Origin: Neptuniibacter caesariensis
GTDB lineage: Bacteria; Pseudomonadota; Gammaproteobacteria; Pseudomonadales; Balneatricaceae
Direction of reading: 5' to 3'
DNA: 64,000 nt
Assembly (NCBI RefSeq): GCF_000153345.1
Contig: NZ_CH724127.1
Location: forward strand, 75,464 to 139,463
The position numbers and the translations under genes were made by a program. Shown in pieces: positions 1 to 64,000 of the stretch (within the stretch, counting starts at the first letter, position 1; every line of letters begins with the position of its first letter). The notes below the pieces were generated by a model. The model was not told where the DNA came from and did no database searches. It saw only the letters and a program-made list of their open reading frames with translations.

Positions 1-140
1 CCATGAAACGGTCAACAAAAATCGCGTCTTCGTCTTTCTCGATTTCGTATTTAACCGGAGAGCTCTCAGCCGGGATTTCAATGATCACGTACAGATCGTT
101 TGGCAGGTCTTTAACCTGCAGGTACTTGTGCGAAGCCCAT
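1..140 (-). CDS. ppa: inorganic pyrophosphatase, N-terminal part, frameshifted
   Basis: Family I soluble pyrophosphatase hydrolyses the PPi released by biosynthesis. Only the first ~46 codons lie in the window; the gene runs off the left edge. The ATG at 140 has a GGAAGA ribosome site upstream and reads MGFAQVPAG, then meets TAA. Shifting by one base at about 111-114 restores [16 protein letters not shown] followed by [17 protein letters not shown], an excellent match to Ppa N-termini. One base too many in the GGTTAAAG context breaks the frame. Ppa is essential in most bacteria, so a sequence error is more likely than a dead gene. The downstream fbp and mpl neighbourhood is the same as in other gammaproteobacteria, which supports the identification. 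Confidence 0.85.
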
Positions 141-159
141 GATTGTCTTCCTGTAAGCA

Positions 160-208
160 GTTTTTAAAAATATAAAAATCTAAAGTCTGGGGATTATGTC
201 CCAGACTT
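160..208 (-). terminator. terminator behind fbp
   Basis: A perfect 9-bp stem (AAGTCTGGG at 183-191 with CCCAGACTT at 200-208, 8-nt loop) lies just past the fbp stop. Read on the minus strand it is followed by a T-rich stretch (ATTTTTATATTTTT), as expected for an intrinsic terminator ending fbp before ppa. Confidence 0.7.
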
Positions 209-244
209 GATCGGTAATGAATACTACTTAAAGCTGAAGTGTAC

Positions 245-1246
245 TCAGATATTCAGTTTTGCTGCCTGACCATCACCTGACTCGGCATGGTAGGTTAAAA
301 GTGCTTCAACTTCATTCTTTGAACCCAGGGCAACCGCGCTACGTTGGTGGATGCGCTGAGGCTCAAGATCCATAATGTTCTTGTAGCAGGTACTAGAGAT
401 GCCGCCCGCTTGCTCAATCAGCATGCTCATTGGGTTGCCTTCATACATCAAGCGAAGCTTGCCTGGCTTGCTTGGGTCTCGGCCATCCCATGGGTAAGTA
501 AAGATGCCGCCACGCGTAAGTACACGATGAACTTCAGCTACCATTGATGCGATCCAGCGCATGTTGTAGTTCTTACCACGAGGGCCTTCTGAGCCCTGAA
601 GCAGATCGCCTACATAGTTGCGCATCTCTTCTTCCCAGAAGCGATGGTTAGACATATTGATCGCAAACTCTTTGGTATCCGCTGGAATCTGAACCTGCTC
701 TCGAGTCAGGATAAAGTCACCCGTGTGAGCCAGAGTGAAGAAGTTCACACCGTGCCCTGTTGTCAGAGCCAGTACAGAGGACTGGCCATAAAGAACATAT
801 CCAGCTGCAACTTGTTTACGACCGCACTGAAGGTAAGCTTCATCCTGGCTTGGGTCCATGCCTTCCGGGAGTTCAAGAATAGAGAAAATAGTGCCGACGG
901 AAACATTGATATCAATGTTGGATGAGCCGTCCAGCGGGTCAAAAATTACCAGGTATTTCCCTTCAGGATTGCCACCTACAGGATGATCTTCCTCTTCAGA
1001 TGCAAGGCCAGCAACCAGAGGGTTATCCAGTAGGAACTTCTTCAAAAGGTCGTTGGCGATGACATCCATTTTTTTCTGGGTTTCGCCCTGGACATTGGTG
1101 TTGTCAGTTGACCCTAAAACTCCAGCTAATTCGCCTTCACGAAGTTGGATTGCAACTTCTTTACAGGCAAGCATTAAAGTGCCAATTAAATCGACGAGTG
1201 TGTCTTCGGTATCCTGTTGTTTCAGGAACTGGCTCAGCAGAAGCAT
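245..1246 (-). CDS. fbp: class I fructose-1,6-bisphosphatase
   Basis: Cytosolic gluconeogenic enzyme that hydrolyses fructose-1,6-bisphosphate to fructose-6-phosphate using divalent metal. The 333-residue length is normal for bacterial class I FBPase. Visible signatures are the metal/substrate acidic motifs (ASEEEDHP and [20 protein letters not shown]), the [10 protein letters not shown] segment and the C-terminal [21 protein letters not shown] motif. The start at 1246 gives the usual N-terminal helix, but its ribosome site (GAGAGAAA) is weak. It is divergent from mpl with a 188-bp gap, an order also seen in enterobacteria. No frame problems. Confidence 0.95.
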
Positions 1247-1434
1247 TCTAGTATTTTCTCTCTGATTAGAGTGGTTGGAATTTGGTCGTGAATTTTACGT
1301 GAAACTTATATGAAATGCATTGGTTAAAGTGCAAAAAACAGTCACTAAGTCGTATCGAGAATGGAAATGGTTAATTCCTCCTCAAGGCCTTATAAAAACT
1401 GGTAAGATGGTCGGATAAAGTAAGGAGTTTATTA

Positions 1435-2802
1435 GTGCATATTCATATATTAGGGATCTGCGGAACCTTCATGGGTTCCCTGGCTATTTTAGCTAAGCAA
1501 TTGGGTCATAAAGTGACGGGTTCGGATAAGAATGTTTATCCCCCGATGAGTACGCAGTTAGAAGAGCAGGGGATCGAGTTGATTCAGGGTTATGGGCCTG
1601 AACAGTTTAATCCTGAGCCTGACTTAGTCGTGATCGGTAACGCTATGTCCCGAGGTAATCCTGCAGTTGAATATGTGCTGGACAAAGGTTTGAAATATAC
1701 CTCAGGTCCTCAATGGCTCTCTGAATACCTGCTGCAAGATAAATGGGTACTTGCGGTCTCAGGGACACATGGCAAAACCACAACCTCGACTATGTTGGCC
1801 TGGATTCTGGAACATGCGGGGATGCAGCCAGGGTTTCTAATCGGAGGCGTGCCGCTGAATTTTGGTATATCAGCGCGGGTCGGTGAATCCCCTTTCTTTG
1901 TTATCGAGGCTGATGAGTATGACACGGCTTTCTTCGATAAACGTTCTAAGTTTGTGCACTATCATCCCCGAACGCTCGTAATGAATAACCTTGAATATGA
2001 TCATGCAGATATTTTCCCGGATCTGGCTGCTATTCAAAGGCAATTTCATCATGTTGTGCGCATCGTTCCAGGCAATGGGCAGATTATTTTGCCTCAGGGG
2101 GAGAGTGCACTGGATGAGGTGCTGGAGATGGGGGCCTGGAGCCCGGTTGTGAGAACGTCATTGCAAAACGATGACTGTGAGTGGCAGGCTCGGCTTTTGA
2201 GCGAAGATGGTCGTTGCTTCGAAGTTCTGCATCAGGGGGCGGTGCAGGGTGTGGTTAATTGGTCAATGACCGGTAAGCACAGTGTAAATAATGGATTAAT
2301 TGCCATCGCTGCGGCGCGCAATGTTGGAGTTCAACCGGTTCATGCCATCGAAGCCCTTAATGAGTTTGGTGGTGTTAAACGGCGAATGGAGCTGTTGGGG
2401 GAGGTCGATGGTATCAAGGTTTATGATGATTTTGCTCATCACCCAACCGCGATTGAAACCACGCTGGAAGGGATTAGGGCTCAGGTTGGTGAGGCCAAGG
2501 TTGTCGCGGTTATAGAACCGCGCTCTAATACCATGCGCCTGGGTACTCATCAGGGTATGCTCGCCGATTCTGTCAATCAGGCAGATCAGGTGTTCTGGTA
2601 TCAACCACAAGGCTTGAACTGGTCATTGGATAAGGTTGTTGAGCAAGGTCAGGTACCGGCTGTCGTCTATTCTGATACAGAGGTACTTATATCGGATCTG
2701 GTTGATCAGATAACGCCGGGTGCCCATGTAGTGATAATGAGCAATGGTGGCTTCGAAGGTATTCACCATCGACTGCTTGATGCGCTTCGGGCAAAGCAAT
2801 AA
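1435..2802 (+). CDS. mpl: UDP-MurNAc:L-Ala-gamma-D-Glu-meso-DAP ligase
   Basis: Mur-ligase family enzyme of murein recycling. It joins the recycled tripeptide L-Ala-D-Glu-mDap to UDP-N-acetylmuramic acid in the cytoplasm. The 455-residue product starts with HIHILGICGTFMGSLA (Mpl/MurC-type Rossmann start), has the ATP-binding P-loop GTHGKTT at residues 110-116, EADEYD in the central domain and VYDDFAHHPTAIETTL in the C-terminal part. Translation begins at GTG 1435, chosen because AAGGAG lies 7 nt upstream. ubiX follows within 40 bp, as in pseudomonads, suggesting co-transcription. Confidence 0.95.
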   Translation: MHIHILGICGTFMGSLAILAKQLGHKVTGSDKNVYPPMSTQLEEQGIELIQGYGPEQFNPEPDLVVIGNAMSRGNPAVEYVLDKGLKYTSGPQWLSEYLLQDKWVLAVSGTHGKTTTSTMLAWILEHAGMQPGFLIGGVPLNFGISARVGESPFFVIEADEYDTAFFDKRSKFVHYHPRTLVMNNLEYDHADIFPDLAAIQRQFHHVVRIVPGNGQIILPQGESALDEVLEMGAWSPVVRTSLQNDDCEWQARLLSEDGRCFEVLHQGAVQGVVNWSMTGKHSVNNGLIAIAAARNVGVQPVHAIEALNEFGGVKRRMELLGEVDGIKVYDDFAHHPTAIETTLEGIRAQVGEAKVVAVIEPRSNTMRLGTHQGMLADSVNQADQVFWYQPQGLNWSLDKVVEQGQVPAVVYSDTEVLISDLVDQITPGAHVVIMSNGGFEGIHHRLLDALRAKQ

Positions 2803-2839
2803 TTATTTACATTGTTTCGACATAGAGATTGTAAGAATC

Positions 2840-3451
2840 GTGCAAGAAAGAATTAGTTTGGCGATAACGGGCGCTTCGGGCGCTCAGTACGGGCTGCGCT
2901 TATTGCAGTGTTTGCTGTCTGAAGGTGTTCAGGTTTTTGTCATGATATCTCGGGCTGCACAGATCGTTATTAATACTGAAACCGATCTGAAAATGCCGGG
3001 TACTCCATCTGAGCAAGAAGCCTATCTGGCTAAATTGTACGCTGCTGATGAAGGACAATTGAAAGTCTTTGGTAAAGAGCAGTGGATGGCTCCGGTAGCT
3101 TCTGGATCAGGTGCGCCTAGCAAAATGGTGGTATGTCCATGTAGTACAGGTTCGCTTTCAGCGATTGCAACAGGAGCAAGTAATAACCTGATAGAAAGGG
3201 CCGCGGATGTGGCACTTAAAGAGCGTAGACAGCTCATTCTGGTGCCCAGAGAAGCGCCTTATTCAGAGATTCACCTTGAGCATATGTTGAAGTTGACGCG
3301 TATGGGAGCGGTGGTGATTCCAGCTAGCCCCGGTTTTTATAATCGTCCGCAGTCGATTGAAGATATGATCGATTTTGTTGTGGCGCGTATTTTAAACCAG
3401 CTGGATATTAAGCAGACGCTTCTGCCATGTTGGGGTGATGATTTGTTATAG
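2840..3451 (+). CDS. ubiX: flavin prenyltransferase UbiX
   Basis: UbiX makes prenylated FMN, the cofactor of the UbiD decarboxylase in ubiquinone synthesis. The product is about 203 residues when started at GTG 2840 (reading VQERISLAITGASGAQYG). The longer frame from 2744 would overlap mpl and add an unrelated N-terminus. Family motifs: ITGASGAQYGLRLL flavin-binding loop, a central SGSGAPSKMVVCPCSTGSLS segment, LVPREAPYSEIHLEHML and PGFYNRPQSIEDMIDFVVAR. The ribosome site is weak, and translational coupling to mpl is plausible. Confidence 0.92.
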   Translation: MQERISLAITGASGAQYGLRLLQCLLSEGVQVFVMISRAAQIVINTETDLKMPGTPSEQEAYLAKLYAADEGQLKVFGKEQWMAPVASGSGAPSKMVVCPCSTGSLSAIATGASNNLIERAADVALKERRQLILVPREAPYSEIHLEHMLKLTRMGAVVIPASPGFYNRPQSIEDMIDFVVARILNQLDIKQTLLPCWGDDLL

Positions 3452-3533
3452 GTGCATTGCAAATGCCTGACAGGTAGAATTCGCACCCTGAAATAAGCCG
3501 AATGGCTTCAAGAATAGATAGTGACTTTGAATA

Positions 3534-4214
3534 ATGACTAAAATCCTCGCGTTAGATACCTCCACCGATGCCTGTTCAGTAGCACTGTACCTGGATGGCG
3601 ACATCCGCGAGGATTTTCGAATTATTCCCCGCCAGCATACCCAGCAGTTACTGCCGATGGTCGAGGCTATGTTAAACAAACATGGTGTAGCGGTTTCTGA
3701 CTTGGATGCATTGGCGTTCGGTCGAGGGCCGGGTTCTTTTGCGGGAATTCGTATTGCCACGGGTGTAACCCAGGGGCTTGCCTATGCAGCCGACCTGCCT
3801 GTCATTCCTGTATCAACTCTGGAATCTCTGGCGCTTGCAGCTTATGAGAAAGAGGGAGCGGTTAAAGTCGTAGCTGCCTTAGATGCGCGCATGGATGAAA
3901 TCTATGTGGCTAGTTATGTGATAGAGCAGGGTTGCCCACAAACCGTACTGACTGAACAAGTTTCAGCGCCATCTGATTTGCAACTTAGTGAAGGTGCTTA
4001 CCTGGCAGTCGGCAGTGGTTGGCGCTATGTGGATTCTATGAGTGAAGACACGCAAGCGAAAATCAATGTAAGTGCTGAAACATATTATCCATCGGCGTCA
4101 TGTATGCTGAAAATAGCTTTGCCTGAGTGGCAAAGCAAAACCGTAGCAGCCGCCGATGCGTTACCTGTTTATCTTAGAGATGAAGTAGCCTGGAAAAAAA
4201 AGGATCAACAATAA
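3534..4214 (+). CDS. tsaB: tRNA t6A synthesis protein TsaB
   Basis: TsaB is the inactive Kae1-like partner that dimerises with TsaD in the complex making threonylcarbamoyl-adenosine at tRNA position 37. The 226-residue protein shows the family opening KILALDTSTDACSVAL, the QHTQQLLPMVE segment and AFGRGPGSFAGIRIATG. The C-terminal half is divergent, as usual. Its TAA stop (4212-4214) directly abuts the uppP start codon, so the two are probably translated from one message. TsaB is normally essential. Confidence 0.93.
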   Translation: MTKILALDTSTDACSVALYLDGDIREDFRIIPRQHTQQLLPMVEAMLNKHGVAVSDLDALAFGRGPGSFAGIRIATGVTQGLAYAADLPVIPVSTLESLALAAYEKEGAVKVVAALDARMDEIYVASYVIEQGCPQTVLTEQVSAPSDLQLSEGAYLAVGSGWRYVDSMSEDTQAKINVSAETYYPSASCMLKIALPEWQSKTVAAADALPVYLRDEVAWKKKDQQ

Positions 4215-5017
4215 ATGGAATTATTACAGGTCATTATTCTGGCCTTACTTCAGGATTGACAGAATTTCTACCTATCAGCAGTTCTGCGCATCTGATTCTG
4301 CCTTCGCAGCTATTTGGCTGGCCAGATCAGGGGCTGGCTTTTGATGTAGGTGTTCATGTTGGAACTCTGCTCGCTGTTGTTATCTACTTTCGCAACGATC
4401 TGTTACAGATGTTTATCGCTTGGCTTGGAAGTTTGTCAGGCAAGCATTCCTCAAACTCGCGTTTGGCTTGGTTTGTTATTGCAGCAACGGTACCGGCCCT
4501 AATAACCGGCTTATTACTGAATGAACTGATTGATAACCATCTACGTTCGATTTTAGTTATCGCGGGAACCACCCTCATATTCGGTGCTGTGTTGTGTTGG
4601 GCTGATCTGTTTCGTACAGAGTCCAGAACATTGGATACTATACGGTTAAAAGATGCACTTATGATTGGTGCTGCTCAAGCGGTTGCATTGGTGCCTGGCA
4701 CCTCTCGTAGTGGTATCACTATTTCAACTGCATTGATGCTTGGTATGGATCGACATTCGGCAGCCAGGTTTTCTTTTCTCTTATCTGTCCCCGTCATATT
4801 GGGAGCCGGGCTGATAAAAACGCTGGATTTGATCGCCCTTGGCGATAGTGCTCCATGGGGTATGGTCGCATTGGGAACACTGATAGCGGGTGTTAGTGCG
4901 TTTAGCTGTATTCATTTCTTTCTTAAGTGGCTGGATCGTATTGGTATGCAGCCGTTTGTTGTCTATCGCTTAATTCTGGGTGTTTTCCTATTGGGACTCT
5001 GGTTCTCAACCCAATAA
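4215..5017 (+). CDS. uppP: undecaprenyl-diphosphatase (BacA/UppP), frameshifted near the start
   Basis: Membrane phosphatase recycling undecaprenyl diphosphate to the monophosphate carrier for peptidoglycan and other glycans. Family signatures: LTEFLPISSSAHLILP and PGTSRSGITISTALMLG, plus several hydrophobic helices. The natural start is ATG 4215 (MELLQVIILALLQ), but after 13 codons this frame hits TGA at 4257. Adding one G at about 4252-4254 (CAGGATTG to CAGGGATTG) joins it to GLTEFLPISSS and gives a normal ~267-residue UppP. As given, only a TTG or re-initiation event would express the rest, so a missing base in a G run is the likely explanation. It directly follows tsaB. Confidence 0.85.
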
Positions 5018-5026
5018 TGGTTTTCT

Positions 5027-5833
5027 ATGAGTAATACTGGTAATCCTGCTGTGAAAGATGCTGTGGTAATAAAAGCGATGGATGAATCCTCCATTGTTCC
5101 TGCGAGGGAACTTGCTAAGCGGCTCTCTTTGCCTTTCGCCGATGATTATCAGTGTGATGAGCCAGAATTGTGGCTTGAAGTTTCTGATGGCGGTGTTTGC
5201 CTGCAGCCTACCGGAAAAAAAGCGCCAGGCCCCACTTATGCGGATTTTGTTACAGGTTCGGTCGCTCATCGTCGCCAGTTTGGTGGTGGTAAAGGGCAGA
5301 TGATTGCTAAGGCTGTGGGTATCAAGGGTGGGGTTACACCACAAATACTCGATGCTACTGCTGGTCTCGGTAAAGATGCCTTTGTTCTGGCAACGCTTGG
5401 CTGTGATGTCACTCTATTGGAGCGCTCGCCTATAGTTCACGCCTTGCTAGAAAATGGTTTGCAACGGGCTGAGCAATCTGAGGTGGCTGATATTATTGCC
5501 CGAATGCAACTGATCAATGCGAATAGTATCGAATGGATGCAGGAACAGGCTCAGCAGGGTGTACGCTATCAGGTGGTGTACCTGGATCCGATGTTTCCAC
5601 ATAACGATAAGAGTGCGCTCGTCAAAAAGGAGATGCGCACATTTCGTCCAGTGGTAGGCGATGATCTGGATGCCGATCTTTTGTTAGATTCGGCGTTATC
5701 CATAGCGGAAAACCGTGTTGTGGTTAAGCGGCCGCGTAAAGCGCCTTTTCTTGCGGATCGCAAACCGAGTCTGCAATTCGAAGGAAAGTCGAGCCGCTAT
5801 GACATCTACCCATTAAAAAAATTACAAGGCTAG
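5027..5833 (+). CDS. rsmJ: 16S rRNA (guanine-1516-N2) methyltransferase RsmJ
   Basis: SAM-dependent methyltransferase that modifies G1516 of 16S rRNA. The 268-residue protein has [22 protein letters not shown], the SAM motif [18 protein letters not shown], the acidic motif TLLERSP and the catalytic-type YLDPMFPH segment, followed by [14 protein letters not shown]; all are typical of RsmJ (YhiQ). Start ATG 5027 lies 9 bp past uppP, suggesting the same operon. It converges on plsB with a 4-bp overlap of stop codons (5830-5833). Confidence 0.93.
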
Positions 5834-8139
5834 TGATGTAACTGCTTGTCCACTAAAGAAATCATGTGTGGGCGCAGAATCTGCGAAGCTTGTCTGAATA
5901 AGCTGTCGTGATCAAAGTTGCGCATCAGTCTATCGTCTTCTTTCTTCGCAAAGTTAAGCTCCAGCAGTTGTTTTGCAAATGCGCGCAGTATGCGTTCATC
6001 TTTGTAGTCAGGGGTGCTGTAGCCAAACTCTTTATGAATCCGTTCTGCAATACTCTGGCTGGTATGGATCAGATCGTCGCTGCTGATCTGCTCGTATCGT
6101 GCTAATACTTTGAGCACGATGTAATAGCGCAGAAGAATAGGTTCAATGGTTAGAATCAACGTATTAACAAGTGGGTTCGCGGTAATTTCCCAGCTCTGAG
6201 TTGAACTTTCTTCGAGCAAGTTCTGTTCTACAAGGATATTTCGAATATGGCGAAGATGATCTGTCAGTTCGTCCACTTTGTGCGGTAAAAAAAGCTCTGC
6301 TTGTATGAACGGGTAGAGGGATCTGATGATGCGATTAATAACCTGAGTTTTAGGGTTTTCCAGTCTGTGGGCAAGTAATAAATAAAGCCCGGAAAGGATG
6401 AGCAGATGATGGATATTATTTCGGTAGAAACTCATCTCCTGAGCCTGAGCCTGACTAAGCTCAACGAGGTTAAGATTGAGTGAAAGCTGGCCCATTTGCT
6501 GAGCATCATTGATCCATTCAGAAGCCTTGCTCTCAGGGAGTAGGCCTGTCTCAGGGTGTGTTTGTTTTATTAACTGATGCAGTCGGTTCGCTTTATCCGA
6601 AAGTTCAGCGACAGACTGCAGCGTGCTGCCACCCAGTAAACAGGTCGCAATCAAGCTGCTTGAGGGAACCGCAGAAGCCTGATTAATTTCGCTCATTACC
6701 TTGCTTGCAACTTGGTTTACATCATCCTGTAGCGGGAGTTCGGGGTGTAAGTGTTGCTCCAGTTTGATCGGTGTGCCAAAACTTAGATAAGTATCCCCGA
6801 ACTTCTCTTTCAGAATCCGAAAGTTTGAGAAGAAATTGAGGAATGATTCTTTGGTTTTTTTACTACCGGCAAGTTCCTGTTGGTAGCTTTTGCTTTCCAC
6901 CAAACGATCATAGCCTATCCAGATAGGGATCAGTGCTACGGGCTTTGGGCTTCCCTCTCTGGAGGACTCAATAGTCATTGAGAGTAAGCCTGTTTTAGCA
7001 GGCAGCAAACGTCCTGTGCGGCTTCTTCCCCCTTCAATAAAGTACTCGAGGGAGTGGCCTCGATGGCTCATCTGTTCCAGATAAATCTTGTATAAGCAGG
7101 CATATAAAGGATCACCATGAAACTTGCGGCGCATGAAAATGGCTCCGCCGCGCTTCAGAATGCTACCTATAACTGGAATGTTCAGGTTCTCTCCTGCAGC
7201 AACGTGAGGAATCATTAAGCCATGTCGATAGAGTGCCCACGAAAGAAGCAGGTAATCCATATGACTACGATGACAAGGCAGATAAATGAGATGGTGTGTC
7301 TTAGCGATCTCTTGGACGGTCTCAATATTATGGATACGCACTTTGCGGTATAAGCGATGCCATAGCCAGTTCAGTATTGGGTCAAGGATACGCGCAGTCG
7401 TTGGACTGAAGTTCGCAGCAATTTTATCCAGTGTCTTGATGCAGTGGCGTTCGATCTTATGCCGACTCGTGCCGTGCTCAGCTGCTTGCTGATCAATGGC
7501 GCTCTGAACTTCTGGATGGTTGAGTACTAAAGAAATCAGGGTTCTTCTGTGCGATAGATCCGGTCCGATGATGGATTTACGTACGATACTAAAGTGTGTA
7601 CGAAGTACTCGGGCGGTTTTACGAGAGACTGCGTCGGTTGAATCTTCTTTGTCTATCAGTTGGCTCAACTGAAGCGGCTCATCAACTCTAAGTAGGGTTT
7701 GTCTGCCATTGACTAGTAGCTGGAAGAAACTACCTACAGGCCCGGCTTTATGCCAGGTTTCAGCGTAAAGAAGATTAAGTAATGACTTTTCTCTGTGAGG
7801 GAGGCGTCCATGAAAAATGGCAACCGGAATAATGAGTGTATTCAGTTCAGGATTGCTTTTTTGGGTATCGATGAGTTCGAGTAGGGTCTCCCTAAGTGGA
7901 GCCCGCCCTTCTGAATCGGCGAAAAGTACCTGCGCCTCATCAAGCTGGCGTTGTTGCTTGTTAAGGATGTTACGCAGCAATAGTTGATGGCTCAGCCGGT
8001 CTGTTTCCAGAACATAATAAACTTTGGTTCCCGGTTGGCGCTGCGGGAGTAGAAGTTGCGGATTGACCAACTGAGGTCGGGTAACCAGTTTAATAAATGC
8101 TTGCCCGAGGCTATGTACTATCCGCTGCGTTAAAGTCAT
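5830..8139 (-). CDS. plsB: glycerol-3-phosphate 1-O-acyltransferase PlsB
   Basis: Inner-membrane-associated enzyme that acylates sn-glycerol-3-phosphate at position 1, the first step of phospholipid synthesis. The 769-residue length is near the gammaproteobacterial norm (~800). The catalytic HX4D motif is [13 protein letters not shown] (H290, D295). Further acyltransferase blocks are [32 protein letters not shown] and [13 protein letters not shown]. It is followed upstream by slyX on the same strand with a 19-bp gap, so these may share a transcript starting before slyX. Confidence 0.95.
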
Positions 8140-8158
8140 TTTTATTCCTGTCGATCGC

Positions 8159-8371
8159 TTAGTAATGAGGCGGTGGAGGCTCGTCTTCTGGATTGCCTGG
8201 GCCCTGATCCAGGTTGATATTCTTAACTTGTTGATTGATGACTTTGATCATTCGGGTTAATCGCTCAATTTCGATCTCTTGCCGCGATACTATTTCATTT
8301 AACTTATCCAGCGTGTCCTCTTGAAAGGCAACACGTGATTCAAGTTCATCAATACGCTCTTGTTGATTCAT
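8159..8371 (-). CDS. slyX: SlyX family protein
   Basis: Small (70-residue) soluble coiled-coil protein of unknown biochemical role, conserved in proteobacteria. The sequence is heptad-like throughout (RIDELESRVAFQEDTLDKL, IVSRQEIEIERLTRMIK) and ends with the proline/histidine-rich tail EDEPPPPHY typical of SlyX. It lies just upstream of plsB on the same strand. Confidence 0.88.
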   Translation of the reverse strand: MNQQERIDELESRVAFQEDTLDKLNEIVSRQEIEIERLTRMIKVINQQVKNINLDQGPGNPEDEPPPPHY

Positions 8372-8807
8372 TCATTTATTCCATACAGCGTCGGACTAAG
8401 GATTAGCATAGTTTATCAGAGCGGGATATTAAACGAACGTGCCGGTCATTACGATTTTGTTTGTTAAGTCCTTTGTTAATCAGCGTTTTTTGTGCGTTGC
8501 AGAGCGAAGCAGGAGGGGCGATTTTTTTAGTGGAACTGTTGAATTATTTAGGTCATGCGTGGGTTTCGAGGTATGATGGGAGGTTCCGCTGTATATGCAG
8601 AATATTCTCCTTTTCGCATCTGCATTACGGGCTTCATTGCTTTGCATATAGAGTGGAAAATCTGGAAATAGAGTGATGTTGAACAGTATTGGTTTTATAA
8701 GCTATTGAAAAAAATCATGAAATTCGATATATCTCTCTGCTTGGTAGGGTTTTTGTTTAGTCCTGCCATAACAAGTGCTTATAAATGTGATAAATGACAA
8801 TAAATAA
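8372..8807. other. 436-bp AT-rich intergenic region
   Basis: Lies between divergent slyX and the cold-shock-domain gene. A 71-codon frame (8461-8676) and a shorter ATG frame from about 8557 exist, but neither has a recognisable product or clear ribosome site. The last ~130 bp upstream of 8808 is AT-rich and could form a long 5' leader, as is common for cold-shock genes. I see no terminator or repeat I can support. Confidence 0.4.
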
Positions 8808-9257
8808 ATGAGGGTTAATCAGTTGATTCGTAGTCTGATTGTGAGTGCTATCGCGGCTGTTTTAGTGCCTGTTCTGTTAAGTTCGGTAGCAAGTGTTGAG
8901 ATTGAGTTATCTAATATCGTGGCGCTAGCCATTGTGTTTGTTGTAACTTTTGCTGCATCTTCTATTGCTGCAATGGGCGGAAGTTCTTCGGCTGATTCTT
9001 CAACAGTTTCTAATGGAACGGTTGAGGAGTACGTTGATGAAAATGACGATCGCGAACAGGGCACCGTGAAGTGGTTTAATGTGTCTAAAGGCTTTGGCTT
9101 TATTACCCGCGGTGAAGACGATGATGTATTTGTGCATTTTCGTAATATCCGAGGCCGTGGTCACCGTTCTCTGGCCGAAGGTCAGAAAGTACGCTTTTAT
9201 GTACGTGAGAGTGATAAAGGTCTTCAGGCAGAAGATGTTTCTGTCGTTCGTGACTAA
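8808..9257 (+). CDS. membrane-anchored cold-shock-domain protein
   Basis: 149 residues. Two hydrophobic segments (about residues 8-27 and 37-56) are followed by a Ser-rich/acidic linker (57-83) and a C-terminal cold-shock domain (84-147) that starts [16 protein letters not shown] and contains the second nucleic-acid-binding motif DVFVHFRNI. Cold-shock domains bind single-stranded RNA/DNA. Here the domain should be tethered to the inner membrane on the cytoplasmic side if the two helices form a hairpin. Ordinary CspA is ~70 residues with no anchor. The ATG at 8808 has little Shine-Dalgarno sequence. It is ended by the hairpin at 9267-9290. The function is inferred from the domain only. Confidence 0.8.
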
Positions 9258-9266
9258 TCACCTTCA

Positions 9267-9298
9267 GGCGAGGCACTCAGTTGCCTCGCCTTATTCCT
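9267..9298 (+). terminator. terminator after the cold-shock gene
   Basis: Stem GGCGAGGCA (9267-9275), 6-nt loop, TGCCTCGCC (9282-9290), then TTATTCCTT. It sits between converging genes; the T-rich tail favours plus-strand termination. Confidence 0.75.
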
Positions 9299-9908
9299 TC
9301 CCGATAGCTTGATCTGCCCGCAATAAAATTTCTTCACTTGTGCAATAACCGTAGCTAATTGCCCGTATCTTCTCCTCATGCAATATGAACAGCGATGGGA
9401 ACCCCTGTGCGCCAAGTTGCTGACTGTAAAACAGGTGCTTTTCTAGTTCTTGTTGAGTGGAATCGCTATTGAGCTGAGTTTCAAAGTCAGTTTTATCAAA
9501 CCCAAGCCTTTCAGCTGCACAGGTTAGCGTTGAAATGTCAGAGGGATTTTGGGCGTCAAGGTAATATGCTTTTTGGATGTCCCGAGCCATATCTTCACTT
9601 GCGCCGTTTCTTAGAATTTCAGCACTGATAACTGCCCTGCATGCTGGGTAAGTACTTCTTCTGGGAGTGTTGTGAGCCCAAAAGTCATGGTTAAAGTCAG
9701 TCCCGGTTTTAGTTTCAATATGTTTCCAGATCGAAGAGATCTTGTCTTGCATTTCAGCAGGCATAGGCTGATCTGAATCGGGTGCTAAGCCACCCATAAT
9801 GTATTGCCACGAATACTCTGGATAGCGAGACTTCAGTGCTTTAATGGCCGGTGTAAATGCCCAGCACCAACTACACATTGGGTCCATGACATATAGGAAT
9901 GTGGCCAT
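9291..9908 (-). CDS. DsbA family protein, FrnE-like
   Basis: Thioredoxin-fold protein of the DsbA/FrnE group. It has no signal peptide, so it is probably cytoplasmic. Start chosen at ATG 9908 (MATFLYVMDPMCSWCWAF), which has GGAGA 8 nt upstream; the frame extends 23 codons further with unconvincing sequence. The CxxC redox pair is C12-S-W-C15. The rest is helical with a YLDAQNPSDISTL segment and the cis-Pro loop QGFPSLFI typical of the fold. Role: probable disulfide isomerase/oxidoreductase, substrate unknown. Confidence 0.82.
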   Translation of the reverse strand: MATFLYVMDPMCSWCWAFTPAIKALKSRYPEYSWQYIMGGLAPDSDQPMPAEMQDKISSIWKHIETKTGTDFNHDFWAHNTPRRSTYPACRAVISAEILRNGASEDMARDIQKAYYLDAQNPSDISTLTCAAERLGFDKTDFETQLNSDSTQQELEKHLFYSQQLGAQGFPSLFILHEEKIRAISYGYCTSEEILLRADQAIGKE

Positions 9909-10228
9909 ACTTAAATCTCCGCGGTTATTTGTACTTCGTAATGAGTATAAATTCTGCGAATAGTTCCCTGACAGCAAAGGATTTTTTAATTAATCGTACA
10001 AAAACCGACTTGGTTAACTGAGGATTTGATTCATGTGTAAAGAACATTCTGCGTGCTGAATGTGAATAGATGTTAGCCTGCCCCTCTTATTGTTCATTGC
10101 TTTGATGCTTATGTGTAGATTCCAGAAGTATCGATCAGAGAGAATCCACTGTTCTTAATAAATCATTAGTGATAGTAATCAGTTTTGCCTAAGCTTTTCT
10201 CTTCAAATGATCGATAGAGGGTATTGCT
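9909..10228. other. 320-bp intergenic region
   Basis: Divergent upstream space between the DsbA-like gene and the nitronate monooxygenase gene. It is AT-rich and presumably holds both promoters. I see no convincing operator, RNA or small ORF. Confidence 0.4.
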
Positions 10229-11266
10229 GTGAGTTTAATGGATAGGCTGGGCTTGGAACTGCCGATCATTCAGGCTCCGATGGCGGGTTCGCAAAACTTT
10301 GAGCTTGCTGAAGCTGTTTCAAAGGCAGGGGCTTTAGGTTCCATTCCTTGTGGTATGTTAAGTCCAGATCAGGCAGCAGCGGAATTAGAGCAATTTAGGC
10401 AAAAATCTGACAGTCCATATAACCTCAATTTCTTTTGTCACCAGATGCCTTCAGTAACGGAACAGGCATTGGCTGAGTGGCGTCAATGTTTAGCAGGTTT
10501 TTATGCCGAGTTAGCTATAGATCCCACCCCCAATAAATCGGCTTTAAGATTGCCATTCAGTCATGAGATGGCCGATCGTATTGAGCCCTATCGCCCGCCC
10601 GTTATGAGTTTTCACTTTGGACTGCCAGAGATGACATTGCTAAATCGTGTTAAAGCCTGGGGGAGTATCATTATTTCTTCTGCAACTACCCTCGAAGAGG
10701 CGCTATGGTTGGAAGCGCAGGGAGTGGATGCTGTGATTGCTCAAGGTGTCGAAGCGGGTGGGCACCGCGGTATGTTTGTGAGTGAAGATCTGGGCACGCA
10801 GACACCAACCTTTGAACTTCTTGAATGCTGTACGAAGCAACTCTCCGTTCCAGTCATAGCTGCGGGGGGAATTTCCAATGCGGCTGGAATAAAACGTGCG
10901 CTTGATATGGGGGCTGAGGCCGTTCAGCTGGGCACAATCTTTTTGCTCTGTGATGAGTCGAAAACCAGCGCAGTTCATCGTCAGGCGCTTAAAACGTCGC
11001 AATCCTCCACAGCGATGACTAATCTGTTTTCGGGTCGCCCAGCACGTGGTATCCGAAACCGTTTGATGCAATCTCTAGGTGATCTTAATCCAAAAGCGCC
11101 GGCGTTCCCCTACGCAACTCCGGACCTTGTCGCTTTGCGCCAGGCCGCTGAGAGCAAAGGCTTAGGTGATTTCTCACCCCTTTGGTCGGGAACTGATCGT
11201 AGCGGTTGTCAGGAAATATCAGCTATTGCGCTTCTTGATGATCTAGGTAAAGCGCTAGGTTATTAA
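10229..11266 (+). CDS. nitronate monooxygenase / 2-nitropropane dioxygenase family
   Basis: FMN-dependent TIM-barrel oxidase that detoxifies alkyl nitronates such as propionate-3-nitronate. 345 residues. Signatures: PIIQAPMAGSQNFELAEAVSKAGALGSIPCG at the N-terminus, an AQGVEAGGHRGMF flavin-phosphate loop, VPVIAAGGISNA and GAEAVQLGTIFLLCDES in the C-terminal half. GTG or ATG start near 10229 follows AGAGGGT. It stands alone between unrelated genes. The exact substrate cannot be read from sequence. Confidence 0.87.
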   Translation: MSLMDRLGLELPIIQAPMAGSQNFELAEAVSKAGALGSIPCGMLSPDQAAAELEQFRQKSDSPYNLNFFCHQMPSVTEQALAEWRQCLAGFYAELAIDPTPNKSALRLPFSHEMADRIEPYRPPVMSFHFGLPEMTLLNRVKAWGSIIISSATTLEEALWLEAQGVDAVIAQGVEAGGHRGMFVSEDLGTQTPTFELLECCTKQLSVPVIAAGGISNAAGIKRALDMGAEAVQLGTIFLLCDESKTSAVHRQALKTSQSSTAMTNLFSGRPARGIRNRLMQSLGDLNPKAPAFPYATPDLVALRQAAESKGLGDFSPLWSGTDRSGCQEISAIALLDDLGKALGY

Positions 11267-11378
11267 AAGTGAGACAGCGACCTTATTAGTTTCGAGGGGC
11301 TGTTCCATCCTTTTTCTATCTGAACTATAGTCGGTTTAACCTGTGGTTTTACTGTATTCGTAACCGTCAAAGGAGCTA

Positions 11379-11975
11379 ATGATGGACGTTGGATCGATTA
11401 TCTTTCTGGTTGTCGTAGTAGGCGCTGTTTTTTATGTAGTCAGCATATACAACACCCTGGTCAAGTTGAAAAACCGCTATGAAAATGGTTTCTCGCAAAT
11501 CGAGGTGCAGCTTAAACGTCGTTATGACCTTATCCCTAATCTGGTTGAGGTCGCTAAAGGTTACATGCAGCATGAAAAGGAAACGCTGGAGGCGGTCATT
11601 AGTGCACGTAATGAAGCTGCGGCTTTGCTGAAGGGCGCAGCGGCGACGGTGAGTGATGATGCTTTAAAGCAGTTGTCAGGCGCTGAAAATGCATTACAGA
11701 GCGCTTTGGGTAAGATGAATATCGTGATGGAGGACTATCCTGATCTGAAAGCAAATGAAAATATGATGCAGCTTTCAGAGGAGTTAACCACTACGGAAAA
11801 TAGAGTCGCATTTTCCCGTCAGGCCTTTAATGATGCGGTCACTGAATACAACACTTACCGACAGACGTTCCCGCCAGTTTTCTTCGCAGGCATGTTTGGC
11901 CACCCGACTAATGCACGTTTGCTTGAGTTTGAAGATAGTGCTCAGATTCAGGCTGCGCCAAAAGTAGATTTCTGA
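11379..11975 (+). CDS. LemA family membrane protein
   Basis: 198 residues. One N-terminal membrane helix (about 4-26) is followed by a long helical cytoplasmic or periplasmic domain with the LemA signature LVKLKNRYENGFSQIEVQLKRRYDLIPNLVE. The molecular role of LemA proteins is not settled. They are very often encoded beside an HtpX-like M48 peptidase, exactly as here (21-bp gap to the next gene), so the two probably work together in envelope protein quality control. Confidence 0.9.
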   Translation: MMDVGSIIFLVVVVGAVFYVVSIYNTLVKLKNRYENGFSQIEVQLKRRYDLIPNLVEVAKGYMQHEKETLEAVISARNEAAALLKGAAATVSDDALKQLSGAENALQSALGKMNIVMEDYPDLKANENMMQLSEELTTTENRVAFSRQAFNDAVTEYNTYRQTFPPVFFAGMFGHPTNARLLEFEDSAQIQAAPKVDF

Positions 11976-11995
11976 TTGCAGTAGGCGTCGCTTAG

Positions 11996-13927
11996 ATGGA
12001 TTTCTTCTCCCAGCAGGATAAGGCAAGGAAGAATACCGGATGGCTGGTGGTTCTATTTGTCGCAGCCGTTCTGAGTTTAATTTTTATCACCAACTTGCTT
12101 ATTGGTCTTACCGTTTGGTTTATGACTAATGATGAGACTATGCAGCAAGGATTGAGCGTTATTGCTCAAACAGATCCTGATAGTATTTCCCGGTTATTTA
12201 GTTGGCATACGTTCGGGTTAATCAGCCTTGGAGTAGGGGGGGCGGTATTTTGTGCCATCACCTATAAATGGTTTCAGCTCTCTTCTGGGGGCAAAGCTGT
12301 TGCAGAAGCGTTGGGTGGGGTTCGCATCCAAACCAATACGGAAGATCCCGATCAGCGACAGGTCTTGAATGTAGTCGAGGAGATGGCCTTGGCATCGGGT
12401 ATGCCTGTGCCGCCGGTTTACCTCTTAGAGCATGAGCCTGGTATCAATGCATTTGCTGCTGGTAACTCGCCTACCGATGCGGTTATCGGGGTGACCAAGG
12501 GATGCATTACTCATTTCAAAAGAGATGAGCTACAAGGGGTGGTCGCTCACGAATTCAGCCATATCTTAAACGGAGATATGCGTTTAAATTTACGCCTTAT
12601 AGCGTTGCTCCATGGGATTGTATTTATAGGTTTGGTGGGTGAAATTCTGGCCAGAAGTGGCGGTAATCGTCGTTCGGATGGTCGGGTCGCGGCATTAGGC
12701 ATAGCGTTGGTTGTGATTGGCTGGCTTGGAACATTCTTTGGCAATCTGATCAAAGCAGCTGTAAGCAGACAGAGAGAGTTCCTGGCAGATTCCAGTGCTG
12801 TTCAATTCACCCGTAACCCCGATGGTATTGGCAACGCGCTTAAACTTATTGGCGGATTTAGTGCTGGAACGGAGATTAACAATCAGCATCGAAGTGAAAT
12901 CAGTCATATGTTTTTTGGCCAGGCAATCCATAAAATGAGTGGTTGGTATGCGACTCATCCGAGTATTGTTGATCGCATTTTGCGAATCGATTCGGATTGG
13001 GACGGGAATTACCTTCATCGTGGCAGTGAAACGCGCGGGCGGAAGCAACAGGAAGATGCCGAATCGATCGAACAAAACAAGAAAGATCGTTTTGCAGAGG
13101 TTGTTGTCACTGGAGCTGCTGTAAGTGCGGGGATCGATCTTCAGGGCGAGCCGCATTCCCTTGACGATATTCGGATTGAAATTGATTCAATACCTGAACA
13201 TCTCTACACCCAGGCTAAAGATCCTTTAGGGGCGATAGCGATCTGTTTTGGTTTGTTAGTCAGTAAAAACGAGCAGTTAAGAGAGGCTCAGCTTGCGATC
13301 GTTTCTGAAAGTGGCGTTCGCGGTGCTGAATCTCTCGTGGGGAAATCTCTGCAAGAATTAGATGCTTTGCCTGAGCGGTTTCGATTGCCTCTTATCGAGT
13401 TGTTACTTCCTGCCTTAAAGAGCATGTCGAACAATCAGTATAAGGTTTTTAAAAGAACTTTGATGAAACTGATCAGAGCAGATAAACAGACCGATCTGTT
13501 TGAGTGGTGTTTGTTCCAGCTGGTACATCGCTATCTATCAGGGGAGTTTGAACCAGATAACAGTAGTCGCCTGAAATACAAAGAGATACCCCAGCTAAGT
13601 AATGAGTACCGAATTGTTTTATCTCTTCTGGCACATTACGGCCATACAGATAGTGACGAGAAAGAGCGTGCGTTTAATCGGGGCGCAGGTGCGGCGGGTT
13701 TATACAACCTCGAACTGTTACCTATAGAAGAGTGCGGTCTGCCGGAATTTATGCAGGCTGTAAATCAGATGGCAGCAGCCTACCCTTTGATTAAACCGCG
13801 GATGTTAAATGGGCTTAAAAAGTGTATTGAGCAAGATGATCAGATCACCGTTGTTGAGCGTGAAATGATCACCAGTATTGCTGCAGTTATGAACTGCCCT
13901 TTACCTATTCTCAAAGAAGATAGCTAA
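11996..13927 (+). CDS. M48 family membrane metalloprotease with long C-terminal extension
   Basis: 643-residue HtpX-like zinc peptidase. Two N-terminal membrane helices (about 15-40 and 68-88), the zinc motif HEFSH at 185-189, a further hydrophobic pair (about 200-245) and the third zinc ligand in REFLADSSAVQF (E261). After about residue 345 there is a ~300-residue helical extension, hydrophilic and not part of HtpX, with no catalytic motif I can name. LemA-M48 pairs with such tails occur in other gammaproteobacteria. Its stop overlaps by 4 bp the stop of the convergent gene. Confidence 0.85.
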   Translation: MDFFSQQDKARKNTGWLVVLFVAAVLSLIFITNLLIGLTVWFMTNDETMQQGLSVIAQTDPDSISRLFSWHTFGLISLGVGGAVFCAITYKWFQLSSGGKAVAEALGGVRIQTNTEDPDQRQVLNVVEEMALASGMPVPPVYLLEHEPGINAFAAGNSPTDAVIGVTKGCITHFKRDELQGVVAHEFSHILNGDMRLNLRLIALLHGIVFIGLVGEILARSGGNRRSDGRVAALGIALVVIGWLGTFFGNLIKAAVSRQREFLADSSAVQFTRNPDGIGNALKLIGGFSAGTEINNQHRSEISHMFFGQAIHKMSGWYATHPSIVDRILRIDSDWDGNYLHRGSETRGRKQQEDAESIEQNKKDRFAEVVVTGAAVSAGIDLQGEPHSLDDIRIEIDSIPEHLYTQAKDPLGAIAICFGLLVSKNEQLREAQLAIVSESGVRGAESLVGKSLQELDALPERFRLPLIELLLPALKSMSNNQYKVFKRTLMKLIRADKQTDLFEWCLFQLVHRYLSGEFEPDNSSRLKYKEIPQLSNEYRIVLSLLAHYGHTDSDEKERAFNRGAGAAGLYNLELLPIEECGLPEFMQAVNQMAAAYPLIKPRMLNGLKKCIEQDDQITVVEREMITSIAAVMNCPLPILKEDS

Positions 13928-14427
13928 CCTGCTTTTTTATGATTTAACTGTTCAAACCGGCTTTGCAGATGTTCAGTTGAATATTCTACATAACGCCTGC
14001 CAGGAATGAGGCGGCTGAGCTTTCTTCCTTCTGTATGTACATAAACCTGATCATGGCTGCGGTGAAAAACGATCACTTCACCGCAACGGTCCTCTTCAAA
14101 GTGCCCATCTGCAAAGGTTTTGTCGAGCTGAACAACGAGAGTATCTTCGCTGTGACTGCGCTCTATTACGGTGGCGGGAATACTATGGCCACTTTCCAGA
14201 ATAGTTACCCCATCTCCCTGAAAGTAGTTAGCAAACTTATCTTCCGCCCTGCGTTCAAGTAATTCGTAGAGCACCTCTTCGATGATGCTCAGCACCACTT
14301 CATGTTCATCTAGTTGTCCAATAAGGTCTTTGCAGAACTGATGGCGGTCTTGGCTGTTCAGCCAGAGGAGGGCATTTTCGTCATTGACGACGCTACGAAT
14401 AATACGCTGGAATTGGTTTATATCCAT
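13924..14427 (-). CDS. conserved hypothetical protein, 167 aa
   Basis: I do not recognise the family. Soluble, acidic N-terminal helical half (DINQFQRIIRSVVNDENALL, then ALLWLNSQDRHQFCKDLIG) and a beta-rich second half (GVTILESGHSIPATVIER, GEVIVFHRSHDQVYV, ending GRRYVEYSTEHL). No signal peptide, membrane helix or metal motif is obvious. It converges on the M48 gene, so it is unlikely to share that operon. Coding is supported by length, codon use like its neighbours and a normal start, but no function can be given. Confidence 0.65.
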   Translation of the reverse strand: MDINQFQRIIRSVVNDENALLWLNSQDRHQFCKDLIGQLDEHEVVLSIIEEVLYELLERRAEDKFANYFQGDGVTILESGHSIPATVIERSHSEDTLVVQLDKTFADGHFEEDRCGEVIVFHRSHDQVYVHTEGRKLSRLIPGRRYVEYSTEHLQSRFEQLNHKKAG

Positions 14428-14520
14428 TACTACTCTCCCTGAGTTGTGTACATCCCTGATGGGCGGATATAAGGGAAGCCTAGAACGGATTCCCAGATTC
14501 TCAAGTTGAGATAATCAAAG

Positions 14521-14545
14521 AATGCATGATTAATTTTCATGCATT
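14521..14545. terminator. possible hairpin downstream of folX
   Basis: Perfect 9-bp inverted repeat AATGCATGA / TCATGCATT with a 7-nt loop, 10 bp past the folX stop. Only a weak T-rich tail (TTCTTTGATT) follows on the minus strand, so termination is tentative. Confidence 0.4.
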
Positions 14546-14554
14546 AGTAAGAAG

Positions 14555-14917
14555 CTAATCTTTCTTCCATTCAAGGGAAAGGGAAACTGAGTCAGCGAAA
14601 CGCAGCGCGTGGGGTTTGTCGATGGTAACTTTTGCGTAAACCGTCCATGGATGAAGGGTACATATCTCCAGTACATCGGCTACCAGCTTTTCCAGCAAGA
14701 GGAACTTTCCCTCTTCAACATGCTTAATGACTTGTTTGGTAATGGTTTTGTAATTCAGTGCTTTATCAACATCATCTTCGGAGAAACCATGGCTGGCAGG
14801 GTACTGTATCTCAATATTTATAATGACATCCTGCTGCTTTTCTTTCTCTTCAGGGTTGAAGCCTATATAAGTTCTGAGGCGTAGATTTGTGATATTGATA
14901 ATGGCGTTACTAAGCAT
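14555..14917 (-). CDS. folX: dihydroneopterin triphosphate 2'-epimerase FolX
   Basis: FolB-fold enzyme that epimerises dihydroneopterin triphosphate to dihydromonapterin triphosphate in tetrahydromonapterin synthesis. 120 residues, normal size. The sequence follows E. coli FolX closely: INITNLRLRTYIGF, ALNYKTITKQVIKHVE, FLLLEKLVADVL and IDKPHALRFADSVSLSLEW. The last motif and LRLRTYIG distinguish it from FolB aldolases. It is on the same strand as the H-NOX arm and 58 bp beyond it, so read-through from that operon is possible but not required. Confidence 0.88.
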   Translation of the reverse strand: MLSNAIINITNLRLRTYIGFNPEEKEKQQDVIINIEIQYPASHGFSEDDVDKALNYKTITKQVIKHVEEGKFLLLEKLVADVLEICTLHPWTVYAKVTIDKPHALRFADSVSLSLEWKKD

Positions 14918-14975
14918 AAGGGCTATCCATGAGATTATGTTTGAACGATTTTTACGTGTTTAAATCCTTAATGGA

Positions 14976-15923
14976 TTAGTTTAGCGGCAGTTTTATAGTG
15001 AAGGTAGTCCCTTGACCTGGGGTGCTGTCAACATGAATGTCACCTTTGTGGTCTTGAATAATACTGTGCGCGATTGCCAGTCCCATCCCGGTGCCTTTTC
15101 CAACGGGTTTTGTGGTAAAGAAAGGAACAAATATATCGTTTAAAGTTTCTTGATTCATACCACAGCCATTATCGCTAATGGTGATTCGAATATACTGACT
15201 ATCCGATTCACTTTTTAGCGTTATTGTCGGGTGAGTGACATCATGTGTGGCGTGTTTTGCATTGATTAACAGGTTGAGGATAACCTGATTGAGTTCATTA
15301 AGGTTGCACTCAATCTCAGGAAGAGGGCTCAACTCAAGATTAAGAGTGACACTATTTTTTAGTTCGCTATTAAGTAACTTCAGCGTTGTTTGAATGCCTG
15401 CATTCAGGTCGGATAATTCGCGATCACTCGACTGGGTGCGGGAGAAACTTCGTAAATTCTGAATAATATCCTTGACTCGGCTTAATCCGTCCATTGTATC
15501 CGTCATCAGCTCTGGCAGGTCTTCCTCTATATAATCCAGGTCCTCTACAGCAAAGAGCTTAGTCAGGCGTGTCTGATCTTCTTCAGGTAAATGCGGGGTG
15601 AGTTCTTTGATAAGAGCGATCAACGAAGAATATGCGCTTTGATATTGTAGCAATGACTCAACATTGCTTTTTACAAAGGCCAGCGGGTTATTAATCTCAT
15701 GGGCAATGCCAGCCGAGAGTGTGCCTAAAGTAGCTAGCTTCTCATTATTCAGTATGATGGTTTGCTGTTTTTTTAATTGAGAATAGCTTTCTTCCAGGCG
15801 AACGTTTTTGCTGTATAGCTCTCGGGCTTTATCTTCAAGCAGCTGTTCAGCTTTTAGGCGAGCCTTGCGCTCACGTTCATAGGCCGATTTATAAGGATTA
15901 TTGTCGTCTTCCATCTCATTCAA
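14976..15923 (-). CDS. soluble histidine kinase of the H-NOX operon (HnoK-like)
   Basis: 315 residues with no membrane helix. Residues 1-60 form a charged coiled coil (YERERKARLKAEQLLEDKAR), followed by the HisKA dimer/phosphoacceptor block with H75 in LSAGIAHEINNPLAF. The HATPase domain has the N box LLINAKHA, G1 ISDNGCGM and G2 GKGTGMGLAIAHSI. Its start overlaps the H-NOX gene by 8 bp, so the pair is translationally coupled. In Shewanella and Vibrio, an H-NOX protein regulates autophosphorylation of such a cytosolic partner kinase when NO binds heme. The same role is inferred here. Likely targets are the receiver proteins encoded on both arms of this locus. Confidence 0.87.
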   Translation of the reverse strand: MNEMEDDNNPYKSAYERERKARLKAEQLLEDKARELYSKNVRLEESYSQLKKQQTIILNNEKLATLGTLSAGIAHEINNPLAFVKSNVESLLQYQSAYSSLIALIKELTPHLPEEDQTRLTKLFAVEDLDYIEEDLPELMTDTMDGLSRVKDIIQNLRSFSRTQSSDRELSDLNAGIQTTLKLLNSELKNSVTLNLELSPLPEIECNLNELNQVILNLLINAKHATHDVTHPTITLKSESDSQYIRITISDNGCGMNQETLNDIFVPFFTTKPVGKGTGMGLAIAHSIIQDHKGDIHVDSTPGQGTTFTIKLPLN

Positions 15924-16452
15924 ACCCGATAATCAAATCACAGTGTTCAGCCCTATTATGCATGCATACAGGGTGTTTGATGGTAATGCTTTCTTGGTAG
16001 TGCTTTGCAGCCCCGCGAATAAGTCCCTCAGCGAGTAAGCATAACTTACGTGGTGACGAGTAGCGCATCAATAGCTCTTTATCAGAGATCTCCAGGTAGC
16101 TAAAACTAGGAAGGTTTGGATTGTCGAAAAGTTTCTTAACTTCAATATGGATTACGCCATCGACACTCATCAGGAATGATCGAAGATCCGGTTCGGATTC
16201 AACAAACATAGGGTAGCGTTGTTGCAAGCGGTCAAAAAGAAACTCGCCAAAAGCTCCTACGAGTGTTTCTGTTGCAATACCTGTTTTGTCTGAAATGGCC
16301 TGTACCAGGCGGAATAGCTCGCTATCAGGGTAGCTTTCGCCGGCTGTATAGATGCCATCCATTACGAGTTGATCAAGAATTTCATTCCAGGCTTGCATGC
16401 CACACTGATCAATCACCATCTCTTCAAGAACATTAAAAATAACACCTTTCAT
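15916..16452 (-). CDS. H-NOX heme nitric-oxide sensor
   Basis: 178 residues from ATG 16452, chosen because AGGAG precedes it; the frame extends 32 codons further into the neighbouring receiver gene without homology. All H-NOX hallmarks fall at canonical positions: proximal heme ligand H102 in GVIHIEVKKL, and the propionate-binding YxSxR motif Y131-S133-R135. Position 140 is Leu rather than the distal Tyr of O2-binding members, so it should bind NO and discriminate against O2. C138, H160, C163 and C171 match, with a one-residue offset, the Cys/His zinc site described for Shewanella/Vibrio H-NOX. It is cytosolic and coupled to the following kinase gene. Confidence 0.93.
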   Translation of the reverse strand: MKGVIFNVLEEMVIDQCGMQAWNEILDQLVMDGIYTAGESYPDSELFRLVQAISDKTGIATETLVGAFGEFLFDRLQQRYPMFVESEPDLRSFLMSVDGVIHIEVKKLFDNPNLPSFSYLEISDKELLMRYSSPRKLCLLAEGLIRGAAKHYQESITIKHPVCMHNRAEHCDLIIGFE

Positions 16453-16465
16453 TTTGTTGCTCCTT

Positions 16466-16981
16466 CTAATCTTCAGCTTCGATCCAGCCAAGAGGGTTTT
16501 TCTTGACCTTGGTGATGCTAGGGCAAGCCTGCTCGACCAATTTTTCATACCAAATGAGGTAATCTTCTCTGCTCATACGTTTGCTGTTGGTTTTCAGTAA
16601 GTGTTTTATGGTTTGGCGGTAATGATTGAGCCCCTTATCTATCTGATTAAGAAGCTGACAGTTATCCCAGGGTTTATGGATAAAGTAGTCAATTTTTGCC
16701 TGATTAATTGCTTCTGTCATGCCATATTCACCAGCTTGTCCGCTCAGCATGATTTTATAAGCGTAGGGTTGCAGCTTTTGAAATTCCAATAGAAATTCAA
16801 CTCCGCTCATTTGCGGCATTCGATAATCAGTAATGACAATTGGGAAAAAGACATGTTTCGCATAATCAAGAGCAGTTGCAGGGTGCTTGAATGATATTAC
16901 TTGCCAGTTGTTACGAATGAGCTGCCTCTGTAACGCGTTTAGTACCGAGGTTTCATCATCTAGAATTAATATCTTTTTCAT
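16466..16981 (-). CDS. stand-alone receiver-domain response regulator
   Basis: 171 residues. Receiver domain 1-125 with acidic cluster LDDE, phosphoacceptor Asp (~52) in VITDYRMPQMSG, conserved Ser in IMLSGQAGE and Lys in FIHKPWDN; the KPW form is shared with the other receivers of this locus. The ~45 C-terminal residues are charged and helical and carry no effector domain I recognise. Its ATG overlaps the stop of the upstream receiver/HD-GYP gene (ATGA), and 13 bp separate it from H-NOX, so the four genes form one transcription unit. It may shuttle or buffer phosphate. Confidence 0.85.
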   Translation of the reverse strand: MKKILILDDETSVLNALQRQLIRNNWQVISFKHPATALDYAKHVFFPIVITDYRMPQMSGVEFLLEFQKLQPYAYKIMLSGQAGEYGMTEAINQAKIDYFIHKPWDNCQLLNQIDKGLNHYRQTIKHLLKTNSKRMSREDYLIWYEKLVEQACPSITKVKKNPLGWIEAED

Positions 16982-18324
16982 GATTTTTTACCTTCTGAGA
17001 ATACAAATAGCTCCAGAGGGGTGTGTTCGGTTTTCGCAAAATTAGCCAGCCTCTTTATTGATTCTTTTGTCAGTATATGGCCTTCAGGCAACAGTAATAG
17101 CGCCTTGCCATTGAACACATCGCGCGAGAGTTGCATACCTGCTTTTAATCGATTTATACCGAGAATTTGTTCATTCGACGAGATGGGTGTGTGCCCAAGT
17201 TCTTTGATGAGTTGAGGTAGAATCGCGATAAGCCGGGGGTCATATAGATGTCCCGCATGGCTGGTCAGATATTCAATGGCTCCATTGCTGCTCATTTTAG
17301 TTCGGTATAGGCGGCCTTCTATGGCGAAGATATAGTCGCGGGCAATAGAGAGAGCTTGCGCGCCCGTGGGAACCCCTTCTTTGTTGCGCGCTGATTCAGA
17401 AAACGGCACATATTGGTAGTGTATGTTGTCAGCAACACGCTTCAGTGAAGTTGCTGGTGATAGAGCGGCTCTGGTTTTTGATATGTATTCGAGGTAAATG
17501 CTTTTTTGCTCTGCTGATTGTTCATTTATAGGGCATTGAACAACTGACTCAGGGGCGCTAAGTAGGCCTAGTTGGGATAAAAGGCCTGATAGCTTCAGCT
17601 CTTTACAGGTGATCGATTGTTGATTGATATAAGGGTGAAACAGAGCGCATAGTTCGCTGATTTTAATGGCCTGTTCGCCGCTCAGGTGAGGGTGAAGACT
17701 GATGAGGTTATAAAAAGAGCGGATAGTCGAGTTGAGGTTGCTGCTGATAACGCGATTGGCCGTTTTTAGTCTATTCATGGCCCTAGTTACCTGCTGGGTT
17801 CTCAGTGCAACTTTGTTTTCAAGACTGTTATTTAAATCTTTCAGTTTAGTGTTTTGCTTTTCGATTTGTTTCTGGAGCAATTTGTTGGACTTTTCGAGGC
17901 GAATTCTTTCATCTACTGCTCTTACTGTATGAAGCAGTTCTTCATTATTCCAAGGCTTTTGAATGTATCGAGAAATCCGACCTCGGTTGACTGCAGCGAT
18001 TGTTGATTCAATATCGGAATAGCCAGTAAGGAGTATTCTGTGGGAGTTCGGGTACTGCGTGGCTACCTGGCCCAGAAATTCTGCACCATTTATTTCTGGC
18101 ATGCGCATATCACAAATCACAATATCAAAGTGATTCTTTCTTAAAAGCTCAAAACCTTGCTGGGCACTTAATGCTGTGCTCACTGCATAATGAGGCATTC
18201 TTAAAAGTCTCTGCAGTGATTTAAGGACGTTTTTTTCATCGTCTACACAAAGAATTTTAAGCTCCAGTGCTTGTGGATTCTCACCTTTATGACATTGTTC
18301 TGCTGGGATATTCATGGCTGTCAT
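16978..18324 (-). CDS. receiver + degenerate HD-GYP protein (HnoD-like)
   Basis: 448 residues. Receiver at about 22-140 with phosphoacceptor D72 (ICDMRMPEINGAEFL) and KPW 123-125; coiled coil 140-190; remnant HD-GYP domain ~195-370. The metal-binding HD of the canonical LHDIGK is replaced (LSQLGL, 249-254), and GYP is GVP (317-319). Catalytic c-di-GMP hydrolysis is therefore unlikely. In Shewanella the degenerate HD-GYP partner HnoD modulates the EAL enzyme by protein contact; a similar regulatory role is inferred. It is first gene of the left arm, with GGAGAAG before ATG 18324. A paralogue closes the right arm (24676-25953). Confidence 0.85.
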   Translation of the reverse strand: MTAMNIPAEQCHKGENPQALELKILCVDDEKNVLKSLQRLLRMPHYAVSTALSAQQGFELLRKNHFDIVICDMRMPEINGAEFLGQVATQYPNSHRILLTGYSDIESTIAAVNRGRISRYIQKPWNNEELLHTVRAVDERIRLEKSNKLLQKQIEKQNTKLKDLNNSLENKVALRTQQVTRAMNRLKTANRVISSNLNSTIRSFYNLISLHPHLSGEQAIKISELCALFHPYINQQSITCKELKLSGLLSQLGLLSAPESVVQCPINEQSAEQKSIYLEYISKTRAALSPATSLKRVADNIHYQYVPFSESARNKEGVPTGAQALSIARDYIFAIEGRLYRTKMSSNGAIEYLTSHAGHLYDPRLIAILPQLIKELGHTPISSNEQILGINRLKAGMQLSRDVFNGKALLLLPEGHILTKESIKRLANFAKTEHTPLELFVFSEGKKS

Positions 18325-18474
18325 AATGGCTTCTCCATTTTAAAATTATAAGATTGAGTCTACATAAGATATTCAAATGTCGCAAATGTCATTTAAATTT
18401 TCGTGACAAAAAGGACATTTGTGTATATATTTTGATTCATAATGAATTTTTACTGTCTTATAAGGCCGTTACGA
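18325..18474. promoter_or_regulatory. divergent control region with three CAAATGTC sites
   Basis: The 150-bp AT-rich gap drives both arms of the signalling locus. CAAATGTC occurs at 18374-18381 and 18383-18390 (tandem, 9-bp period) and inverted as GACATTTG at 18414-18421. Such an arrangement fits an operator for a DNA-binding protein; the best candidate is the HTH-receiver protein encoded immediately to the right. The repeats are visible; the regulator assignment is inference. Confidence 0.6.
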
Positions 18475-19062
18475 ATGAAGACTTTTACAACAGGCGAAAT
18501 AGCTAAATATTGTGATGTAAACCTCAGGACGGTCATACGTTGGATAGAGAAGGGTGAGCTGAAAGGTTTCAAGCTACCAGGAAGGGGCAATAACAGGGTA
18601 AAAGAGGAAGATTTTATTAACTTTCTTCGTCGTTACGATATCCCTTTTCCTGAAGAGCTAAAAACACATGCATCTAATAACAGTATCTTAATTGTGGATG
18701 ATGAAGTGCAAGTGGCTAAGGCCATTAAGCGAGTTTTAAAAGGGGCCGGTTATTCGACTTTACTTGCCCATGATGGTTTCAAAGCCGGGAGCCATTTGAT
18801 GAAAGAGCGTCCAGGCCTGATGACCCTGGATTTGAGTATGCCGGGATTGGATGGTTACGATGTGATTCGTTTTGTCCGCGAAGCACCTGTGGTTAGCCAA
18901 ACTAAAATTCTGGTTATTTCTGCATTGGACAAGCCTGCATTGGAAAAGGCTATAGAGTGCGGTGCAGATGCTTACTTGCAGAAGCCATTTTCGAATTCTG
19001 AGCTTCTAAGTGCGGTTGAATTACTTCTTGATAGTCCGCAACAAAGTTCAATAGCGGGCTGA
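18475..19062 (+). CDS. HTH-receiver transcriptional regulator (HnoC-like)
   Basis: 195 residues from ATG 18475 (MKTFTTGEIAKYCDVNLRTV); the frame could start 11 codons earlier, but this start has AAGG upstream and begins the domain. Residues 3-55 are an excisionase/MerR-type winged helix (TGEIAKYCDVNLRTVIRWIE ... RVKEEDFINFL). Residues 70-190 are a receiver with D119 (TLDLSMPGLDG) and a conserved K in YLQKPFSN. The order DNA-binding first, receiver second is unusual among response regulators. In Shewanella the HTH regulator HnoC controls its own NO-response genes. By position it probably binds the repeats at 18374-18421. 16 bp separate it from the next gene. Confidence 0.85.
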   Translation: MKTFTTGEIAKYCDVNLRTVIRWIEKGELKGFKLPGRGNNRVKEEDFINFLRRYDIPFPEELKTHASNNSILIVDDEVQVAKAIKRVLKGAGYSTLLAHDGFKAGSHLMKERPGLMTLDLSMPGLDGYDVIRFVREAPVVSQTKILVISALDKPALEKAIECGADAYLQKPFSNSELLSAVELLLDSPQQSSIAG

Positions 19063-19078
19063 GTTGCAGGGGGAAACC

Positions 19079-21046
19079 ATGAATACAATGCCTATTCTAA
19101 TCGTAGATGATGATCCTTCCATTTTAAGGGCCTTAAAACGAATATTCCGCCGTGAAGGTTATTCTGTCTATGCTGCTTTGGGTGCTAAAGAGGCATTGGA
19201 TTTAATGGGTGATAGGCAATTCCCTCTCATTATCACTGACTTTCGAATGCCTGAAATGACAGGTGCTGAATTACTCATTGAGGCAAAAAAAAGAAACCCT
19301 AAGGTTCTTGGTATCGTGCTCAGTGGTCTTGCAGATATGCAATCGTTAATATTTTCACTTAATAGTGGGGCGGTGCATCGTTTTCTGGAAAAGCCATGGG
19401 ATGAAATTGAGCTAGTAACTGAAGTAAAGAATGCTTATGAGGAATTAAAGAAAAGCCACTCTCCCTTCAGGAAGCAAGATAACCAGGGTGATAAATTATC
19501 AATTAATATTGATCAGTTCGGATTCATAGCAAGCAGCGAAACTAATGTTCATCAATCACTCATCGGTAGTCAGGTAAGTAGTATTGTCGCAGGTATCGAT
19601 GAAAAGGTACTTGGGCGAATTTGCTTATCCGATCCCGTGAAGTATGAATATACAGAACCTTTGTCTGGGATGGTGGTGAATATTTCAGCAGTGCCTGAAG
19701 CGTACAATTTATGGCAGTTGGAGATTGTTTGCTCAGGCGAACAAGCGCTATTGCAGAAGGGAATTATCTCTAAACAGCAGTTCTCAGAACAGATAACGGA
19801 GCAGCTGTCCGCGGGCCAACAGTTTGCATTGTTCTATCTAGATATCGCTCGCTTCAAATATTTTAATGAACATCTTGGTTACAAAGAAGCTGACCTGCTA
19901 CTTGCTCACTTGGCGCAGATATTAGTTAGTAACACACAATCCGATGTTTTGTTGGCGCAGATGAATGGCCCTGAGTTTGCGATGCTTGTTCCGGGGGTAA
20001 CGAGCGAAGAAAGCGCTCAGGATCATATCAGGCAGATTATGGAACCTTTTAATCAACTGATTGCATTTGGTCAGCGTGAGATACATTTGGCTTTTAAAGT
20101 CGGTTTCGTGCTTGCGCCGGAAGATAGTGATGATGCTGACGCGCTGATCCGAAATAGTATGAAGGCTATGTTGCAGGGGAAGCAAAAAGGTGGCAATGAG
20201 CCAAAAAGGTTTTCGCCAGCCATTAGTCGGGACTCTGAGGATTTAATCAAGCTTCAAAGTGATCTTTTCAGGGCGTTGGAAAGAGATGAATTCTCAGTGG
20301 TCTACCAGCCTAAAGTCTCTCTGGTAGACGGTTCTATTCTTGGAGCTGAAGCATTATTGCGTTGGAAGCATGAACAGCTAGGGTTTGTTTCTCCAGCCCA
20401 GTTTATCCCCATGGCGGAAGTGAGTGGGTTAATTGAACCTATTGGTGAATGGGTGTTGAGTACCGCTAGCTCTCAAAGCCGATTCTGGGCTTTAGAGGGT
20501 CTTCCGCCATTCTCTGTTGCAATTAATTTATCGGGTCGACAGTTAATGGAGGACTGTTTACCGCACAAGGTAGCCCAGATTATCTCCCACAATGAGCTGG
20601 ATCCTTCACAGATAGAACTTGAAGTCACAGAGACATTCTTGATGCAGGATATTGAGCATAGCATCGAAATGCTGAATGAGATCAGAGAATTAGGAGTGAA
20701 AATCTCAATTGATGACTTTGGTACAGGTTATTCATCGCTTAATTATCTGACGAAATTACCGGTCGATACTCTCAAAATTGATCGTTCCTTTATTAAAGAA
20801 TTATCAATTAGGGAGGAGGTTTTTCGACTAGTAAAAAACATGGTGGGAATGGCTCATGACTTAGGACTCACTGTTGTTGCTGAAGGTGTAGAGACTAAAT
20901 GTCAGTTGGATATTTTAAAAGAGATCGATTGCGATGAAGTCCAAGGATTTTACTACAGTCCTCCTGTATCGGCCGATAAATTTAGGAATTTACTGCTTAA
21001 GCAGCCCTTGATAGGCTGTCGTTATTCCGCAATGGAGGCAGGATAA
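19079..21046 (+). CDS. receiver-GGDEF(degenerate)-EAL phosphodiesterase (HnoB-like)
   Basis: 655 residues from ATG 19079 (AGGGGGA upstream); an in-frame TTG at 19064 is less likely. Receiver ~1-120 (phosphoacceptor in IITDFRMPEMTGAELL, KPWD). A middle region ~145-230 looks PAS-like but weak. The GGDEF domain's active motif is NGPEF, so no cyclase activity is expected. The C-terminal EAL domain is intact: GAEALLRW, EVTETF, IDDFGTGYSSLNYL, KIDRSFI, VAEGVE. Expected reaction: hydrolysis of c-di-GMP to pGpG, switched by phosphorylation. It corresponds to HnoB of the known NO network. It is followed 3 bp later by the HDOD gene. Confidence 0.87.
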   Translation: MNTMPILIVDDDPSILRALKRIFRREGYSVYAALGAKEALDLMGDRQFPLIITDFRMPEMTGAELLIEAKKRNPKVLGIVLSGLADMQSLIFSLNSGAVHRFLEKPWDEIELVTEVKNAYEELKKSHSPFRKQDNQGDKLSINIDQFGFIASSETNVHQSLIGSQVSSIVAGIDEKVLGRICLSDPVKYEYTEPLSGMVVNISAVPEAYNLWQLEIVCSGEQALLQKGIISKQQFSEQITEQLSAGQQFALFYLDIARFKYFNEHLGYKEADLLLAHLAQILVSNTQSDVLLAQMNGPEFAMLVPGVTSEESAQDHIRQIMEPFNQLIAFGQREIHLAFKVGFVLAPEDSDDADALIRNSMKAMLQGKQKGGNEPKRFSPAISRDSEDLIKLQSDLFRALERDEFSVVYQPKVSLVDGSILGAEALLRWKHEQLGFVSPAQFIPMAEVSGLIEPIGEWVLSTASSQSRFWALEGLPPFSVAINLSGRQLMEDCLPHKVAQIISHNELDPSQIELEVTETFLMQDIEHSIEMLNEIRELGVKISIDDFGTGYSSLNYLTKLPVDTLKIDRSFIKELSIREEVFRLVKNMVGMAHDLGLTVVAEGVETKCQLDILKEIDCDEVQGFYYSPPVSADKFRNLLLKQPLIGCRYSAMEAG

Positions 21047-21049
21047 AGA

Positions 21050-22150
21050 ATGGATGGCTTTATGGACAAAGGGCGAGTCTTGTTTGTTGATGATGAAACG
21101 CAAGTTTTACGTTCGTTAAAGCGTGCGTTGCGATTGCATTGCAAAGAATGGGAGCTGTTTTTTTTCTCTTCTCCTGTCCAGGCTTTATCTGAATTAACTG
21201 AGCTAAAGCCTTGGGTGATTGTGTCTGATAAAAAAATGTCAGAGATGTCTGGGGAGGATTTTTTGCTACAGGCGAAAGAGATCTGGCCTGATAGCGTACG
21301 GGTTATTTTAACCGGCGATACCAGTCAGGATTCTGCCCTTGTGTCACTGCGTTCAGCGCATCTTCTTTTACCTAAACCTTTTGAACTCGATGAGTTGCTG
21401 TCTGCGCTCAAAAGTGCGGTTTGCTTGCGCAGTTTCAGTCTGGATGCAAATACCCGCTCAGAACTTGGTGGCTTACAAACTCTTCCGGTATTGCCGAGAG
21501 TATACCAGCAACTCGTATCTTACTTAGATGCGGTGGAACAGCCGGATAACGATCATATTGCAAAACTAATCAGTAGCGATGTTGCTGTTTTAACGAAAGT
21601 TATTCAGTTAGCAAACTCCTCTTTCTTTGGTTTTTCGCAGCCGGTTTATGACGCCAAAGATGTCATTGTGCGTTTGGGCCATGATCTGATTAAAAAAATG
21701 CTCTTGGTTACTGGTCTCTTTAATTCAGTTGTTAATCAGAATGAAGCTGAAAAGTTTTTTAACACGGCAATCAGCGTTGCCGAAAAAGTCCGTGAATTAG
21801 CAATTTTAGCGGGTCAGGTTGGAGACGATATAGAGCGAGCATATTTTTGTGGTCTTTTGCACAATTTAGGATGCTTGGTGAAGGAGGCGAATAATTCATT
21901 GCTTTCAACTGACTTGGTTGGTGCTTTTATCCTACAGCTATGGGGATTTGAAACCACAGTTATTAATGCTGTTCGCTATCAGTCTATGCCGGAATCCTCA
22001 CCGGATGCAGAGAAATTGGTATACCAATTGTGCATAGCTAAAACGCTGGTAAATGAAGAAAAACAGAACCTCACTTATTCTGAAGTTCTTGCTTCGATTG
22101 ATGAAGGCCGAGTCGAAAAGGCGGGTTTAATTGCTTACTTGAGGAAATAA
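21050..22150 (+). CDS. receiver-HDOD signalling protein
   Basis: 366 residues. Receiver domain 8-125 (LFVDDETQVL, phosphoacceptor in IVSDKKMSEMSGEDFL, Thr in VILTGDTS, KP in LLPKPFEL), then an HDOD domain ~135-340 (LPVLPRVYQQL, VAVLTKVIQLANSSFFGF, VIVRLGHDLIKKMLL, FCGLLHNLGCLV). HDOD is an HD-superfamily fold that has lost metal ligands and usually acts by protein binding. The partner here is unknown; another component of the island is the simplest guess. Tight spacing (3 bp on each side) places it in the same operon as the EAL and PhnD-like genes. Confidence 0.85.
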   Translation: MDGFMDKGRVLFVDDETQVLRSLKRALRLHCKEWELFFFSSPVQALSELTELKPWVIVSDKKMSEMSGEDFLLQAKEIWPDSVRVILTGDTSQDSALVSLRSAHLLLPKPFELDELLSALKSAVCLRSFSLDANTRSELGGLQTLPVLPRVYQQLVSYLDAVEQPDNDHIAKLISSDVAVLTKVIQLANSSFFGFSQPVYDAKDVIVRLGHDLIKKMLLVTGLFNSVVNQNEAEKFFNTAISVAEKVRELAILAGQVGDDIERAYFCGLLHNLGCLVKEANNSLLSTDLVGAFILQLWGFETTVINAVRYQSMPESSPDAEKLVYQLCIAKTLVNEEKQNLTYSEVLASIDEGRVEKAGLIAYLRK

Positions 22151-22152
22151 TT

Positions 22153-22971
22153 ATGAAAACAAAGTATGTGATCCTATGGATGCTTATCGGTTCTGTAAGC
22201 CCGCTTGCTTGTGCGGATACACTCACTTTAGGTATTGTCCCGCAACAATCGGCAAAAAAACTTGCCCGTTTATGGACTCCAATCACTGGGTATTTGAGTG
22301 AAAAGGCAGGAGTAAAAATTACTTTTTCGACTGCGCGAGATATTCCTACCTTCGAAAAAAGGTTATTGGCAGGGGAGTATGATATCGCGTATATGAACCC
22401 CTATCATTTTACTGTTTTTAATCAGAAGCCGGGCTATCAGGCTTTGGCTAAACAAAAAGATAAGGTTATTAAAGGCATTGTAGTCGTGGCTGAAGACAGC
22501 CCGATACAATCGTTGCAAGAGTTGGATGGTACTTCCCTGGCTTTTCCATCCCCTGCCGCATTCGCCGCTAGTGTGCTGCCTCGGGCAAAAATGACTCAGG
22601 ATGGGATTAACTTTTCTCCAAAGTATGTTTCTTCACATGATTCAGTGTATCTGACTGTATCCAAAGGTTTATTCCCAGCGGGTGGTGGAGTCATGAGAAC
22701 CTTTAATAATACCGATCCAAAGGTGCGGGAAGGTTTAAGAGTACTTTGGACGACTCCTGGCTATACCCCGCATGCTATCGCGACACATCCCGATCTGAAT
22801 GAGGAAACGCGTCTCAGAATACAGCAAGCGCTTCTCTCAATGAATACGGATCCACAGGGGCAGAAGCTATTGAAAACTATCAATTTTAAGGGGATTGAGG
22901 TTGCTTCAAACGCCGATTGGGATGATGTAAGAGCGCTTAATATCAAGCTTTTGCAACATCTGCTGGACTGA
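22153..22971 (+). CDS. PhnD-like periplasmic binding protein, probable sensor subunit
   Basis: 272 residues. Signal peptide 1-21 (MKTKYVILWMLIGSVSPLACA), then a type II solute-binding fold of the phosphate/phosphonate PhnD group: LTLGIVPQQSAKKLARLW, YDIAYMNPYHFTVF, SLAFPSPAAFAASVLPR and ADWDDVRALNIKLL. No PhnC ATPase or PhnE permease is nearby. Instead it sits in a two-component operon, 40 bp before a membrane histidine kinase. In other systems a PhnD-like protein presents a ligand to a kinase. That role is inferred; the ligand is unknown. Confidence 0.8.
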   Translation: MKTKYVILWMLIGSVSPLACADTLTLGIVPQQSAKKLARLWTPITGYLSEKAGVKITFSTARDIPTFEKRLLAGEYDIAYMNPYHFTVFNQKPGYQALAKQKDKVIKGIVVVAEDSPIQSLQELDGTSLAFPSPAAFAASVLPRAKMTQDGINFSPKYVSSHDSVYLTVSKGLFPAGGGVMRTFNNTDPKVREGLRVLWTTPGYTPHAIATHPDLNEETRLRIQQALLSMNTDPQGQKLLKTINFKGIEVASNADWDDVRALNIKLLQHLLD

Positions 22972-23011
22972 ATCTGACAGCTCTGCTGTTTAGTAAGGAG
23001 AAGGGCATAGT

Positions 23012-24649
23012 ATGTCACTCAGGCTTAAAACAATCATAGGTATTGCTGCGATAGAGGCTGTTCTTCTATTGCTTCTGGTTTCTATGACGCTTGATTACCT
23101 GAGAACAACGAACTATGAGGGCATTGTTAAGCGTGCCTCGACAACCGCGACCTTATTCGCAACAACAGCAAAAGATGCCGTACTGAGCTATGACCTGGCA
23201 TCGCTTGATGCATTTGTAAACGAAGTGTTGAAAAACCCGGACCTGGTGTACGCCAGGGTGCTAGGGCCTGATCAGCAGTTGTTTGCCGAAGCGGGAATGC
23301 CAGAAGCTCTGTCAGCAGATTTTGCAGCGGATCAAGAGGTTGAATCTGTTGATGATGGGATCTTCGATACCTATGCGCTAGTGGCAGAAGGGGGCGTTGT
23401 CTATGGCCGGGTTGAGCTTGGTTTAGATATTAACCTTCTTCGTCAAACCATTGCTGAGGCTGAACAGCGAAGTGCATTAATTGCCGCGATGGAGATGGGA
23501 TTGGTGGCGCTGTTTTCCTTTATTTTAGGAACCTACTTAACCAGGCAGTTACAGGGGCTTAGAAAAGGGGCACAGCAGATATCAGCGGGTGAGCTGGATA
23601 TCAACATACCGGTCAAAGGGAAGGATGAAATTGCAGATGTAGCTCGGGCATTTAATGTGATGGCATCTGATCTTGAAGAGGCCAGCAGGCGGAGGGATCA
23701 ATATGAGGCGGAACTTGAAGAGCTGAATCGCTCCCTTGAAGACCGTGTAAAGCAGCGAACTCATCAGTTAGTCGAGAAGAACAAAGAGCTACTTCAGGCA
23801 AATGATGAGATTAAGAAAACTCAGGCAAAACTGGTGCAGTCAGAAAAAATGGCGTCTGTCGGTGTGCTGGCTGCGGGGGTTGCACACGAGATCAATAACC
23901 CACTTGGTTTTGTGATGAGTAATCTCTGCACTTTAGAAGAGTATGTGAAGAATTATCGTGAACTACTGGGTGCGTATGAAACGCTGTTTAGCTTAAAGGA
24001 TAGCCAGGAGCGTAAAGCTCAATATGCGAAAATCAAAAGCTTAGTGGAAGAGTATGATCTGGCTTTTATGAATGATGATTTAGATGATCTGCTCAAAGAT
24101 ACCCACGAAGGATCTGTTCGTGTTAAGGAGATCGTAAAAGGGTTAAAAGCGTTTTCTCATGTTGATAGTACTGAGGAGATGCAGCTTACAGATCTCAATG
24201 AGTGTATTGAAACAACACTTAAAGTTGCTAACAACGAGATTAAATACCATTGTGAGATCATTACTGATCTGGGAGATATACCGCAGATAAACTGCATCCC
24301 TGGGCAGATTAAGCAAGTGCTTCTCAATATGTTATTGAATGCGGCCCATGCGATAAAAGAGCAGGGGCGTATTGAAATCGCTTCCGTTTTTCGTGAGGAA
24401 GCAGTGGAAATTAGCATTCGTGATAATGGTTGCGGTATTGTGAAGGATGAGCTTGGACGCTTGTTTGAACCTTTCTTTACCACTAAAGAGGTGGGGAAGG
24501 GGACAGGCCTGGGTTTATCCATTTCCTACGGTATTATTGTGGATGATCATCATGGTGATATCCGTGTGGAAAGTGAATTGGGCATGGGTAGCTGTTTCAC
24601 AATTGTGTTGCCAATCAATAAATCAGAAGTTGTCCAGGAAGCAGGGTAG
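23012..24649 (+). CDS. membrane sensor histidine kinase
   Basis: 545 residues. TM1 about 8-30, periplasmic domain ~31-150, TM2 about 153-173, HAMP ~175-228 (KDEIADVARAFNVMASDLEE), coiled coil 228-285, HisKA with H292 in LAAGVAHEINNPLGF, and HATPase with LLNAAHA, IRDNGCGI and GKGTGLGLSISYGI. The kinase core is closely similar to the H-NOX-linked kinase of the left arm, including the HEINNPL box, hinting at shared receiver targets. The periplasmic domain is small and probably senses through the PhnD-like protein encoded before it. AAGGAG precedes the ATG. Confidence 0.88.
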   Translation: MSLRLKTIIGIAAIEAVLLLLLVSMTLDYLRTTNYEGIVKRASTTATLFATTAKDAVLSYDLASLDAFVNEVLKNPDLVYARVLGPDQQLFAEAGMPEALSADFAADQEVESVDDGIFDTYALVAEGGVVYGRVELGLDINLLRQTIAEAEQRSALIAAMEMGLVALFSFILGTYLTRQLQGLRKGAQQISAGELDINIPVKGKDEIADVARAFNVMASDLEEASRRRDQYEAELEELNRSLEDRVKQRTHQLVEKNKELLQANDEIKKTQAKLVQSEKMASVGVLAAGVAHEINNPLGFVMSNLCTLEEYVKNYRELLGAYETLFSLKDSQERKAQYAKIKSLVEEYDLAFMNDDLDDLLKDTHEGSVRVKEIVKGLKAFSHVDSTEEMQLTDLNECIETTLKVANNEIKYHCEIITDLGDIPQINCIPGQIKQVLLNMLLNAAHAIKEQGRIEIASVFREEAVEISIRDNGCGIVKDELGRLFEPFFTTKEVGKGTGLGLSISYGIIVDDHHGDIRVESELGMGSCFTIVLPINKSEVVQEAG

Positions 24650-24675
24650 GTTATGACGCAAATTAAGGGAAATAT

Positions 24676-25953
24676 ATGAATTACAAGAACTATACGGTGA
24701 TGCTCGTTGATGATGAGCAGCCCATTCTTAATTCGTTAAAGCGTCTGATTAAACGTTTGGGTTGCAACATAATTACCTTTACCTCGCCGCTTGATGCACT
24801 GGAGGCGTTAAAGGGCACCTCAGTTCAGTTGGTCATCAGTGATATGCGCATGCCTGAAATGGGAGGTGAGGTTTTTCTGGAGCAGGTAGCGAAAAGTTAC
24901 CCGGATATAGAACGTGTCGTTATTTCAGGCTATGCCGATGCCCAGGCGACGATTGATGCAGTTAATCGAGGAAAAATAAGTCGCTTTTTGTTAAAACCCT
25001 GGGAAGATGAGGATGTTTTTAAAGTTGTCGAAAAGGGCTTGCAGCTTGCGTTTTTACGTGAGGAAAACCTTCGTTTACAGGAAGAAACAGAAGCAAAAAA
25101 TAAGCAGCTGAAACAGTTAAATCAAGGGCTGGAAGAGAAAGTTAAAGAACGGACGCAGCAGATCATACAGGCAAACGATCGGCTAAAGACCAACTATCGT
25201 TCTGTGGTCCGTATGTTCTCAGCGTTAGCTACTCGCCGCCTTGGTGTGAGAGCATCGGGTGAGAATATTAAGTTGAATAAAATTCTGTTACTGGTTGCGA
25301 GTAAAACGGGATTAAAAGATCAGGATTTGAAGCAGCTTTATTACGCGTGGCAACTGAGGCAGATAGGCAAACTCAGCTTCTCTGACGAGTTGATCAAAGA
25401 ACCCTATTTAAAATTAGGGGCTGAGCAACAGAGGGAGTTTCAAAATCATCCTCTATTGGCTCAAGCCGCTTGTTTAATGGTTAAACCGCTCTACCCCGCC
25501 GGGAAAATCATTTTGCAGCATAAGGAATATCTTGATGGCAGTGGTTACCCTAAGGGAATTAAAGGTGAGGAAATTACCTTCCGGGCCCAGGTGCTAGCGG
25601 TCGTTAACGATTATGTAGAGCTTATTCATGGGCTCTATGACGAGCGCGAATACAGTACTGATGAAGCCATAACCTATCTAAGTGACAAGGCCAAAGAGAG
25701 ATATAATCAGGATGTGGTTGCACTATTAGCGAGAGTTGTTGAGGAGCTTTCAAAGTCTGGAGATACGCTCAATGATAAAGCTGTTTTTAGTGATCAGTTA
25801 AAGCCAGGGATGAAGCTGAGCAGGGATCTGATCAGTGGTGATGGAATGTTGTTATTGAGTGCTGATCAGGTGTTGGATGGAGTTGCTATCGAACGTATCC
25901 GTGAGATGGAGTTCAACCTTGATGAAACATTCAAAGTTTATGTCTCTCAATAG
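24676..25953 (+). CDS. receiver + partly degenerate HD-GYP protein
   Basis: 425 residues. Receiver 5-125 (VMLVDDEQPILNSLKRL, phosphoacceptor in VISDMRMPEMGGEVFL, LKPWED), coiled coil 130-175, HD-GYP-like domain ~180-355. The GYP motif is kept (DGSGYPKGIKG, GYP 290-292), but the HD metal pair is replaced: LRQIGK at 227-232 where LHDIGK is expected. c-di-GMP hydrolysis is therefore doubtful, although binding may persist. It shares architecture with the left-arm protein at 16978-18324 and probably arose by duplication. It ends the right arm. Confidence 0.85.
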   Translation: MNYKNYTVMLVDDEQPILNSLKRLIKRLGCNIITFTSPLDALEALKGTSVQLVISDMRMPEMGGEVFLEQVAKSYPDIERVVISGYADAQATIDAVNRGKISRFLLKPWEDEDVFKVVEKGLQLAFLREENLRLQEETEAKNKQLKQLNQGLEEKVKERTQQIIQANDRLKTNYRSVVRMFSALATRRLGVRASGENIKLNKILLLVASKTGLKDQDLKQLYYAWQLRQIGKLSFSDELIKEPYLKLGAEQQREFQNHPLLAQAACLMVKPLYPAGKIILQHKEYLDGSGYPKGIKGEEITFRAQVLAVVNDYVELIHGLYDEREYSTDEAITYLSDKAKERYNQDVVALLARVVEELSKSGDTLNDKAVFSDQLKPGMKLSRDLISGDGMLLLSADQVLDGVAIERIREMEFNLDETFKVYVSQ

Positions 25954-25974
25954 GATGATGAAAAGTTAATAGTA

Positions 25975-25994
25975 TAGGGGCGATCAAGCCCCTA
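25975..25994. terminator. possible hairpin between convergent genes
   Basis: TAGGGGC / GCCCCTA, 7-bp perfect stem with a 6-nt loop, located between the end of the signalling operon and the convergent KAS gene. It lacks a T run, so factor-independent termination is uncertain. Confidence 0.4.
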
Positions 25995-26017
25995 GCAGCG
26001 CTTACCTAGCAAAAGGA

Positions 26018-27151
26018 TTAGCGCTTTTTAATCACCAGACTGCCGATAGAATACCCAGCCCCAAAAGAGCAAATCACCCCCAAGTCACCGGACTTCAAGC
26101 CTGCGCGGTGAAGATTAAAGGCGATAAGTGATCCTGCCGAAGCCGTATTTGCATATTGGTCCAGAACGATGGGGGCTTCTTCTGCAGAGGCTTCTCTACC
26201 AAGCAACTTTTTAGCTATGAGCAGGTTCATATTGATGTTGGCCTGGTGTAACCACCACCGCTTAACCTGACTGTTGTCTATGTTCAGGCTTTGTAGCTGA
26301 GCAGTGATATGCTCCGCCGCCATCGGGCAGACTTCCTTAAAAACTTTGCGCCCGTTTTGGATAAAGAATTTATCTTCACCGAAGGGATCCGAATCATCGG
26401 TGTAGGCCAGATAACCAAAGTTGGAGCGAATGTTGTTAGAGAAGAGTGTTGCTGCTTTAGTGCTGAGAATCTCATAGCTCTCATCTGATTGGCAGGTGTC
26501 AGCGGCTTCGATAACAGTGGCTACAGCGACATCGCCAAAAATAAAATGGCTGTCGCGATCACGCCAGTTGTTCTGTGGCGAGGTTAATTCAGGGTTGATG
26601 ACTAAAACGCGGGCTGCTGTTCCAGCTTTAATCATTTCATAGGCTCTTTGCAGGGCAAATGTGGCGGAAGAACAGGCGACTAACATATCGAAGCCAAAGC
26701 CGCTGATGCCGAGAGCCTGTTGAACTTCAATAGCAATGGCTGGGTAAGCGCGCTGTGTGTAGGAACATGCGACTATGACAGCATCTATTTCAGAATTTGT
26801 ACATTGGGCGGATCTTATCGCTTTTTCAGCAGCATTGACGGCCATTTCAGCCTGATGTGAAAGTTCTTCATTGTTTCTTGGTTCGATAAATGGGCGCATT
26901 CTCTCAGGATTAAGAGCGCCTTCTTTGCGGTAAACGAAGCGATTTTTAATGCCTGAGGCTTTGGTAATAAATTCAGCACTTGAAAGCGGTTTAGCTATCA
27001 GCTCTCCCTGTTCAATTTCAGCTTTATGTTGTTCATTAAATGTGGTGGCGTATTGATTATAGGCTTCGACAAGTTCTTCGTTGCTGATGCTGTGCTCAGG
27101 ATTCCAAAGCCCAAAGCCACTGATAACGACGGGATTAGCTTGCTCGGTCAT
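26018..27151 (-). CDS. beta-ketoacyl-ACP synthase III family protein
   Basis: Thiolase-fold condensing enzyme, 377 residues, somewhat longer than E. coli FabH (317). The Cys-His-Asn triad of KAS III is present: C160 in LVACSSATFALQRA, H302 in WWLHQANINM, N335 in QYANTASAGSLIAF. The insert after residue 35 and the ESAEFI-like region resemble the longer FabH-like group that can use medium-chain acyl-CoA primers rather than acetyl-CoA. No acyl-carrier or fab genes are adjacent, so a specialised rather than housekeeping role is plausible. It is transcribed alone and converges on the signalling island. Confidence 0.85.
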   Translation of the reverse strand: MTEQANPVVISGFGLWNPEHSISNEELVEAYNQYATTFNEQHKAEIEQGELIAKPLSSAEFITKASGIKNRFVYRKEGALNPERMRPFIEPRNNEELSHQAEMAVNAAEKAIRSAQCTNSEIDAVIVACSYTQRAYPAIAIEVQQALGISGFGFDMLVACSSATFALQRAYEMIKAGTAARVLVINPELTSPQNNWRDRDSHFIFGDVAVATVIEAADTCQSDESYEILSTKAATLFSNNIRSNFGYLAYTDDSDPFGEDKFFIQNGRKVFKEVCPMAAEHITAQLQSLNIDNSQVKRWWLHQANINMNLLIAKKLLGREASAEEAPIVLDQYANTASAGSLIAFNLHRAGLKSGDLGVICSFGAGYSIGSLVIKKR

Positions 27152-27347
27152 AGTGCTCTCTCAGTTGCTGGGTAGTGTGGTCGTGACTGCTGGCAAATGC
27201 TAAAACCTGGAACTGCTGTATATACCGCGAGTGCCTGATAGATCGGTGCAGAAGGCAGTGACAAAAGAGATAAATTGTCGCTTGGCCTTTATTACTTTCC
27301 ACTGACAATAACGTTAAATATAGCTGACATATTTGTGCAGGCGAGCG

Positions 27348-28376
27348 TCAGGCGCGTACTTCGGGTCTGGGAGGGATTAATCGGACGGTGTTGCGGTTCT
27401 GATCTTTAGCCATGTACAACGCCTGATCCATGCGGGAGAAGATGCTTGTACCGCAATCTTTTTGATGAAACTGGGTGACGCCAAAACTACAAGTAACGCT
27501 AATGCCTTCCGTTGTAACTAAGGACTCTACTTCGTGGCGAAGCCGTTCAGCCGTTTCCATCGCTACTTTTGTTGCGGTATTGGGAAGAATGATTGCAAAC
27601 TCTTCACCACCCCAGCGTGCCAGATAATCACTTTCTCTGAGATGCTGTTGCAGAGTAAGGGCGACCTCTACGAGTACTTTATCGCCTGAACTATGGCCAT
27701 AACGATCGTTAACGTGTTTAAACAGATCGATATCTGCGAGTATGACGCACATGGGTTGAGAATAGCGCTTGGCTCTTTTGATCTCTATATCAAGAAAGCT
27801 TTCAAACATTCTACGGTTATAGATGCCGGTTAAAGCATCCCGGCTCGCAAGCATCTCAACTTCTTCTACCTTGCGGGCAAGCTGCTGGTTCAGTTGGTCT
27901 AGCTCTTTAGTTCTTTCCTGGATGATATGGTCAAGGTTTTCATATTCACCACGTAGCAGCTTACTCTGTTCTTCAAGCTTCTGCTGAAGAGTTTTCTGCG
28001 CATGAATGTTTGTATGTGCACCTATCATTCGTTGAGGGGAGCCTTCTGCTGATCGCTCCACAATTCTTCCTGAGTCTTCGATCCACAAAAAGGAGCCATC
28101 ACCTTTCAAGCAACGATATTGAATGTTGTATTCAGGAATCAGTCCTTGAACATATGCCTCAAAATGCCCCATGACCCGATCGTGATCATCTGAGTGGATC
28201 AGGTTTTCCCAAGTAAGGACATCTTGTTTGAATGAGTGGATTTCGTAGCCAAGCATTCGGTACCACCCCGGGTTCCTTATAACCTGGCCTGTGGCTATGT
28301 TCCAATCCCATACACCATCAGAGATTATGTCCAGTACATGATGTAATGTCTGGTCTGGTTCCTTGATGACTGACAT
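27348..28376 (-). CDS. PAS-GGDEF diguanylate cyclase
   Basis: 342 residues from ATG 28376, where AAGGA lies 7 nt upstream; an upstream extension of 35 codons in the same frame is hydrophobic and lacks support. PAS/PAC domain ~10-130 (GVWDWNIATGQVIRNPGWYRML ends in a PAC-like FLWIEDSGR), coiled coil 135-185, then GGDEF domain with DALTGIYNRRMFE, active site GGEEF and inhibitory I-site RESD five residues before it. Both sites are intact, so it should make c-di-GMP from GTP and be product-inhibited. No membrane helix; the PAS ligand is unknown. Confidence 0.87.
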   Translation of the reverse strand: MSVIKEPDQTLHHVLDIISDGVWDWNIATGQVIRNPGWYRMLGYEIHSFKQDVLTWENLIHSDDHDRVMGHFEAYVQGLIPEYNIQYRCLKGDGSFLWIEDSGRIVERSAEGSPQRMIGAHTNIHAQKTLQQKLEEQSKLLRGEYENLDHIIQERTKELDQLNQQLARKVEEVEMLASRDALTGIYNRRMFESFLDIEIKRAKRYSQPMCVILADIDLFKHVNDRYGHSSGDKVLVEVALTLQQHLRESDYLARWGGEEFAIILPNTATKVAMETAERLRHEVESLVTTEGISVTCSFGVTQFHQKDCGTSIFSRMDQALYMAKDQNRNTVRLIPPRPEVRA

Positions 28377-28549
28377 CAGTATTCCTTCACTATTTTGGTC
28401 AATCGATTTTGTTTGAATTATTGAATGATCCTGTAAAAAGTAACAGTAACTAAACAATAATCGAATAACAAAAAACGTCATCCCATACTGTGAAAGTCGT
28501 TCAGAGAAAAACTGGATAAATCTGAATTATATGCTTCCGACCTATCGGT

Positions 28550-29041
28550 CTAATACTCACTCACGTAGCTTAATGGCATTGCCGTGCTATCAACTACTTT
28601 ACGCATAATGAAGGCAGACTTTACCCCTGTAACCCCACGTATACGGGTAATTTTCCCTAGCAATATATCGTGATAGCTATCCATATCAGGAACGGCGACT
28701 TTGAGCTGATAATCTGCATCGTGACCCGTAATCAGATAACACTCCATGACTTCAGGTAATTCGCGAATTGTTTTCTCAAACTCCTCGAAACGCTCAGGAA
28801 TATGTTTATCCATGCTGATATGTAAAATCGCGAAGAGGTTCAGATCAATGGATCTTTCATCCAGTCTAACTACCCGGTCTCTGATCACTCCGCTCTCTTC
28901 TAGTTGCTTAACGCGTCGCGAGCAGGGGGCTGCCGTCAGGCCGACGCGCTCGGCGAGGTCTTGGTTGGAAAGATCTCCATTGTTCTGGAGTTCACGCAAT
29001 ATTTTCAGGTCAAAGCGGTCAAGGGAGACAGAATTTTTCAT
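28550..29041 (-). CDS. Lrp/AsnC family transcriptional regulator
   Basis: 163 residues. N-terminal HTH (DLKILRELQNNGDLSNQDLAERVGLTAAPCSRRVKQLEE is the typical Lrp layout; key part LAERVGLTAAPCSRRVKQLE) and a C-terminal ligand-binding RAM domain with VMECYLITGHDADYQLKV. It binds DNA as dimer/octamer and usually senses an amino acid. Divergent from leuA across a 353-bp gap that carries two TTGCGCAA palindromes 57-105 bp upstream of this gene, so autoregulation and possibly control of leuA are plausible. Confidence 0.88.
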   Translation of the reverse strand: MKNSVSLDRFDLKILRELQNNGDLSNQDLAERVGLTAAPCSRRVKQLEESGVIRDRVVRLDERSIDLNLFAILHISMDKHIPERFEEFEKTIRELPEVMECYLITGHDADYQLKVAVPDMDSYHDILLGKITRIRGVTGVKSAFIMRKVVDSTAMPLSYVSEY

Positions 29042-29394
29042 CTATTTTTTATTAAAAACAATAATATTTTAAAGTTAATTGTATTTGCTTAATTATTATT
29101 GCGCAAATTAGGTTAAATTTTGTGTTTTAGATCGGTAATTGCGCAAAGGACTCTATAAACTTCTCTTCATCGGTTGAGGGGAAACAAATCACATCGCCAA
29201 TCAGCATGTGAGGGGGTAATCATCAAAAGTGAGCGCTACCAGCCTGACTTGGTTTATCGAACCATTTAACTCGAAAACTGATGCCAAAAGTGTCTGCTGA
29301 AAAATTCCCCGTTGCCATTGTTCGCTTTGAACGCTTGGCAGCGGGTTTTGCATTTAAGAAGAATTAGAATTCAACTGAAGAACGGATCAGAGTT
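29042..29394. promoter_or_regulatory. lrp-leuA intergenic region with two TTGCGCAA palindromes
   Basis: ATTGCGCAAA occurs at 29098-29107 and 29138-29147, exactly 40 bp apart (about four helix turns), each centred on the self-complementary TTGCGCAA. Regular spacing suits cooperative binding by an oligomeric Lrp-type protein. The rest of the 353 bp holds no leucine-rich leader peptide or T-box-like structure that I can see. Confidence 0.45.
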
Positions 29395-31056
29395 ATGTTT
29401 GACCATCGCAAGTACCGTCGTTTTGAAACTGTTCGCCTGAAGGATCGAACCTGGCCGGACAATGAGATTAATAAAGCACCCGATTGGTGTAGCGTTGATC
29501 TCCGTGATGGTAACCAGGCTCTGATTAATCCTATGTCAGTTGAACAGAAAACTCGTATGTTTACCCTATTGGTAAAACTGGGTTTTAAAGAGATTGAAGT
29601 CGGTTTCCCTTCAGCATCAAAACCTGATTATGACTTTGTTCGCAAGCTGGTGGATGAAAATCTGATTCCTGATGATGTGAGCATTCAGGTTTTGACCCAG
29701 GCGCGCGAAGAGTTGATTAAGAAGACCTTTGATGCCCTAGGTGGTGTCAAGAAAGCAAATGTCCATGTTTATAACTCTACTTCGGTTGTTCAGCGTGAGC
29801 AGGTCTTTGGCATGGACAAAGATGAGATCAAAGGTATCGCTGTTCAGGGGGCGAAGTGGGTGCGTGATTACGCGAAGCAGCACCCGGATACACAATGGGA
29901 ATTTCAGTATTCACCTGAAAGCTACACCGGAACCGAGATGGATTTTGCGGTAGAGGTGTGTGATGCAGTGATCGCCGAATGGCAGCCAGAGAACGGTCAA
30001 AAGGTGGTTATTAACCTGCCTTCGACGGTAGAGATGTCTACACCGAATGTGTTTGCCGATCAGGTAGAATATTTCTGCCGTAAGCTGAAGCAGCGAGATC
30101 AAGTACGTATCAGCCTGCATACACATAACGATCGTGGTTGTGCGGTTGCCGCGGCTGAACTTGGCGTCATGGCAGGTGCGGATCGTGTCGAAGGTACGCT
30201 GATGGGCAATGGTGAGCGTACTGGTAATATGGATATCGTCACCATGGGGATGAATCTGTATTCACAAGGCATAGACCCAGAGCTGGATTTCTCTGATATC
30301 AAAGAGATTATTGAGGTTGTTGAGTCTTGCAATGAGATCCCTGTTTCCGTCCGTCATCCATGGGCAGGGGAGTTGGTATATACCGCCTTCTCTGGTAGCC
30401 ATCAGGATGCGATTCGAAAGTCTGTGAATTATCACAAAGAGCATAACCAGGAACACTGGGATGTTGCTTATCTACCGATTGATCCTCGTGATATAAGCCG
30501 TGAATATGAAGCGGTCGTGCGTATCAACAGCCAAAGCGGTAAAGGCGGCGTAGCGCTGGTTTTGGAGCGGGATTATGGTATCGAACTGCCGAAGTGGATG
30601 CATGTGCCGCTGAGTAAGGTTGTACAGTCTGCGGCTGAACAGCAGGGCGTTGAAGTTTCTCCTGAGGTTATTTACACGCTTTACCAGAAACACTTTGTTG
30701 AGGTAGCTGATGCCTGGACGATGACTCGTTATGATTTGCATACTGATGAACAACAAGTGTCGGCCAGATTCCAGATAGGAGATGCTGAATTTAGCGGCCA
30801 GGGAGCGGGAGCGCTTGAGGCACTTAAAGATGCGTTGAGTAACCATTACCAGTGTCAGTTTGAGGTTACTCAGTTTGATGAGCATGCGATTGGTAGCGGT
30901 ACAGATGCAAAAGCTCAGGCTACCGTCGCGGTAGAGGTTGATGGCGCGACAGAATATGCGGTTGCCATTAGCGAAGATACCTCGTCTGCAGCGCTTCAGG
31001 CGATGTTAACGGCCTTCGGCCGGCATGCAGTTGCAGAGCAGCGAATTAGTGCATAA
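29395..31056 (+). CDS. leuA: 2-isopropylmalate synthase (long form)
   Basis: First committed enzyme of leucine synthesis: condenses 2-oxoisovalerate with acetyl-CoA. 553 residues, the LeuA type 2 class also found in pseudomonads. DRE-TIM barrel with VDLRDGNQALINPMS, GFKEIEVGFPSASKPD, the metal-binding HTHNDRGCAVAAAELG, and NGERTGNMDIVTMGMNL. The C-terminal regulatory domain from about 430 (SGQGAGALEALKDALS) normally gives leucine feedback. Start ATG 29395 follows GAAGAACGGATCAGAGTT with a modest ribosome site. A strong terminator follows. Other leu genes are not in the window. Confidence 0.95.
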   Translation: MFDHRKYRRFETVRLKDRTWPDNEINKAPDWCSVDLRDGNQALINPMSVEQKTRMFTLLVKLGFKEIEVGFPSASKPDYDFVRKLVDENLIPDDVSIQVLTQAREELIKKTFDALGGVKKANVHVYNSTSVVQREQVFGMDKDEIKGIAVQGAKWVRDYAKQHPDTQWEFQYSPESYTGTEMDFAVEVCDAVIAEWQPENGQKVVINLPSTVEMSTPNVFADQVEYFCRKLKQRDQVRISLHTHNDRGCAVAAAELGVMAGADRVEGTLMGNGERTGNMDIVTMGMNLYSQGIDPELDFSDIKEIIEVVESCNEIPVSVRHPWAGELVYTAFSGSHQDAIRKSVNYHKEHNQEHWDVAYLPIDPRDISREYEAVVRINSQSGKGGVALVLERDYGIELPKWMHVPLSKVVQSAAEQQGVEVSPEVIYTLYQKHFVEVADAWTMTRYDLHTDEQQVSARFQIGDAEFSGQGAGALEALKDALSNHYQCQFEVTQFDEHAIGSGTDAKAQATVAVEVDGATEYAVAISEDTSSAALQAMLTAFGRHAVAEQRISA

Positions 31057-31067
31057 TGCAACCTTGA

Positions 31068-31095
31068 TAAAAAAGGGCCGTTTGGCCCTTTTTTA
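31068..31095. terminator. bidirectional terminator between leuA and purT
   Basis: AAAAAAGGGCC GTTT GGCCCTTTTTT: a GC stem flanked by A and T runs, between convergent genes, so it can stop transcription from both sides. Confidence 0.9.
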
Positions 31096-31103
31096 TCTCT
31101 ATG

Positions 31104-32285
31104 CTAAAGCTCCACATTCATCGATGTGGATCCGCGAATGGCCTTTTCTTTTGCGGTTGAGACTGTTTCATCGCGGGCCAATACCACGCCCATACGGCGT
31201 TGGCCACTAACTTCTGGTTTGCCGAAAAGTCGTAGCTGAGTGTTCGGTTCGGCCAGAACCTGCTGAAGATTGGCAAATTTAACTTCATTCGACTCACCTT
31301 CTACCAAAATAACACTGGAGGCAGATGGGCCGTGGAAGTGAATATTAGGAATTGGCAGACCTAGAATCGCTCGGGCATGGAGTGCAAACTCGGATAAATC
31401 CTGCGAGATCATCGTCACCATACCTGTGTCATGTGGTCTGGGGGAAACTTCACTGAAGTACACCTGATCCCCTTTAATAAACAGTTCAACCCCAAATAGG
31501 CCATTGCCCCCCAAAGCGGTCGTCACTTTTGTCGCGATGTCGCGTGATTTCTCCAGGGCTACTTCACTCATCTCCTGTGGTTGCCAGGATTGTCGATAGT
31601 CGCCACTAACCTGGACATGGCCAATAGGTTCGCAAAAGCTGGTATTCGTATCGTGGCGAATGGTCAGCAGGGTGATTTCATAATCAAAGTCTACAAAACC
31701 TTCGACAATCACTTTGCCTTTTCCTGCGCGGCCCCCTTCCTGAGCGTAGCTCCAGGCTGCTTCAACCTGATCTTCGGAGGTGATTGTGCTCTGTCCTTTT
31801 CCGGAAGAGCTCATGATAGGTTTAACGACGCAGGGAATTCCAACCGCCGCTATTGCTTGCTGATACTCTTCATAGGTTTCAGCAAACTGATAGGCTGATG
31901 TAGCGACGCCAAGCTCTTCTGCAGCTAATCTACGAATGCCTTCTCGGTTCATCGTTAACTGGGTAGCACGTGCACTAGGTACTACGTTGAAGCCTTCGCT
32001 CTCAAGTTGAACCAGCGTATCCGTTGCAATAGCCTCAATTTCCGGAACAATCAGGTGAGGCTTTTCAGTTTCGATAACCTCTCTTAGTGCATCACCATCC
32101 AGCATGGAAATGATATGGCTACGGTGCGCTACCTGCATAGCGGGTGCATTCTCATATCGATCGACAACAATGACTTCGGCACCTAAACGCTGAAGCTCGA
32201 TCACCACTTCCTTACCTAGTTCTCCACCACCACACATCAACACACGTGTTGCTGAATTGGATAATGGCGTCCCTATCTGCAGCAT
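31104..32285 (-). CDS. purT: formate-dependent GAR transformylase PurT
   Basis: ATP-grasp enzyme that makes formyl-GAR from GAR, formate and ATP in purine synthesis. 393 residues from ATG 32285 ([20 protein letters not shown]), which has GGAG 8 nt upstream; an in-frame TTG at 32315 would lie across a palindrome and is less likely. Motifs: [38 protein letters not shown] loop, [29 protein letters not shown] 19-bp palindrome sits just upstream of the start. Transcribed singly. Confidence 0.95.
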
Positions 32286-32298
32286 AGTCTGCTCTCCG

Positions 32299-32317
32299 GC
32301 TTGAAAATTTTTCAAGC
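32299..32317. promoter_or_regulatory. 19-bp palindrome upstream of purT
   Basis: GCTTGAAAA-T-TTTTCAAGC, perfect 9-bp arms around one base, 14 bp upstream of the purT ATG. Likely an operator or a leader hairpin. It does not match the E. coli PurR box (GCAAACG core), so the regulator is unknown. Confidence 0.45.
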
Positions 32318-32406
32318 ATTATACGGTGCATTTCTTAACCATATCCAGCAGAAAAAAGGAGGTGAACTATAATCAATAAGTGTTGTTTTTATGGAGTCAC
32401 TGGACG

Positions 32407-32931
32407 GTGAGACGGTTATTGTTTCTTGTCCCGAACCAACAACAGCTTAGTGAGGTTGTGGCGGATTTTTTCTCCATCGGGATTGAGGAAGGCTTGGTTC
32501 ATTTAATAGCTGATGATGCTTCTCAGTTAACTGGGTTGCCCTGCCGCGCCGCGACAGATGTAGAAACAACTGAATTTGAAAATGATATGGATTGGGGCAT
32601 GGTAGCAGGTGGTGGTTTTGGCCTGGCTGCTGGTCTCATGGCAACAACAGTACTCGGGCCTGTTGGACCATTAACGGGTGGCGGGGCTGTTATTGTAACT
32701 AGCATCCTTGGAATAAGCTTAGGAGGATGGTTAGGCAAACTGGTGGGTGAAGAAACGCCTTTACATCTGTTGGCAAAGTACAAACATGCCTTAGAGCAAG
32801 GGTGTTTTTTGGTGATGGTGGATATCCCCGAAGAGCGATCGTGTGAAATACACAAAGTGATTAGACAGCATTGTCCAAAAGCGCTGGTAGAGATAATTCA
32901 TCTGCACTGGGATCATCAGCAAGCCGCTTAA
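32407..32931 (+). CDS. hypothetical protein with glycine-rich hydrophobic core
   Basis: 174 residues from GTG 32407 (reading RRLLFLVPNQQQLSEVV). The layout is an N-terminal alpha/beta segment resembling a ferredoxin-like half, a central Gly/Ala-rich hydrophobic stretch (~65-115: GMVAGGGFGLAAGLMATTVLG, then GAVIVTSILGISLGGWLG) and a C-terminal alpha/beta segment. This sandwich resembles DUF1269/YflT-like stress proteins, in which a glycine-zipper hairpin inserts in the membrane. I cannot assign a function. A hairpin at 32989-33012 follows. Confidence 0.6.
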   Translation: MRRLLFLVPNQQQLSEVVADFFSIGIEEGLVHLIADDASQLTGLPCRAATDVETTEFENDMDWGMVAGGGFGLAAGLMATTVLGPVGPLTGGGAVIVTSILGISLGGWLGKLVGEETPLHLLAKYKHALEQGCFLVMVDIPEERSCEIHKVIRQHCPKALVEIIHLHWDHQQAA

Positions 32932-32988
32932 CATAGCAACAAGTTTTGCCTGCGAAGGCCGATTAGTCGGAGTATCCATCCGGCAAGA

Positions 32989-33012
32989 GGGGCGGTACGT
33001 CGTTACCGCCCC
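32989..33012 (+). terminator. GC-rich hairpin after the hypothetical gene
   Basis: GGGGCGGTA / TACCGCCCC, 9-bp perfect stem and 6-nt loop, followed by TGCTATTTTATA. Probable terminator. Confidence 0.65.
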
Positions 33013-33167
33013 TGCTATTTTATATGATCTGTTTTCTACAGATGATTCGAAAAAGTTATTGATTCCCTGAATCGCTATCATATTTCTTAGTTTTACCGTC
33101 TAAAACTGGTAAAAGCCTGTTTGCCTATGCTATCTGTTAAGTAAGGATCATATGAAGGAGAAGTAAG

Positions 33168-33572
33168 ATGTCTCGAGGTTATGACCGCCATATGGAGCGC
33201 CATCATGGGTTATCCCTGTTTGGTAAGGATTTGGTGCGTCGAAGTGGAGCTCATTGTGAACTTTGCGATGCTCAAGGTGTGAAATTAAGCATCTTCGAAG
33301 TCCCACCTGTCCCCAATGATCCTATGCTGGAGCATTGTGTGATGATTTGCGATATCTGTAGTGAGCAGATTAACAAGCCAAAAAGCCGAGATGCAAACCA
33401 TTGGCGCTGCTTGAATGGTTCAGTATGGAGTTCAGAGCCAGCCGTTAAAGTGCTGGCGATTGCGATGTTGCAAAAAATTGCCGAACAGGAAAGTTGGGCT
33501 GCCGAGCTTTTAGAACAGGTCTATCTGGAGCCGGAAGAGAGTGAATGGCTAGCGAAAGTGGAGTTGCCTTAA
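33168..33572 (+). CDS. PhnA-like zinc-ribbon protein, short form
   Basis: 134 residues. Two CxxC pairs (HCELCDAQ and MICDICSEQI) form a treble-clef-type zinc ribbon, followed by NHWRCLNGSVWSSEPAVKVLA and WAAELLEQVYLEPEESEWL, as in the N-terminal part of larger PhnA-family proteins. The usual C-terminal PhnA domain is absent; the frame ends cleanly and no continuation is visible in other frames before the convergent ansA. Despite the name, PhnA-like proteins are not established phosphonoacetate hydrolases. Function unknown. Good ribosome site (GGAGAAGTAAG). Confidence 0.75.
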   Translation: MSRGYDRHMERHHGLSLFGKDLVRRSGAHCELCDAQGVKLSIFEVPPVPNDPMLEHCVMICDICSEQINKPKSRDANHWRCLNGSVWSSEPAVKVLAIAMLQKIAEQESWAAELLEQVYLEPEESEWLAKVELP

Positions 33573-33584
33573 TCAGAGACCTGC

Positions 33585-34595
33585 CTATTCTCTCTCTCCA
33601 ATCAGATTCTCCATGAAACGTTTTTTTATAATTTCCGGTTCTGTTTCAGTCGCAAGTAAAAAATGAAGCTTGGTAAAAACGGCTTCCTGTGTCATCTCGC
33701 CAGCAGAAAGTACACCCATTTTATTCAATATATTACTGCAGGCATATTGGCCCTGGTAAACATCGGCTTGTAAACACTGGCTGCTATTAACGATCAAAAT
33801 ACCTTTATTTGAGGCGTTTTGTAGGGCGTAAATAAAGCCTTCATTACCGTCAGGCAAGTTACCCACCCCATAGCTTCGGAGGATTATTGCCCTCACTTCT
33901 GGAGGTTGGCAGATAGCTTCAGTGGCAGCACCTGTCATACCAGGATAAACGGGTAGGATGGCAACTGCTCCTTTTAGAAATGCCGGGTTGCTAAACTCTC
34001 CAGCCGTTTTATTGATGATCAGTTGATTGTGAATATCTATATTCAGGCCGATCTGACCCAGCCAGGGAAAATTAGGGCTATCAAATGCATCCAGTCCTGT
34101 CGCTTTTACTTTACTACAACGGTTACCACGCAGAAGCCTGCCATTAAAGTAAACACTTACTTCATTTACCGGGTGGAAGCCCGCCACGATCAGAGAAGTG
34201 ATCAGGTTATCTAAAGCATCACTGCGTAGTTGTGAAAGCGGGATTTGTGAACCTGTAAAGACCACCGGCTTATCCAGGCCCTGAAGCATGAAAGACAGCA
34301 TTGATGCGCTGTATGCCATAGTATCGGTTCCATGCAGAACCACAAAACCTTGAAATTGCTCGTAATTATCAAGAATTGTTTTGGCAATAATATTCCAGTG
34401 TTTGGGATCAATATTCGCACTATCGATAAGAGGGTTTAACTCCAGCATTTCGAATTCAGGTAAAGCTGCATGATGAGAATGTGCGAGCCTTTCCCTAATG
34501 AGATTCTCGAATCCAGGGACCGGGATATACCCTTCGTCAGAAGTCTGCATACCAATGGTACCGCCGGTGTGGAGTATTAGAATTTTGTTCGACAT
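33585..34595 (-). CDS. ansA: type I L-asparaginase (cytoplasmic)
   Basis: Hydrolyses L-asparagine to aspartate and ammonia. 336 residues from ATG 34595 (MSNKILILHTGGTIGMQ), the start best spaced from GGGA; other in-frame ATGs lie 2 and 7 codons upstream. Nucleophile Thr13 in HTGGTIGM, second catalytic set in VVLHGTDTMAYSAS, and the KPVVFTGSQIPLSQLRSDALDNL block. No signal peptide, so AnsA (type I) rather than periplasmic AnsB. It converges on the PhnA-like gene with a 12-bp gap. Confidence 0.9.
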   Translation of the reverse strand: MSNKILILHTGGTIGMQTSDEGYIPVPGFENLIRERLAHSHHAALPEFEMLELNPLIDSANIDPKHWNIIAKTILDNYEQFQGFVVLHGTDTMAYSASMLSFMLQGLDKPVVFTGSQIPLSQLRSDALDNLITSLIVAGFHPVNEVSVYFNGRLLRGNRCSKVKATGLDAFDSPNFPWLGQIGLNIDIHNQLIINKTAGEFSNPAFLKGAVAILPVYPGMTGAATEAICQPPEVRAIILRSYGVGNLPDGNEGFIYALQNASNKGILIVNSSQCLQADVYQGQYACSNILNKMGVLSAGEMTQEAVFTKLHFLLATETEPEIIKKRFMENLIGERE

Positions 34596-34716
34596 GCTCA
34601 TTCCCAAATTAACCATTCAATATAGGAAACCCTGCTTGAGAATATGCAAGCTTATCGCTATATGAAAGGCCAAGAGTAACGTTTCAATCTGCGCTCGCCA
34701 AGTACTTAATTACCTG

Positions 34717-37194
34717 TCAGTCATGGGACTGTGAGCTATTGTTAGGTGTTATAAATTGGCTTTTTTGGATTAACTGTTCAATTTTTGCACTTGGTAGGGG
34801 TTTACTGAAGAAGAAACCCTGAAGCTCTTCACAGGTTTGAGACATTAAAAAACCACGTTGATGGTCGGTTTCAACGCCTTCAGCAATGACCTGCATATTC
34901 AGGCTATGCGCCATGGCTATGATCGCTTGGGTAATTTCTGCACTTTTTGAACTCTGGTCAATATCCCGCACAAAACTTTGATCAATTTTTATCCGGTCAA
35001 TGGGGAACTGTTTAAGATAACTTAAAGATGAATAACCGGTCCCAAAGTCATCTACGGCAATTTTTACACCCAGATCTTTTAGTTGTTGAAGAATCTTTAT
35101 CGTTGCTTCGAAATCCTCAATAAGGATTGATTCGGTTAGCTCAAGCTCAAGTAATTCAGGCGCTAACCGGGCTCTTTCTAAAGTGGATTCTATCGTAGCT
35201 ACCAGATCAGGATTAGCGACTTGCAAAGAAGAGAGGTTAACGGCTATGCGGATATTCTGATTATGGTCACGATTCCATTGAGCAATCTGAAAGCAGGCAG
35301 TGTCCAGTACCCACTCACCAATGCTTTCTATTAAACCTGTTTTTTCCGCTACCGGGATAAACTCAGCCGGAGAAACCATACCCCGTTTGGGGTGATGCCA
35401 GCGAAGTAGTGCTTCTAATCCGATAACCTGGCCGGTATTACTCATGACCTGTGGTTGATAATAGACTTCCAGTTGGTGTTGGGCCAGCGCTTGATGCAGA
35501 TCGTTAATCAGGCTGGATTCGTCAATAATCTGTTCTTTGAATTGTGGTGCGAAGAAACAAAGCCCACGTTTGTGGCTGCTTTTGGCCTGATGCATTGCCG
35601 TGTGCGCGTTACTAAGAAAAGATTCATCATCAGAGGCGTCTTCAGGGAAAATGGCAACGCCGATTGAAGGTTGAAAGAAGAAGTGTTCGCCGTCAAGTTC
35701 GCAGGGGAGCTGGAGAAGCTGCAGGAGCCTTCGTCCAATGTGGTTAATGGTTTCATCGTCAGTTTGGTCTTCAAGCAGGACGGCAAATTCGAGCCCTTCT
35801 AAACGAGCGACGGGAAATTGAAAGTCTACAGCGGTTTGAATCTGATTGGCCGCCATGGTCAGGGCTTTATCGCCAGCGGAGATACCCAAAAGGTTATTCA
35901 CTTCTTTGATACCACTGATCTGGATAATCATTAACCCAATTCGTTGGTTCTGTGATGCGTTCTCGGTCGCCTGCTTCAATTGCTCTTTTAGCATGACGCG
36001 GTTGGGTAGATGAGTAAGCGGGTCAAAATTGAGGCGTTGATAAACTTCTTTATTGAGCCGCTGAATCTGACTCTGTGAAGCGTTATAGCGCCGCCAACTG
36101 AGGAGGGCGAATCCCAGAAACTGAAGTAACAATGCTTCCGTAGGTGGAAACCAGAGTCTTAGTTCCTCAAATAGGGTGATACACAAGCCAATGTTTAAAA
36201 GAATAGCGAACGGCAGGCATAAGGGGTAATAGCGACGGGGCAAGTAACGGGCAATTGGAATTAATGTCGAGAGAAGCACTAACGTTAGTATTGCCTGAGC
36301 CAAAGATGATACCTGGGTAAGGTTTTCATCCTGAATCAGCGCCGCGGTGATGTTAGCGTTTATTTCTACGCCAGGCATCCTTTGATGATTGCTGGATACA
36401 GGCGTACTTAATGCATCACCCACTCCGGTTGCCGTAGCACCAATTAAAACCACTTTATCGGTAATACTTTCTGCGTCTATCTCCCCATCAAGTACGTCAA
36501 TATAGGATAAACGAGGAAAGGTTCCGGCTTCGCCGAAATAGGGAATGAGAAAAGGAGTACTTCTTATCCAGCCAGTACCTTGCGTTGCCAGCGTTTGTGT
36601 CTGTTCCGGTTGCCTTTCCTGGATCTGATTATCATTAAATTCTTTGTACAGGGCATAACCCAGTGCTGGCCATCGGGCATCTCCCAGACCGGCAAATAAA
36701 TAGACTTTCCTACTAATACCATCGATATCAAGCTCGGTGTCTACATGGCCGATAGCGCTGCTATGCATGGCAAGCTGAGGAAGAGGCAGAAGCTCAATTA
36801 GCGATGCGTTTTGATCATTCTTTTCCGGGGCAACCGGAAGTATTACCCTACCATGACGAGCGAGGGCATCAGCAAATTCGGTATCAGACAGAACCGATTC
36901 TTCTTCAGTGAAAAGCACATCAAAACCGATGACTTTAGCTTTATATTCCGTCAGGCGGTCAATTAACTGGGCATGATGGCTGCGTGTCCAAGGCCATCGG
37001 CCAAGGGAAGCAATACTTCGTTCATCAATAGCAACAATGACAACATCGGATGCAAGGGTAGGTGTGTTTAAATTGATCAGGCTATCATAGATGATCAGGT
37101 TGATACGTTGTGTCGCCGAGCTGGAAAAGCCCAGCGCAACAATCAGCAATATCGAGCCAAGAAGCAGTATCTGATGTAGCCGTCTTTTTATCAT
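34717..37194 (-). CDS. CHASE2-GGDEF(degenerate)-EAL membrane protein
   Basis: 825 residues from ATG 37194. N-terminal membrane helix, extracytoplasmic CHASE2 sensor (~35-310: VVIVAIDERSIASLGRWPW, AKVIGFDVLFTEEE, KVVLIGATATGVGD), three membrane helices (~315-380), then GGDEF with active-site EGLEF instead of GGDEF, so no cyclase activity is expected, and an intact EAL domain (GLEALLRW, ELTESILIEDF, VDDFGTGYSSLSYL, KIDQSF, VIAEGVE). Expected c-di-GMP phosphodiesterase controlled by a periplasmic signal. Its start overlaps the stop of the FecR-LysM gene (ATGA), so the periplasmic protein and this receptor are co-translated. Confidence 0.87.
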   Translation of the reverse strand: MIKRRLHQILLLGSILLIVALGFSSSATQRINLIIYDSLINLNTPTLASDVVIVAIDERSIASLGRWPWTRSHHAQLIDRLTEYKAKVIGFDVLFTEEESVLSDTEFADALARHGRVILPVAPEKNDQNASLIELLPLPQLAMHSSAIGHVDTELDIDGISRKVYLFAGLGDARWPALGYALYKEFNDNQIQERQPEQTQTLATQGTGWIRSTPFLIPYFGEAGTFPRLSYIDVLDGEIDAESITDKVVLIGATATGVGDALSTPVSSNHQRMPGVEINANITAALIQDENLTQVSSLAQAILTLVLLSTLIPIARYLPRRYYPLCLPFAILLNIGLCITLFEELRLWFPPTEALLLQFLGFALLSWRRYNASQSQIQRLNKEVYQRLNFDPLTHLPNRVMLKEQLKQATENASQNQRIGLMIIQISGIKEVNNLLGISAGDKALTMAANQIQTAVDFQFPVARLEGLEFAVLLEDQTDDETINHIGRRLLQLLQLPCELDGEHFFFQPSIGVAIFPEDASDDESFLSNAHTAMHQAKSSHKRGLCFFAPQFKEQIIDESSLINDLHQALAQHQLEVYYQPQVMSNTGQVIGLEALLRWHHPKRGMVSPAEFIPVAEKTGLIESIGEWVLDTACFQIAQWNRDHNQNIRIAVNLSSLQVANPDLVATIESTLERARLAPELLELELTESILIEDFEATIKILQQLKDLGVKIAVDDFGTGYSSLSYLKQFPIDRIKIDQSFVRDIDQSSKSAEITQAIIAMAHSLNMQVIAEGVETDHQRGFLMSQTCEELQGFFFSKPLPSAKIEQLIQKSQFITPNNSSQSHD

Positions 37195-38834
37195 AACAAC
37201 AGTATAGTCATTACCGCCGAACCGAAGATATAAATCCAACTATCGCTAGGCGGAGGGCTCAACTCTTGCGTAGTGCCCCAGGCTCCGGCGTACCCATCTT
37301 CAGCCAACGTTCTGACCCGAACATAGCGATAGCCTTCGGGTCTGGGTAAATCAAGTTTGGCTTCACGTACAGTGGTATCGGTGAGGATGTTATCAAATGC
37401 TCGGTCTCGAGCGACTTGAATTTGGTATGTCTGGCCCTGTTTTCCCTCTGACCATGATAAGGAAACATTCGTATCACCTTCCAGAACAGAGGTTTCTGGC
37501 GTCGCAGGAATGGGTTTTACATCGAACTCACGAACATCACTGTAAGGTCCCAATTCGCCATCGGGTGCGAAACTGGCTAGCCGCCAATAGTAGGTTTTTT
37601 CGGGCCTTAACTGATCTGTGGCGAATCTGATATCAGCAACTCTGTTTTTGTCGATAACCTTGTTTGCAAAGTGTGGGTCTGTTGCAACTTCCAGACGATA
37701 GGTTTCAGCATCTGCGGAGCGTGTCCATTCAAGTAGAGGGTTTTCTCCTCGAATGATTGCTTTTTGGGGTGGCGCCATCGGAAAGGGTGGTTGTGGGTGC
37801 GCATTTAGGCGAAATTGAGTAAAGCTGGGCATACCTTCGATGCCCAACTTATCTATTGCACGGATCTGTAGTTGATATTCTCCATCAGGGTAATCAGGAA
37901 GATTCAAACGGTTACGATCAGCAATATTGTCCCAAAGCACAGTACCAAAGACGTTATCTTTAGATATCAGTACTCTGTAAGCTGCTGAAGAAGGTACTTT
38001 TTGCCAAAATAATTCGTAGCCGACCTGTTCAATAGGTTCGGGTATTGCAGCTACTTCTGGTGCGGGCAGAAGCTTTCTGGGTTTAAGCGGTGCTTTATTC
38101 TTCTCAACTTTAGTCCCGTAACCTGAGCGGATCAGGCGAGTTTTATTGGCTCCGCTGACCTTAACCCGGCCTTCTAATACCTCAATACGGGCGCTTCCTT
38201 TCTCAGTTGAGTAGGTGGTACGAAATTCGGTGCCTCTGACTGCGGTTATCGCCGATGGGGTATGGATCTCAAGGCGAGCACCACTTCCAACCTGGGGTTG
38301 TGCCTGGGTTTCTACATTGCCAGATATTAATCTAACCCGACTGTCGACCATCCCTGTTTCACCATATTTACTAAGGTGATTGAAGCTAATGTGGGTGCTT
38401 TGCTGAATTACGACTTCACTGGCATCGGCAAAACGAATCATGGCACTGGCATTATTTAAGGTTGTTAGCTCATCCCCCAAAGATAGTTTGTCGCCAATCT
38501 GCGCAAACTGTTCTTCAGGGCTTTTTGCTGTTCTTATTTTAACCCGGCCTTGAATATCAACTATTTCGGCCGTAGCGGGTTCACTTTTAATCCAGGCGAG
38601 TGGAATCCGCAGTTTAGTATTAACAGGGATTCGTTTTGGATCAGCGACATTGTTAATCTTTTGTAACTGCTTCCAGTAGGAGGTCTTCTTAAGATGTTTT
38701 TCACTGAACTCCGACAAAGTGTCGCCATCAACGACAGAGTAGACCCATTCTTGTGCCTGTAGTTGCTGCGGTGCCATAACTGACAAGATGAAAAACGTTG
38801 AAAACAACAGTGCATTTCTTATTGAGACATCCAT
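37191..38834 (-). CDS. LysM-FecR periplasmic protein with Fn3-like repeats
   Basis: 547 residues. Signal peptide 1-27 (ends LQAQE), LysM ~30-78 (YSVVDGDTLSEFSEKHL ... NTKLRIP), FecR-type beta domain ~88-245 (AEIVDIQGRVKIRT, RLEIHTPSAITAVRGTEFRT, IEVLEGRVKVSG), then three Fn3-like repeats (250-520) each ending YxLxVxxD/W-type strands, and a short hydrophobic C-terminus that may anchor it. LysM suggests binding to peptidoglycan. FecR-CHASE2 gene pairs are common and suggest that this protein delivers an envelope signal to the CHASE2 receptor encoded next. Function beyond that is inference. Confidence 0.82.
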   Translation of the reverse strand: MDVSIRNALLFSTFFILSVMAPQQLQAQEWVYSVVDGDTLSEFSEKHLKKTSYWKQLQKINNVADPKRIPVNTKLRIPLAWIKSEPATAEIVDIQGRVKIRTAKSPEEQFAQIGDKLSLGDELTTLNNASAMIRFADASEVVIQQSTHISFNHLSKYGETGMVDSRVRLISGNVETQAQPQVGSGARLEIHTPSAITAVRGTEFRTTYSTEKGSARIEVLEGRVKVSGANKTRLIRSGYGTKVEKNKAPLKPRKLLPAPEVAAIPEPIEQVGYELFWQKVPSSAAYRVLISKDNVFGTVLWDNIADRNRLNLPDYPDGEYQLQIRAIDKLGIEGMPSFTQFRLNAHPQPPFPMAPPQKAIIRGENPLLEWTRSADAETYRLEVATDPHFANKVIDKNRVADIRFATDQLRPEKTYYWRLASFAPDGELGPYSDVREFDVKPIPATPETSVLEGDTNVSLSWSEGKQGQTYQIQVARDRAFDNILTDTTVREAKLDLPRPEGYRYVRVRTLAEDGYAGAWGTTQELSPPPSDSWIYIFGSAVMTILLL

Positions 38835-39065
38835 GACAATTCCCTTTCATACATCTTGAATAAGCGTAGTGTATATTTGCTTGCTGCGCAGCAAAAAAGC
38901 AGGTGATAATTCATTAGCTGGTTTGTGTCGATCTCTGCTTTATTGGCTATTGATAATAATGTCAGGGATTTACAACCTTATTAATTTTGCAGTGATGGCT
39001 ACTAAGCCGTGTGTTAATTTATCAATCGCTTCTGATAATCTCTTATTCCCCCTCAGGGTTTGACT

Positions 39066-39896
39066 ATGAATGCAGATTCTCGACCACTATCTACATCGGC
39101 ACTGGCTAAAGCGTTGGGTAAGACGACCCGACAAATGTTTAGTGAGCTTGAGTCTTTAGGCTGGATCTTACGTAAAGATGATAGCTGGATGCTTACGAGC
39201 AAAGGTGAGTTTGAAGGGGGCAATTATCGAGAGAGCCAAAAGTTTGGGCGCTATATTATCTGGCCGGTTACTGTTGCTAAACATAAGGCGTTGACCAATC
39301 CGAATGCTGGGCTGATATCGCTACACAAAATTGCTAAACATTTTCAGCTGGCAGACAAATACGCGACAAGACTCATTAGCGAGTTAGGCTGGATAAAGCC
39401 GGAAAGAAAGGGATGGGTATTAACCCCGAAGGGGGAAAGTACAGGCGGATTATTACGTGAAGATAGCAAAACAGGTGTGCCCTATGTGCTCTGGCCTGAG
39501 GATATATTGGATAACAAAGCCCTTAGTGACAGGGTAGATGAATTAACTGCAAAATCTGCCAATGGACGGTATCTGTGTTGCGATGGCCATCAAGTCTTTT
39601 CAGCGGCTTGTCGAGATATTGATAACTGGTTATACCTGTCAGGGATTGCCCACGCAGTAAAACGAAAGTTATCTGATGAAGGTGAACAGTATGCTGATTT
39701 CTATCTCCCCACTTATCAGATCTATATCGAGTACTGGGGGGAGCAGGTAGTGGGCGAGGATTTGGCTCGTAAAATGAAGCGCAGAGATTACTATCAAAAG
39801 TACCAGCACATGGTAATTGAGATTTCCGATGAGGATCTGAAGGACCTTGAAACGTCATTACCCCGTCTTCTTCTTAAGCTGGGTGTCGAAATCTAG
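39066..39896 (+). CDS. two-repeat DNA-binding protein with PD-(D/E)XK-like C-terminus
   Basis: 276 residues from ATG 39066 (AGGG 8 nt upstream). Residues ~5-65 and ~85-150 are an internal duplication, each a winged-helix-like unit ending in a wing and the same tail: LSTSALAKALGKT ... LTSKGEFEGGNYRES ... YIIWP and ISLHKIAKHFQLA ... LTPKGESTGGLLRED ... YVLWP. The C-terminal part (~165-275) has D-x-YLPTYQIYIEYWG followed by lysine-rich MKRRDYYQKY and an IEISDEDL strand, resembling the acidic/lysine core of PD-(D/E)XK nucleases. Similar proteins are sometimes misannotated as glycerol kinase. No modification partner is nearby. Biological role unknown. Confidence 0.6.
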   Translation: MNADSRPLSTSALAKALGKTTRQMFSELESLGWILRKDDSWMLTSKGEFEGGNYRESQKFGRYIIWPVTVAKHKALTNPNAGLISLHKIAKHFQLADKYATRLISELGWIKPERKGWVLTPKGESTGGLLREDSKTGVPYVLWPEDILDNKALSDRVDELTAKSANGRYLCCDGHQVFSAACRDIDNWLYLSGIAHAVKRKLSDEGEQYADFYLPTYQIYIEYWGEQVVGEDLARKMKRRDYYQKYQHMVIEISDEDLKDLETSLPRLLLKLGVEI

Positions 39897-40061
39897 ACCT
39901 TTAATGAAGGGCAGCTTAAATATTATCAATCTATAATACTCTGGAGGTTGTCATCGCTTAGTTGATAAGAGAGTATGTTTACCAAGTGGCTGACGATCAA
40001 AGAATAAAAACTAAGCTGTTGCTACTATATCTGCTGTATTGGCCAGGAGCCGAAGTATTTA

Positions 40062-42500
40062 ATGACTGATACTTTTATCATCAAGAACCGTTTAGCTTTC
40101 AGGTTGGCTAAATATACGGTCTTCATTGCCTTTCTGATCGGCTTTGTTTTGGGAACAGCCCAGGTTCTTGAGGATTTTCAGGAGCAGGACAGCCAGTTAG
40201 ACGAAACCATCGATAAAATTCTTGATGCCAGTAAGCCCCCAGCCATCCGCGCTGTGCATACACTTGACCAGGCGTTAGCTCAGGAAGTGGTGTTTGGTCT
40301 TATTCAATATCCCTTTATCATCAAGGCAAAAATCACGGATGAACTAGGCGAAGTGTTGGCAGAGCAGACAGCCTCCGTCAGCCGAACCCAGACCAAGTGG
40401 ATTACCGAAGCTATATCGGAACATCAGAAACAGTACCTTCTCGATCTTAAAGCGCCGGAGTATGCCAATATCGAGCCAGGCAAACTACTTGTTGTTATCG
40501 ATCAGGATCAGGCGTTACAACCATTCTATGAGCGAGCTCTAGCTGTATTACTCTCTGGTATTGTCAGAAATGTTCTTCTGGCCATCTTTATGATTGCCAT
40601 TTTTCATGTGGTTTTAACTAAACCGCTTGCCTTGCTTGCTAAGCAGTTTTTTGAGCTTGACCCGACAAAAAACCGCGGTAAAAGCTTTTCCGTACCTAAA
40701 GAGCATAAAGAAACCGAGCTAGGCCTTTTATGTAGTTCAGGTAATGAATTTGTGGAAACGGTTCAGCAACTATTGATTGAAAACCGTGAGAATCACCATG
40801 CGCTGGAGCGCAGTGAAAACAGCTTGAAGCAATTGATCAATCGGGTGCCGCAGTTAATTCTAGCGGTGAACTCAGAGGGTATCGTTCTATTTTGTAATCG
40901 TAAGTTTGCTGAATTCTATAGCTGCCGAATTGATGAGGTTGCAGGTTTAAGTTTGTTGCAGTTACATAACGTCGATCATGAGGTAGAAGAGTTAAATCAG
41001 ATCCGGCGCAGTGTAGAAGTTAATCAAACAGAAGAGGCTGTGACCGATTTTATATGGTCTAGTCAGACGGGTAAAAAGCTGCATTTCTCAATTACTGCAG
41101 CACCTTTTGTTTATTTCTCTGAACCCGCAACGCTTTTTGTCGCGACCGATATCTCTGAGCAGAAGATGGTTCAGGACCATATCAGTTACATGGCCAACCA
41201 CGATACGCTGACCGGATTACCTAACCGCGCGCTACTCAATGATCGATTGGAGCAGGCTCTGGCGGCAAGCAGACGAAGTGGCGACCTGAATGCTTTGATG
41301 TTTATCGACCTGGATCATTTTAAAAATATCAATGATTCGTTGGGGCATGGTGTTGGCGATCTGTTACTCAAGAAAGTCGCCGAGATATTGATCAATGAAG
41401 TACGTTCCTGCGATACGGTTGCCCGTTTGGGAGGAGATGAGTTTGTTATTTTATTGCAGGCTTTTCAATCCGACGTGGATCAGGTAACGCAGGATGTAGA
41501 AAGAGTTTGTCATAAGCTCCTGACTATCCTGTCGCAGCCCATTGAAGTAAAGCAGCACCAACTACGAATTGGTGCCAGTATTGGCGTTGTTCTTTTCCCT
41601 ATGGCTGATAAGACCTTGGATGATCTTATGCGCTTTGCTGATACAGCGATGTACCATGCTAAAGAAAATGGCCGTAATGGATTTGCGTTTTACCATCAAG
41701 CCATGTCTCTGGCAGTTGAAAAACAGCAGAATATGGAGAGCGAGTTACATCAGGCGATTGAAGAGGAACAGTTCTGTGTCCATTACCAGCCGTTGGTGAG
41801 CGTTGGTGGTGAAATTATTGGTTTTGAAGCGCTGTTGCGTTGGCAGCATCCTGAGAAAGGCTTGATGCCACCGGCTGAGTTTATTCCTAGCCTGGAAGTC
41901 AGTGGCTTAATTGTTCCTGTCAGTAATTGGTTGCTTGGTCACTGTAGCCGGCAAATTGTAAAATGGAAGGAAACGGGGTTTTGGCAACCAGATTGGTATG
42001 TTTCAGTGAATATCAGTCCGCTACAGTTCTATCAGGCGGATATGGTTCCGACGATGCAGCAAGCGATCAGCGAGGGTGGTGCTCACTTAACGGATATCTG
42101 CCTTGAGATTACAGAAACAGTAGCGATTGAAAACATTGAGTTTGCAGTAAACCGACTGAAAGTGATTCGTGAATTAGGGATGATGATCGCGTTAGATGAC
42201 TTTGGGACGGGGTATTCCTCACTGAGTTATCTCAAAGATCTGCCGATAGATATCGTAAAAATCGACCGCTCCTTCGTGCAAGAGCTAGGACAGAAGAGTA
42301 AAAGTCAGTCTATTGTCGAAGCGGTAACGAATATCGCCCGGGCCTATGAACTTAAAGTGGTGGCGGAAGGTATAGAAAGTCACGACCAGCTTATGCTGGC
42401 GCATAATATCGGTTGCGATATTTTCCAGGGCTTCTTTATTGAACGTCCACAGGTTGCTGAAAAGCTCAAACGAACATATTTGACCCGGGATCTTTCCTAA
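40062..42500 (+). CDS. membrane PAS-GGDEF-EAL protein
   Basis: 812 residues. TM1 ~15-37, periplasmic sensor ~38-160, TM2 ~165-187, short linker, PAS ~255-370, GGDEF ~380-545 and EAL ~560-805. The GGDEF site is intact (RLGGDEFVILL) with an I-site RSCD five residues upstream; the EAL site is also intact (GFEALLRW, EITETVAIEN, LDDFGTGYSSLSYL, KIDRSFV, VAEGIES). It could therefore be bifunctional, the net direction set by the sensory domains. AGGAG lies 12 nt before the ATG, rather far. It converges on the next GGDEF gene with overlapping stop codons (42497-42500). Confidence 0.87.
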   Translation: MTDTFIIKNRLAFRLAKYTVFIAFLIGFVLGTAQVLEDFQEQDSQLDETIDKILDASKPPAIRAVHTLDQALAQEVVFGLIQYPFIIKAKITDELGEVLAEQTASVSRTQTKWITEAISEHQKQYLLDLKAPEYANIEPGKLLVVIDQDQALQPFYERALAVLLSGIVRNVLLAIFMIAIFHVVLTKPLALLAKQFFELDPTKNRGKSFSVPKEHKETELGLLCSSGNEFVETVQQLLIENRENHHALERSENSLKQLINRVPQLILAVNSEGIVLFCNRKFAEFYSCRIDEVAGLSLLQLHNVDHEVEELNQIRRSVEVNQTEEAVTDFIWSSQTGKKLHFSITAAPFVYFSEPATLFVATDISEQKMVQDHISYMANHDTLTGLPNRALLNDRLEQALAASRRSGDLNALMFIDLDHFKNINDSLGHGVGDLLLKKVAEILINEVRSCDTVARLGGDEFVILLQAFQSDVDQVTQDVERVCHKLLTILSQPIEVKQHQLRIGASIGVVLFPMADKTLDDLMRFADTAMYHAKENGRNGFAFYHQAMSLAVEKQQNMESELHQAIEEEQFCVHYQPLVSVGGEIIGFEALLRWQHPEKGLMPPAEFIPSLEVSGLIVPVSNWLLGHCSRQIVKWKETGFWQPDWYVSVNISPLQFYQADMVPTMQQAISEGGAHLTDICLEITETVAIENIEFAVNRLKVIRELGMMIALDDFGTGYSSLSYLKDLPIDIVKIDRSFVQELGQKSKSQSIVEAVTNIARAYELKVVAEGIESHDQLMLAHNIGCDIFQGFFIERPQVAEKLKRTYLTRDLS

Positions 42501-44515
42501 TTATCTAGTAATGATTCTTTACTTTGTATGCTGTCCAGCTCAGCAATACGGTAACAGGATTTGCCTTCGCGCTTGGCTTCAAGCATCAGCATATCAGCTG
42601 CTTTCAAAAGTGCGTCACGGCTCTCAAGATTGTCTCTGGATATTGCAACCCCGACACTAACGCCTAACTGGCACTCTACATTTTCCAGATGAATCGGTTG
42701 TTTTAAGTTTCTGACAATACGTGATGCAATCTCTTTGAGTCGTTGAATGCTGTCGGGATTACGAATCAGAATAACAAACTCATCACCGCCGATGCGGGCT
42801 AAAGTGTCAGATTGACGCAGCATCTGAGTGAGTCGATTACTTATCCTCTTGAGTACCTCATCACCGACTTCATGGCCTAATCTATCGTTGATCGGTTTAA
42901 AGTTATCTAAATCAAGGTAAAACACGGCCACCGTTTCATGCTGCTCTCTTGCATAAATAAGCGCACTCTCTAACTGCTGCATTAAATTACGCCGGTTGTA
43001 CAAACCGGTAAGGGGATCATGATCAGCCATATGCTGAACACGGTTCTCAGCAGAATTTCTTTTAAGCTGCGAGAGGGTATAGAGGTAGGTACCAATGCCG
43101 CTTACTAAGGCCAGTAAAGCACATACCAGCATGAATAGATGGAGCTTCTGCAGACTAAGCTGGGTGATGACCGAATTATCGATCTTGGTCATCAATGTCC
43201 AGATCGGCCACGTAAAAGGAGCTTGTTCAAAGCTCTGTATCCTTTGATGGTCACTGAGCTTAACCTTATGGAAAATATACGCACCTTCTTCTGTTCTGAG
43301 ATGGCCGCTCGAATGTTGCTGGATCTGTTTCCAAAGGGTAGGTGATTTTTGCGCCAGACTATCAGTTAACTCATCACTAAACATAAAGGCCCACTTAGGG
43401 GGTGTTTGCATATCCCCATGCATCCAGAAGCCCTGTTGGTTCAATAGATTTATCTGGCCTTTGCTTAACTCATTTGCATCGTCCAGATATTGTAGGAGAT
43501 GCTCAGCCATCAGATTGATAACAATAAGCCCGAGGAATCTTCCGTGCTCATCTTTAACCGGAGTTGCAATGCGAGTGATGGGTTTGTGGGGGAGTTCAAT
43601 TTCACCAAATTCAACGTTCAGGTCCAGCGGAGAAATATAAACCTTTCCGTGATCCAAACGGCCAGTTTCAGGGACATAATAACGGTCTTGTTTATATTGA
43701 AGTTGGTCTTCGGGTACCGCTTCTGCATGGTGTAGGCCTTTATTTACACGAATGCGCTCATATCCATCGGCATCTATAAAACGGATCTGGTCATAGCTTT
43801 GCTTGGTCTGAACTACATTGCTGAATTCAAGTTTAACCTCTTCTATCGAAAGATGGTCGCCGCCCAGGTGGCGGATAAAATCAGGTTGTGTTGCCAGGGT
43901 TAATGTATCCAGCACCGCCTCAGATATTCGATAGGTAAGTGTCTTATCAATAAGCGCTAACTGCTCAGCTTCATAATCAAGCAGCTCAGTTGTGAGCCTT
44001 CGCTCTTCCTGCTGATAGATATTGGCGACAAATCCAAGTAATAAACTCATCGCAAACAGATAGGAGGTGCTATAGCGCACTTCGATACGATTAAGAAAAC
44101 GGGTGATTTTATGCTGGCTAGGCGCTAACACATAAATATAAACAGCGATTGAGCTGATGGTTGCAAAGAGCAAGGCCTTGATAGGCTGCCATTGCTGAGG
44201 GAATAACTGCTCCATCTGAAAAATACTGAAAAGCAGAACAAGTAGTAGCTCAATGCCAAAAACCGACAGACCCAGCTGTAGATAGAGCCATTCACGGGTT
44301 CGCTTTTTATGCCTTATTCTTCCTCCTACGGCGAGGATAAATCGAAGTAACAGGAGCGAGAGAAGGGCTTGTAGCGATGCATTAACCACGGCCTCAAACC
44401 AAAACAAGCGATGCCCACTGAAAACCGTTGGGATGACCTGAGAGACAACTGATTCGGCAATAAATAAGCCAAAAAACAGAATAGAGACCGTTAGAATACT
44501 GCTGGTATTTTTCAT
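42497..44515 (-). CDS. membrane GGDEF diguanylate cyclase
   Basis: 672 residues. About five N-terminal membrane helices (1-165), then a Cache-like extracytoplasmic domain ~170-455 (QPDFIRHLGGDHLSIEEVK, YDQIRFIDADGYERIRVN), a further membrane helix ~470-490 and a C-terminal GGDEF domain with DPLTGLYNRRNL, active GGDEF in ARIGGDEFVILI and I-site RQSD five residues before it. Expected to produce c-di-GMP in response to an external small molecule, with product inhibition. The five-helix front end is unusual for a cyclase and may sense the membrane state. Confidence 0.85.
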   Translation of the reverse strand: MKNTSSILTVSILFFGLFIAESVVSQVIPTVFSGHRLFWFEAVVNASLQALLSLLLLRFILAVGGRIRHKKRTREWLYLQLGLSVFGIELLLVLLFSIFQMEQLFPQQWQPIKALLFATISSIAVYIYVLAPSQHKITRFLNRIEVRYSTSYLFAMSLLLGFVANIYQQEERRLTTELLDYEAEQLALIDKTLTYRISEAVLDTLTLATQPDFIRHLGGDHLSIEEVKLEFSNVVQTKQSYDQIRFIDADGYERIRVNKGLHHAEAVPEDQLQYKQDRYYVPETGRLDHGKVYISPLDLNVEFGEIELPHKPITRIATPVKDEHGRFLGLIVINLMAEHLLQYLDDANELSKGQINLLNQQGFWMHGDMQTPPKWAFMFSDELTDSLAQKSPTLWKQIQQHSSGHLRTEEGAYIFHKVKLSDHQRIQSFEQAPFTWPIWTLMTKIDNSVITQLSLQKLHLFMLVCALLALVSGIGTYLYTLSQLKRNSAENRVQHMADHDPLTGLYNRRNLMQQLESALIYAREQHETVAVFYLDLDNFKPINDRLGHEVGDEVLKRISNRLTQMLRQSDTLARIGGDEFVILIRNPDSIQRLKEIASRIVRNLKQPIHLENVECQLGVSVGVAISRDNLESRDALLKAADMLMLEAKREGKSCYRIAELDSIQSKESLLDN

Positions 44516-44758
44516 TATCGTTATAGGTGTGCAAGTACCGTTGATCGGTATCTATTTATATTAGGAGAATGTTAAGTTAATTAACAAAGCGGCGAATACT
44601 ACCAAAGCTTTTGTTTAAAAACTAGTCAGCTGACGACTGTGCTACAAGGTGAGTAAAATCAATGAAAAGCTGTGTGAACTTATAGTTATATTTTACCTAG
44701 ATTTCCAAGGTTTACTTAGCATTCGACTATGCTTAGGTTGGGCGTCAGAGGAAGGGTT

Positions 44759-45724
44759 ATGCCAGATTTTCATCACGAAGATTCACTAGGGGTTGTCAGG
44801 TCGAGTTCCAGAACATTGACCCTGTCGATTGTTGTGGTGGCACTGGTACCTATACTCTGTTTTATTCTTGCAAGCTTGGATCCCTCTTTTTCTTTAGCTC
44901 ACCCTGAACTTTCTTACGGGGATGTTTTTGCCGAGCTTTTCCTGTTGATATTGTTTCTTTCCTGGATTCTTATTATTGCCATGGCGCGGTTAAGAAGCCG
45001 GGCATACTTTCTTTTATTGATAGGGTTTTCGACGGTAGCTACAGCCATTGGCGTGGATGTGATGGATGAGTTTTTAACTGAGGATTCTTAAGTCCTCTCC
45101 GGGCTGGAAAACCTTGCCTACCCGGTAGGTATGCTTATCGCTTCAGCAGGCTTATGGAGATGGAGTCAGGATTACCGAAGCCTTCTACTCAGAATTAATA
45201 GTGACCGTCTGGAATGGCGGGCACGAGCCAGTCATGATGACCTGACAGGGCAACTTAATCGCCGTTATTTTTTTGATGAATTACCCGTACAGATAAAACA
45301 GCACCAGCATGATTTTCGTCCAGCTTTCCTTTTTATGTTGGATATAGACCACTTTAAAACAGTGAACGACAACTATGGTCATCCCGTAGGGGATCGGTTA
45401 CTGGAGCTATACGGAAAAGAAATTAATGGTTTCTTGCGTAAAGATGATCTTGGGTTTCGGCTCGGGGGCGAAGAATTTGCTCTGGTGATTCATGATGCCA
45501 GTGCGCTGACCGCAGTTGAGGCGGCTGAACGTCTTAAAAATCAGTTAGGCCAGTTAAGCGTTGTCGATAATCACAACAATATATCCAGAACATGCAGTAT
45601 AGGTATCGCCGAACTGCAACGAGCTGATGATGTTCACTCCTGGTTGAAGAGAGCTGATCAGGCCCTATACCGTGCTAAAGATCAGGGGCGCAATCAGGTT
45701 GTGATGTCAGATTATGCTCCTTGA
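44759..45724 (+). pseudogene. GGDEF diguanylate cyclase interrupted by an in-frame stop
   Basis: Start ATG 44759 (GAGGAAGGG upstream). The first half encodes membrane helices (~25-45, 60-80, 86-105) up to DEFLTEDS, then TAA at 45089-45091. Reading on in the same frame gives VLSGLENLAYPVGMLIASAG, another helix, a coiled coil and a complete GGDEF domain (DDLTGQLNRRYFFDE, I-site RKDD, active GGEEF). So one codon, not a frameshift, splits an otherwise normal ~320-residue protein. ATG 45131 inside could re-initiate a shorter cyclase. Pseudogene, sequence error or recoding are all possible; decay is not otherwise evident. Its end overlaps the convergent LysR gene by 50 bp. Confidence 0.75.
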
Positions 45725-46592
45725 TTTTGCTGATAAGAATCTCCCCAAACAGGCGTACGGCGGGCCCGGCATAGTCACTGTCTGTATAAATCAGGTTCAG
45801 TTGAATATTACGTTTGCCCCCCGCGGACATGTTAAGTGGTTTTAAGAGCCCTTTATCCAGTTCGTTTTGTATTTTTAAGCGAGGATACCAGGCATAGCCA
45901 AGTCCTCTGCAAGCCGCATTGATAGATGTCCAGATATGGGAAACGGTGAGCCTTTGATCTGCACCGAGCCATCCTGAATCAATATCTCTTCTGCCTGAAT
46001 CTTTAACCACCAACTGGCGGTGCAAGCGCAAATCCTGATGGCCCAGTTCACGTTCTATCTTCTGCAAGGGGTGATCAGGGCTGGCAGCTGCAATAAACTC
46101 AATATTAAGAATAGGGTCGCCCAGGAATCCTGGAGGCACTCGACCACCGATGACAATGTCTGCAGCTTTCTGCAGCAGGGCTTCTTCTGTCCCACTCAAG
46201 ACGGTTTCTATTAGCGTAATACGTGTCAGCGGCCGTTGTTGGCTGAAGGCTTCTAAAGCATCCATCATGAGCCAATCAGGGAACAGCGTGTCCATGGCGA
46301 CTCGTATCTCAGGCTCCCAGCCTTCGGTAAATTGTTGCGCCAGAGCTTCCATCTGCCTGGCTTCCTCAATAAGCACTTCTGCCCTGCGCAGTAAGGCTTT
46401 TCCTGCAGGGGTGAGCTCGGCTTTACGTCCAACCACCTTGAAAACCTGTAATCCAAGTAGGTCCTCCATTTTTTGAATAGCATAACTAATAGAGGACTGA
46501 CTTTTCTGTAGGGCTTCTGCTGCTGCGGCGTAGCTACCATTCTCGACAACCGCAAGAAGTGTCTGCCACTGCTCTAAACTCACCTGGGGCAT
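45675..46592 (-). CDS. LysR family transcriptional regulator
   Basis: 305 residues. N-terminal winged HTH (EQWQTLLAVVENGSYAAAAE, LQKSQSSISYAIQKMEDLLG) and LysR substrate-binding domain. Divergent from azoR with a 124-bp gap carrying an AGCTAA-TT-TTAGCT palindrome (46620-46633), the usual position for LysR control of a divergent target. It therefore probably activates the azoR/GST/pirin genes in response to a quinone or similar electrophile; this is inference from context. The 3' end overlaps the interrupted GGDEF gene. Confidence 0.88.
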   Translation of the reverse strand: MPQVSLEQWQTLLAVVENGSYAAAAEALQKSQSSISYAIQKMEDLLGLQVFKVVGRKAELTPAGKALLRRAEVLIEEARQMEALAQQFTEGWEPEIRVAMDTLFPDWLMMDALEAFSQQRPLTRITLIETVLSGTEEALLQKAADIVIGGRVPPGFLGDPILNIEFIAAASPDHPLQKIERELGHQDLRLHRQLVVKDSGRRDIDSGWLGADQRLTVSHIWTSINAACRGLGYAWYPRLKIQNELDKGLLKPLNMSAGGKRNIQLNLIYTDSDYAGPAVRLFGEILISKIKEHNLTSQPDCAPDL

Positions 46593-46619
46593 AATATATC
46601 TAATAATTCGATTAAATTG

Positions 46620-46633
46620 AGCTAATTTTAGCT
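46620..46633. promoter_or_regulatory. palindrome in the LysR-azoR intergenic region
   Basis: AGCTAA-TT-TTAGCT, a perfect 6-bp inverted repeat 28 bp upstream of the LysR start and 84 bp before azoR. It is a candidate LysR-type operator shared by the divergent promoters; not verified. Confidence 0.45.
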
Positions 46634-46716
46634 GTTTTTCATCGCTTTAATAAATATAAAAATAGAGTCATCTAATGCAGCGAAGACTGCGACTAACACA
46701 ACTAAGGGTGAAAACG

Positions 46717-47313
46717 ATGGCTACATTACTCCACATTAAATCCAGCATCTTTGGCGATGGCGGCCAGTCCAGCCAGCTAGCGGCAACATTCATCGAGCAA
46801 TGGAAAGCTAAAAATCCAGGCGGTGAAGTGATTGTCAGAGATTTAGTTGAAGAGAATATTCCCCATCTGGATGGCGCGATTGTGACCGCGCTGATGACGC
46901 CGGAAGAGGAGCGTACTGCGGAGCAGCAGTTGATTGTTAACCGTTCTGATGAATTGATTGCTGAACTGCGTACCGCTGACCAAATCGTCATTGGGGTACC
47001 TATGTATAACTTTGGCGTGCCTACTCAGATGAAAGCGTATTTCGATTTGTTGGCGCGTGCTGGAGTGACCTTTAGATACACAGAAACAGGACCTGTTGGG
47101 TTAATTGAAGATAAGCCGGTCTACCTGTTTGCCACCCGCGGTGGTTTGTACCGTGATAGCGGACAAGATTTTCAGATTCCGTTTGTAAAACAGTTCCTTG
47201 GTTTTATCGGCTTCAACAGCGTAGAGACAATTTATGCTGAGGGTTTAAGTATGGGCGATCTGGCGGAGAAATCCCTGGAAAGTGCCAATCAGCAAATCGC
47301 GTCTATCCACTAA
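46717..47313 (+). CDS. azoR: FMN-dependent NADH-azoreductase
   Basis: Flavodoxin-fold NAD(P)H:quinone/azo reductase. It performs two-electron reduction of quinones and azo compounds, protecting against redox stress. 198 residues from ATG 46717 (MATLLHIKSSIFGDGGQSSQ) with AAGGGTG 6 nt upstream. Signatures: SSxxxxxS FMN-phosphate loop, IGVPMYNFGVPTQMKAYFDLLARAG and ATRGGLYRDSGQDFQ. First gene of a three-gene operon with a glutathionyl-hydroquinone reductase and a pirin. Confidence 0.92.
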   Translation: MATLLHIKSSIFGDGGQSSQLAATFIEQWKAKNPGGEVIVRDLVEENIPHLDGAIVTALMTPEEERTAEQQLIVNRSDELIAELRTADQIVIGVPMYNFGVPTQMKAYFDLLARAGVTFRYTETGPVGLIEDKPVYLFATRGGLYRDSGQDFQIPFVKQFLGFIGFNSVETIYAEGLSMGDLAEKSLESANQQIASIH

Positions 47314-47342
47314 AACAGCGACAGGTTAAGAGGAATTCAGTT

Positions 47343-48323
47343 ATGGGTTTGTTGGTTGAAGGTGTGTGGCATGATCAATGGTATGACACGAAAACTTCAA
47401 AAGGGGAGTTTGTCCGCAGCGAAGCACAGTTTCGTAACTGGATTACCGCTGATGGAAGTGCGGGTCAAACCGGAGACGCCGGGTTTCAGGCTGAAGCAGG
47501 CCGTTACCATCTTTATGTATCGCTGGCTTGTCCCTGGGCGCATCGGACCTTGATTGTTCGAGAATTGAAAGGCCTGACTGACATGATCAGTGTGGATGTG
47601 GTAGATCCGCTTATGCTCGAACAGGGATGGGCTTTAAGCGGTGATTTTGCCGCAGCAACGGGGGATTCACTGTTTGGCTACAGTTATTTACATCAGATTT
47701 ACACGCGTGATCAGCCGGATTATACAGGGCGGGTGACTGTCCCGGTGTTGTGGGATAAAAAACTCAACCGTATTGTGAGTAATGAGTCATCCGAGATCAT
47801 CCGTATGTTTAATACTGCGTTTGATCATCTGGGGGCAAGGGAAGGGAGCTTTTACCCGCAAGCGCTTCAAACTGATATTGATTCGGTGAATAGCTGGATC
47901 TACGACAAGGTCAATAATGGTGTATACCGGGCAGGCTTTGCGACCAGTCAGGAAGCTTACACAAAAGCAGTAACTAGTTTGTTCGATTCATTAGATCGCA
48001 TCGAGGCAATTCTGAGCTCAAACCGGTACCTGATTGGTGAGCATTTTACTGAAGCGGATATTCGTTTGTTTACCACGCTGGTTCGTTTTGACCCTGTGTA
48101 TGTGACACATTTCAAATGTGATCTGCGCCGCATCAGTGATTATCCTGCGATATCGGGTTATCTGAGGGAGATCTATCAGATGGAAGGCATCGCAGAGACC
48201 GTCAATATGGAGCACATACGCCACCATTATTATCGTAGCCATTCGATGATTAACCCAACAGGGGTTATTTCGATTGGGGCTGAGTTTGATCTGACAGCGG
48301 CACATGGGAGAGATTCATTATGA
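47343..48323 (+). CDS. glutathionyl-hydroquinone reductase (YqjG/Xi-class GST)
   Basis: 326 residues, the normal size of the Xi-class GST family that removes glutathione from hydroquinone conjugates. The catalytic cysteine lies in SLACPWAHRTLIVRELKGL; further family blocks are GYSYLHQIYTRDQPDYTGRVTVPVLWDK, SNESSEIIRMFN, and YLIGEHFTEADIRLFTTLVRFDPVY in the all-helical domain. ATG 47343 follows AAGAGGAATTCAG. Overlaps the pirin gene by 4 bp (ATGA), so translation is coupled. Together with azoR it suggests quinone detoxification. Confidence 0.9.
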   Translation: MGLLVEGVWHDQWYDTKTSKGEFVRSEAQFRNWITADGSAGQTGDAGFQAEAGRYHLYVSLACPWAHRTLIVRELKGLTDMISVDVVDPLMLEQGWALSGDFAAATGDSLFGYSYLHQIYTRDQPDYTGRVTVPVLWDKKLNRIVSNESSEIIRMFNTAFDHLGAREGSFYPQALQTDIDSVNSWIYDKVNNGVYRAGFATSQEAYTKAVTSLFDSLDRIEAILSSNRYLIGEHFTEADIRLFTTLVRFDPVYVTHFKCDLRRISDYPAISGYLREIYQMEGIAETVNMEHIRHHYYRSHSMINPTGVISIGAEFDLTAAHGRDSL

Positions 48324-49171
48324 GTTATCAACGTGAAGTTAGAAGGGTTATCGCTGCTGTAGACAGTACCGATGGTGCAGGGGTCAAACTTAAACGTAGT
48401 GTCGGAAGGAATCCATCCAGTCGAATCGATCCATTTTTGATGCTGGATGCGTTCTCATCAGATGATCCCGATGATTATATTGCAGGCTTTCCTCCCCACC
48501 CTCATCGGGGCTTTGAAACTGTTACCTATATGTTGGATGGGCATATGATTCATCGAGACCATATGGGTAATGAAGGGGATCTTCGTTCGGGCGGCGTACA
48601 GTGGATGACCGCGGGGCGAGGCGTTATCCATGAGGAGCGGCCACAACAGGTTGATGGGTTGATGCGTGGTTTTCAGCTGTGGATAAATCTGCCTTCGTCA
48701 GAAAAAATGCAACCGGCGGCCTACCAGAACATTGAACCAGAACAAGTGCCATCTGTTATGGGAACAGGCTACGAGATCAAGGTGATCGCGGGACAGTTAG
48801 AGATCGATGGCCATGTTACTGAGGGCCCTGTTCAGACATCTTCGACTGAAGCCAGCTATTTTGATCTGTTACTGACATCAGATTCGCAGGTGAGCATTCC
48901 TTTGAACAAACACCACAGTGTAGTGGTCTATGTTTTCGAAGGCAGTGTTGCGATTGGGAATGACAAGGTTGAGACACATTCTGCGGTAGAGCTCTCACCT
49001 GGAGATGAGGTACAGGTGAAATCGCTGAATAATGTAAGTGCGAGGGTATTACTGCTGTCAGGCCGTCCTATCAACGAACCCGTTGCTCAATACGGTCCAT
49101 TTGTTATGAATACAATGGAAGAGGTTGAGCAGGCTATTAGCGATTATCAGGAGAATAGGCTGGTGGGTTGA
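48320..49171 (+). CDS. pirin family protein
   Basis: Bicupin, 283 residues. N-terminal cupin keeps the metal ligands: HPHRGFETVTYMLDG (two His), HRDHMGNEG and GRGVIHEERP (His and Glu). Bacterial pirins (YhaK/YhhW) can show quercetinase activity or serve as redox-linked regulators; which applies here cannot be told. Start ATG 48320 overlaps the stop of the preceding gene. The operon ends at the strong terminator 49226-49249. Confidence 0.9.
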   Translation: MSYQREVRRVIAAVDSTDGAGVKLKRSVGRNPSSRIDPFLMLDAFSSDDPDDYIAGFPPHPHRGFETVTYMLDGHMIHRDHMGNEGDLRSGGVQWMTAGRGVIHEERPQQVDGLMRGFQLWINLPSSEKMQPAAYQNIEPEQVPSVMGTGYEIKVIAGQLEIDGHVTEGPVQTSSTEASYFDLLLTSDSQVSIPLNKHHSVVVYVFEGSVAIGNDKVETHSAVELSPGDEVQVKSLNNVSARVLLLSGRPINEPVAQYGPFVMNTMEEVEQAISDYQENRLVG

Positions 49172-49225
49172 GTCAATTGGATGAGGGGCAATACTGGAGT
49201 CGTTTTACATCTGTTTACCCCATTT

Positions 49226-49249
49226 GGGAGCCTTATGGCTCCCTTTTTT
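49226..49249 (+). terminator. terminator after the pirin gene
   Basis: GGGAGCC-TTAT-GGCTCCC followed by TTTTTT. Strong intrinsic terminator for the azoR operon; its T run reaches the last codon of the convergent ugpQ gene. Confidence 0.9.
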
Positions 49250-50012
49250 ATGGATGGGTGGCGTTTATGTTAGAAGGATGATTAGCATGAAAATTTTCCA
49301 GCATCAGGGGAGGGTTATCTGTGAAGATTCCATCAACTCCCCATTCAAATAACTTTGCGGCTAGATGTAGATCGTTACAGGTATAGGTGTAGAGCTCAAA
49401 GCCCTGGTTTTTAATAGCCGATGCATCATCAGCAGTGATCAGGTTACAGTCGCAATGGATACTGACCGCTTGAAGCGCTTGCGCTTGTAAACACCAGAGT
49501 TCTGGGAGGTGATCATATAAGACGCCGATCTGGGCAAACAGATCCAGATGGCGGTAGTGATTAAGCACCTCTAGGTCATAGCTACTCAGAATCAGCTTTT
49601 TTGGATGCTGCCAGTACACACTGATCTCTTCAAATACTTTGCGCGCGACTAACGCAGGGTCAAGATCAAATGCTTTAATTTCAAGGTTGAGCCCTAAGCC
49701 GAGGCTTTCGCATAACAACAGCGCATCAGAGAGGTGAGGCATAGGCTCGTTGATCCATTCTGGATCGAACCAGCTCCCGACATCCAGAGAAGGTAAGTCA
49801 TTGAACGTAAGATAATCTAAGGGGCCGCTTTGGTTACTGCACCGATCAAGTTGATTGTCATGACATAGTACAGGGGTACCATCGCCGAGCAGGGTTACAT
49901 CCAGCTCAATCCATTGAGTGCCGCAGTTCGCTGCGCAGCGTATCCCAGCCAATGTGTTTTCAGGGGCCAGAAGGGCAGCACCACGATGGCCGATAATACG
50001 GCTCGCGATCAT
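49248..50012 (-). CDS. ugpQ: glycerophosphodiester phosphodiesterase
   Basis: Cytoplasmic GDPD-family enzyme that releases sn-glycerol-3-phosphate from glycerophosphodiesters. 254 residues, no signal peptide. Active-site motifs are RIIGHRGAALLAPENTLAGI, WIELDVTLLGDGTPVLCHDN (HD pair), LNLEIKA and YTCNDLHLAAKLFEWGVDGIFTDNP, all standard. The start overlaps the stop of the upstream GST gene by 4 bp (50009-50012), so both are on one transcript. Confidence 0.92.
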   Translation of the reverse strand: MIASRIIGHRGAALLAPENTLAGIRCAANCGTQWIELDVTLLGDGTPVLCHDNQLDRCSNQSGPLDYLTFNDLPSLDVGSWFDPEWINEPMPHLSDALLLCESLGLGLNLEIKAFDLDPALVARKVFEEISVYWQHPKKLILSSYDLEVLNHYRHLDLFAQIGVLYDHLPELWCLQAQALQAVSIHCDCNLITADDASAIKNQGFELYTYTCNDLHLAAKLFEWGVDGIFTDNPPLMLENFHANHPSNINATHP

Positions 50013-50629
50013 GGTATCTGCATGCCCCTTTGGACAAATTCAATATGCCCCATTCTATCCATCCAGGCTTTGGCGAATGGGTATTTATCAGGGTCGATAT
50101 GTTGCCACTCATAACGCATGGCCCAAGGGTAGATTGCAAAATCAGCGATAGATAGATCATCGCCGATGATGAACGCTTTATCTGCTAATTGTTTATTGAG
50201 AACCGACCAAAGTCGTTTCGCTTCATCGTTGTAGCGTTCTTTGGCATAAGGAACATGCTCTGGCGCGAATTTGTTGAAGTGATGAGCCTGACCAAGGAAA
50301 GGGCCAAAACCACCCATCTGCCACATTAGCCACTGCATGCATTCCAGCCTTTCTAGAGGATCAGATGGCATGAACTCGCCGGTTTTCTCAGCGAGATATA
50401 TAAGAATTGCGCCGCTTTCAAACAGTGATATTGGTTCTCCGTTGGGACCTTCGTCATCTTTAATTGCAGGTATTTTGTTGTTCGGGCTTATCGCCAGAAA
50501 CCCAGGCGAAAACTGATCATCTTCAAGAATGTTAACTGGGTGAACACGATAGGGCAGGCGTAATGCTTCCAGCATAATAGAAACCTTACGTCCGTTAGGT
50601 GTGCCCCAGGTATATAGATCGATCATCAC
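50009..50629 (-). CDS. glutathione S-transferase, YfcG-like disulfide-bond oxidoreductase
   Basis: 206 residues following E. coli YfcG: MIDLYTWGTPNGRKVSIMLEAL, ISPNNKIPAIKDDEGP, SLFESGAILIYLAEKTG, then WLMWQMGGFGPFLGQAHHFNKFAPEHVPYAKERY. The enzyme binds glutathione and acts as disulfide reductase; no redox cysteine is needed in this group, consistent with the TPNGRK motif. The start has two Met codons in tandem; AAGGAG precedes them. Coupled to ugpQ downstream. Confidence 0.88.
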   Translation of the reverse strand: MMIDLYTWGTPNGRKVSIMLEALRLPYRVHPVNILEDDQFSPGFLAISPNNKIPAIKDDEGPNGEPISLFESGAILIYLAEKTGEFMPSDPLERLECMQWLMWQMGGFGPFLGQAHHFNKFAPEHVPYAKERYNDEAKRLWSVLNKQLADKAFIIGDDLSIADFAIYPWAMRYEWQHIDPDKYPFAKAWMDRMGHIEFVQRGMQIP

Positions 50630-50635
50630 AACTCC

Positions 50636-51445
50636 TTAAAGATTCACAAAGTGATGGTAGATGCCGATAAGCTCTTGCTCAGTAAAGGTCACGATGACCA
50701 GCTGTTGCCCTGGCTGAATCAGATCCGGGTTATCACCAAGAATGCCTTTCTGATAGTTGTAGATATAGGTTTGGTCGACCTTATTCTTCAAAACCTGGCC
50801 AAGGAAAGAGCTACGTTTATCGTCAAGCCGCTCATCCGCTTCTTTGGGGATATCAACATAAACAGTCTTATCTAGACCTGGCAGACTCAGGCCAGAAGTG
50901 AAGGTACGCATCAATCCGTGTTGAATGATCCCCCATAGGCCTTCATCATCCCCCTCATTGACGGCATGAATAAAGTAGACCTTCTGCGCAGATTCGTCTG
51001 GGTCATCAAGCAATTCCTGTAGCTTGATCTGCCCGCTCATGACTAGAGGTTGAGTCACCGTATCAGTGACAATGCGTTTTTCCTTAGCGCCACCAATAAC
51101 ATTACCGAGAGGATTAACCGCAATTGTGCTGGTTGGTTGTTCTGGTGGACTTTCCTGGAGTTCTGCCTGAGTTTCAGTGACCAGTGCTGCTGCAGTTTCA
51201 ATCTTATTTTCAGGTAACTTAAGTAACTGGTCTGCGGTTACGAAGTTATCGGCTTTGCTGATTTCAATAGGTTGATTTGAATCCTGGGTCAGGCGGTTGA
51301 TATGTTCACGGGCCTTGGTTTGTTCAGCAGGAGGAATGGGTGCTGGATTGGAAGCGTTGGATACTTCCTTGTCCTGCTGATCCAGATATAGATAACTAGC
51401 AGCTACTGCGATAGCGATCACCAGAACCAACAATAATCGTTGCAT
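50636..51445 (-). CDS. membrane-anchored protein with LysM-like C-terminus
   Basis: 269 residues from ATG 51445 (AAGGTG upstream; an in-frame GTG lies 3 codons earlier). One N-terminal membrane helix (MQRLLLVLVIAIAVAASYLY), a low-complexity Pro/Glu/Ala-rich linker (~25-110), then a folded part ~135-269. Its centre GLWGIIQHGLMRTF and the end YNYQKGILGDNPDLIQPGQQLVIV look like a split LysM motif, which would bind glycan strands. Probably an envelope protein with a periplasmic domain. Same strand as the GST (6-bp gap). Function unknown. Confidence 0.6.
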   Translation of the reverse strand: MQRLLLVLVIAIAVAASYLYLDQQDKEVSNASNPAPIPPAEQTKAREHINRLTQDSNQPIEISKADNFVTADQLLKLPENKIETAAALVTETQAELQESPPEQPTSTIAVNPLGNVIGGAKEKRIVTDTVTQPLVMSGQIKLQELLDDPDESAQKVYFIHAVNEGDDEGLWGIIQHGLMRTFTSGLSLPGLDKTVYVDIPKEADERLDDKRSSFLGQVLKNKVDQTYIYNYQKGILGDNPDLIQPGQQLVIVTFTEQELIGIYHHFVNL

Positions 51446-51600
51446 GTGCGACACCTTTCGTTTTTATTTTCATCCATCGCCCCGAGGCTTAAGTTCTCTA
51501 ATGTAGCCCTTAATACCTGATAAGAAAACTGTTCTTGTGCACCGATTTGATCCGTTCAGGTCAATCTAGAGGTACAATAGACAATCTTGTAGGAGGTTGT

Positions 51601-52188
51601 ATGAGTCAGAGTGATAAGAGTTTTCTTGAGTTGATGCAGGGGGAAGGTCTGGATGATGTTGTCCCATTAAAACAGTCTGGCAAGGTGAATCTTCAGGATG
51701 CAACAGGAAAACCTGATGAACAGAGCCTGCAAGAACGGAGAATAGCCGCGGTTTCTGGGGAGCAAGAGGGCCTCTCAACCGGTGAAATTGTTCTGCTAAA
51801 TCATCTTGATCCCGTAGCGTGGAAAAGAGATGGTGTGCAAGAGGGCGTTTATAGAAATCTGCGCCTGGGAAAATATCAGGTGGATGCACGTCTGGACCTG
51901 ATTCGTAAATCTATTCCCCAATGTCTGAATGAGTTACAGAGCTTCATTGCGGAGTGCATTAAGTACGATATTCGCACAGTGCTCGTTAATCATGGGCGAA
52001 GTAAGGATCGATCGGGGATGGGAAACCGGCAGAAGAGCTACCTTAATCTCTGGCTTCAGTCTCTTCCTGATGTCATGGCTTTTCACTCTGCGCAGCCTCA
52101 ACATGGTGGTATTGGTGCTATCTACGTTTTACTCAAAAAGAGTGATGCCAAACGGCTGGATAACTGGGAAAAGCATCAGAAGAGATAA
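51601..52188 (+). CDS. smrA: Smr domain protein (SmrA-like)
   Basis: 195 residues from ATG 51601, preceded by an excellent AGGAGG; the open frame reaches 22 codons further without support. The N-terminal ~75 residues are charged and flexible. The Smr domain follows: NLRLGKYQVDARLDLIRKSI, then TVLVNHGRSKDRSGMGNRQK and HGGIGAIYVLLKKS. Small MutS-related domains are nucleases acting on branched DNA or RNA; proteobacterial SmrA is reported as an endonuclease. The cellular role here is not evident. Stands alone. Confidence 0.83.
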   Translation: MSQSDKSFLELMQGEGLDDVVPLKQSGKVNLQDATGKPDEQSLQERRIAAVSGEQEGLSTGEIVLLNHLDPVAWKRDGVQEGVYRNLRLGKYQVDARLDLIRKSIPQCLNELQSFIAECIKYDIRTVLVNHGRSKDRSGMGNRQKSYLNLWLQSLPDVMAFHSAQPQHGGIGAIYVLLKKSDAKRLDNWEKHQKR

Positions 52189-52275
52189 GCTATCGGCACG
52201 GTTGCTTTGTATTAGGCATATAGAACTATCACTTAGCAGTAGGATTAATTGTAGATTCTTTTTAATAATAGTAAG

Positions 52276-53067
52276 ATGCAGTTGTTAATTGTTCTCATTA
52301 TTATTGGGGGGTTTCTTTTGTTGTATGTTAATGAGAAAGCCTGCCACTCCGACAATTATGTTTTACTTGAGTTAGTCGAAGAGCAGCGCTTTGGTGTCGA
52401 GTACCAACCCATCATCGACACCTTGAATGGAAATGTTATTGGCTACGAGGCGTTAGCAAGGTTTTTTTCCAAAGATGGGCGCTCAATCCCCCCTTTAGAG
52501 ATCTTTCAAGCCTTACACGATAGCCCACTGATGCTGGCTCAAACGGAACTGCAGTTAAAACGTTTGCAGTTAAGGTTTCGTCCACAGAACTTGCCGCTTT
52601 TTCTCAATCTAGATCCCCATGCCTATTCTGTTTTTAGCCAGGACAATCGGGGTAATGCCATGGTTGATATGCTGTCTGGTCATCAGAATCTGGTTATCGA
52701 AATTATTGAAAATACCGATGTTAACGATGCGCGTATCAGTAATGAATTGTCGCTGGTGATGCATAAAGAGGGGTTTGCGATTGCACTGGATGATGTCGGC
52801 GCGCCAGGAACGATGGTGTCGTTGAACATTCTTAGCGATGTCGATTTCATAAAATTTGATCGAAGCTGGCTAAAAACTAATCCTAATAGCAACATGCACC
52901 TTTTGCTGAAAAGCATGATTAATTATGCGCGAGTCAGTGGGAAAAAAACGGTTTTAGAAGGAGTAGAGACGGCTGAAGATCTGGCAACAGCGGTCAATTT
53001 AGGGATCGATTATGTTCAGGGCTTCTTTTATAAAGAGTTATTTATTACTGAAACCTGTTACGGCTAG
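52276..53067 (+). CDS. EAL-domain phosphodiesterase with N-terminal membrane helix
   Basis: 263 residues. Hydrophobic N-terminus (~2-17) and one EAL domain. The catalytic residues appear kept: Glu in IGYEALARF, Asn in LFLNLD, Glu in VIEIIENT, Asp pair in IALDDVG, Lys in FIKFDRSW, Glu in VLEGVET and Gln in YVQGFFY. Loop 6, normally DDFGTGYSS, is DDVGAPGTMVS, a change near the dimer/active-site switch. It may be active with altered control or act as a sensor. No other domain. The ribosome site is weak. Confidence 0.75.
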   Translation: MQLLIVLIIIGGFLLLYVNEKACHSDNYVLLELVEEQRFGVEYQPIIDTLNGNVIGYEALARFFSKDGRSIPPLEIFQALHDSPLMLAQTELQLKRLQLRFRPQNLPLFLNLDPHAYSVFSQDNRGNAMVDMLSGHQNLVIEIIENTDVNDARISNELSLVMHKEGFAIALDDVGAPGTMVSLNILSDVDFIKFDRSWLKTNPNSNMHLLLKSMINYARVSGKKTVLEGVETAEDLATAVNLGIDYVQGFFYKELFITETCYG

Positions 53068-53115
53068 TCTGAATTTAGCTATCTTTTATGTAACGACTTT
53101 GAGAGTGGTTATCCG

Positions 53116-53721
53116 ATGGTTGAGAAAATCGACGAAATACTGACATTTTGGTTTGGGCCCATTGCCGATGGGTTTACCAAGGCTGACAAATCCTCGTTGT
53201 GGTGGGGAGGCTCAGCGGAAAATGATTCTCTAATAACTGAACTCTTTAGCGCTCGCGTGCAGCAAGCGTTAAGGGGCGAATTAGATCCTTGGGCGGAAAC
53301 GCCTAGAGGGCGTTTAGCCCTGATTATTCTGCTTGATCAGTTCACAAGAACGATCTATCGGGGCTCTGCCGACGCTTTTTCAGGTGATAGCAAAGCACTT
53401 AAGCTTTGCCTGGAAGGTTTAGAGTCTGGACATGATCAGGCGTTGGAGTTTGTGGAGCGAACTTTCTTCTACATGCCGTTGGAGCATGCTGAAGACCTGA
53501 AAATGCAAGAACGATGCATTCTTCAATTTGAACAAATGCTCTTGGAAGTTTCCGGTGTACATAAGTTGCAAGTTGAAAATTGGATAGACTTTGCCTCTCA
53601 ACACCATGAGCAGATAGAGCGTTTTGGGCGGTTTCCCCATAGAAACGAGGCTTTGGGGAGAAGTTCTACACCTGAAGAATTGGCTTACCTTTTACAATCT
53701 GCTAATCGATGGGGGCAATAG
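53116..53721 (+). CDS. DUF924 family protein
   Basis: 201 residues, all-helical TPR-like family. Signatures: EILTFWFGP near the N-terminus, WWGGSAENDSLITELF, GRLALIILLDQFTRTIYRGSADAFSGDSKAL, and FFYMPLEHAEDLKMQERCI, FGRFPHRNEALGRSSTPEE. The family has no proven biochemical function. Transcribed alone, 48 bp after the EAL gene, possibly co-transcribed. Confidence 0.85.
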   Translation: MVEKIDEILTFWFGPIADGFTKADKSSLWWGGSAENDSLITELFSARVQQALRGELDPWAETPRGRLALIILLDQFTRTIYRGSADAFSGDSKALKLCLEGLESGHDQALEFVERTFFYMPLEHAEDLKMQERCILQFEQMLLEVSGVHKLQVENWIDFASQHHEQIERFGRFPHRNEALGRSSTPEELAYLLQSANRWGQ

Positions 53722-53738
53722 CGTTTACCCAGCTATGC

Positions 53739-54611
53739 CTAGAACAGTGAGTCCTGGCTTGCTGCTTCCGGCCATTGGGTAAAGTCACAGCTACCTGGTC
53801 TGATCTTTTCTAGCTGTTCTACAAAGTGTGCTGCCAGTAGTGGAGCCTCTGCATTATCAGGGGTGTGGAAGAAAAGGTAGGGGGATCGTCCTTCATCCAG
53901 CCAGTTCACCACTTTCTTTAGCCAGGGGTGCAGATAACTCTCTGCCCATTGCCAATCCATGGGTGTAATTAATCTCACCATGGGGTGATCGGCGGTAGCA
54001 ATTGCGTGAACGGGAAGTTGAGGTTTGTGCTCTTTGGCCTTTCTGGATATAGGATCTGTTGCCGGATGAGCAAAAAGCGACCGGGTATCAAAACTAATCC
54101 GGTTGGCTTTATTCGCCGCGAGTAATTGGTTGAACTCGCGTTCTATGGCTCCTTTAGCAAAAAAATCGGGGTGGCGTACCTCTACCGCGAAATTTAGATT
54201 GGAAGGTAGGGAGCTGAGATAATCGGACAGGTTCTGCAGCTCTGAACCGCTAAAGCTTGCGGGTAATTGGATGCATAGTAGTCCGAGCTTAGCGGTTAAA
54301 GGACTAATCCGATCCAGAAATTCCTGCGTTTCAACGTTGCTACTAAGTAATTGATGCTTATGCGTGATCGTTTGCGGTAGCTTGAAACAAAACCTGAATT
54401 GTTCAGGGGTTTCCTTGTCCCATTGCTTCACCGTTTCCGCTTTAGGTAGGCCGTAAAAAGTCGTGTTTCCCTCAACACTGCTGAAGTATTGGGAATAGGC
54501 CCCGAGGACATGAGCATCTTTAGGTCTGACCAACAGGTCATCCTGCCAGGCTGAGTGCTGCCATTGGGTAAGGCCAATATAACATCTGGGAGTTAGATCA
54601 GTTCTTTCCAC
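53739..54611 (-). CDS. DUF72 family protein (YecE-like)
   Basis: 290 residues, TIM-barrel-like family of unknown function. Typical blocks: YIGLTQWQHSAW, YSQYFSSVEGNTTFYGLPK, FRFCFKLPQTITHKHQL, LCIQLPASFSG, LNFAVEVRHPDFF and SPYLFFHTPDNAEAPLLAAHFVEQL near the end. Convergent with DUF924 and divergent from the motor genes. No function can be inferred from neighbours. Confidence 0.85.
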   Translation of the reverse strand: MERTDLTPRCYIGLTQWQHSAWQDDLLVRPKDAHVLGAYSQYFSSVEGNTTFYGLPKAETVKQWDKETPEQFRFCFKLPQTITHKHQLLSSNVETQEFLDRISPLTAKLGLLCIQLPASFSGSELQNLSDYLSSLPSNLNFAVEVRHPDFFAKGAIEREFNQLLAANKANRISFDTRSLFAHPATDPISRKAKEHKPQLPVHAIATADHPMVRLITPMDWQWAESYLHPWLKKVVNWLDEGRSPYLFFHTPDNAEAPLLAAHFVEQLEKIRPGSCDFTQWPEAASQDSLF

Positions 54612-54743
54612 GTAATTTACTGTTTTGTCTGTACTTTGGCTATTTTGCGTGTAGATTGTACACTCAGTAAGGAGCGGGACAAGTGCACGTCATGGTAATC
54701 CCCAAGCGTACTTTGTAGTAATAATGTTCAGAGAGAGATAAGC

Positions 54744-55520
54744 ATGGATTTCGCCTCACTATTAGGGATTATTTCGGGCCTTGCCCTGATCATTTCCGCC
54801 ATCATTATGGGTGGAAGTGCGGATGTATTTGTTAATGTCCCGGGTATGATGATTGTTGCGGGTGGTACGATCGCGGCCACACTTCTAACCGTCCAATTCA
54901 AAGATGTTTTAAATGCGTTTAAAGGCGCATTTATTGTTTTTACCCAGGATAAAACCAATCCTCAGGAAATGATTGATACCATGCTTGAGCTTAGCCGGGT
55001 AAGCCATCGCCATGGCTTACTAAAGCTCGGCGATGTTGAAAGTTCATCTCCCGTGCTCAAACGAGCTTGCATGCTTCTCGCCGAGGCAGCTTCTGAACAG
55101 GTCATCCGAAATACAATCCAAAATGAGATTGATTCATTGGTAGCCCGCCACCATTCAGTTCAGGATGTCTTTCGTAAGATGGCTGCTTATGCCCCTGCTT
55201 TTGGTATGTTGGGGACCTTAATTGGCCTGATCCAGATGTTGAGTGAGCTTGATAACCCAGAAACAATCGGCCCGGCGATGGCGATTGCATTGTTAACAAC
55301 TTTCTACGGTTCGCTTCTGGCGACCATGGTGTTTCTTCCTATTGCAGGCAAGTTGAAGTCGCGTACCCTGCTGGAGGTTACTAACCTTGAGATTATTCGG
55401 GAAGGTTGTATCAGCATTTTGACCAATGACCACTATATGCATGTATATGAGCAGCTTTCCTCCTATATCCCAGCTGCGCAGCGCAAAAAAATAAAAGTGG
55501 GTAAGAAACAGCAGGGCTAA
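54744..55520 (+). CDS. motA: flagellar motor stator protein MotA/PomA type
   Basis: 258 residues with four membrane helices (~3-22, 30-50, 150-172, 183-203). Stator subunit that forms the ion channel with MotB and pushes on the rotor. Family motifs: GGSADVFVNVPGMMIVAGGTIAATL, FRKMAAYAPAFGMLGTLIGLIQML and IGPAMAIALLTTFYGSLLATMVFLPIAGKL. Closer in length and TM3 sequence to PomA/MotC than E. coli MotA (295), so the coupling ion is uncertain. Gene order motA-motB-PilZ; 4-bp gap to motB. Confidence 0.9.
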   Translation: MDFASLLGIISGLALIISAIIMGGSADVFVNVPGMMIVAGGTIAATLLTVQFKDVLNAFKGAFIVFTQDKTNPQEMIDTMLELSRVSHRHGLLKLGDVESSSPVLKRACMLLAEAASEQVIRNTIQNEIDSLVARHHSVQDVFRKMAAYAPAFGMLGTLIGLIQMLSELDNPETIGPAMAIALLTTFYGSLLATMVFLPIAGKLKSRTLLEVTNLEIIREGCISILTNDHYMHVYEQLSSYIPAAQRKKIKVGKKQQG

Positions 55521-55524
55521 TGTT

Positions 55525-56322
55525 GTGAGTAGCAAAAAAGAGCTTATAGAGGAAGAAGATAACGCAGGTTGGATCTATACCTTCGCCGATCTGATGACCT
55601 TGTTATTGGTTTTCTTCGTCCTGTTGTTTTCCCTGTCTAGTGTCGAGGTAGATCGTTTTGAGAAAGCGATGCGATCATTGAATGATGCTTTTCAGGGAGA
55701 GGATGGAGCTAATAGTGTGATTGAACTGCCTCATGAAGCTCCGGTCAAAACTGAAGTACCGGAAGAGATCGAGGAAGTACTTCCTGCCACTAATATTGCA
55801 GACGCTGAAGGTGAAAAGCCTCAGGAAAATGAAGCTGAGTTTCAGGACATTGAGTTACAGACTGAGCTTAATCGTATGGCGGATGAGGTAAGTCAGGAAC
55901 TTCAGGCTGCCATAAATAGTGATATGGCGGAAATAGGCACGCCTAAAGATGGTAAATTAGTCATCAGTCTTAAGGGTGATGTGGTCTTCGATCCGGGTTC
56001 TGCAGAGTTTCATGCTGAGATGATGACGACATTTGATTCTATCGTATTGTTAATGAAGAAGAACCCCGATTACAAACTGAGAATAAACGGTCATACCGAT
56101 AATATACCGATTCAAACTACCCGTTTTCCTTCAAACTGGGATCTTTCCGCCATTCGAGCAACCAATGTTTTACGTTACATGGTGCGGGGCGGTATCGATC
56201 TAGAAAGAGTGACCGCCACTGGCTATGGAGAATCGGTGCCACTGGAGTCAAACCGCACTTTGGAAGGGCGTGCCAAGAATCGCCGTCTCGAATTTGTGCT
56301 TGAGAAGGAGGATGAGAAATGA
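55525..56322 (+). CDS. motB: flagellar motor stator protein MotB/PomB type
   Basis: 265 residues from GTG 55525. Single membrane helix with the ion-binding Asp D22 in YTFADLMTLLLVFFVLLF, a Glu/Pro-rich linker ~60-115, then an OmpA-like peptidoglycan-binding domain (GDVVFDPGSAEFHAEM, RINGHTDNIPI, NWDLSAIRATNVLRYMV, GRAKNRRLEFVLE). It anchors the stator to the cell wall. The stop overlaps the start of the PilZ gene (ATGA at 56319-56322), so the stator and PilZ protein are made together. Confidence 0.92.
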   Translation: MSSKKELIEEEDNAGWIYTFADLMTLLLVFFVLLFSLSSVEVDRFEKAMRSLNDAFQGEDGANSVIELPHEAPVKTEVPEEIEEVLPATNIADAEGEKPQENEAEFQDIELQTELNRMADEVSQELQAAINSDMAEIGTPKDGKLVISLKGDVVFDPGSAEFHAEMMTTFDSIVLLMKKNPDYKLRINGHTDNIPIQTTRFPSNWDLSAIRATNVLRYMVRGGIDLERVTATGYGESVPLESNRTLEGRAKNRRLEFVLEKEDEK

Positions 56323-56702
56323 AACCCTCTTTTGAATTGGAAATAACTGATCAGGAAAACCGCCGTAAAGCTTTCCGGGTAGAAACCGGAGGTAAAGTTA
56401 AAATGGGAATTGCTGGCAAACAGGTTTCATTACTTGATGTGTCAGAAAGCGGCGTTGCTTTTGAGACTGAAGAAATTCTCAGCGGCATAATCGAAGATGC
56501 AGTTATTGTCTTCGAAACGCGTAAAAAATATCGTTTAAAGCCAAAGCTTAAAGTGACATTTTGTCGAGATGGACGTTGTGGCGCTGAATTTGTAGGGCTT
56601 TCTGAAAGGGCGCATATGGCTTTGTCTGAGCTGGTAGTTCAACTGCAGAAGGCGCGGATAAGGTATGAATTGGAAAGACAGCGAATGGAAGATGGCGCTT
56701 GA
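56319..56702 (+). CDS. PilZ domain protein coupled to the stator genes
   Basis: 127 residues. PilZ domain with the c-di-GMP-binding RxxxR motif R16-K-A-F-R20 and the second motif DVSESGVAF, followed by beta strands and a C-terminal helix (HMALSELVVQLQKARIRYE). It therefore probably binds c-di-GMP. Translational coupling to motB suggests that it tunes stator output or recruitment when c-di-GMP rises, as YcgR/FlgZ-type proteins do. No YcgR-N domain is present, so any motor contact must use the PilZ domain itself. The tRNA gene lies 78 bp downstream. Confidence 0.85.
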   Translation: MKPSFELEITDQENRRKAFRVETGGKVKMGIAGKQVSLLDVSESGVAFETEEILSGIIEDAVIVFETRKKYRLKPKLKVTFCRDGRCGAEFVGLSERAHMALSELVVQLQKARIRYELERQRMEDGA

Positions 56703-56780
56703 AATGGAAACTTTTGAAAAATAACTGAATTTACCTCTTGCGTTGCTAGGAACTCCTCTATAATATACGCGCCACGTTGA

Positions 56781-56857
<77 letters not shown>

Positions 56858-56870
56858 AATTTAGAGGAAG

Positions 56871-56900
56871 CCGATTTAGTGCAAACTAAGTCGGTTTTTT
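56871..56900 (+). terminator. terminator after tRNA-fMet
   Basis: CCGATTTAGT-GCAA-ACTAAGTCGG (one G-U pair), then TTTTTT. Classic intrinsic terminator. Confidence 0.9.
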
Positions 56901-56923
56901 CGTTTCTGGGGTTAATGGAGAAA

Positions 56924-56972
56924 AGCTCGTCGGGCTCGCTCTTTCAACCCCGGGCGAAGGTCGTTGGTTCAA
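56924..56972 (+). pseudogene. decayed partial copy of tRNA-fMet
   Basis: Two blocks identical to the tRNA just upstream: 14 nt (AGCTCGTCGGGCTC, copy of 56802-56815) and 18 nt (CGAAGGTCGTTGGTTCAA, copy of 56822-56839). Between them the 6-nt anticodon segment is replaced by 17 nt. The acceptor and D-arm 5' part and the 3' CCA are missing, so this is not a working tRNA. Origin: partial duplication or an att-site scar. Confidence 0.75.
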
Positions 56973-57003
56973 GTTAAGAACGCTTTTCTTACTAGTAGCG
57001 AGA

Positions 57004-57022
57004 TCGCTTTGCTTCAAAGCGA
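57004..57022. repeat. hairpin near the tRNA remnant
   Basis: TCGCTTTG-CTT-CAAAGCGA, perfect 8-bp stem, 3-nt loop, no T run on either side. Purpose unknown. The surrounding 56973-57135 stretch holds no gene that I can support. Confidence 0.4.
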
Positions 57023-57135
57023 CTAGCTTGATTTCCTATTCATTTGATTCGATATAGCGGCCCCCTAGCCTGTGGCCTCAATTTCCTTTAGATTTGTACA
57101 ACATCTATAGGGAAATACATTGCCAGGAGAGCATT

Positions 57136-58107
57136 ATGCTATGGAAGCTTCCCCTCTCGATTATTGCCGTTGTTCTTTTATCTGGTTGTGCATCCAGCCC
57201 TACAGGGCAGATAGAAGTTTTTGCCCAGGCGGCAACCGATTCGTTAAGCAAAGTTGAATCGGTGGTAGATGAGTTTAATCAGGCACGGATCAATGATCGT
57301 ATCGTGATGATGGCGCAAAGTGATGATAAATATGTCACTGCAGATTTCGCAAAACTCAATGACCTTCATCTTCAGAGTAATAAGCAGGATAAACTGGCTT
57401 TACAAAGAGCCACTCAATCCCTGGCTAGCTATGCCGAAGCATTAGCGGATTTAGCAATAGTGGGCTCCAGAGAAGAGTTATCTATTGCAGGGGCGAAACT
57501 GTCTCAGTCGCTGGCTACTATGAATGGTCAGTATCAGGCGCTTGCAGGAGAACCTGAGCCGTTAATGAGTATCGAAAGCAGTAGTAAATTGGGCCGATTA
57601 GTTGCTGAACTTGGAAGTTATTACACAGAAAAGAAGAGAGCAGAAAGTCTTAAGCAGGTGATTCTTGCAGCCGATCCACCCGTTCAGCTCTTAGGTGAAG
57701 CGATCAGTGTTGAGTTGCTCTCAGGAGTCATTGAAAGCCGTTTGTATGCTATGCGTGGAAATGAGTTGGCAGGCCATTTTGCAGATTACAATGCACGAGT
57801 GGGAAAAATGAATTTTGCGCAAAAGAAGAAAGCACTAGATCAACTTTATGATAAGTACCGAGAGCGAGAATCTGCCGCGGCTTCAGTAGATATGGCCAGC
57901 AAAGCGGTTAAGTCAATTATGAAAGCGCATGCGGTGATGGCGAAAGAGCTAGAGCAAGGGGAGTTTGAAAGTGCAGATATTCTAAATGCAGTAGGTCAGA
58001 TCAAGCGTGATCATAAGGCTTTTGATGATCTGGAAAGCTTAATAAGTAGCTGCAAGACTGAGATTATGGCTGATCCTGAGAAAGGGATAATCTGCAAGGC
58101 GGGATAA
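57136..58107 (+). CDS. lipoprotein, helical, unknown function
   Basis: 323 residues from ATG 57136 (AGGAGAGC upstream); the open frame begins 14 codons earlier without a ribosome site. A lipoprotein signal with lipobox LLSGC (Cys ~18) is followed by a wholly helical protein (DSLSKVESVVDEFNQARIND, ALQRATQSLASYAEALADL, KRDHKAFDDLESLISSC). Two further Cys near the C-terminus may pair. I do not recognise the family. The small helical gene follows after 20 bp and is likely in the same operon. Confidence 0.65.
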   Translation: MLWKLPLSIIAVVLLSGCASSPTGQIEVFAQAATDSLSKVESVVDEFNQARINDRIVMMAQSDDKYVTADFAKLNDLHLQSNKQDKLALQRATQSLASYAEALADLAIVGSREELSIAGAKLSQSLATMNGQYQALAGEPEPLMSIESSSKLGRLVAELGSYYTEKKRAESLKQVILAADPPVQLLGEAISVELLSGVIESRLYAMRGNELAGHFADYNARVGKMNFAQKKKALDQLYDKYRERESAAASVDMASKAVKSIMKAHAVMAKELEQGEFESADILNAVGQIKRDHKAFDDLESLISSCKTEIMADPEKGIICKAG

Positions 58108-58127
58108 ACCACGTCACGGAGGATGAT

Positions 58128-58454
58128 ATGACACAACTGGCAGAGCTGAATACAGCGGTCAACGCGCTCAATAATCTATGGCCCTTGTTATCCGGTGATG
58201 AGAAAAATCGGGTGCTTGAGCAAAGAAATGAATTGAACATAAAGGCAGATGAGTTAGCAGTTAAAACCTTGCTTGAAGGAACTGCTGAAATTGAACAGGC
58301 AGTTGCGCAATTAAATGAAACAACTCAGGCAGCGATTGAAGCAAAAGATGCGATTGCTGTTGATGTGGCACGAATTGAAAAGGTAGCTGATACGGTTGCG
58401 AAAGCAACTCAAGCGGTTTCGAAGCTTGCTGAAGTTTTGCTTAGGCTCTCGTAA
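58128..58454 (+). CDS. small helical protein, unknown function
   Basis: 108 residues, cytosolic by composition, with strong ribosome site GGAGGATGAT. Entirely amphipathic helix with Ala/Glu/Lys-rich heptads (AELNTAVNALNNLWPLL, IEQAVAQLNETTQAAIEA, KVADTVAKATQAVSKLAEVL). It looks like a coiled-coil partner of the upstream lipoprotein, but a lipoprotein and a signal-less protein would lie in different compartments unless the former is inner-leaflet facing. No family recognised. Confidence 0.6.
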   Translation: MTQLAELNTAVNALNNLWPLLSGDEKNRVLEQRNELNIKADELAVKTLLEGTAEIEQAVAQLNETTQAAIEAKDAIAVDVARIEKVADTVAKATQAVSKLAEVLLRLS

Positions 58455-58464
58455 AGGATTAAAA

Positions 58465-58485
58465 GGGGCTGCTTTAAGCAGCCCC
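58465..58485. terminator. hairpin between convergent genes
   Basis: GGGGCTGCT-TTA-AGCAGCCCC, 9-bp perfect stem. A TTTT tract follows on the minus strand and a distant TTTT on the plus strand, so it could stop the transporter gene and the small-protein operon. Confidence 0.7.
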
Positions 58486-58532
58486 AAAGGTCGTTTTGTC
58501 GATGTGGTTTTGTATCCTAAGTACTTTCAGCC

Positions 58533-59939
58533 TTAGGCTAAGTTATAAACAAATACAACAAGTACAGCGGCCGGTGTGATGAAACGTAATACAAACATGA
58601 AGAGTTTATAGGCTAAACCATTACCCAGATCCAGTTCGTTTTCACCGGCTTGTTTTGACATGAACCAGCCAACGAAGATCGCAATGGCCAGACCGCCTAG
58701 TGGCATCATCAGGTTCGCAGTGACGTAATCAAACAGGTCAAAGAAGGTCTTGCCTTCGAAGCGCTCGAACATGCCCAGCGGATGAACATCTGACCATACA
58801 TTCAGAGAAAGAATTGTCAGAATACCCAGACACCAGATACTCAAGCCTCCAATCATCGTGCCGGTAAAACGGCTAATGCCTTTCTGCTCTTCCAGCCATT
58901 CAACTACAGGCTCAAGCAGAGAAATAGCTGAAGTGACGGCCGCGACGACTAAGAGAGCGAAGAACAGTGTGCCGAAAAGCACGCCGCCAGTCATCTGACC
59001 AAAAGCCAGAGGTAATGTCTGAAATATCAGGCCTGGACCGGCACCCGCTTCCATCCCGTTAGCAAACACAAGCGGGAAGATTGCCAGACCCGCCAGAAGT
59101 GCGACCAACGTATCAACTACTGAAACAGTGACTGCTGTTTTAACGATAGACACCTTTTTCGGTAGGTAAGAGCCGTAAGCCATCATAACGCCCATACCTA
59201 AACTAAGCGTGAAAAAAGCGTGGCCTAAAGCTGTTAGAACCCCTTCGGTGGTTAGCTTGGAAAAGTCAGGCTGGAATAGAAAAGTAAAGCCTGCAGCAAA
59301 GTCACCGGCGCTCATTGCGTAACCGACCATGACTAGGATCAGAGCAAAGAGTACAGGCATCAGAATGTTGATCGCTTTCTCCATACCTGAATTGAGCCCG
59401 CGAGCGACAATCATAATCACTAGCAGCATAAATACAGAGTGCCACACTAAAAGCGTGTAGGGATCTGATAGAAGGTTGCCAAACATTGCGCCAATGCTAT
59501 CGCTATCGGCTCCGACAAAGAGTCCGCCGGCAGAGTTGCCTACATAAGAGAGAGCCCAGCCGCCAATAACCGAGTAAAAAGAAAGAATCAGGAAGGAAGC
59601 GATCATGCCCATCCCGCCAATCCAAACCCAGCGTTTGGAGCGCCCATCGCGTTGGGCGATCTGGCGCATGCTGTTAATTGGGCTATGTCCACCACGGCGG
59701 CCTATCGTTACTTCTGCAATCATGATCGGAATACCAATCAACGCGATACATAACAGATAAACAAGAACAAAGGCCCCGCCTCCGTTCTCTCCCGTGATAT
59801 ACGGAAATTTCCAGATGTTACCAAGGCCAACCGCGGAGCCGCTGGCAGCTAAAATAAAGGCTAATCGCGACGACCACATCGGGTTGTCTTTACGTGCGTT
59901 ATCGACTGCACTCGCAGCGTCTTGAACCATTTCGGTCAT
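58533..59939 (-). CDS. sodium-dependent transporter of the NSS (SNF) family
   Basis: 468 residues, about 12 membrane helices. Na+-coupled uptake, usually of amino acids. NSS motifs: SRLAFILAASGSAVGLGNIWKFPYITGENGGGAFVLVYLLC in TM1 (with the unwound G-x-G site), GWALSYVGNS, and FFTLSLGMGVMMAYGSYLP in TM6. Helix 12 ends the protein without the long tail of eukaryotic members. Upstream in the same direction lie leucine dehydrogenase and indolepyruvate oxidoreductase, so the substrate may be a branched-chain or aromatic amino acid; this is inference. Confidence 0.88.
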   Translation of the reverse strand: MTEMVQDAASAVDNARKDNPMWSSRLAFILAASGSAVGLGNIWKFPYITGENGGGAFVLVYLLCIALIGIPIMIAEVTIGRRGGHSPINSMRQIAQRDGRSKRWVWIGGMGMIASFLILSFYSVIGGWALSYVGNSAGGLFVGADSDSIGAMFGNLLSDPYTLLVWHSVFMLLVIMIVARGLNSGMEKAINILMPVLFALILVMVGYAMSAGDFAAGFTFLFQPDFSKLTTEGVLTALGHAFFTLSLGMGVMMAYGSYLPKKVSIVKTAVTVSVVDTLVALLAGLAIFPLVFANGMEAGAGPGLIFQTLPLAFGQMTGGVLFGTLFFALLVVAAVTSAISLLEPVVEWLEEQKGISRFTGTMIGGLSIWCLGILTILSLNVWSDVHPLGMFERFEGKTFFDLFDYVTANLMMPLGGLAIAIFVGWFMSKQAGENELDLGNGLAYKLFMFVLRFITPAAVLVVFVYNLA

Positions 59940-59979
59940 TGGTGTTCTCCAGTTTTATTTTTATTCGGTAGAGAAAAGT

Positions 59980-60016
59980 CCGCCCACCCTCAATCGGCTA
60001 ACGATGGGGTGAGCGG
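59980..60016 (-). terminator. hairpin after the leucine dehydrogenase gene
   Basis: Minus-strand reading CCGCTCACCC ... GGGTGGGCGG (one G-U) with inner ATCG/CGAT pairs, then ACTTTTC. Probable terminator or attenuator between the dehydrogenase and transporter genes. Confidence 0.6.
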
Positions 60017-60030
60017 GAGTGGGGTAAGCG

Positions 60031-61083
60031 TTATTTCATGAAACGCTCTTCAGCCAGTTCATCGGCAACTTCACCTGTGGGTCTGTCCTGCGAATCGGCT
60101 CTGCGGAAGATCTCCATCAAGGTATCGCTGATGGTCTCAATATGAGCGCGTACTTTGTTATGTTCATGGCCGATACGTTCGTAGAAAATATCGATAATGC
60201 CCCCTGCATTGATTGCATAATCAGGTGCATAAAGAATGCCTCGTTCGCGAAGCATCAGGTCATGACGTTGTGCTGCTAACTGATTATTTGAAGCGCCGGC
60301 GATTACCTGAGCTTTTATCAGAGGGATAGATTCATCGTTGAGTACTGCACCCAGAGCGCAAGGGGCCAGAACATCAACATCCAGGCTTAGAATCTCTTTT
60401 TGAGATACCGCGGTTGCTCCTAACTCACGTACTGCTTTGTCGACTTGTTCTTCGTGAATATCGGTTACAAACAGCTGAGCTCCCGCTTTGTGGAGGTGTT
60501 CTGCCAGGCGGTAACCTACATTACCGACCCCTTGAATAGCGACTTTAAGCCCAGTTAGATCGGTACGATCAAGTTTGTATTGAACGGCAGCTTTCAGACC
60601 AGCAAAGGTACCATAGGCCGTGGCTGGAGAAGGATCACCATTGCATGGTAAACCATCGATACCGGTGCGTTCTGTAACTCCTGCGACATTGTTCGTTTCG
60701 ATCCCCATGACCTGAAGATCAGGTACTGATGTACCCGAGTCTTCTGCGGCAATGTACTGATTGCCAGTACGCTCAAGGAAACGGCCCATCGCTTTTAGTA
60801 ACTCCTCGCTTTTGTGCTTACGAGGATCACCGATAATTACCGATTTACCGCCGCCTAAATCCAGATTGGCTAGGGCTGATTTATAGGTCATTCCTTTCGA
60901 TAGGCGAAGCACATCATTAAGCGCTTCCTGATCATCCACATAGTTCCACATCCGGCAGCCTCCGAGTGCAGGGCCGCGGTTTGTGTTGTGAATAGCAATG
61001 ATTGCTTTCAGGCCAGTGCTCTCATCGTGACAGAACACAACCTGTTCGTGGTTGTCGAATTCGTTATGGCTAAATACAGACAT
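60031..61083 (-). CDS. ldh: leucine dehydrogenase family (Glu/Leu/Phe/Val dehydrogenase)
   Basis: NAD-dependent oxidative deamination of branched-chain L-amino acids to 2-oxo acids. 350 residues. N-terminal catalytic domain has [11 protein letters not shown]68 in [17 protein letters not shown] and K80, at the numbering of Bacillus leucine dehydrogenase, and [11 protein letters not shown]. The C-terminal Rossmann domain has [15 protein letters not shown]. Substrate preference (Leu, Val or Phe) is not certain. It is encoded 18 bp downstream of the indolepyruvate oxidoreductase gene, probably one operon, so the two may act in sequence on 2-oxo acids. Confidence 0.87.
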
Positions 61084-61101
61084 GTTGGATTCCTGTAAAA
61101 C

Positions 61102-64000
61102 TTAAACTGTTACTGGTGTCGATTGAGGTTGTGCGTCACTGATACGTTCTAACAGTGCTTCACGCTCCAACTGGGCTTTTTCATAAGCTCGATCTTTTAC
61201 CGGACCGTACCCGCGGATCTTAGCCGGAAGACTAAGTAATTGGATTGCATCCTGAAGGTTGTCACGGGTTAAGTGGGTTAGCACCGTGTTGATATCCGAC
61301 TCATATTCGCGGATTAGACGTCGCTCCATTCGGCGATCAGCACTGTAGGCAAAGATATCCAACGCTGTACCACGTAGCCCTTTAAGCTGGCTAAGTGCTT
61401 TAAATAAAGGTAGGTACTTAGCACTGAAGGTGCGCTTTTTTGGGCGACCTGTTGCCGGGTCAACTTTCGACAGAAGCGGGGGGGCAAGGTTGAATTCAAG
61501 TTGGAAGTCGCCTTCAAATTGAGCTTCCAGTTGTTCCCTGAAACTGTCTGAACTTAACTGGCGGGCAACCTCGTACTCATCCTTGTAGGCAAGCACTTTG
61601 CTGTAATTTTCAGCGACAACCGCGCTGAGTCGAGTCCCGCTTAGATTTTTTTCTACATCGGAAACTTTTCTGATCAGGTCTGCATAACGGTTTGCCAACG
61701 CATCGTTTTGGTATGCTGTCAGATGTTGCTTTTCGCGCTCAACCAGTTCTTCTAAGCTCGGCATAAACTGTAGTGGCTGAACTTCGCTTGATTGCGAAGG
61801 TTCGGCGATTTCCTTCACTTTATTCAGATCAAAAGCACCGCGACGTCCCCACATGAAAGCATCAAGGTTGGCCTGTACTGCGACACCATTCAGGCGAATA
61901 GCTTCTTCAATTGAGCTGCGTTGCAGTGGAATCAGTCCTTTCTGCCATGCAAAACCGATGCAGAAGAGGTTAATCGCCATACCGTCGCCCATGAGCTTGG
62001 TTGCCAGTGTTGATGCATCAAGGCAATAAGTACTTTCCTGACGAGCCGTATCCTTAATGACTTGTTCCATCGCCTCTGTCGGTATCTGTAAGTCAGGGTC
62101 TCGGGTGAAAGCCGCCGGCATGGTTTCGTGATTATTGATCACAACCTGGCTACGTTCTCGATCCAGTTTGCCTAGTGCTTCTTCACTGGCGCCTACCATC
62201 AGATCAAAACCGATCATCAGATCAGTTTCGCCGGCCGGGATTCGAACGGTGTGGATCTGTTCTTGTGATGGGGCAATACGGATATGGCTCATCACCGCGC
62301 CAAACTTTTGAGCGAGCCCGATCTGATCAAGCACGCCCGCGCCTTTTCCTTCTACATGGGCAGCCATGCCTAATAGCGCACTAACCGTTACAACACCGGT
62401 TCCACCGACACCCGTTAAGAGAATGTTATAAGGCTGGTTAGCCACTGGCAGAGAGGGCTCAGGTAACTCAGGAAAACCTGAATCTATACCTAAAGCAGCC
62501 GGTTTGCGTAACTTGCCACCTTTTACTGTGACAAAGCTTGGGCAGAAACCGCGCACACAACTGAAATCTTTGTTGCAAGCCGATTGGTCAATCTCGCGCT
62601 TGCGTCCGCGCTCGGTTTCTTTAGGTAGTAAAGACAAACAGTTTGATTGCACCCCGCAATCACCACAGCCTTCACAGATCTCGCTGTTGATAACAACACG
62701 CTTATCTGGATCTGCCATTTGGCCACGTTTGCGGCGGCGGCGTTTTTCCGCTGCGCAGGTTTGATCGTAGATCATAGCGGTACAGCCCGGGATATCACGC
62801 AATTCCATTTGTACTGCTTGCAGATCATCTCTGTGATGGAAGGTTACTCCGTCCGCAAAATCTGCCCGGCTAGGGTATTTATCAGGCTCGTCACTGATCA
62901 GTGCGATACGGCGGATACCTTCGCCATACAGCTGGTGGCTTATCTGCTGGACAGTCAACTGGCCGTCGATAGGCTGACCACCGGTCATGGCTACAGCATC
63001 GTTATAGAGTACTTTATAGGTGATGTTCGAACCTGCAGCGACGGCTGCTCTTATGGCAAGTAGTCCAGAGTGGAAATAGGTGCCATCCCCCAGGTTCTGG
63101 AAAACATGGCCATTTTCCGTGAACGGTTCCTGGCCGATCCAGGTGGCGCCTTCTCCACCCATCTGAGTAAATGTATCCGTGCCTCTATCCATCCAGGTTG
63201 CCATGTAATGGCAGCCTATACCGCCCAACGCGCGGCTGCCTTCCGGCACAACAGTAGAGCTGTTATGCGGACAACCAGAACAGAAATGTGGGGTTCTTTC
63301 CACTAGTGCTCTGGGTTGCTCTAATTCCGCCTCTTTATTGCTTAAAAATGCGAGGCGTTGCTGGATCGTATCGCTGTTATGAAATGGGCTCATTCGCGAC
63401 GCGATTGCTCGAGCGATCATTGCTGGAGTCAGCTCGCTAAGGCTTGTCAGTAGCTCGCTGCCCGCTGGGTCTTTTTTACCGAGGACAAGAGGTCGAGTAC
63501 CTGAACGGTCTTGCCAGCTGTAGAGCTGCTCCTTTAGCTGATCCTCAATGAGTGGGCGCTTCTCTTCGATAACCAGGATTTCGTCCAGGCCCTCGGCAAA
63601 TTCAAAGATACCTTCTGGCTCCAGTGGCCATGGCATAGCAACTTTGTACAAGCGGATGCCAATTTCAGATGCCAGCTCATGACTAATACCGAGATCTTCA
63701 AAAGCTTGTAGTACATCCAGATAGGATTTACCTGTAGTGACAATGCCTAACCGCGGCTGTTCTGAATCGATCACTGTTTTATCGAGCTTATTGTGTCTGC
63801 AGAATGCCTGAGCTGCTCGGATTTTATAGCGGTGTAAGCGTTCTTCCTGTTGGAGAGGTTTATCTGGCCAGCGTGCATTGAGGCCATCAGCAGGCAGTTC
63901 AAAATCATCCGGTACTGATATCTTTAATCGGTCTTGATTAAGATCTGCTGATATTGCCGAATCCATTACTTCTGCTAACGCTTTCATACCTACCCAGCAG
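61102..64000 (-). CDS. indolepyruvate ferredoxin oxidoreductase, fused alpha/beta, N-terminus cut by window
   Basis: Large 2-oxoacid:ferredoxin oxidoreductase that decarboxylates arylpyruvates (or branched 2-oxo acids) to acyl-CoA. About 966 residues are visible. The frame stays open past ATG 63987 to the right edge (CWVG before MKAL), and the family is ~1160 residues, so ~200 N-terminal residues are outside. Visible: thiamine-binding TPP domain (HFCSGCPHNSSTV, GIGCHYMATWMDRGT, QNLGDGTYFHSG), a 4Fe-4S motif in NSEICEGCGDCGVQSNC, and the gamma/beta domain (LLTGVGGTGVVTVSALL, LDQIGLAQKFGAV). Most likely first gene of an operon with leucine dehydrogenase. Confidence 0.9.
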   Translation of the reverse strand, partial: CWVGMKALAEVMDSAISADLNQDRLKISVPDDFELPADGLNARWPDKPLQQEERLHRYKIRAAQAFCRHNKLDKTVIDSEQPRLGIVTTGKSYLDVLQAFEDLGISHELASEIGIRLYKVAMPWPLEPEGIFEFAEGLDEILVIEEKRPLIEDQLKEQLYSWQDRSGTRPLVLGKKDPAGSELLTSLSELTPAMIARAIASRMSPFHNSDTIQQRLAFLSNKEAELEQPRALVERTPHFCSGCPHNSSTVVPEGSRALGGIGCHYMATWMDRGTDTFTQMGGEGATWIGQEPFTENGHVFQNLGDGTYFHSGLLAIRAAVAAGSNITYKVLYNDAVAMTGGQPIDGQLTVQQISHQLYGEGIRRIALISDEPDKYPSRADFADGVTFHHRDDLQAVQMELRDIPGCTAMIYDQTCAAEKRRRRKRGQMADPDKRVVINSEICEGCGDCGVQSNCLSLLPKETERGRKREIDQSACNKDFSCVRGFCPSFVTVKGGKLRKPAALGIDSGFPELPEPSLPVANQPYNILLTGVGGTGVVTVSALLGMAAHVEGKGAGVLDQIGLAQKFGAVMSHIRIAPSQEQIHTVRIPAGETDLMIGFDLMVGASEEALGKLDRERSQVVINNHETMPAAFTRDPDLQIPTEAMEQVIKDTARQESTYCLDASTLATKLMGDGMAINLFCIGFAWQKGLIPLQRSSIEEAIRLNGVAVQANLDAFMWGRRGAFDLNKVKEIAEPSQSSEVQPLQFMPSLEELVEREKQHLTAYQNDALANRYADLIRKVSDVEKNLSGTRLSAVVAENYSKVLAYKDEYEVARQLSSDSFREQLEAQFEGDFQLEFNLAPPLLSKVDPATGRPKKRTFSAKYLPLFKALSQLKGLRGTALDIFAYSADRRMERRLIREYESDINTVLTHLTRDNLQDAIQLLSLPAKIRGYGPVKDRAYEKAQLEREALLERISDAQPQSTPVTV

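Follow-up and report, generated by a model that had tools for sequence, protein, structure and literature searches.

The locus described here raises the question of whether an H-NOX protein, two histidine kinases and a series of c-di-GMP regulators encoded on two divergent arms form one signalling unit. It lies in a window of 64,000 nucleotides of the Neptuniibacter caesariensis genome, and it represents, in a marine bacterium, the Hno network of Shewanella oneidensis, a known nitric-oxide switch setting the level of c-di-GMP, a messenger in biofilm control; the two differ in their second input. The reading favoured here, to which we give a probability of roughly 0.68, is that of a self-regulated, two-input Hno-type c-di-GMP switch with an HnoC-type repressor at both arms. 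The analysis established its gene content, its conserved residues, the partnership of a PhnD-like binding protein with the second kinase (K2) across genomes, and a common site at both arms.

Ten open reading frames at 14976-25953 make up the two arms as a first-pass annotation had placed them (see the table), and Pfam returned the domains proposed there, namely kinase, H-NOX, lone receiver and REC-HD_5 on the minus arm, and HTH_17-REC, REC-GGDEF-EAL, REC-HDOD, Phosphonate-bd, HAMP-HATPase kinase and REC-HD_5 on the plus arm; the receivers, which had been counted as five, number six. By domains, place and length, all Hno counterparts do sit within this one locus, and the additional kinase, membrane-bound and accompanied by a periplasmic binding protein, is present as described. 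Pfam found no ABC-transporter domains among the ten proteins.

Features of the locus, with positions in the window
Feature	Position	Strand	Evidence
K1, soluble histidine kinase, HnoK counterpart	14976..15923	-	HATPase_c and HisKA (Pfam)
H-NOX, HnoX counterpart, 178 aa	15916..16452	-	HNOB, 145 bits (Pfam)
Lone receiver with tail of about 50 aa	16466..16981	-	Response_reg, 62 bits
HDG1, receiver and apparently degenerate HD-GYP, HnoD counterpart by place and length	16978..18324	-	HD_5; NF053512, 408 bits (cut-off 400)
Putative tandem operator TGTC-N5-TGTC, minus-arm side	18378..18390	+	Conserved across loci
Putative tandem operator, opposite orientation (GACA-N5-GACA)	18405..18417	-	Overlaps plus-arm -35 of best promoter-like match
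HTH_17-receiver regulator, HnoC counterpart	18475..19062 (ORF opens 18442)	+	Pfam domains
Receiver, degenerate GGDEF, EAL phosphodiesterase, HnoB counterpart	19064..21046	+	Pfam domains; 660 aa, SO2539 658 aa
Receiver-HDOD protein	21050..22150	+	Pfam domains; recurs in related loci
PhnD-like periplasmic binding protein	22153..22971	+	Phosphonate-bd, 214 bits; no ABC transporter neighbours in locus
K2, membrane histidine kinase, PDC/Cache-like periplasmic domain and HAMP, in HnoS place	23012..24649	+	Pfam; model
HDG2, receiver and apparently degenerate HD-GYP, second copy	24676..25953	+	NF053512, 460 bits

Chance adjacency of the arms, an objection raised by the annotation itself, is countered by a context search showing conserved gene content across loci. 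In particular, kinase-H-NOX lies beside REC-HDOD, PhnD, membrane kinase and REC-HD-GYP in 8 of 11 Neptuniibacter genomes (own included), and since this arrangement recurs, the locus is not a product of chance. The full ten-gene set is found in three of the 11 (the window, L049 and L056). Among otherwise similar loci, L037, L038 and L055 are without hnoC and L039 and L043 without the REC-EAL gene, while the minus-arm lone receiver and HDG1 are missing beside K1-H-NOX in all five; thus, no single output is obligatory. These comparisons cover 36 of the 37 H-NOX matches besides the window, with several loci ending at contig edges; genes were labelled by BLAST with the window proteins as reference, which may overlook diverged genes, the genome samples are not phylogenetically independent, and the locus sets overlap, some entries being the same place (e.g., L047 and L112).

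On the NO side, the H-NOX protein most likely starts at the ATG at 16452 and not at the longer ORF start. Its H102, Y131-S-S-P-R and C/H/C/C residues align with those of the solved 2KII, 4U9B and 4U99 (best E 1.6e-51), and we take H102 to be the proximal histidine, Y131-S-S-P-R to be the YxSxR motif and the C/H/C/C residues to be the zinc site. Of the 49 genomes searched that carry an hnoC locus, drawn from the best 80 of 98 confirmed loci, 44 encode H-NOX, versus 26 of 369 genomes of the class sample; in that sample five of eight strong HnoC-type matches occur without H-NOX. The adjoining K1 carries kinase domains alone, as recognised by Pfam, with no sensor domain. Its best genome match after itself is K2 (224 bits; next 151), and a recent duplication of the two was rejected on account of their separate clades in a kinase tree that has several long branches and a bootstrap not fully settled: K1 is one of 16 H-NOX-linked kinases that form a clade (support 99/94), and K2 falls in a clade of 31 rows, 27 of them PhnD-linked (95/97). 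Outside these main clades lie 9 of the 25 H-NOX-linked kinases and 3 of the 30 PhnD-linked ones. The DHp residues, inspected by eye, were judged not telling.

Among the outputs, the EAL protein retains EALLR, DDFG, KID, AEGVE and QGF, and thus an intact EAL domain, while its GGDEF motif reads NGPEF. Both HD-GYP proteins look degenerate and devoid of catalytic residues because neither has an HD or HH dipeptide beyond residue 130, as judged by a motif check. HDG1 has GVP in place of GYP (SO2541, for comparison, has 441 aa), and HDG2 keeps GYP, its residues 2-144 being identical to PDB 2RJN. The lone receiver is also present in L049, L056, L089, L093, L047 and L048, among others. The receiver-HDOD protein, which had been presented as an addition to the network, is by numbering and length the probable counterpart of SO2538 (370 aa) and probably old, since SO2538 is numbered beside SO2539 just as the HDOD gene adjoins the EAL gene here, with SO2538-SO2541 matching in order and length. 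Receiver similarity was dropped as proof of convergence: the nearest match to the EAL receiver among the genome receivers lies outside the locus, the HDOD and HnoC-type receivers rank 11th and 28th of 37 genome matches (self counted), and within the locus only HDG1, the lone receiver and HDG2 are near it.

These outputs could also belong to two insulated two-component systems having only a promoter region and a repressor in common, with K1 serving the minus-arm receivers and HnoC, and K2 serving HDOD and HDG2. We regard this as unlikely, even though each arm has its own degenerate-looking HD-GYP regulator, K1 and K2 are separate lineages, and in most Alteromonas loci a K2-type kinase and REC-HD-GYP are kept together with no minus arm present. 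Indeed, the lone receiver and HDG1 are missing beside K1-H-NOX in the five genus members mentioned above, so that K1 there must use plus-arm receivers or none nearby, and HnoK and HnoS have common targets according to passages of a published review (PMC6335343).

The regulatory sequence between the arms points to a single unit. Among 77 non-redundant upstream regions of hnoC (93 of more than 100 bases, window included, less 16 near-duplicates), 61 contain a 9-bp tandem site, TGTC-N5-TGTC, compared with a mean of 0.38 and a largest value of 3 in shuffles, and among spacings of 1-13 between the TGTC repeats there is enrichment for 5 alone. The window carries one tandem site per divergent arm, and its best plus-arm promoter-like match is GTGACA-17-TATATT at 18403-18431. 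In four split loci (L047, L048, L130 and L091) the detached arm carries a copy as well, whereas none of nine examined H-NOX loci without hnoC has an intergenic copy, although hnoC may be elsewhere in those genomes; both arms thus look like one regulon. The same putative operator on both arms, recurring where they are separated, likewise speaks against their chance adjacency. Sixteen of the 77 hnoC upstreams are without the exact site, among them L090, L134 and L091, the last of which carries it at the EAL operon.

Evidence for the site comes from this conservation across loci. In the genome of the window TGTCRCAWATGTC has a single exact match, at the minus-arm-side site, and no large HnoC regulon was found, one exact and seven one-mismatch genome matches being fewer than those of the reversed control pattern (22); therefore, only the local site stands out. 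Within the window alone, AAATGTCRCAAATGTC with up to three mismatches gave three matches against a chance mean of 1.37, which is no evidence. The conserved TGTC-N5-TGTC site at hnoC loci is new, and it is probably that of the locus's own HnoC-type repressor. RTVIRW and FKLPGRGNNR are common to eight aligned HnoC-type proteins. HnoC of S. oneidensis is a tetramer that binds an inverted repeat.

The second input is formed by the PhnD-like protein and K2. The former has ArrX as its nearest solved sequence, and its model (pLDDT 96) matches PtxB, ArrX, AioX and XAC2383 in Foldseek (TM 0.81 for ArrX, 0.80 for XAC2383); its score against the PhnD equivalog TIGR03431 is 97 bits, below the cut-off of 261. 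XAC2383-XAC2382 is, by the title of its study, reportedly a receptor-cyclase pair. The three-component arsenic sensors with AioX and ArrX similarly have a PhnD-like binding protein serving signalling, as described in parts of PMC5908839. Identity to these known sensors is, however, about 20%, and the Ser-x-Ser and Cys of the oxyanion sensors are replaced in the window protein by A115-F-A117 and N61. The Ala-x-Ala and Asn are invariant in a 30-row family alignment, and the pocket is strongly conserved; arsenic or phosphate as the ligand is weakened by these changes. The K2 model (pLDDT 90) has a sensor fold with mostly weak matches, including the WalK, CdgS9 and CitA sensor domains. Among the best 80 of 98 confirmed loci, 67 of them at least 18 kb long, PhnD of at least 40% identity is accompanied by the K2 sensor domain in all 47 of the hnoC loci of 18 kb or more that encode it, and in 50 of 50 of any length; in L147 and L150 a PhnD match of 28% occurs and the domain does not. 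In the class sample the domain is found in 14 of 20 PhnD neighbourhoods, being absent from five, with one more lacking any labelled ORF. The pair also precedes other outputs, namely GGDEF (one locus), GGDEF-EAL (two) or a hybrid kinase (four). That the PhnD-like protein is a leftover transport protein sending no signal to K2, whose Cache-like domain would sense the ligand directly, agrees with a K2 with sensor domain and no PhnD beside it in Neptuniibacter sp. CAU 1671, with three Alteromonadaceae loci without both PhnD and the kinase membrane part, and with class-sample PhnD relatives lacking a K2 sensor domain nearby, but it is improbable in view of the 50 of 50 co-occurrence, the conserved pocket and the AioX-type precedents (PMC5908839, in part).

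Comparison with known systems places the favoured two-input switch more precisely. In S. oneidensis, HnoK (responding to NO) and HnoS (to an unknown signal) act on HnoB, HnoC and HnoD, as set out in sections of PMC6335343, so that two inputs on one EAL enzyme are not the novelty that had been claimed. Both systems pair H-NOX with a soluble kinase, have two kinases in all, and use regulators of the EAL, HTH-receiver and degenerate HD-GYP types, with matching numbering and near-equal lengths for SO2538-SO2541; Shewanella is not among the best 80 of 98 confirmed loci, and SO2538-2541 were compared by numbering and length. HnoC there represses the hno regulon and its phosphorylation relieves repression (excerpts of PMC8738867), which may have a parallel here in the shared candidate site. 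In contrast, SO2144 (H-NOX) lies apart from SO2538-2541, while H-NOX is in-locus here; the second input is here a PhnD-like protein with a membrane kinase; and the window adds a second degenerate-looking HD-GYP and a lone receiver. The parallel drawn to Vibrio fails for hnoC, which is missing in V. cholerae in the same excerpts (PMC8738867); these also give Pseudoalteromonas atlantica Patl_1532-1534 as H-NOX, one kinase and one regulator. This arrangement is probably, if the locus is rightly identified, that of eight Paraglaciecola and Aliiglaciecola loci in which hnoC-PhnD-K2-HD-GYP adjoins kinase-H-NOX. In Burkholderia nosRPK (NosP-NosK-NosR), likewise, a kinase that lacks a sensor of its own works with an accessory NO sensor and drives a degenerate REC-HD-GYP regulator (PMC12570481, in part), and NF053512 matches both HD-GYP proteins of the window; no FIST-domain NO sensor is found among the ten proteins, the sole FIST match of the genome being on another contig. 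In Rheinheimera a FIST (NosP-type) protein and a soluble kinase lie beside the same hno core, as assigned by Pfam in L146 and by place and length in L151. NosP is said, in the title of a 2019 study by Nisbett, to modulate the S. oneidensis network. A literature search retrieved no paper joining PhnD with H-NOX and none joining PhnD, histidine kinase, periplasmic binding protein and c-di-GMP, from which no absence from print is claimed.

For the effect of NO, the phosphotransfer map, the PhnD ligand and HnoC as site binder we infer the following scheme, with Shewanella as the guide for K1. Without NO, H-NOX would let K1 pass phosphate to the EAL enzyme, which would be switched on, to the degenerate HD-GYP inhibitor(s), which would leave this enzyme, and to the HnoC-type repressor, which would leave the DNA, and as a result c-di-GMP would fall; NO-bound H-NOX would stop K1. 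K2 would act as K1 does, but in response to a periplasmic ligand whose presence the PhnD-like protein would signal by docking onto the Cache-like domain of K2. The HnoC-type repressor would bind TGTC-N5-TGTC at each divergent promoter, making the whole locus one self-regulated unit.

More broadly, and tentatively, the hno core may be a plug-board whose second kinase slot takes different sensor modules, either NosP and a soluble kinase or a periplasmic binding protein of an undescribed, non-oxyanion subfamily and a Cache-type kinase. One repressor with its 9-bp tandem operator would hold all modules present in a single feedback loop, and one c-di-GMP phosphodiesterase would integrate NO with an extracellular ligand. 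The signal of HnoS is called unresolved in the review (PMC6335343); here, the second kinase is encoded with a binding protein, which opens the signal to ligand screening. In the PhnD-like subfamily the pocket is conserved and unlike that of known oxyanion binders, and the conserved site offers a direct handle on HnoC control across many genomes as well as a simple sequence marker for further hno loci.

The ten ORFs of the hno-type locus, which lie in a genome of 3.92 Mb, are arranged as two divergent arms and most likely make up a single Hno-type switch that regulates itself and takes its inputs from NO and a periplasmic ligand, a reading for which we infer the phosphotransfer steps, the sign of the NO effect, the binding of HnoC to its site, and the ligand. 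Every domain named in the first-pass annotation was matched by Pfam. The plus arm is tightly packed (intergenic gaps of 1, 3, 2, 40 and 26 bases), and residues 2-144 of its last gene's product, the second REC-HD-GYP protein, are identical to PDB chain 2RJN, presumably a Neptuniibacter caesariensis protein. Among the best 80 of 98 relatives of the HTH-receiver (HnoC-type) protein, the two nearest named loci are from Neptuniibacter.

As one review describes the Shewanella oneidensis network, the kinases HnoK and HnoS both act on HnoC, HnoD and HnoB, and HnoS possibly senses a different stimulus (PMC6335343); a second review has HnoC phosphorylation derepressing the hno regulon and V. cholerae being without hnoC (PMC8738867). 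In an S. oneidensis clone-set table, SO2538, SO2539, SO2540 and SO2541 encode 370, 658, 192 and 441 aa, and the window's HDOD, EAL, HTH-receiver (from its likely ATG) and REC-HD-GYP proteins have 366, 660, 195 and 448 aa. Since the order is the same and the lengths are nearly equal, the window's output core, HDOD protein included, is probably that of S. oneidensis. We take SO2539, SO2540 and SO2541 to be HnoB, HnoC and HnoD. In Rheinheimera and Marinobacterium, a 121-aa receiver, a CheX/CheC-like protein (a label scanned in the Rheinheimera locus only) and a kinase flank or follow the core; SO2547 in the same table is a 121-aa receiver, which suggests the same flanking set in S. oneidensis.

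Features and loci discussed (L, fetched loci)
Feature	Locus	Coordinates
Ten-ORF hno-type locus	window	14976-25953
Receiver, CheX/CheC-like protein and kinase by the core, Rheinheimera	L146	3751-6030
The same set, Marinobacterium	L134	13766-16022
Extra TGTC-N5-TGTC, Marinobacterium sediminicola	L101	4571
FIST (NosP-like) gene with its surroundings, own genome	L188	5840-11432
266-aa receiver protein, own genome (C5:234125)	L210	1081-1881
H-NOX, PhnD, HDOD and K2 in one stretch	window, L037, L038, L039, L043, L047, L048, L049, L055, L056	

The gap between the arms spans 117 bases and holds CAAATGTCGCAAATGTC and, inverted, GACAAAAAGGACA. A motif search of 77 non-redundant hnoC upstream regions reached TGTCRCAAATGTCRCAtwTG (or its shifts or reverse complement) from 27 starting points, 25 of them random. 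TGTC-N5-TGTC occurs in 61 of these 77 regions, against a mean of 0.38 and a maximum of 3 in 200 sets of dinucleotide shuffles, and the other spacings tried (1-13) each give at most two. Other upstream regions of the same loci carry it in 49 of 1004 cases, 42 of these sites being within 330 bases of the hnoC start. As for the seven beyond, three precede minus-arm operons that stand apart from hnoC (L047, L048, L130), one precedes an EAL-HDOD-PhnD-K2 operon in a locus where hnoC itself is without the site (L091), and the remaining three are in L101, L124 and L169. The extra site in L101 precedes the gene of a receiver protein that matches HD-GYP weakly and may be one more member of the regulon. 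Among nine H-NOX loci without hnoC (L034, L037, L038, L045, L051, L054, L055, L060, L174) there is no intergenic site, and three have an intragenic one. In the window, one putative operator overlaps the -35 of the plus arm's best promoter-like match, as would be expected for repression, promoter-like matches overall being no commoner than chance. No wider regulon stands out in a site search of the own genome.

H-NOX is present in 30 of 57 genomes, the own genome counted, with 37 matches in total; the 36 neighbourhoods besides the window were fetched and their ORFs labelled by BLAST against the window's proteins. Within the genus, kinase-H-NOX adjoins REC-HDOD, PhnD, the membrane kinase and REC-HD-GYP in 8 of 11 genomes, the exceptions having a different H-NOX locus (G002), H-NOX elsewhere (G006), or no H-NOX found in the 57-genome search (G008). 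H-NOX, PhnD, HDOD and K2 (the membrane kinase) share one stretch in 10 of the 37 matches (see table), L034, with weaker matches to all four, being left uncounted. Outside the genus, Pontibacterium, Neptunomonas, Amphritea, Marinobacterium, Paraglaciecola and Aliiglaciecola also have PhnD and H-NOX together beside hnoC. In the 67 hnoC loci that are 18 kb or longer (from the best 80 of 98 relatives), PhnD at 40% identity or more is found in 47, all 47 with the K2 sensor domain, H-NOX in 18, PhnD with H-NOX in 16, and these two with HDOD in 5. H-NOX is encoded in 44 of 49 searched genomes of the hnoC set versus 26 of the 369 genomes in the class sample; of the 8 in that sample whose hnoC match is strong (over 140 bits), only 3 also encode H-NOX. 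In the Alteromonas genomes with fetched H-NOX surroundings, H-NOX is in another locus (L175-L178). The link between hnoC and H-NOX is thus strong among loci found by the HTH-receiver search, yet not universal.

Other arrangements were also seen. Two loci of the same genus (L034, L045) are of a second type, in which H-NOX and a hybrid-kinase-sized protein form one arm, and REC-HD-GYP, a PhnD-like protein (40-43% identity) and a second protein of hybrid-kinase size form the divergent one; H-NOX and PhnD are linked here too, but the kinases are different. In L040, a 1054-aa protein with PhnD-like (25%), GGDEF and EAL parts diverges from an H-NOX-kinase pair. Three loci (L041, L163, L166) combine an HnoC-type gene with REC-HD-GYP and a 449-aa receiver protein, giving the same core a further set of outputs; this receiver protein is a sigma54 activator in L041, the one scanned, and kinase-H-NOX adjoins the set in L041 and L166.

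The second input differs between groups: in Rheinheimera (L146) a FIST protein, of the sensor type called NosP, and a soluble kinase flank the core, a pattern that gene position and length suggest for L151 too, whereas the window's group has the PhnD-like protein and a membrane kinase. In its confident structure model (pLDDT 96), the PhnD-like protein is similar to binders of phosphite and phosphonate and to the sensing proteins ArrX, AioX and XAC2383. The AioX pocket is described as including Ser161, Ser163, Cys106 and His192 (PMC5908839). When aligned to these residues, the window's protein has both Ser replaced by Ala and Cys by Asn, with His kept, and Ala/Ala/Asn/His is invariant across 30 relatives; therefore, judging from sequence, its ligand is probably not bound in the arsenate or phosphate manner. 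In the N-terminal part of K2, a Cache-like domain is modelled between two long helices, with mostly weak structure matches, including the WalK, CdgS9 and CitA sensor domains. Elsewhere the PhnD-K2 pair stands ahead of GGDEF, GGDEF-EAL and hybrid-kinase proteins, which gives it the look of a portable receptor. A strict partnership is countered by the class sample, where the K2 sensor domain is present in 14 of 20 PhnD neighbourhoods and absent in 5, one having no labelled ORF. The own genome's only FIST gene is away from the hno locus, by eye between two large PAS/kinase/receiver-like proteins and near alcohol dehydrogenase and PQQ-synthesis-like genes.

After itself, K1 (the soluble kinase) has K2 as its best match in the genome (224 bits; next 151). 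In a tree of 80 kinase cores, whose bootstrap is not fully settled, K1 belongs to a clade of 16 H-NOX-linked kinases (support 99/94) and K2 to one of 31 rows, 27 of them PhnD-linked (95/97), with 9 of 25 H-NOX-linked and 3 of 30 PhnD-linked rows outside the main clades. Members of the K2 clade include one without PhnD (L137) and three without both PhnD and the membrane part (L117, L122, L125). From their sequences, K1 and K2 seem to be long-standing partners that were each passed down along with a sensor of their own. The receiver closest in the genome to the EAL protein's own (87 bits) lies off the locus, in a protein whose tail is PAS-like by eye (L210); this protein is a possible extra target or competitor.

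All in all, the two-input switch proposed in the first-pass annotation was right in outline, but its core is not new, having already been published for S. oneidensis; what is new is the swapped second input and the site common to both arms.
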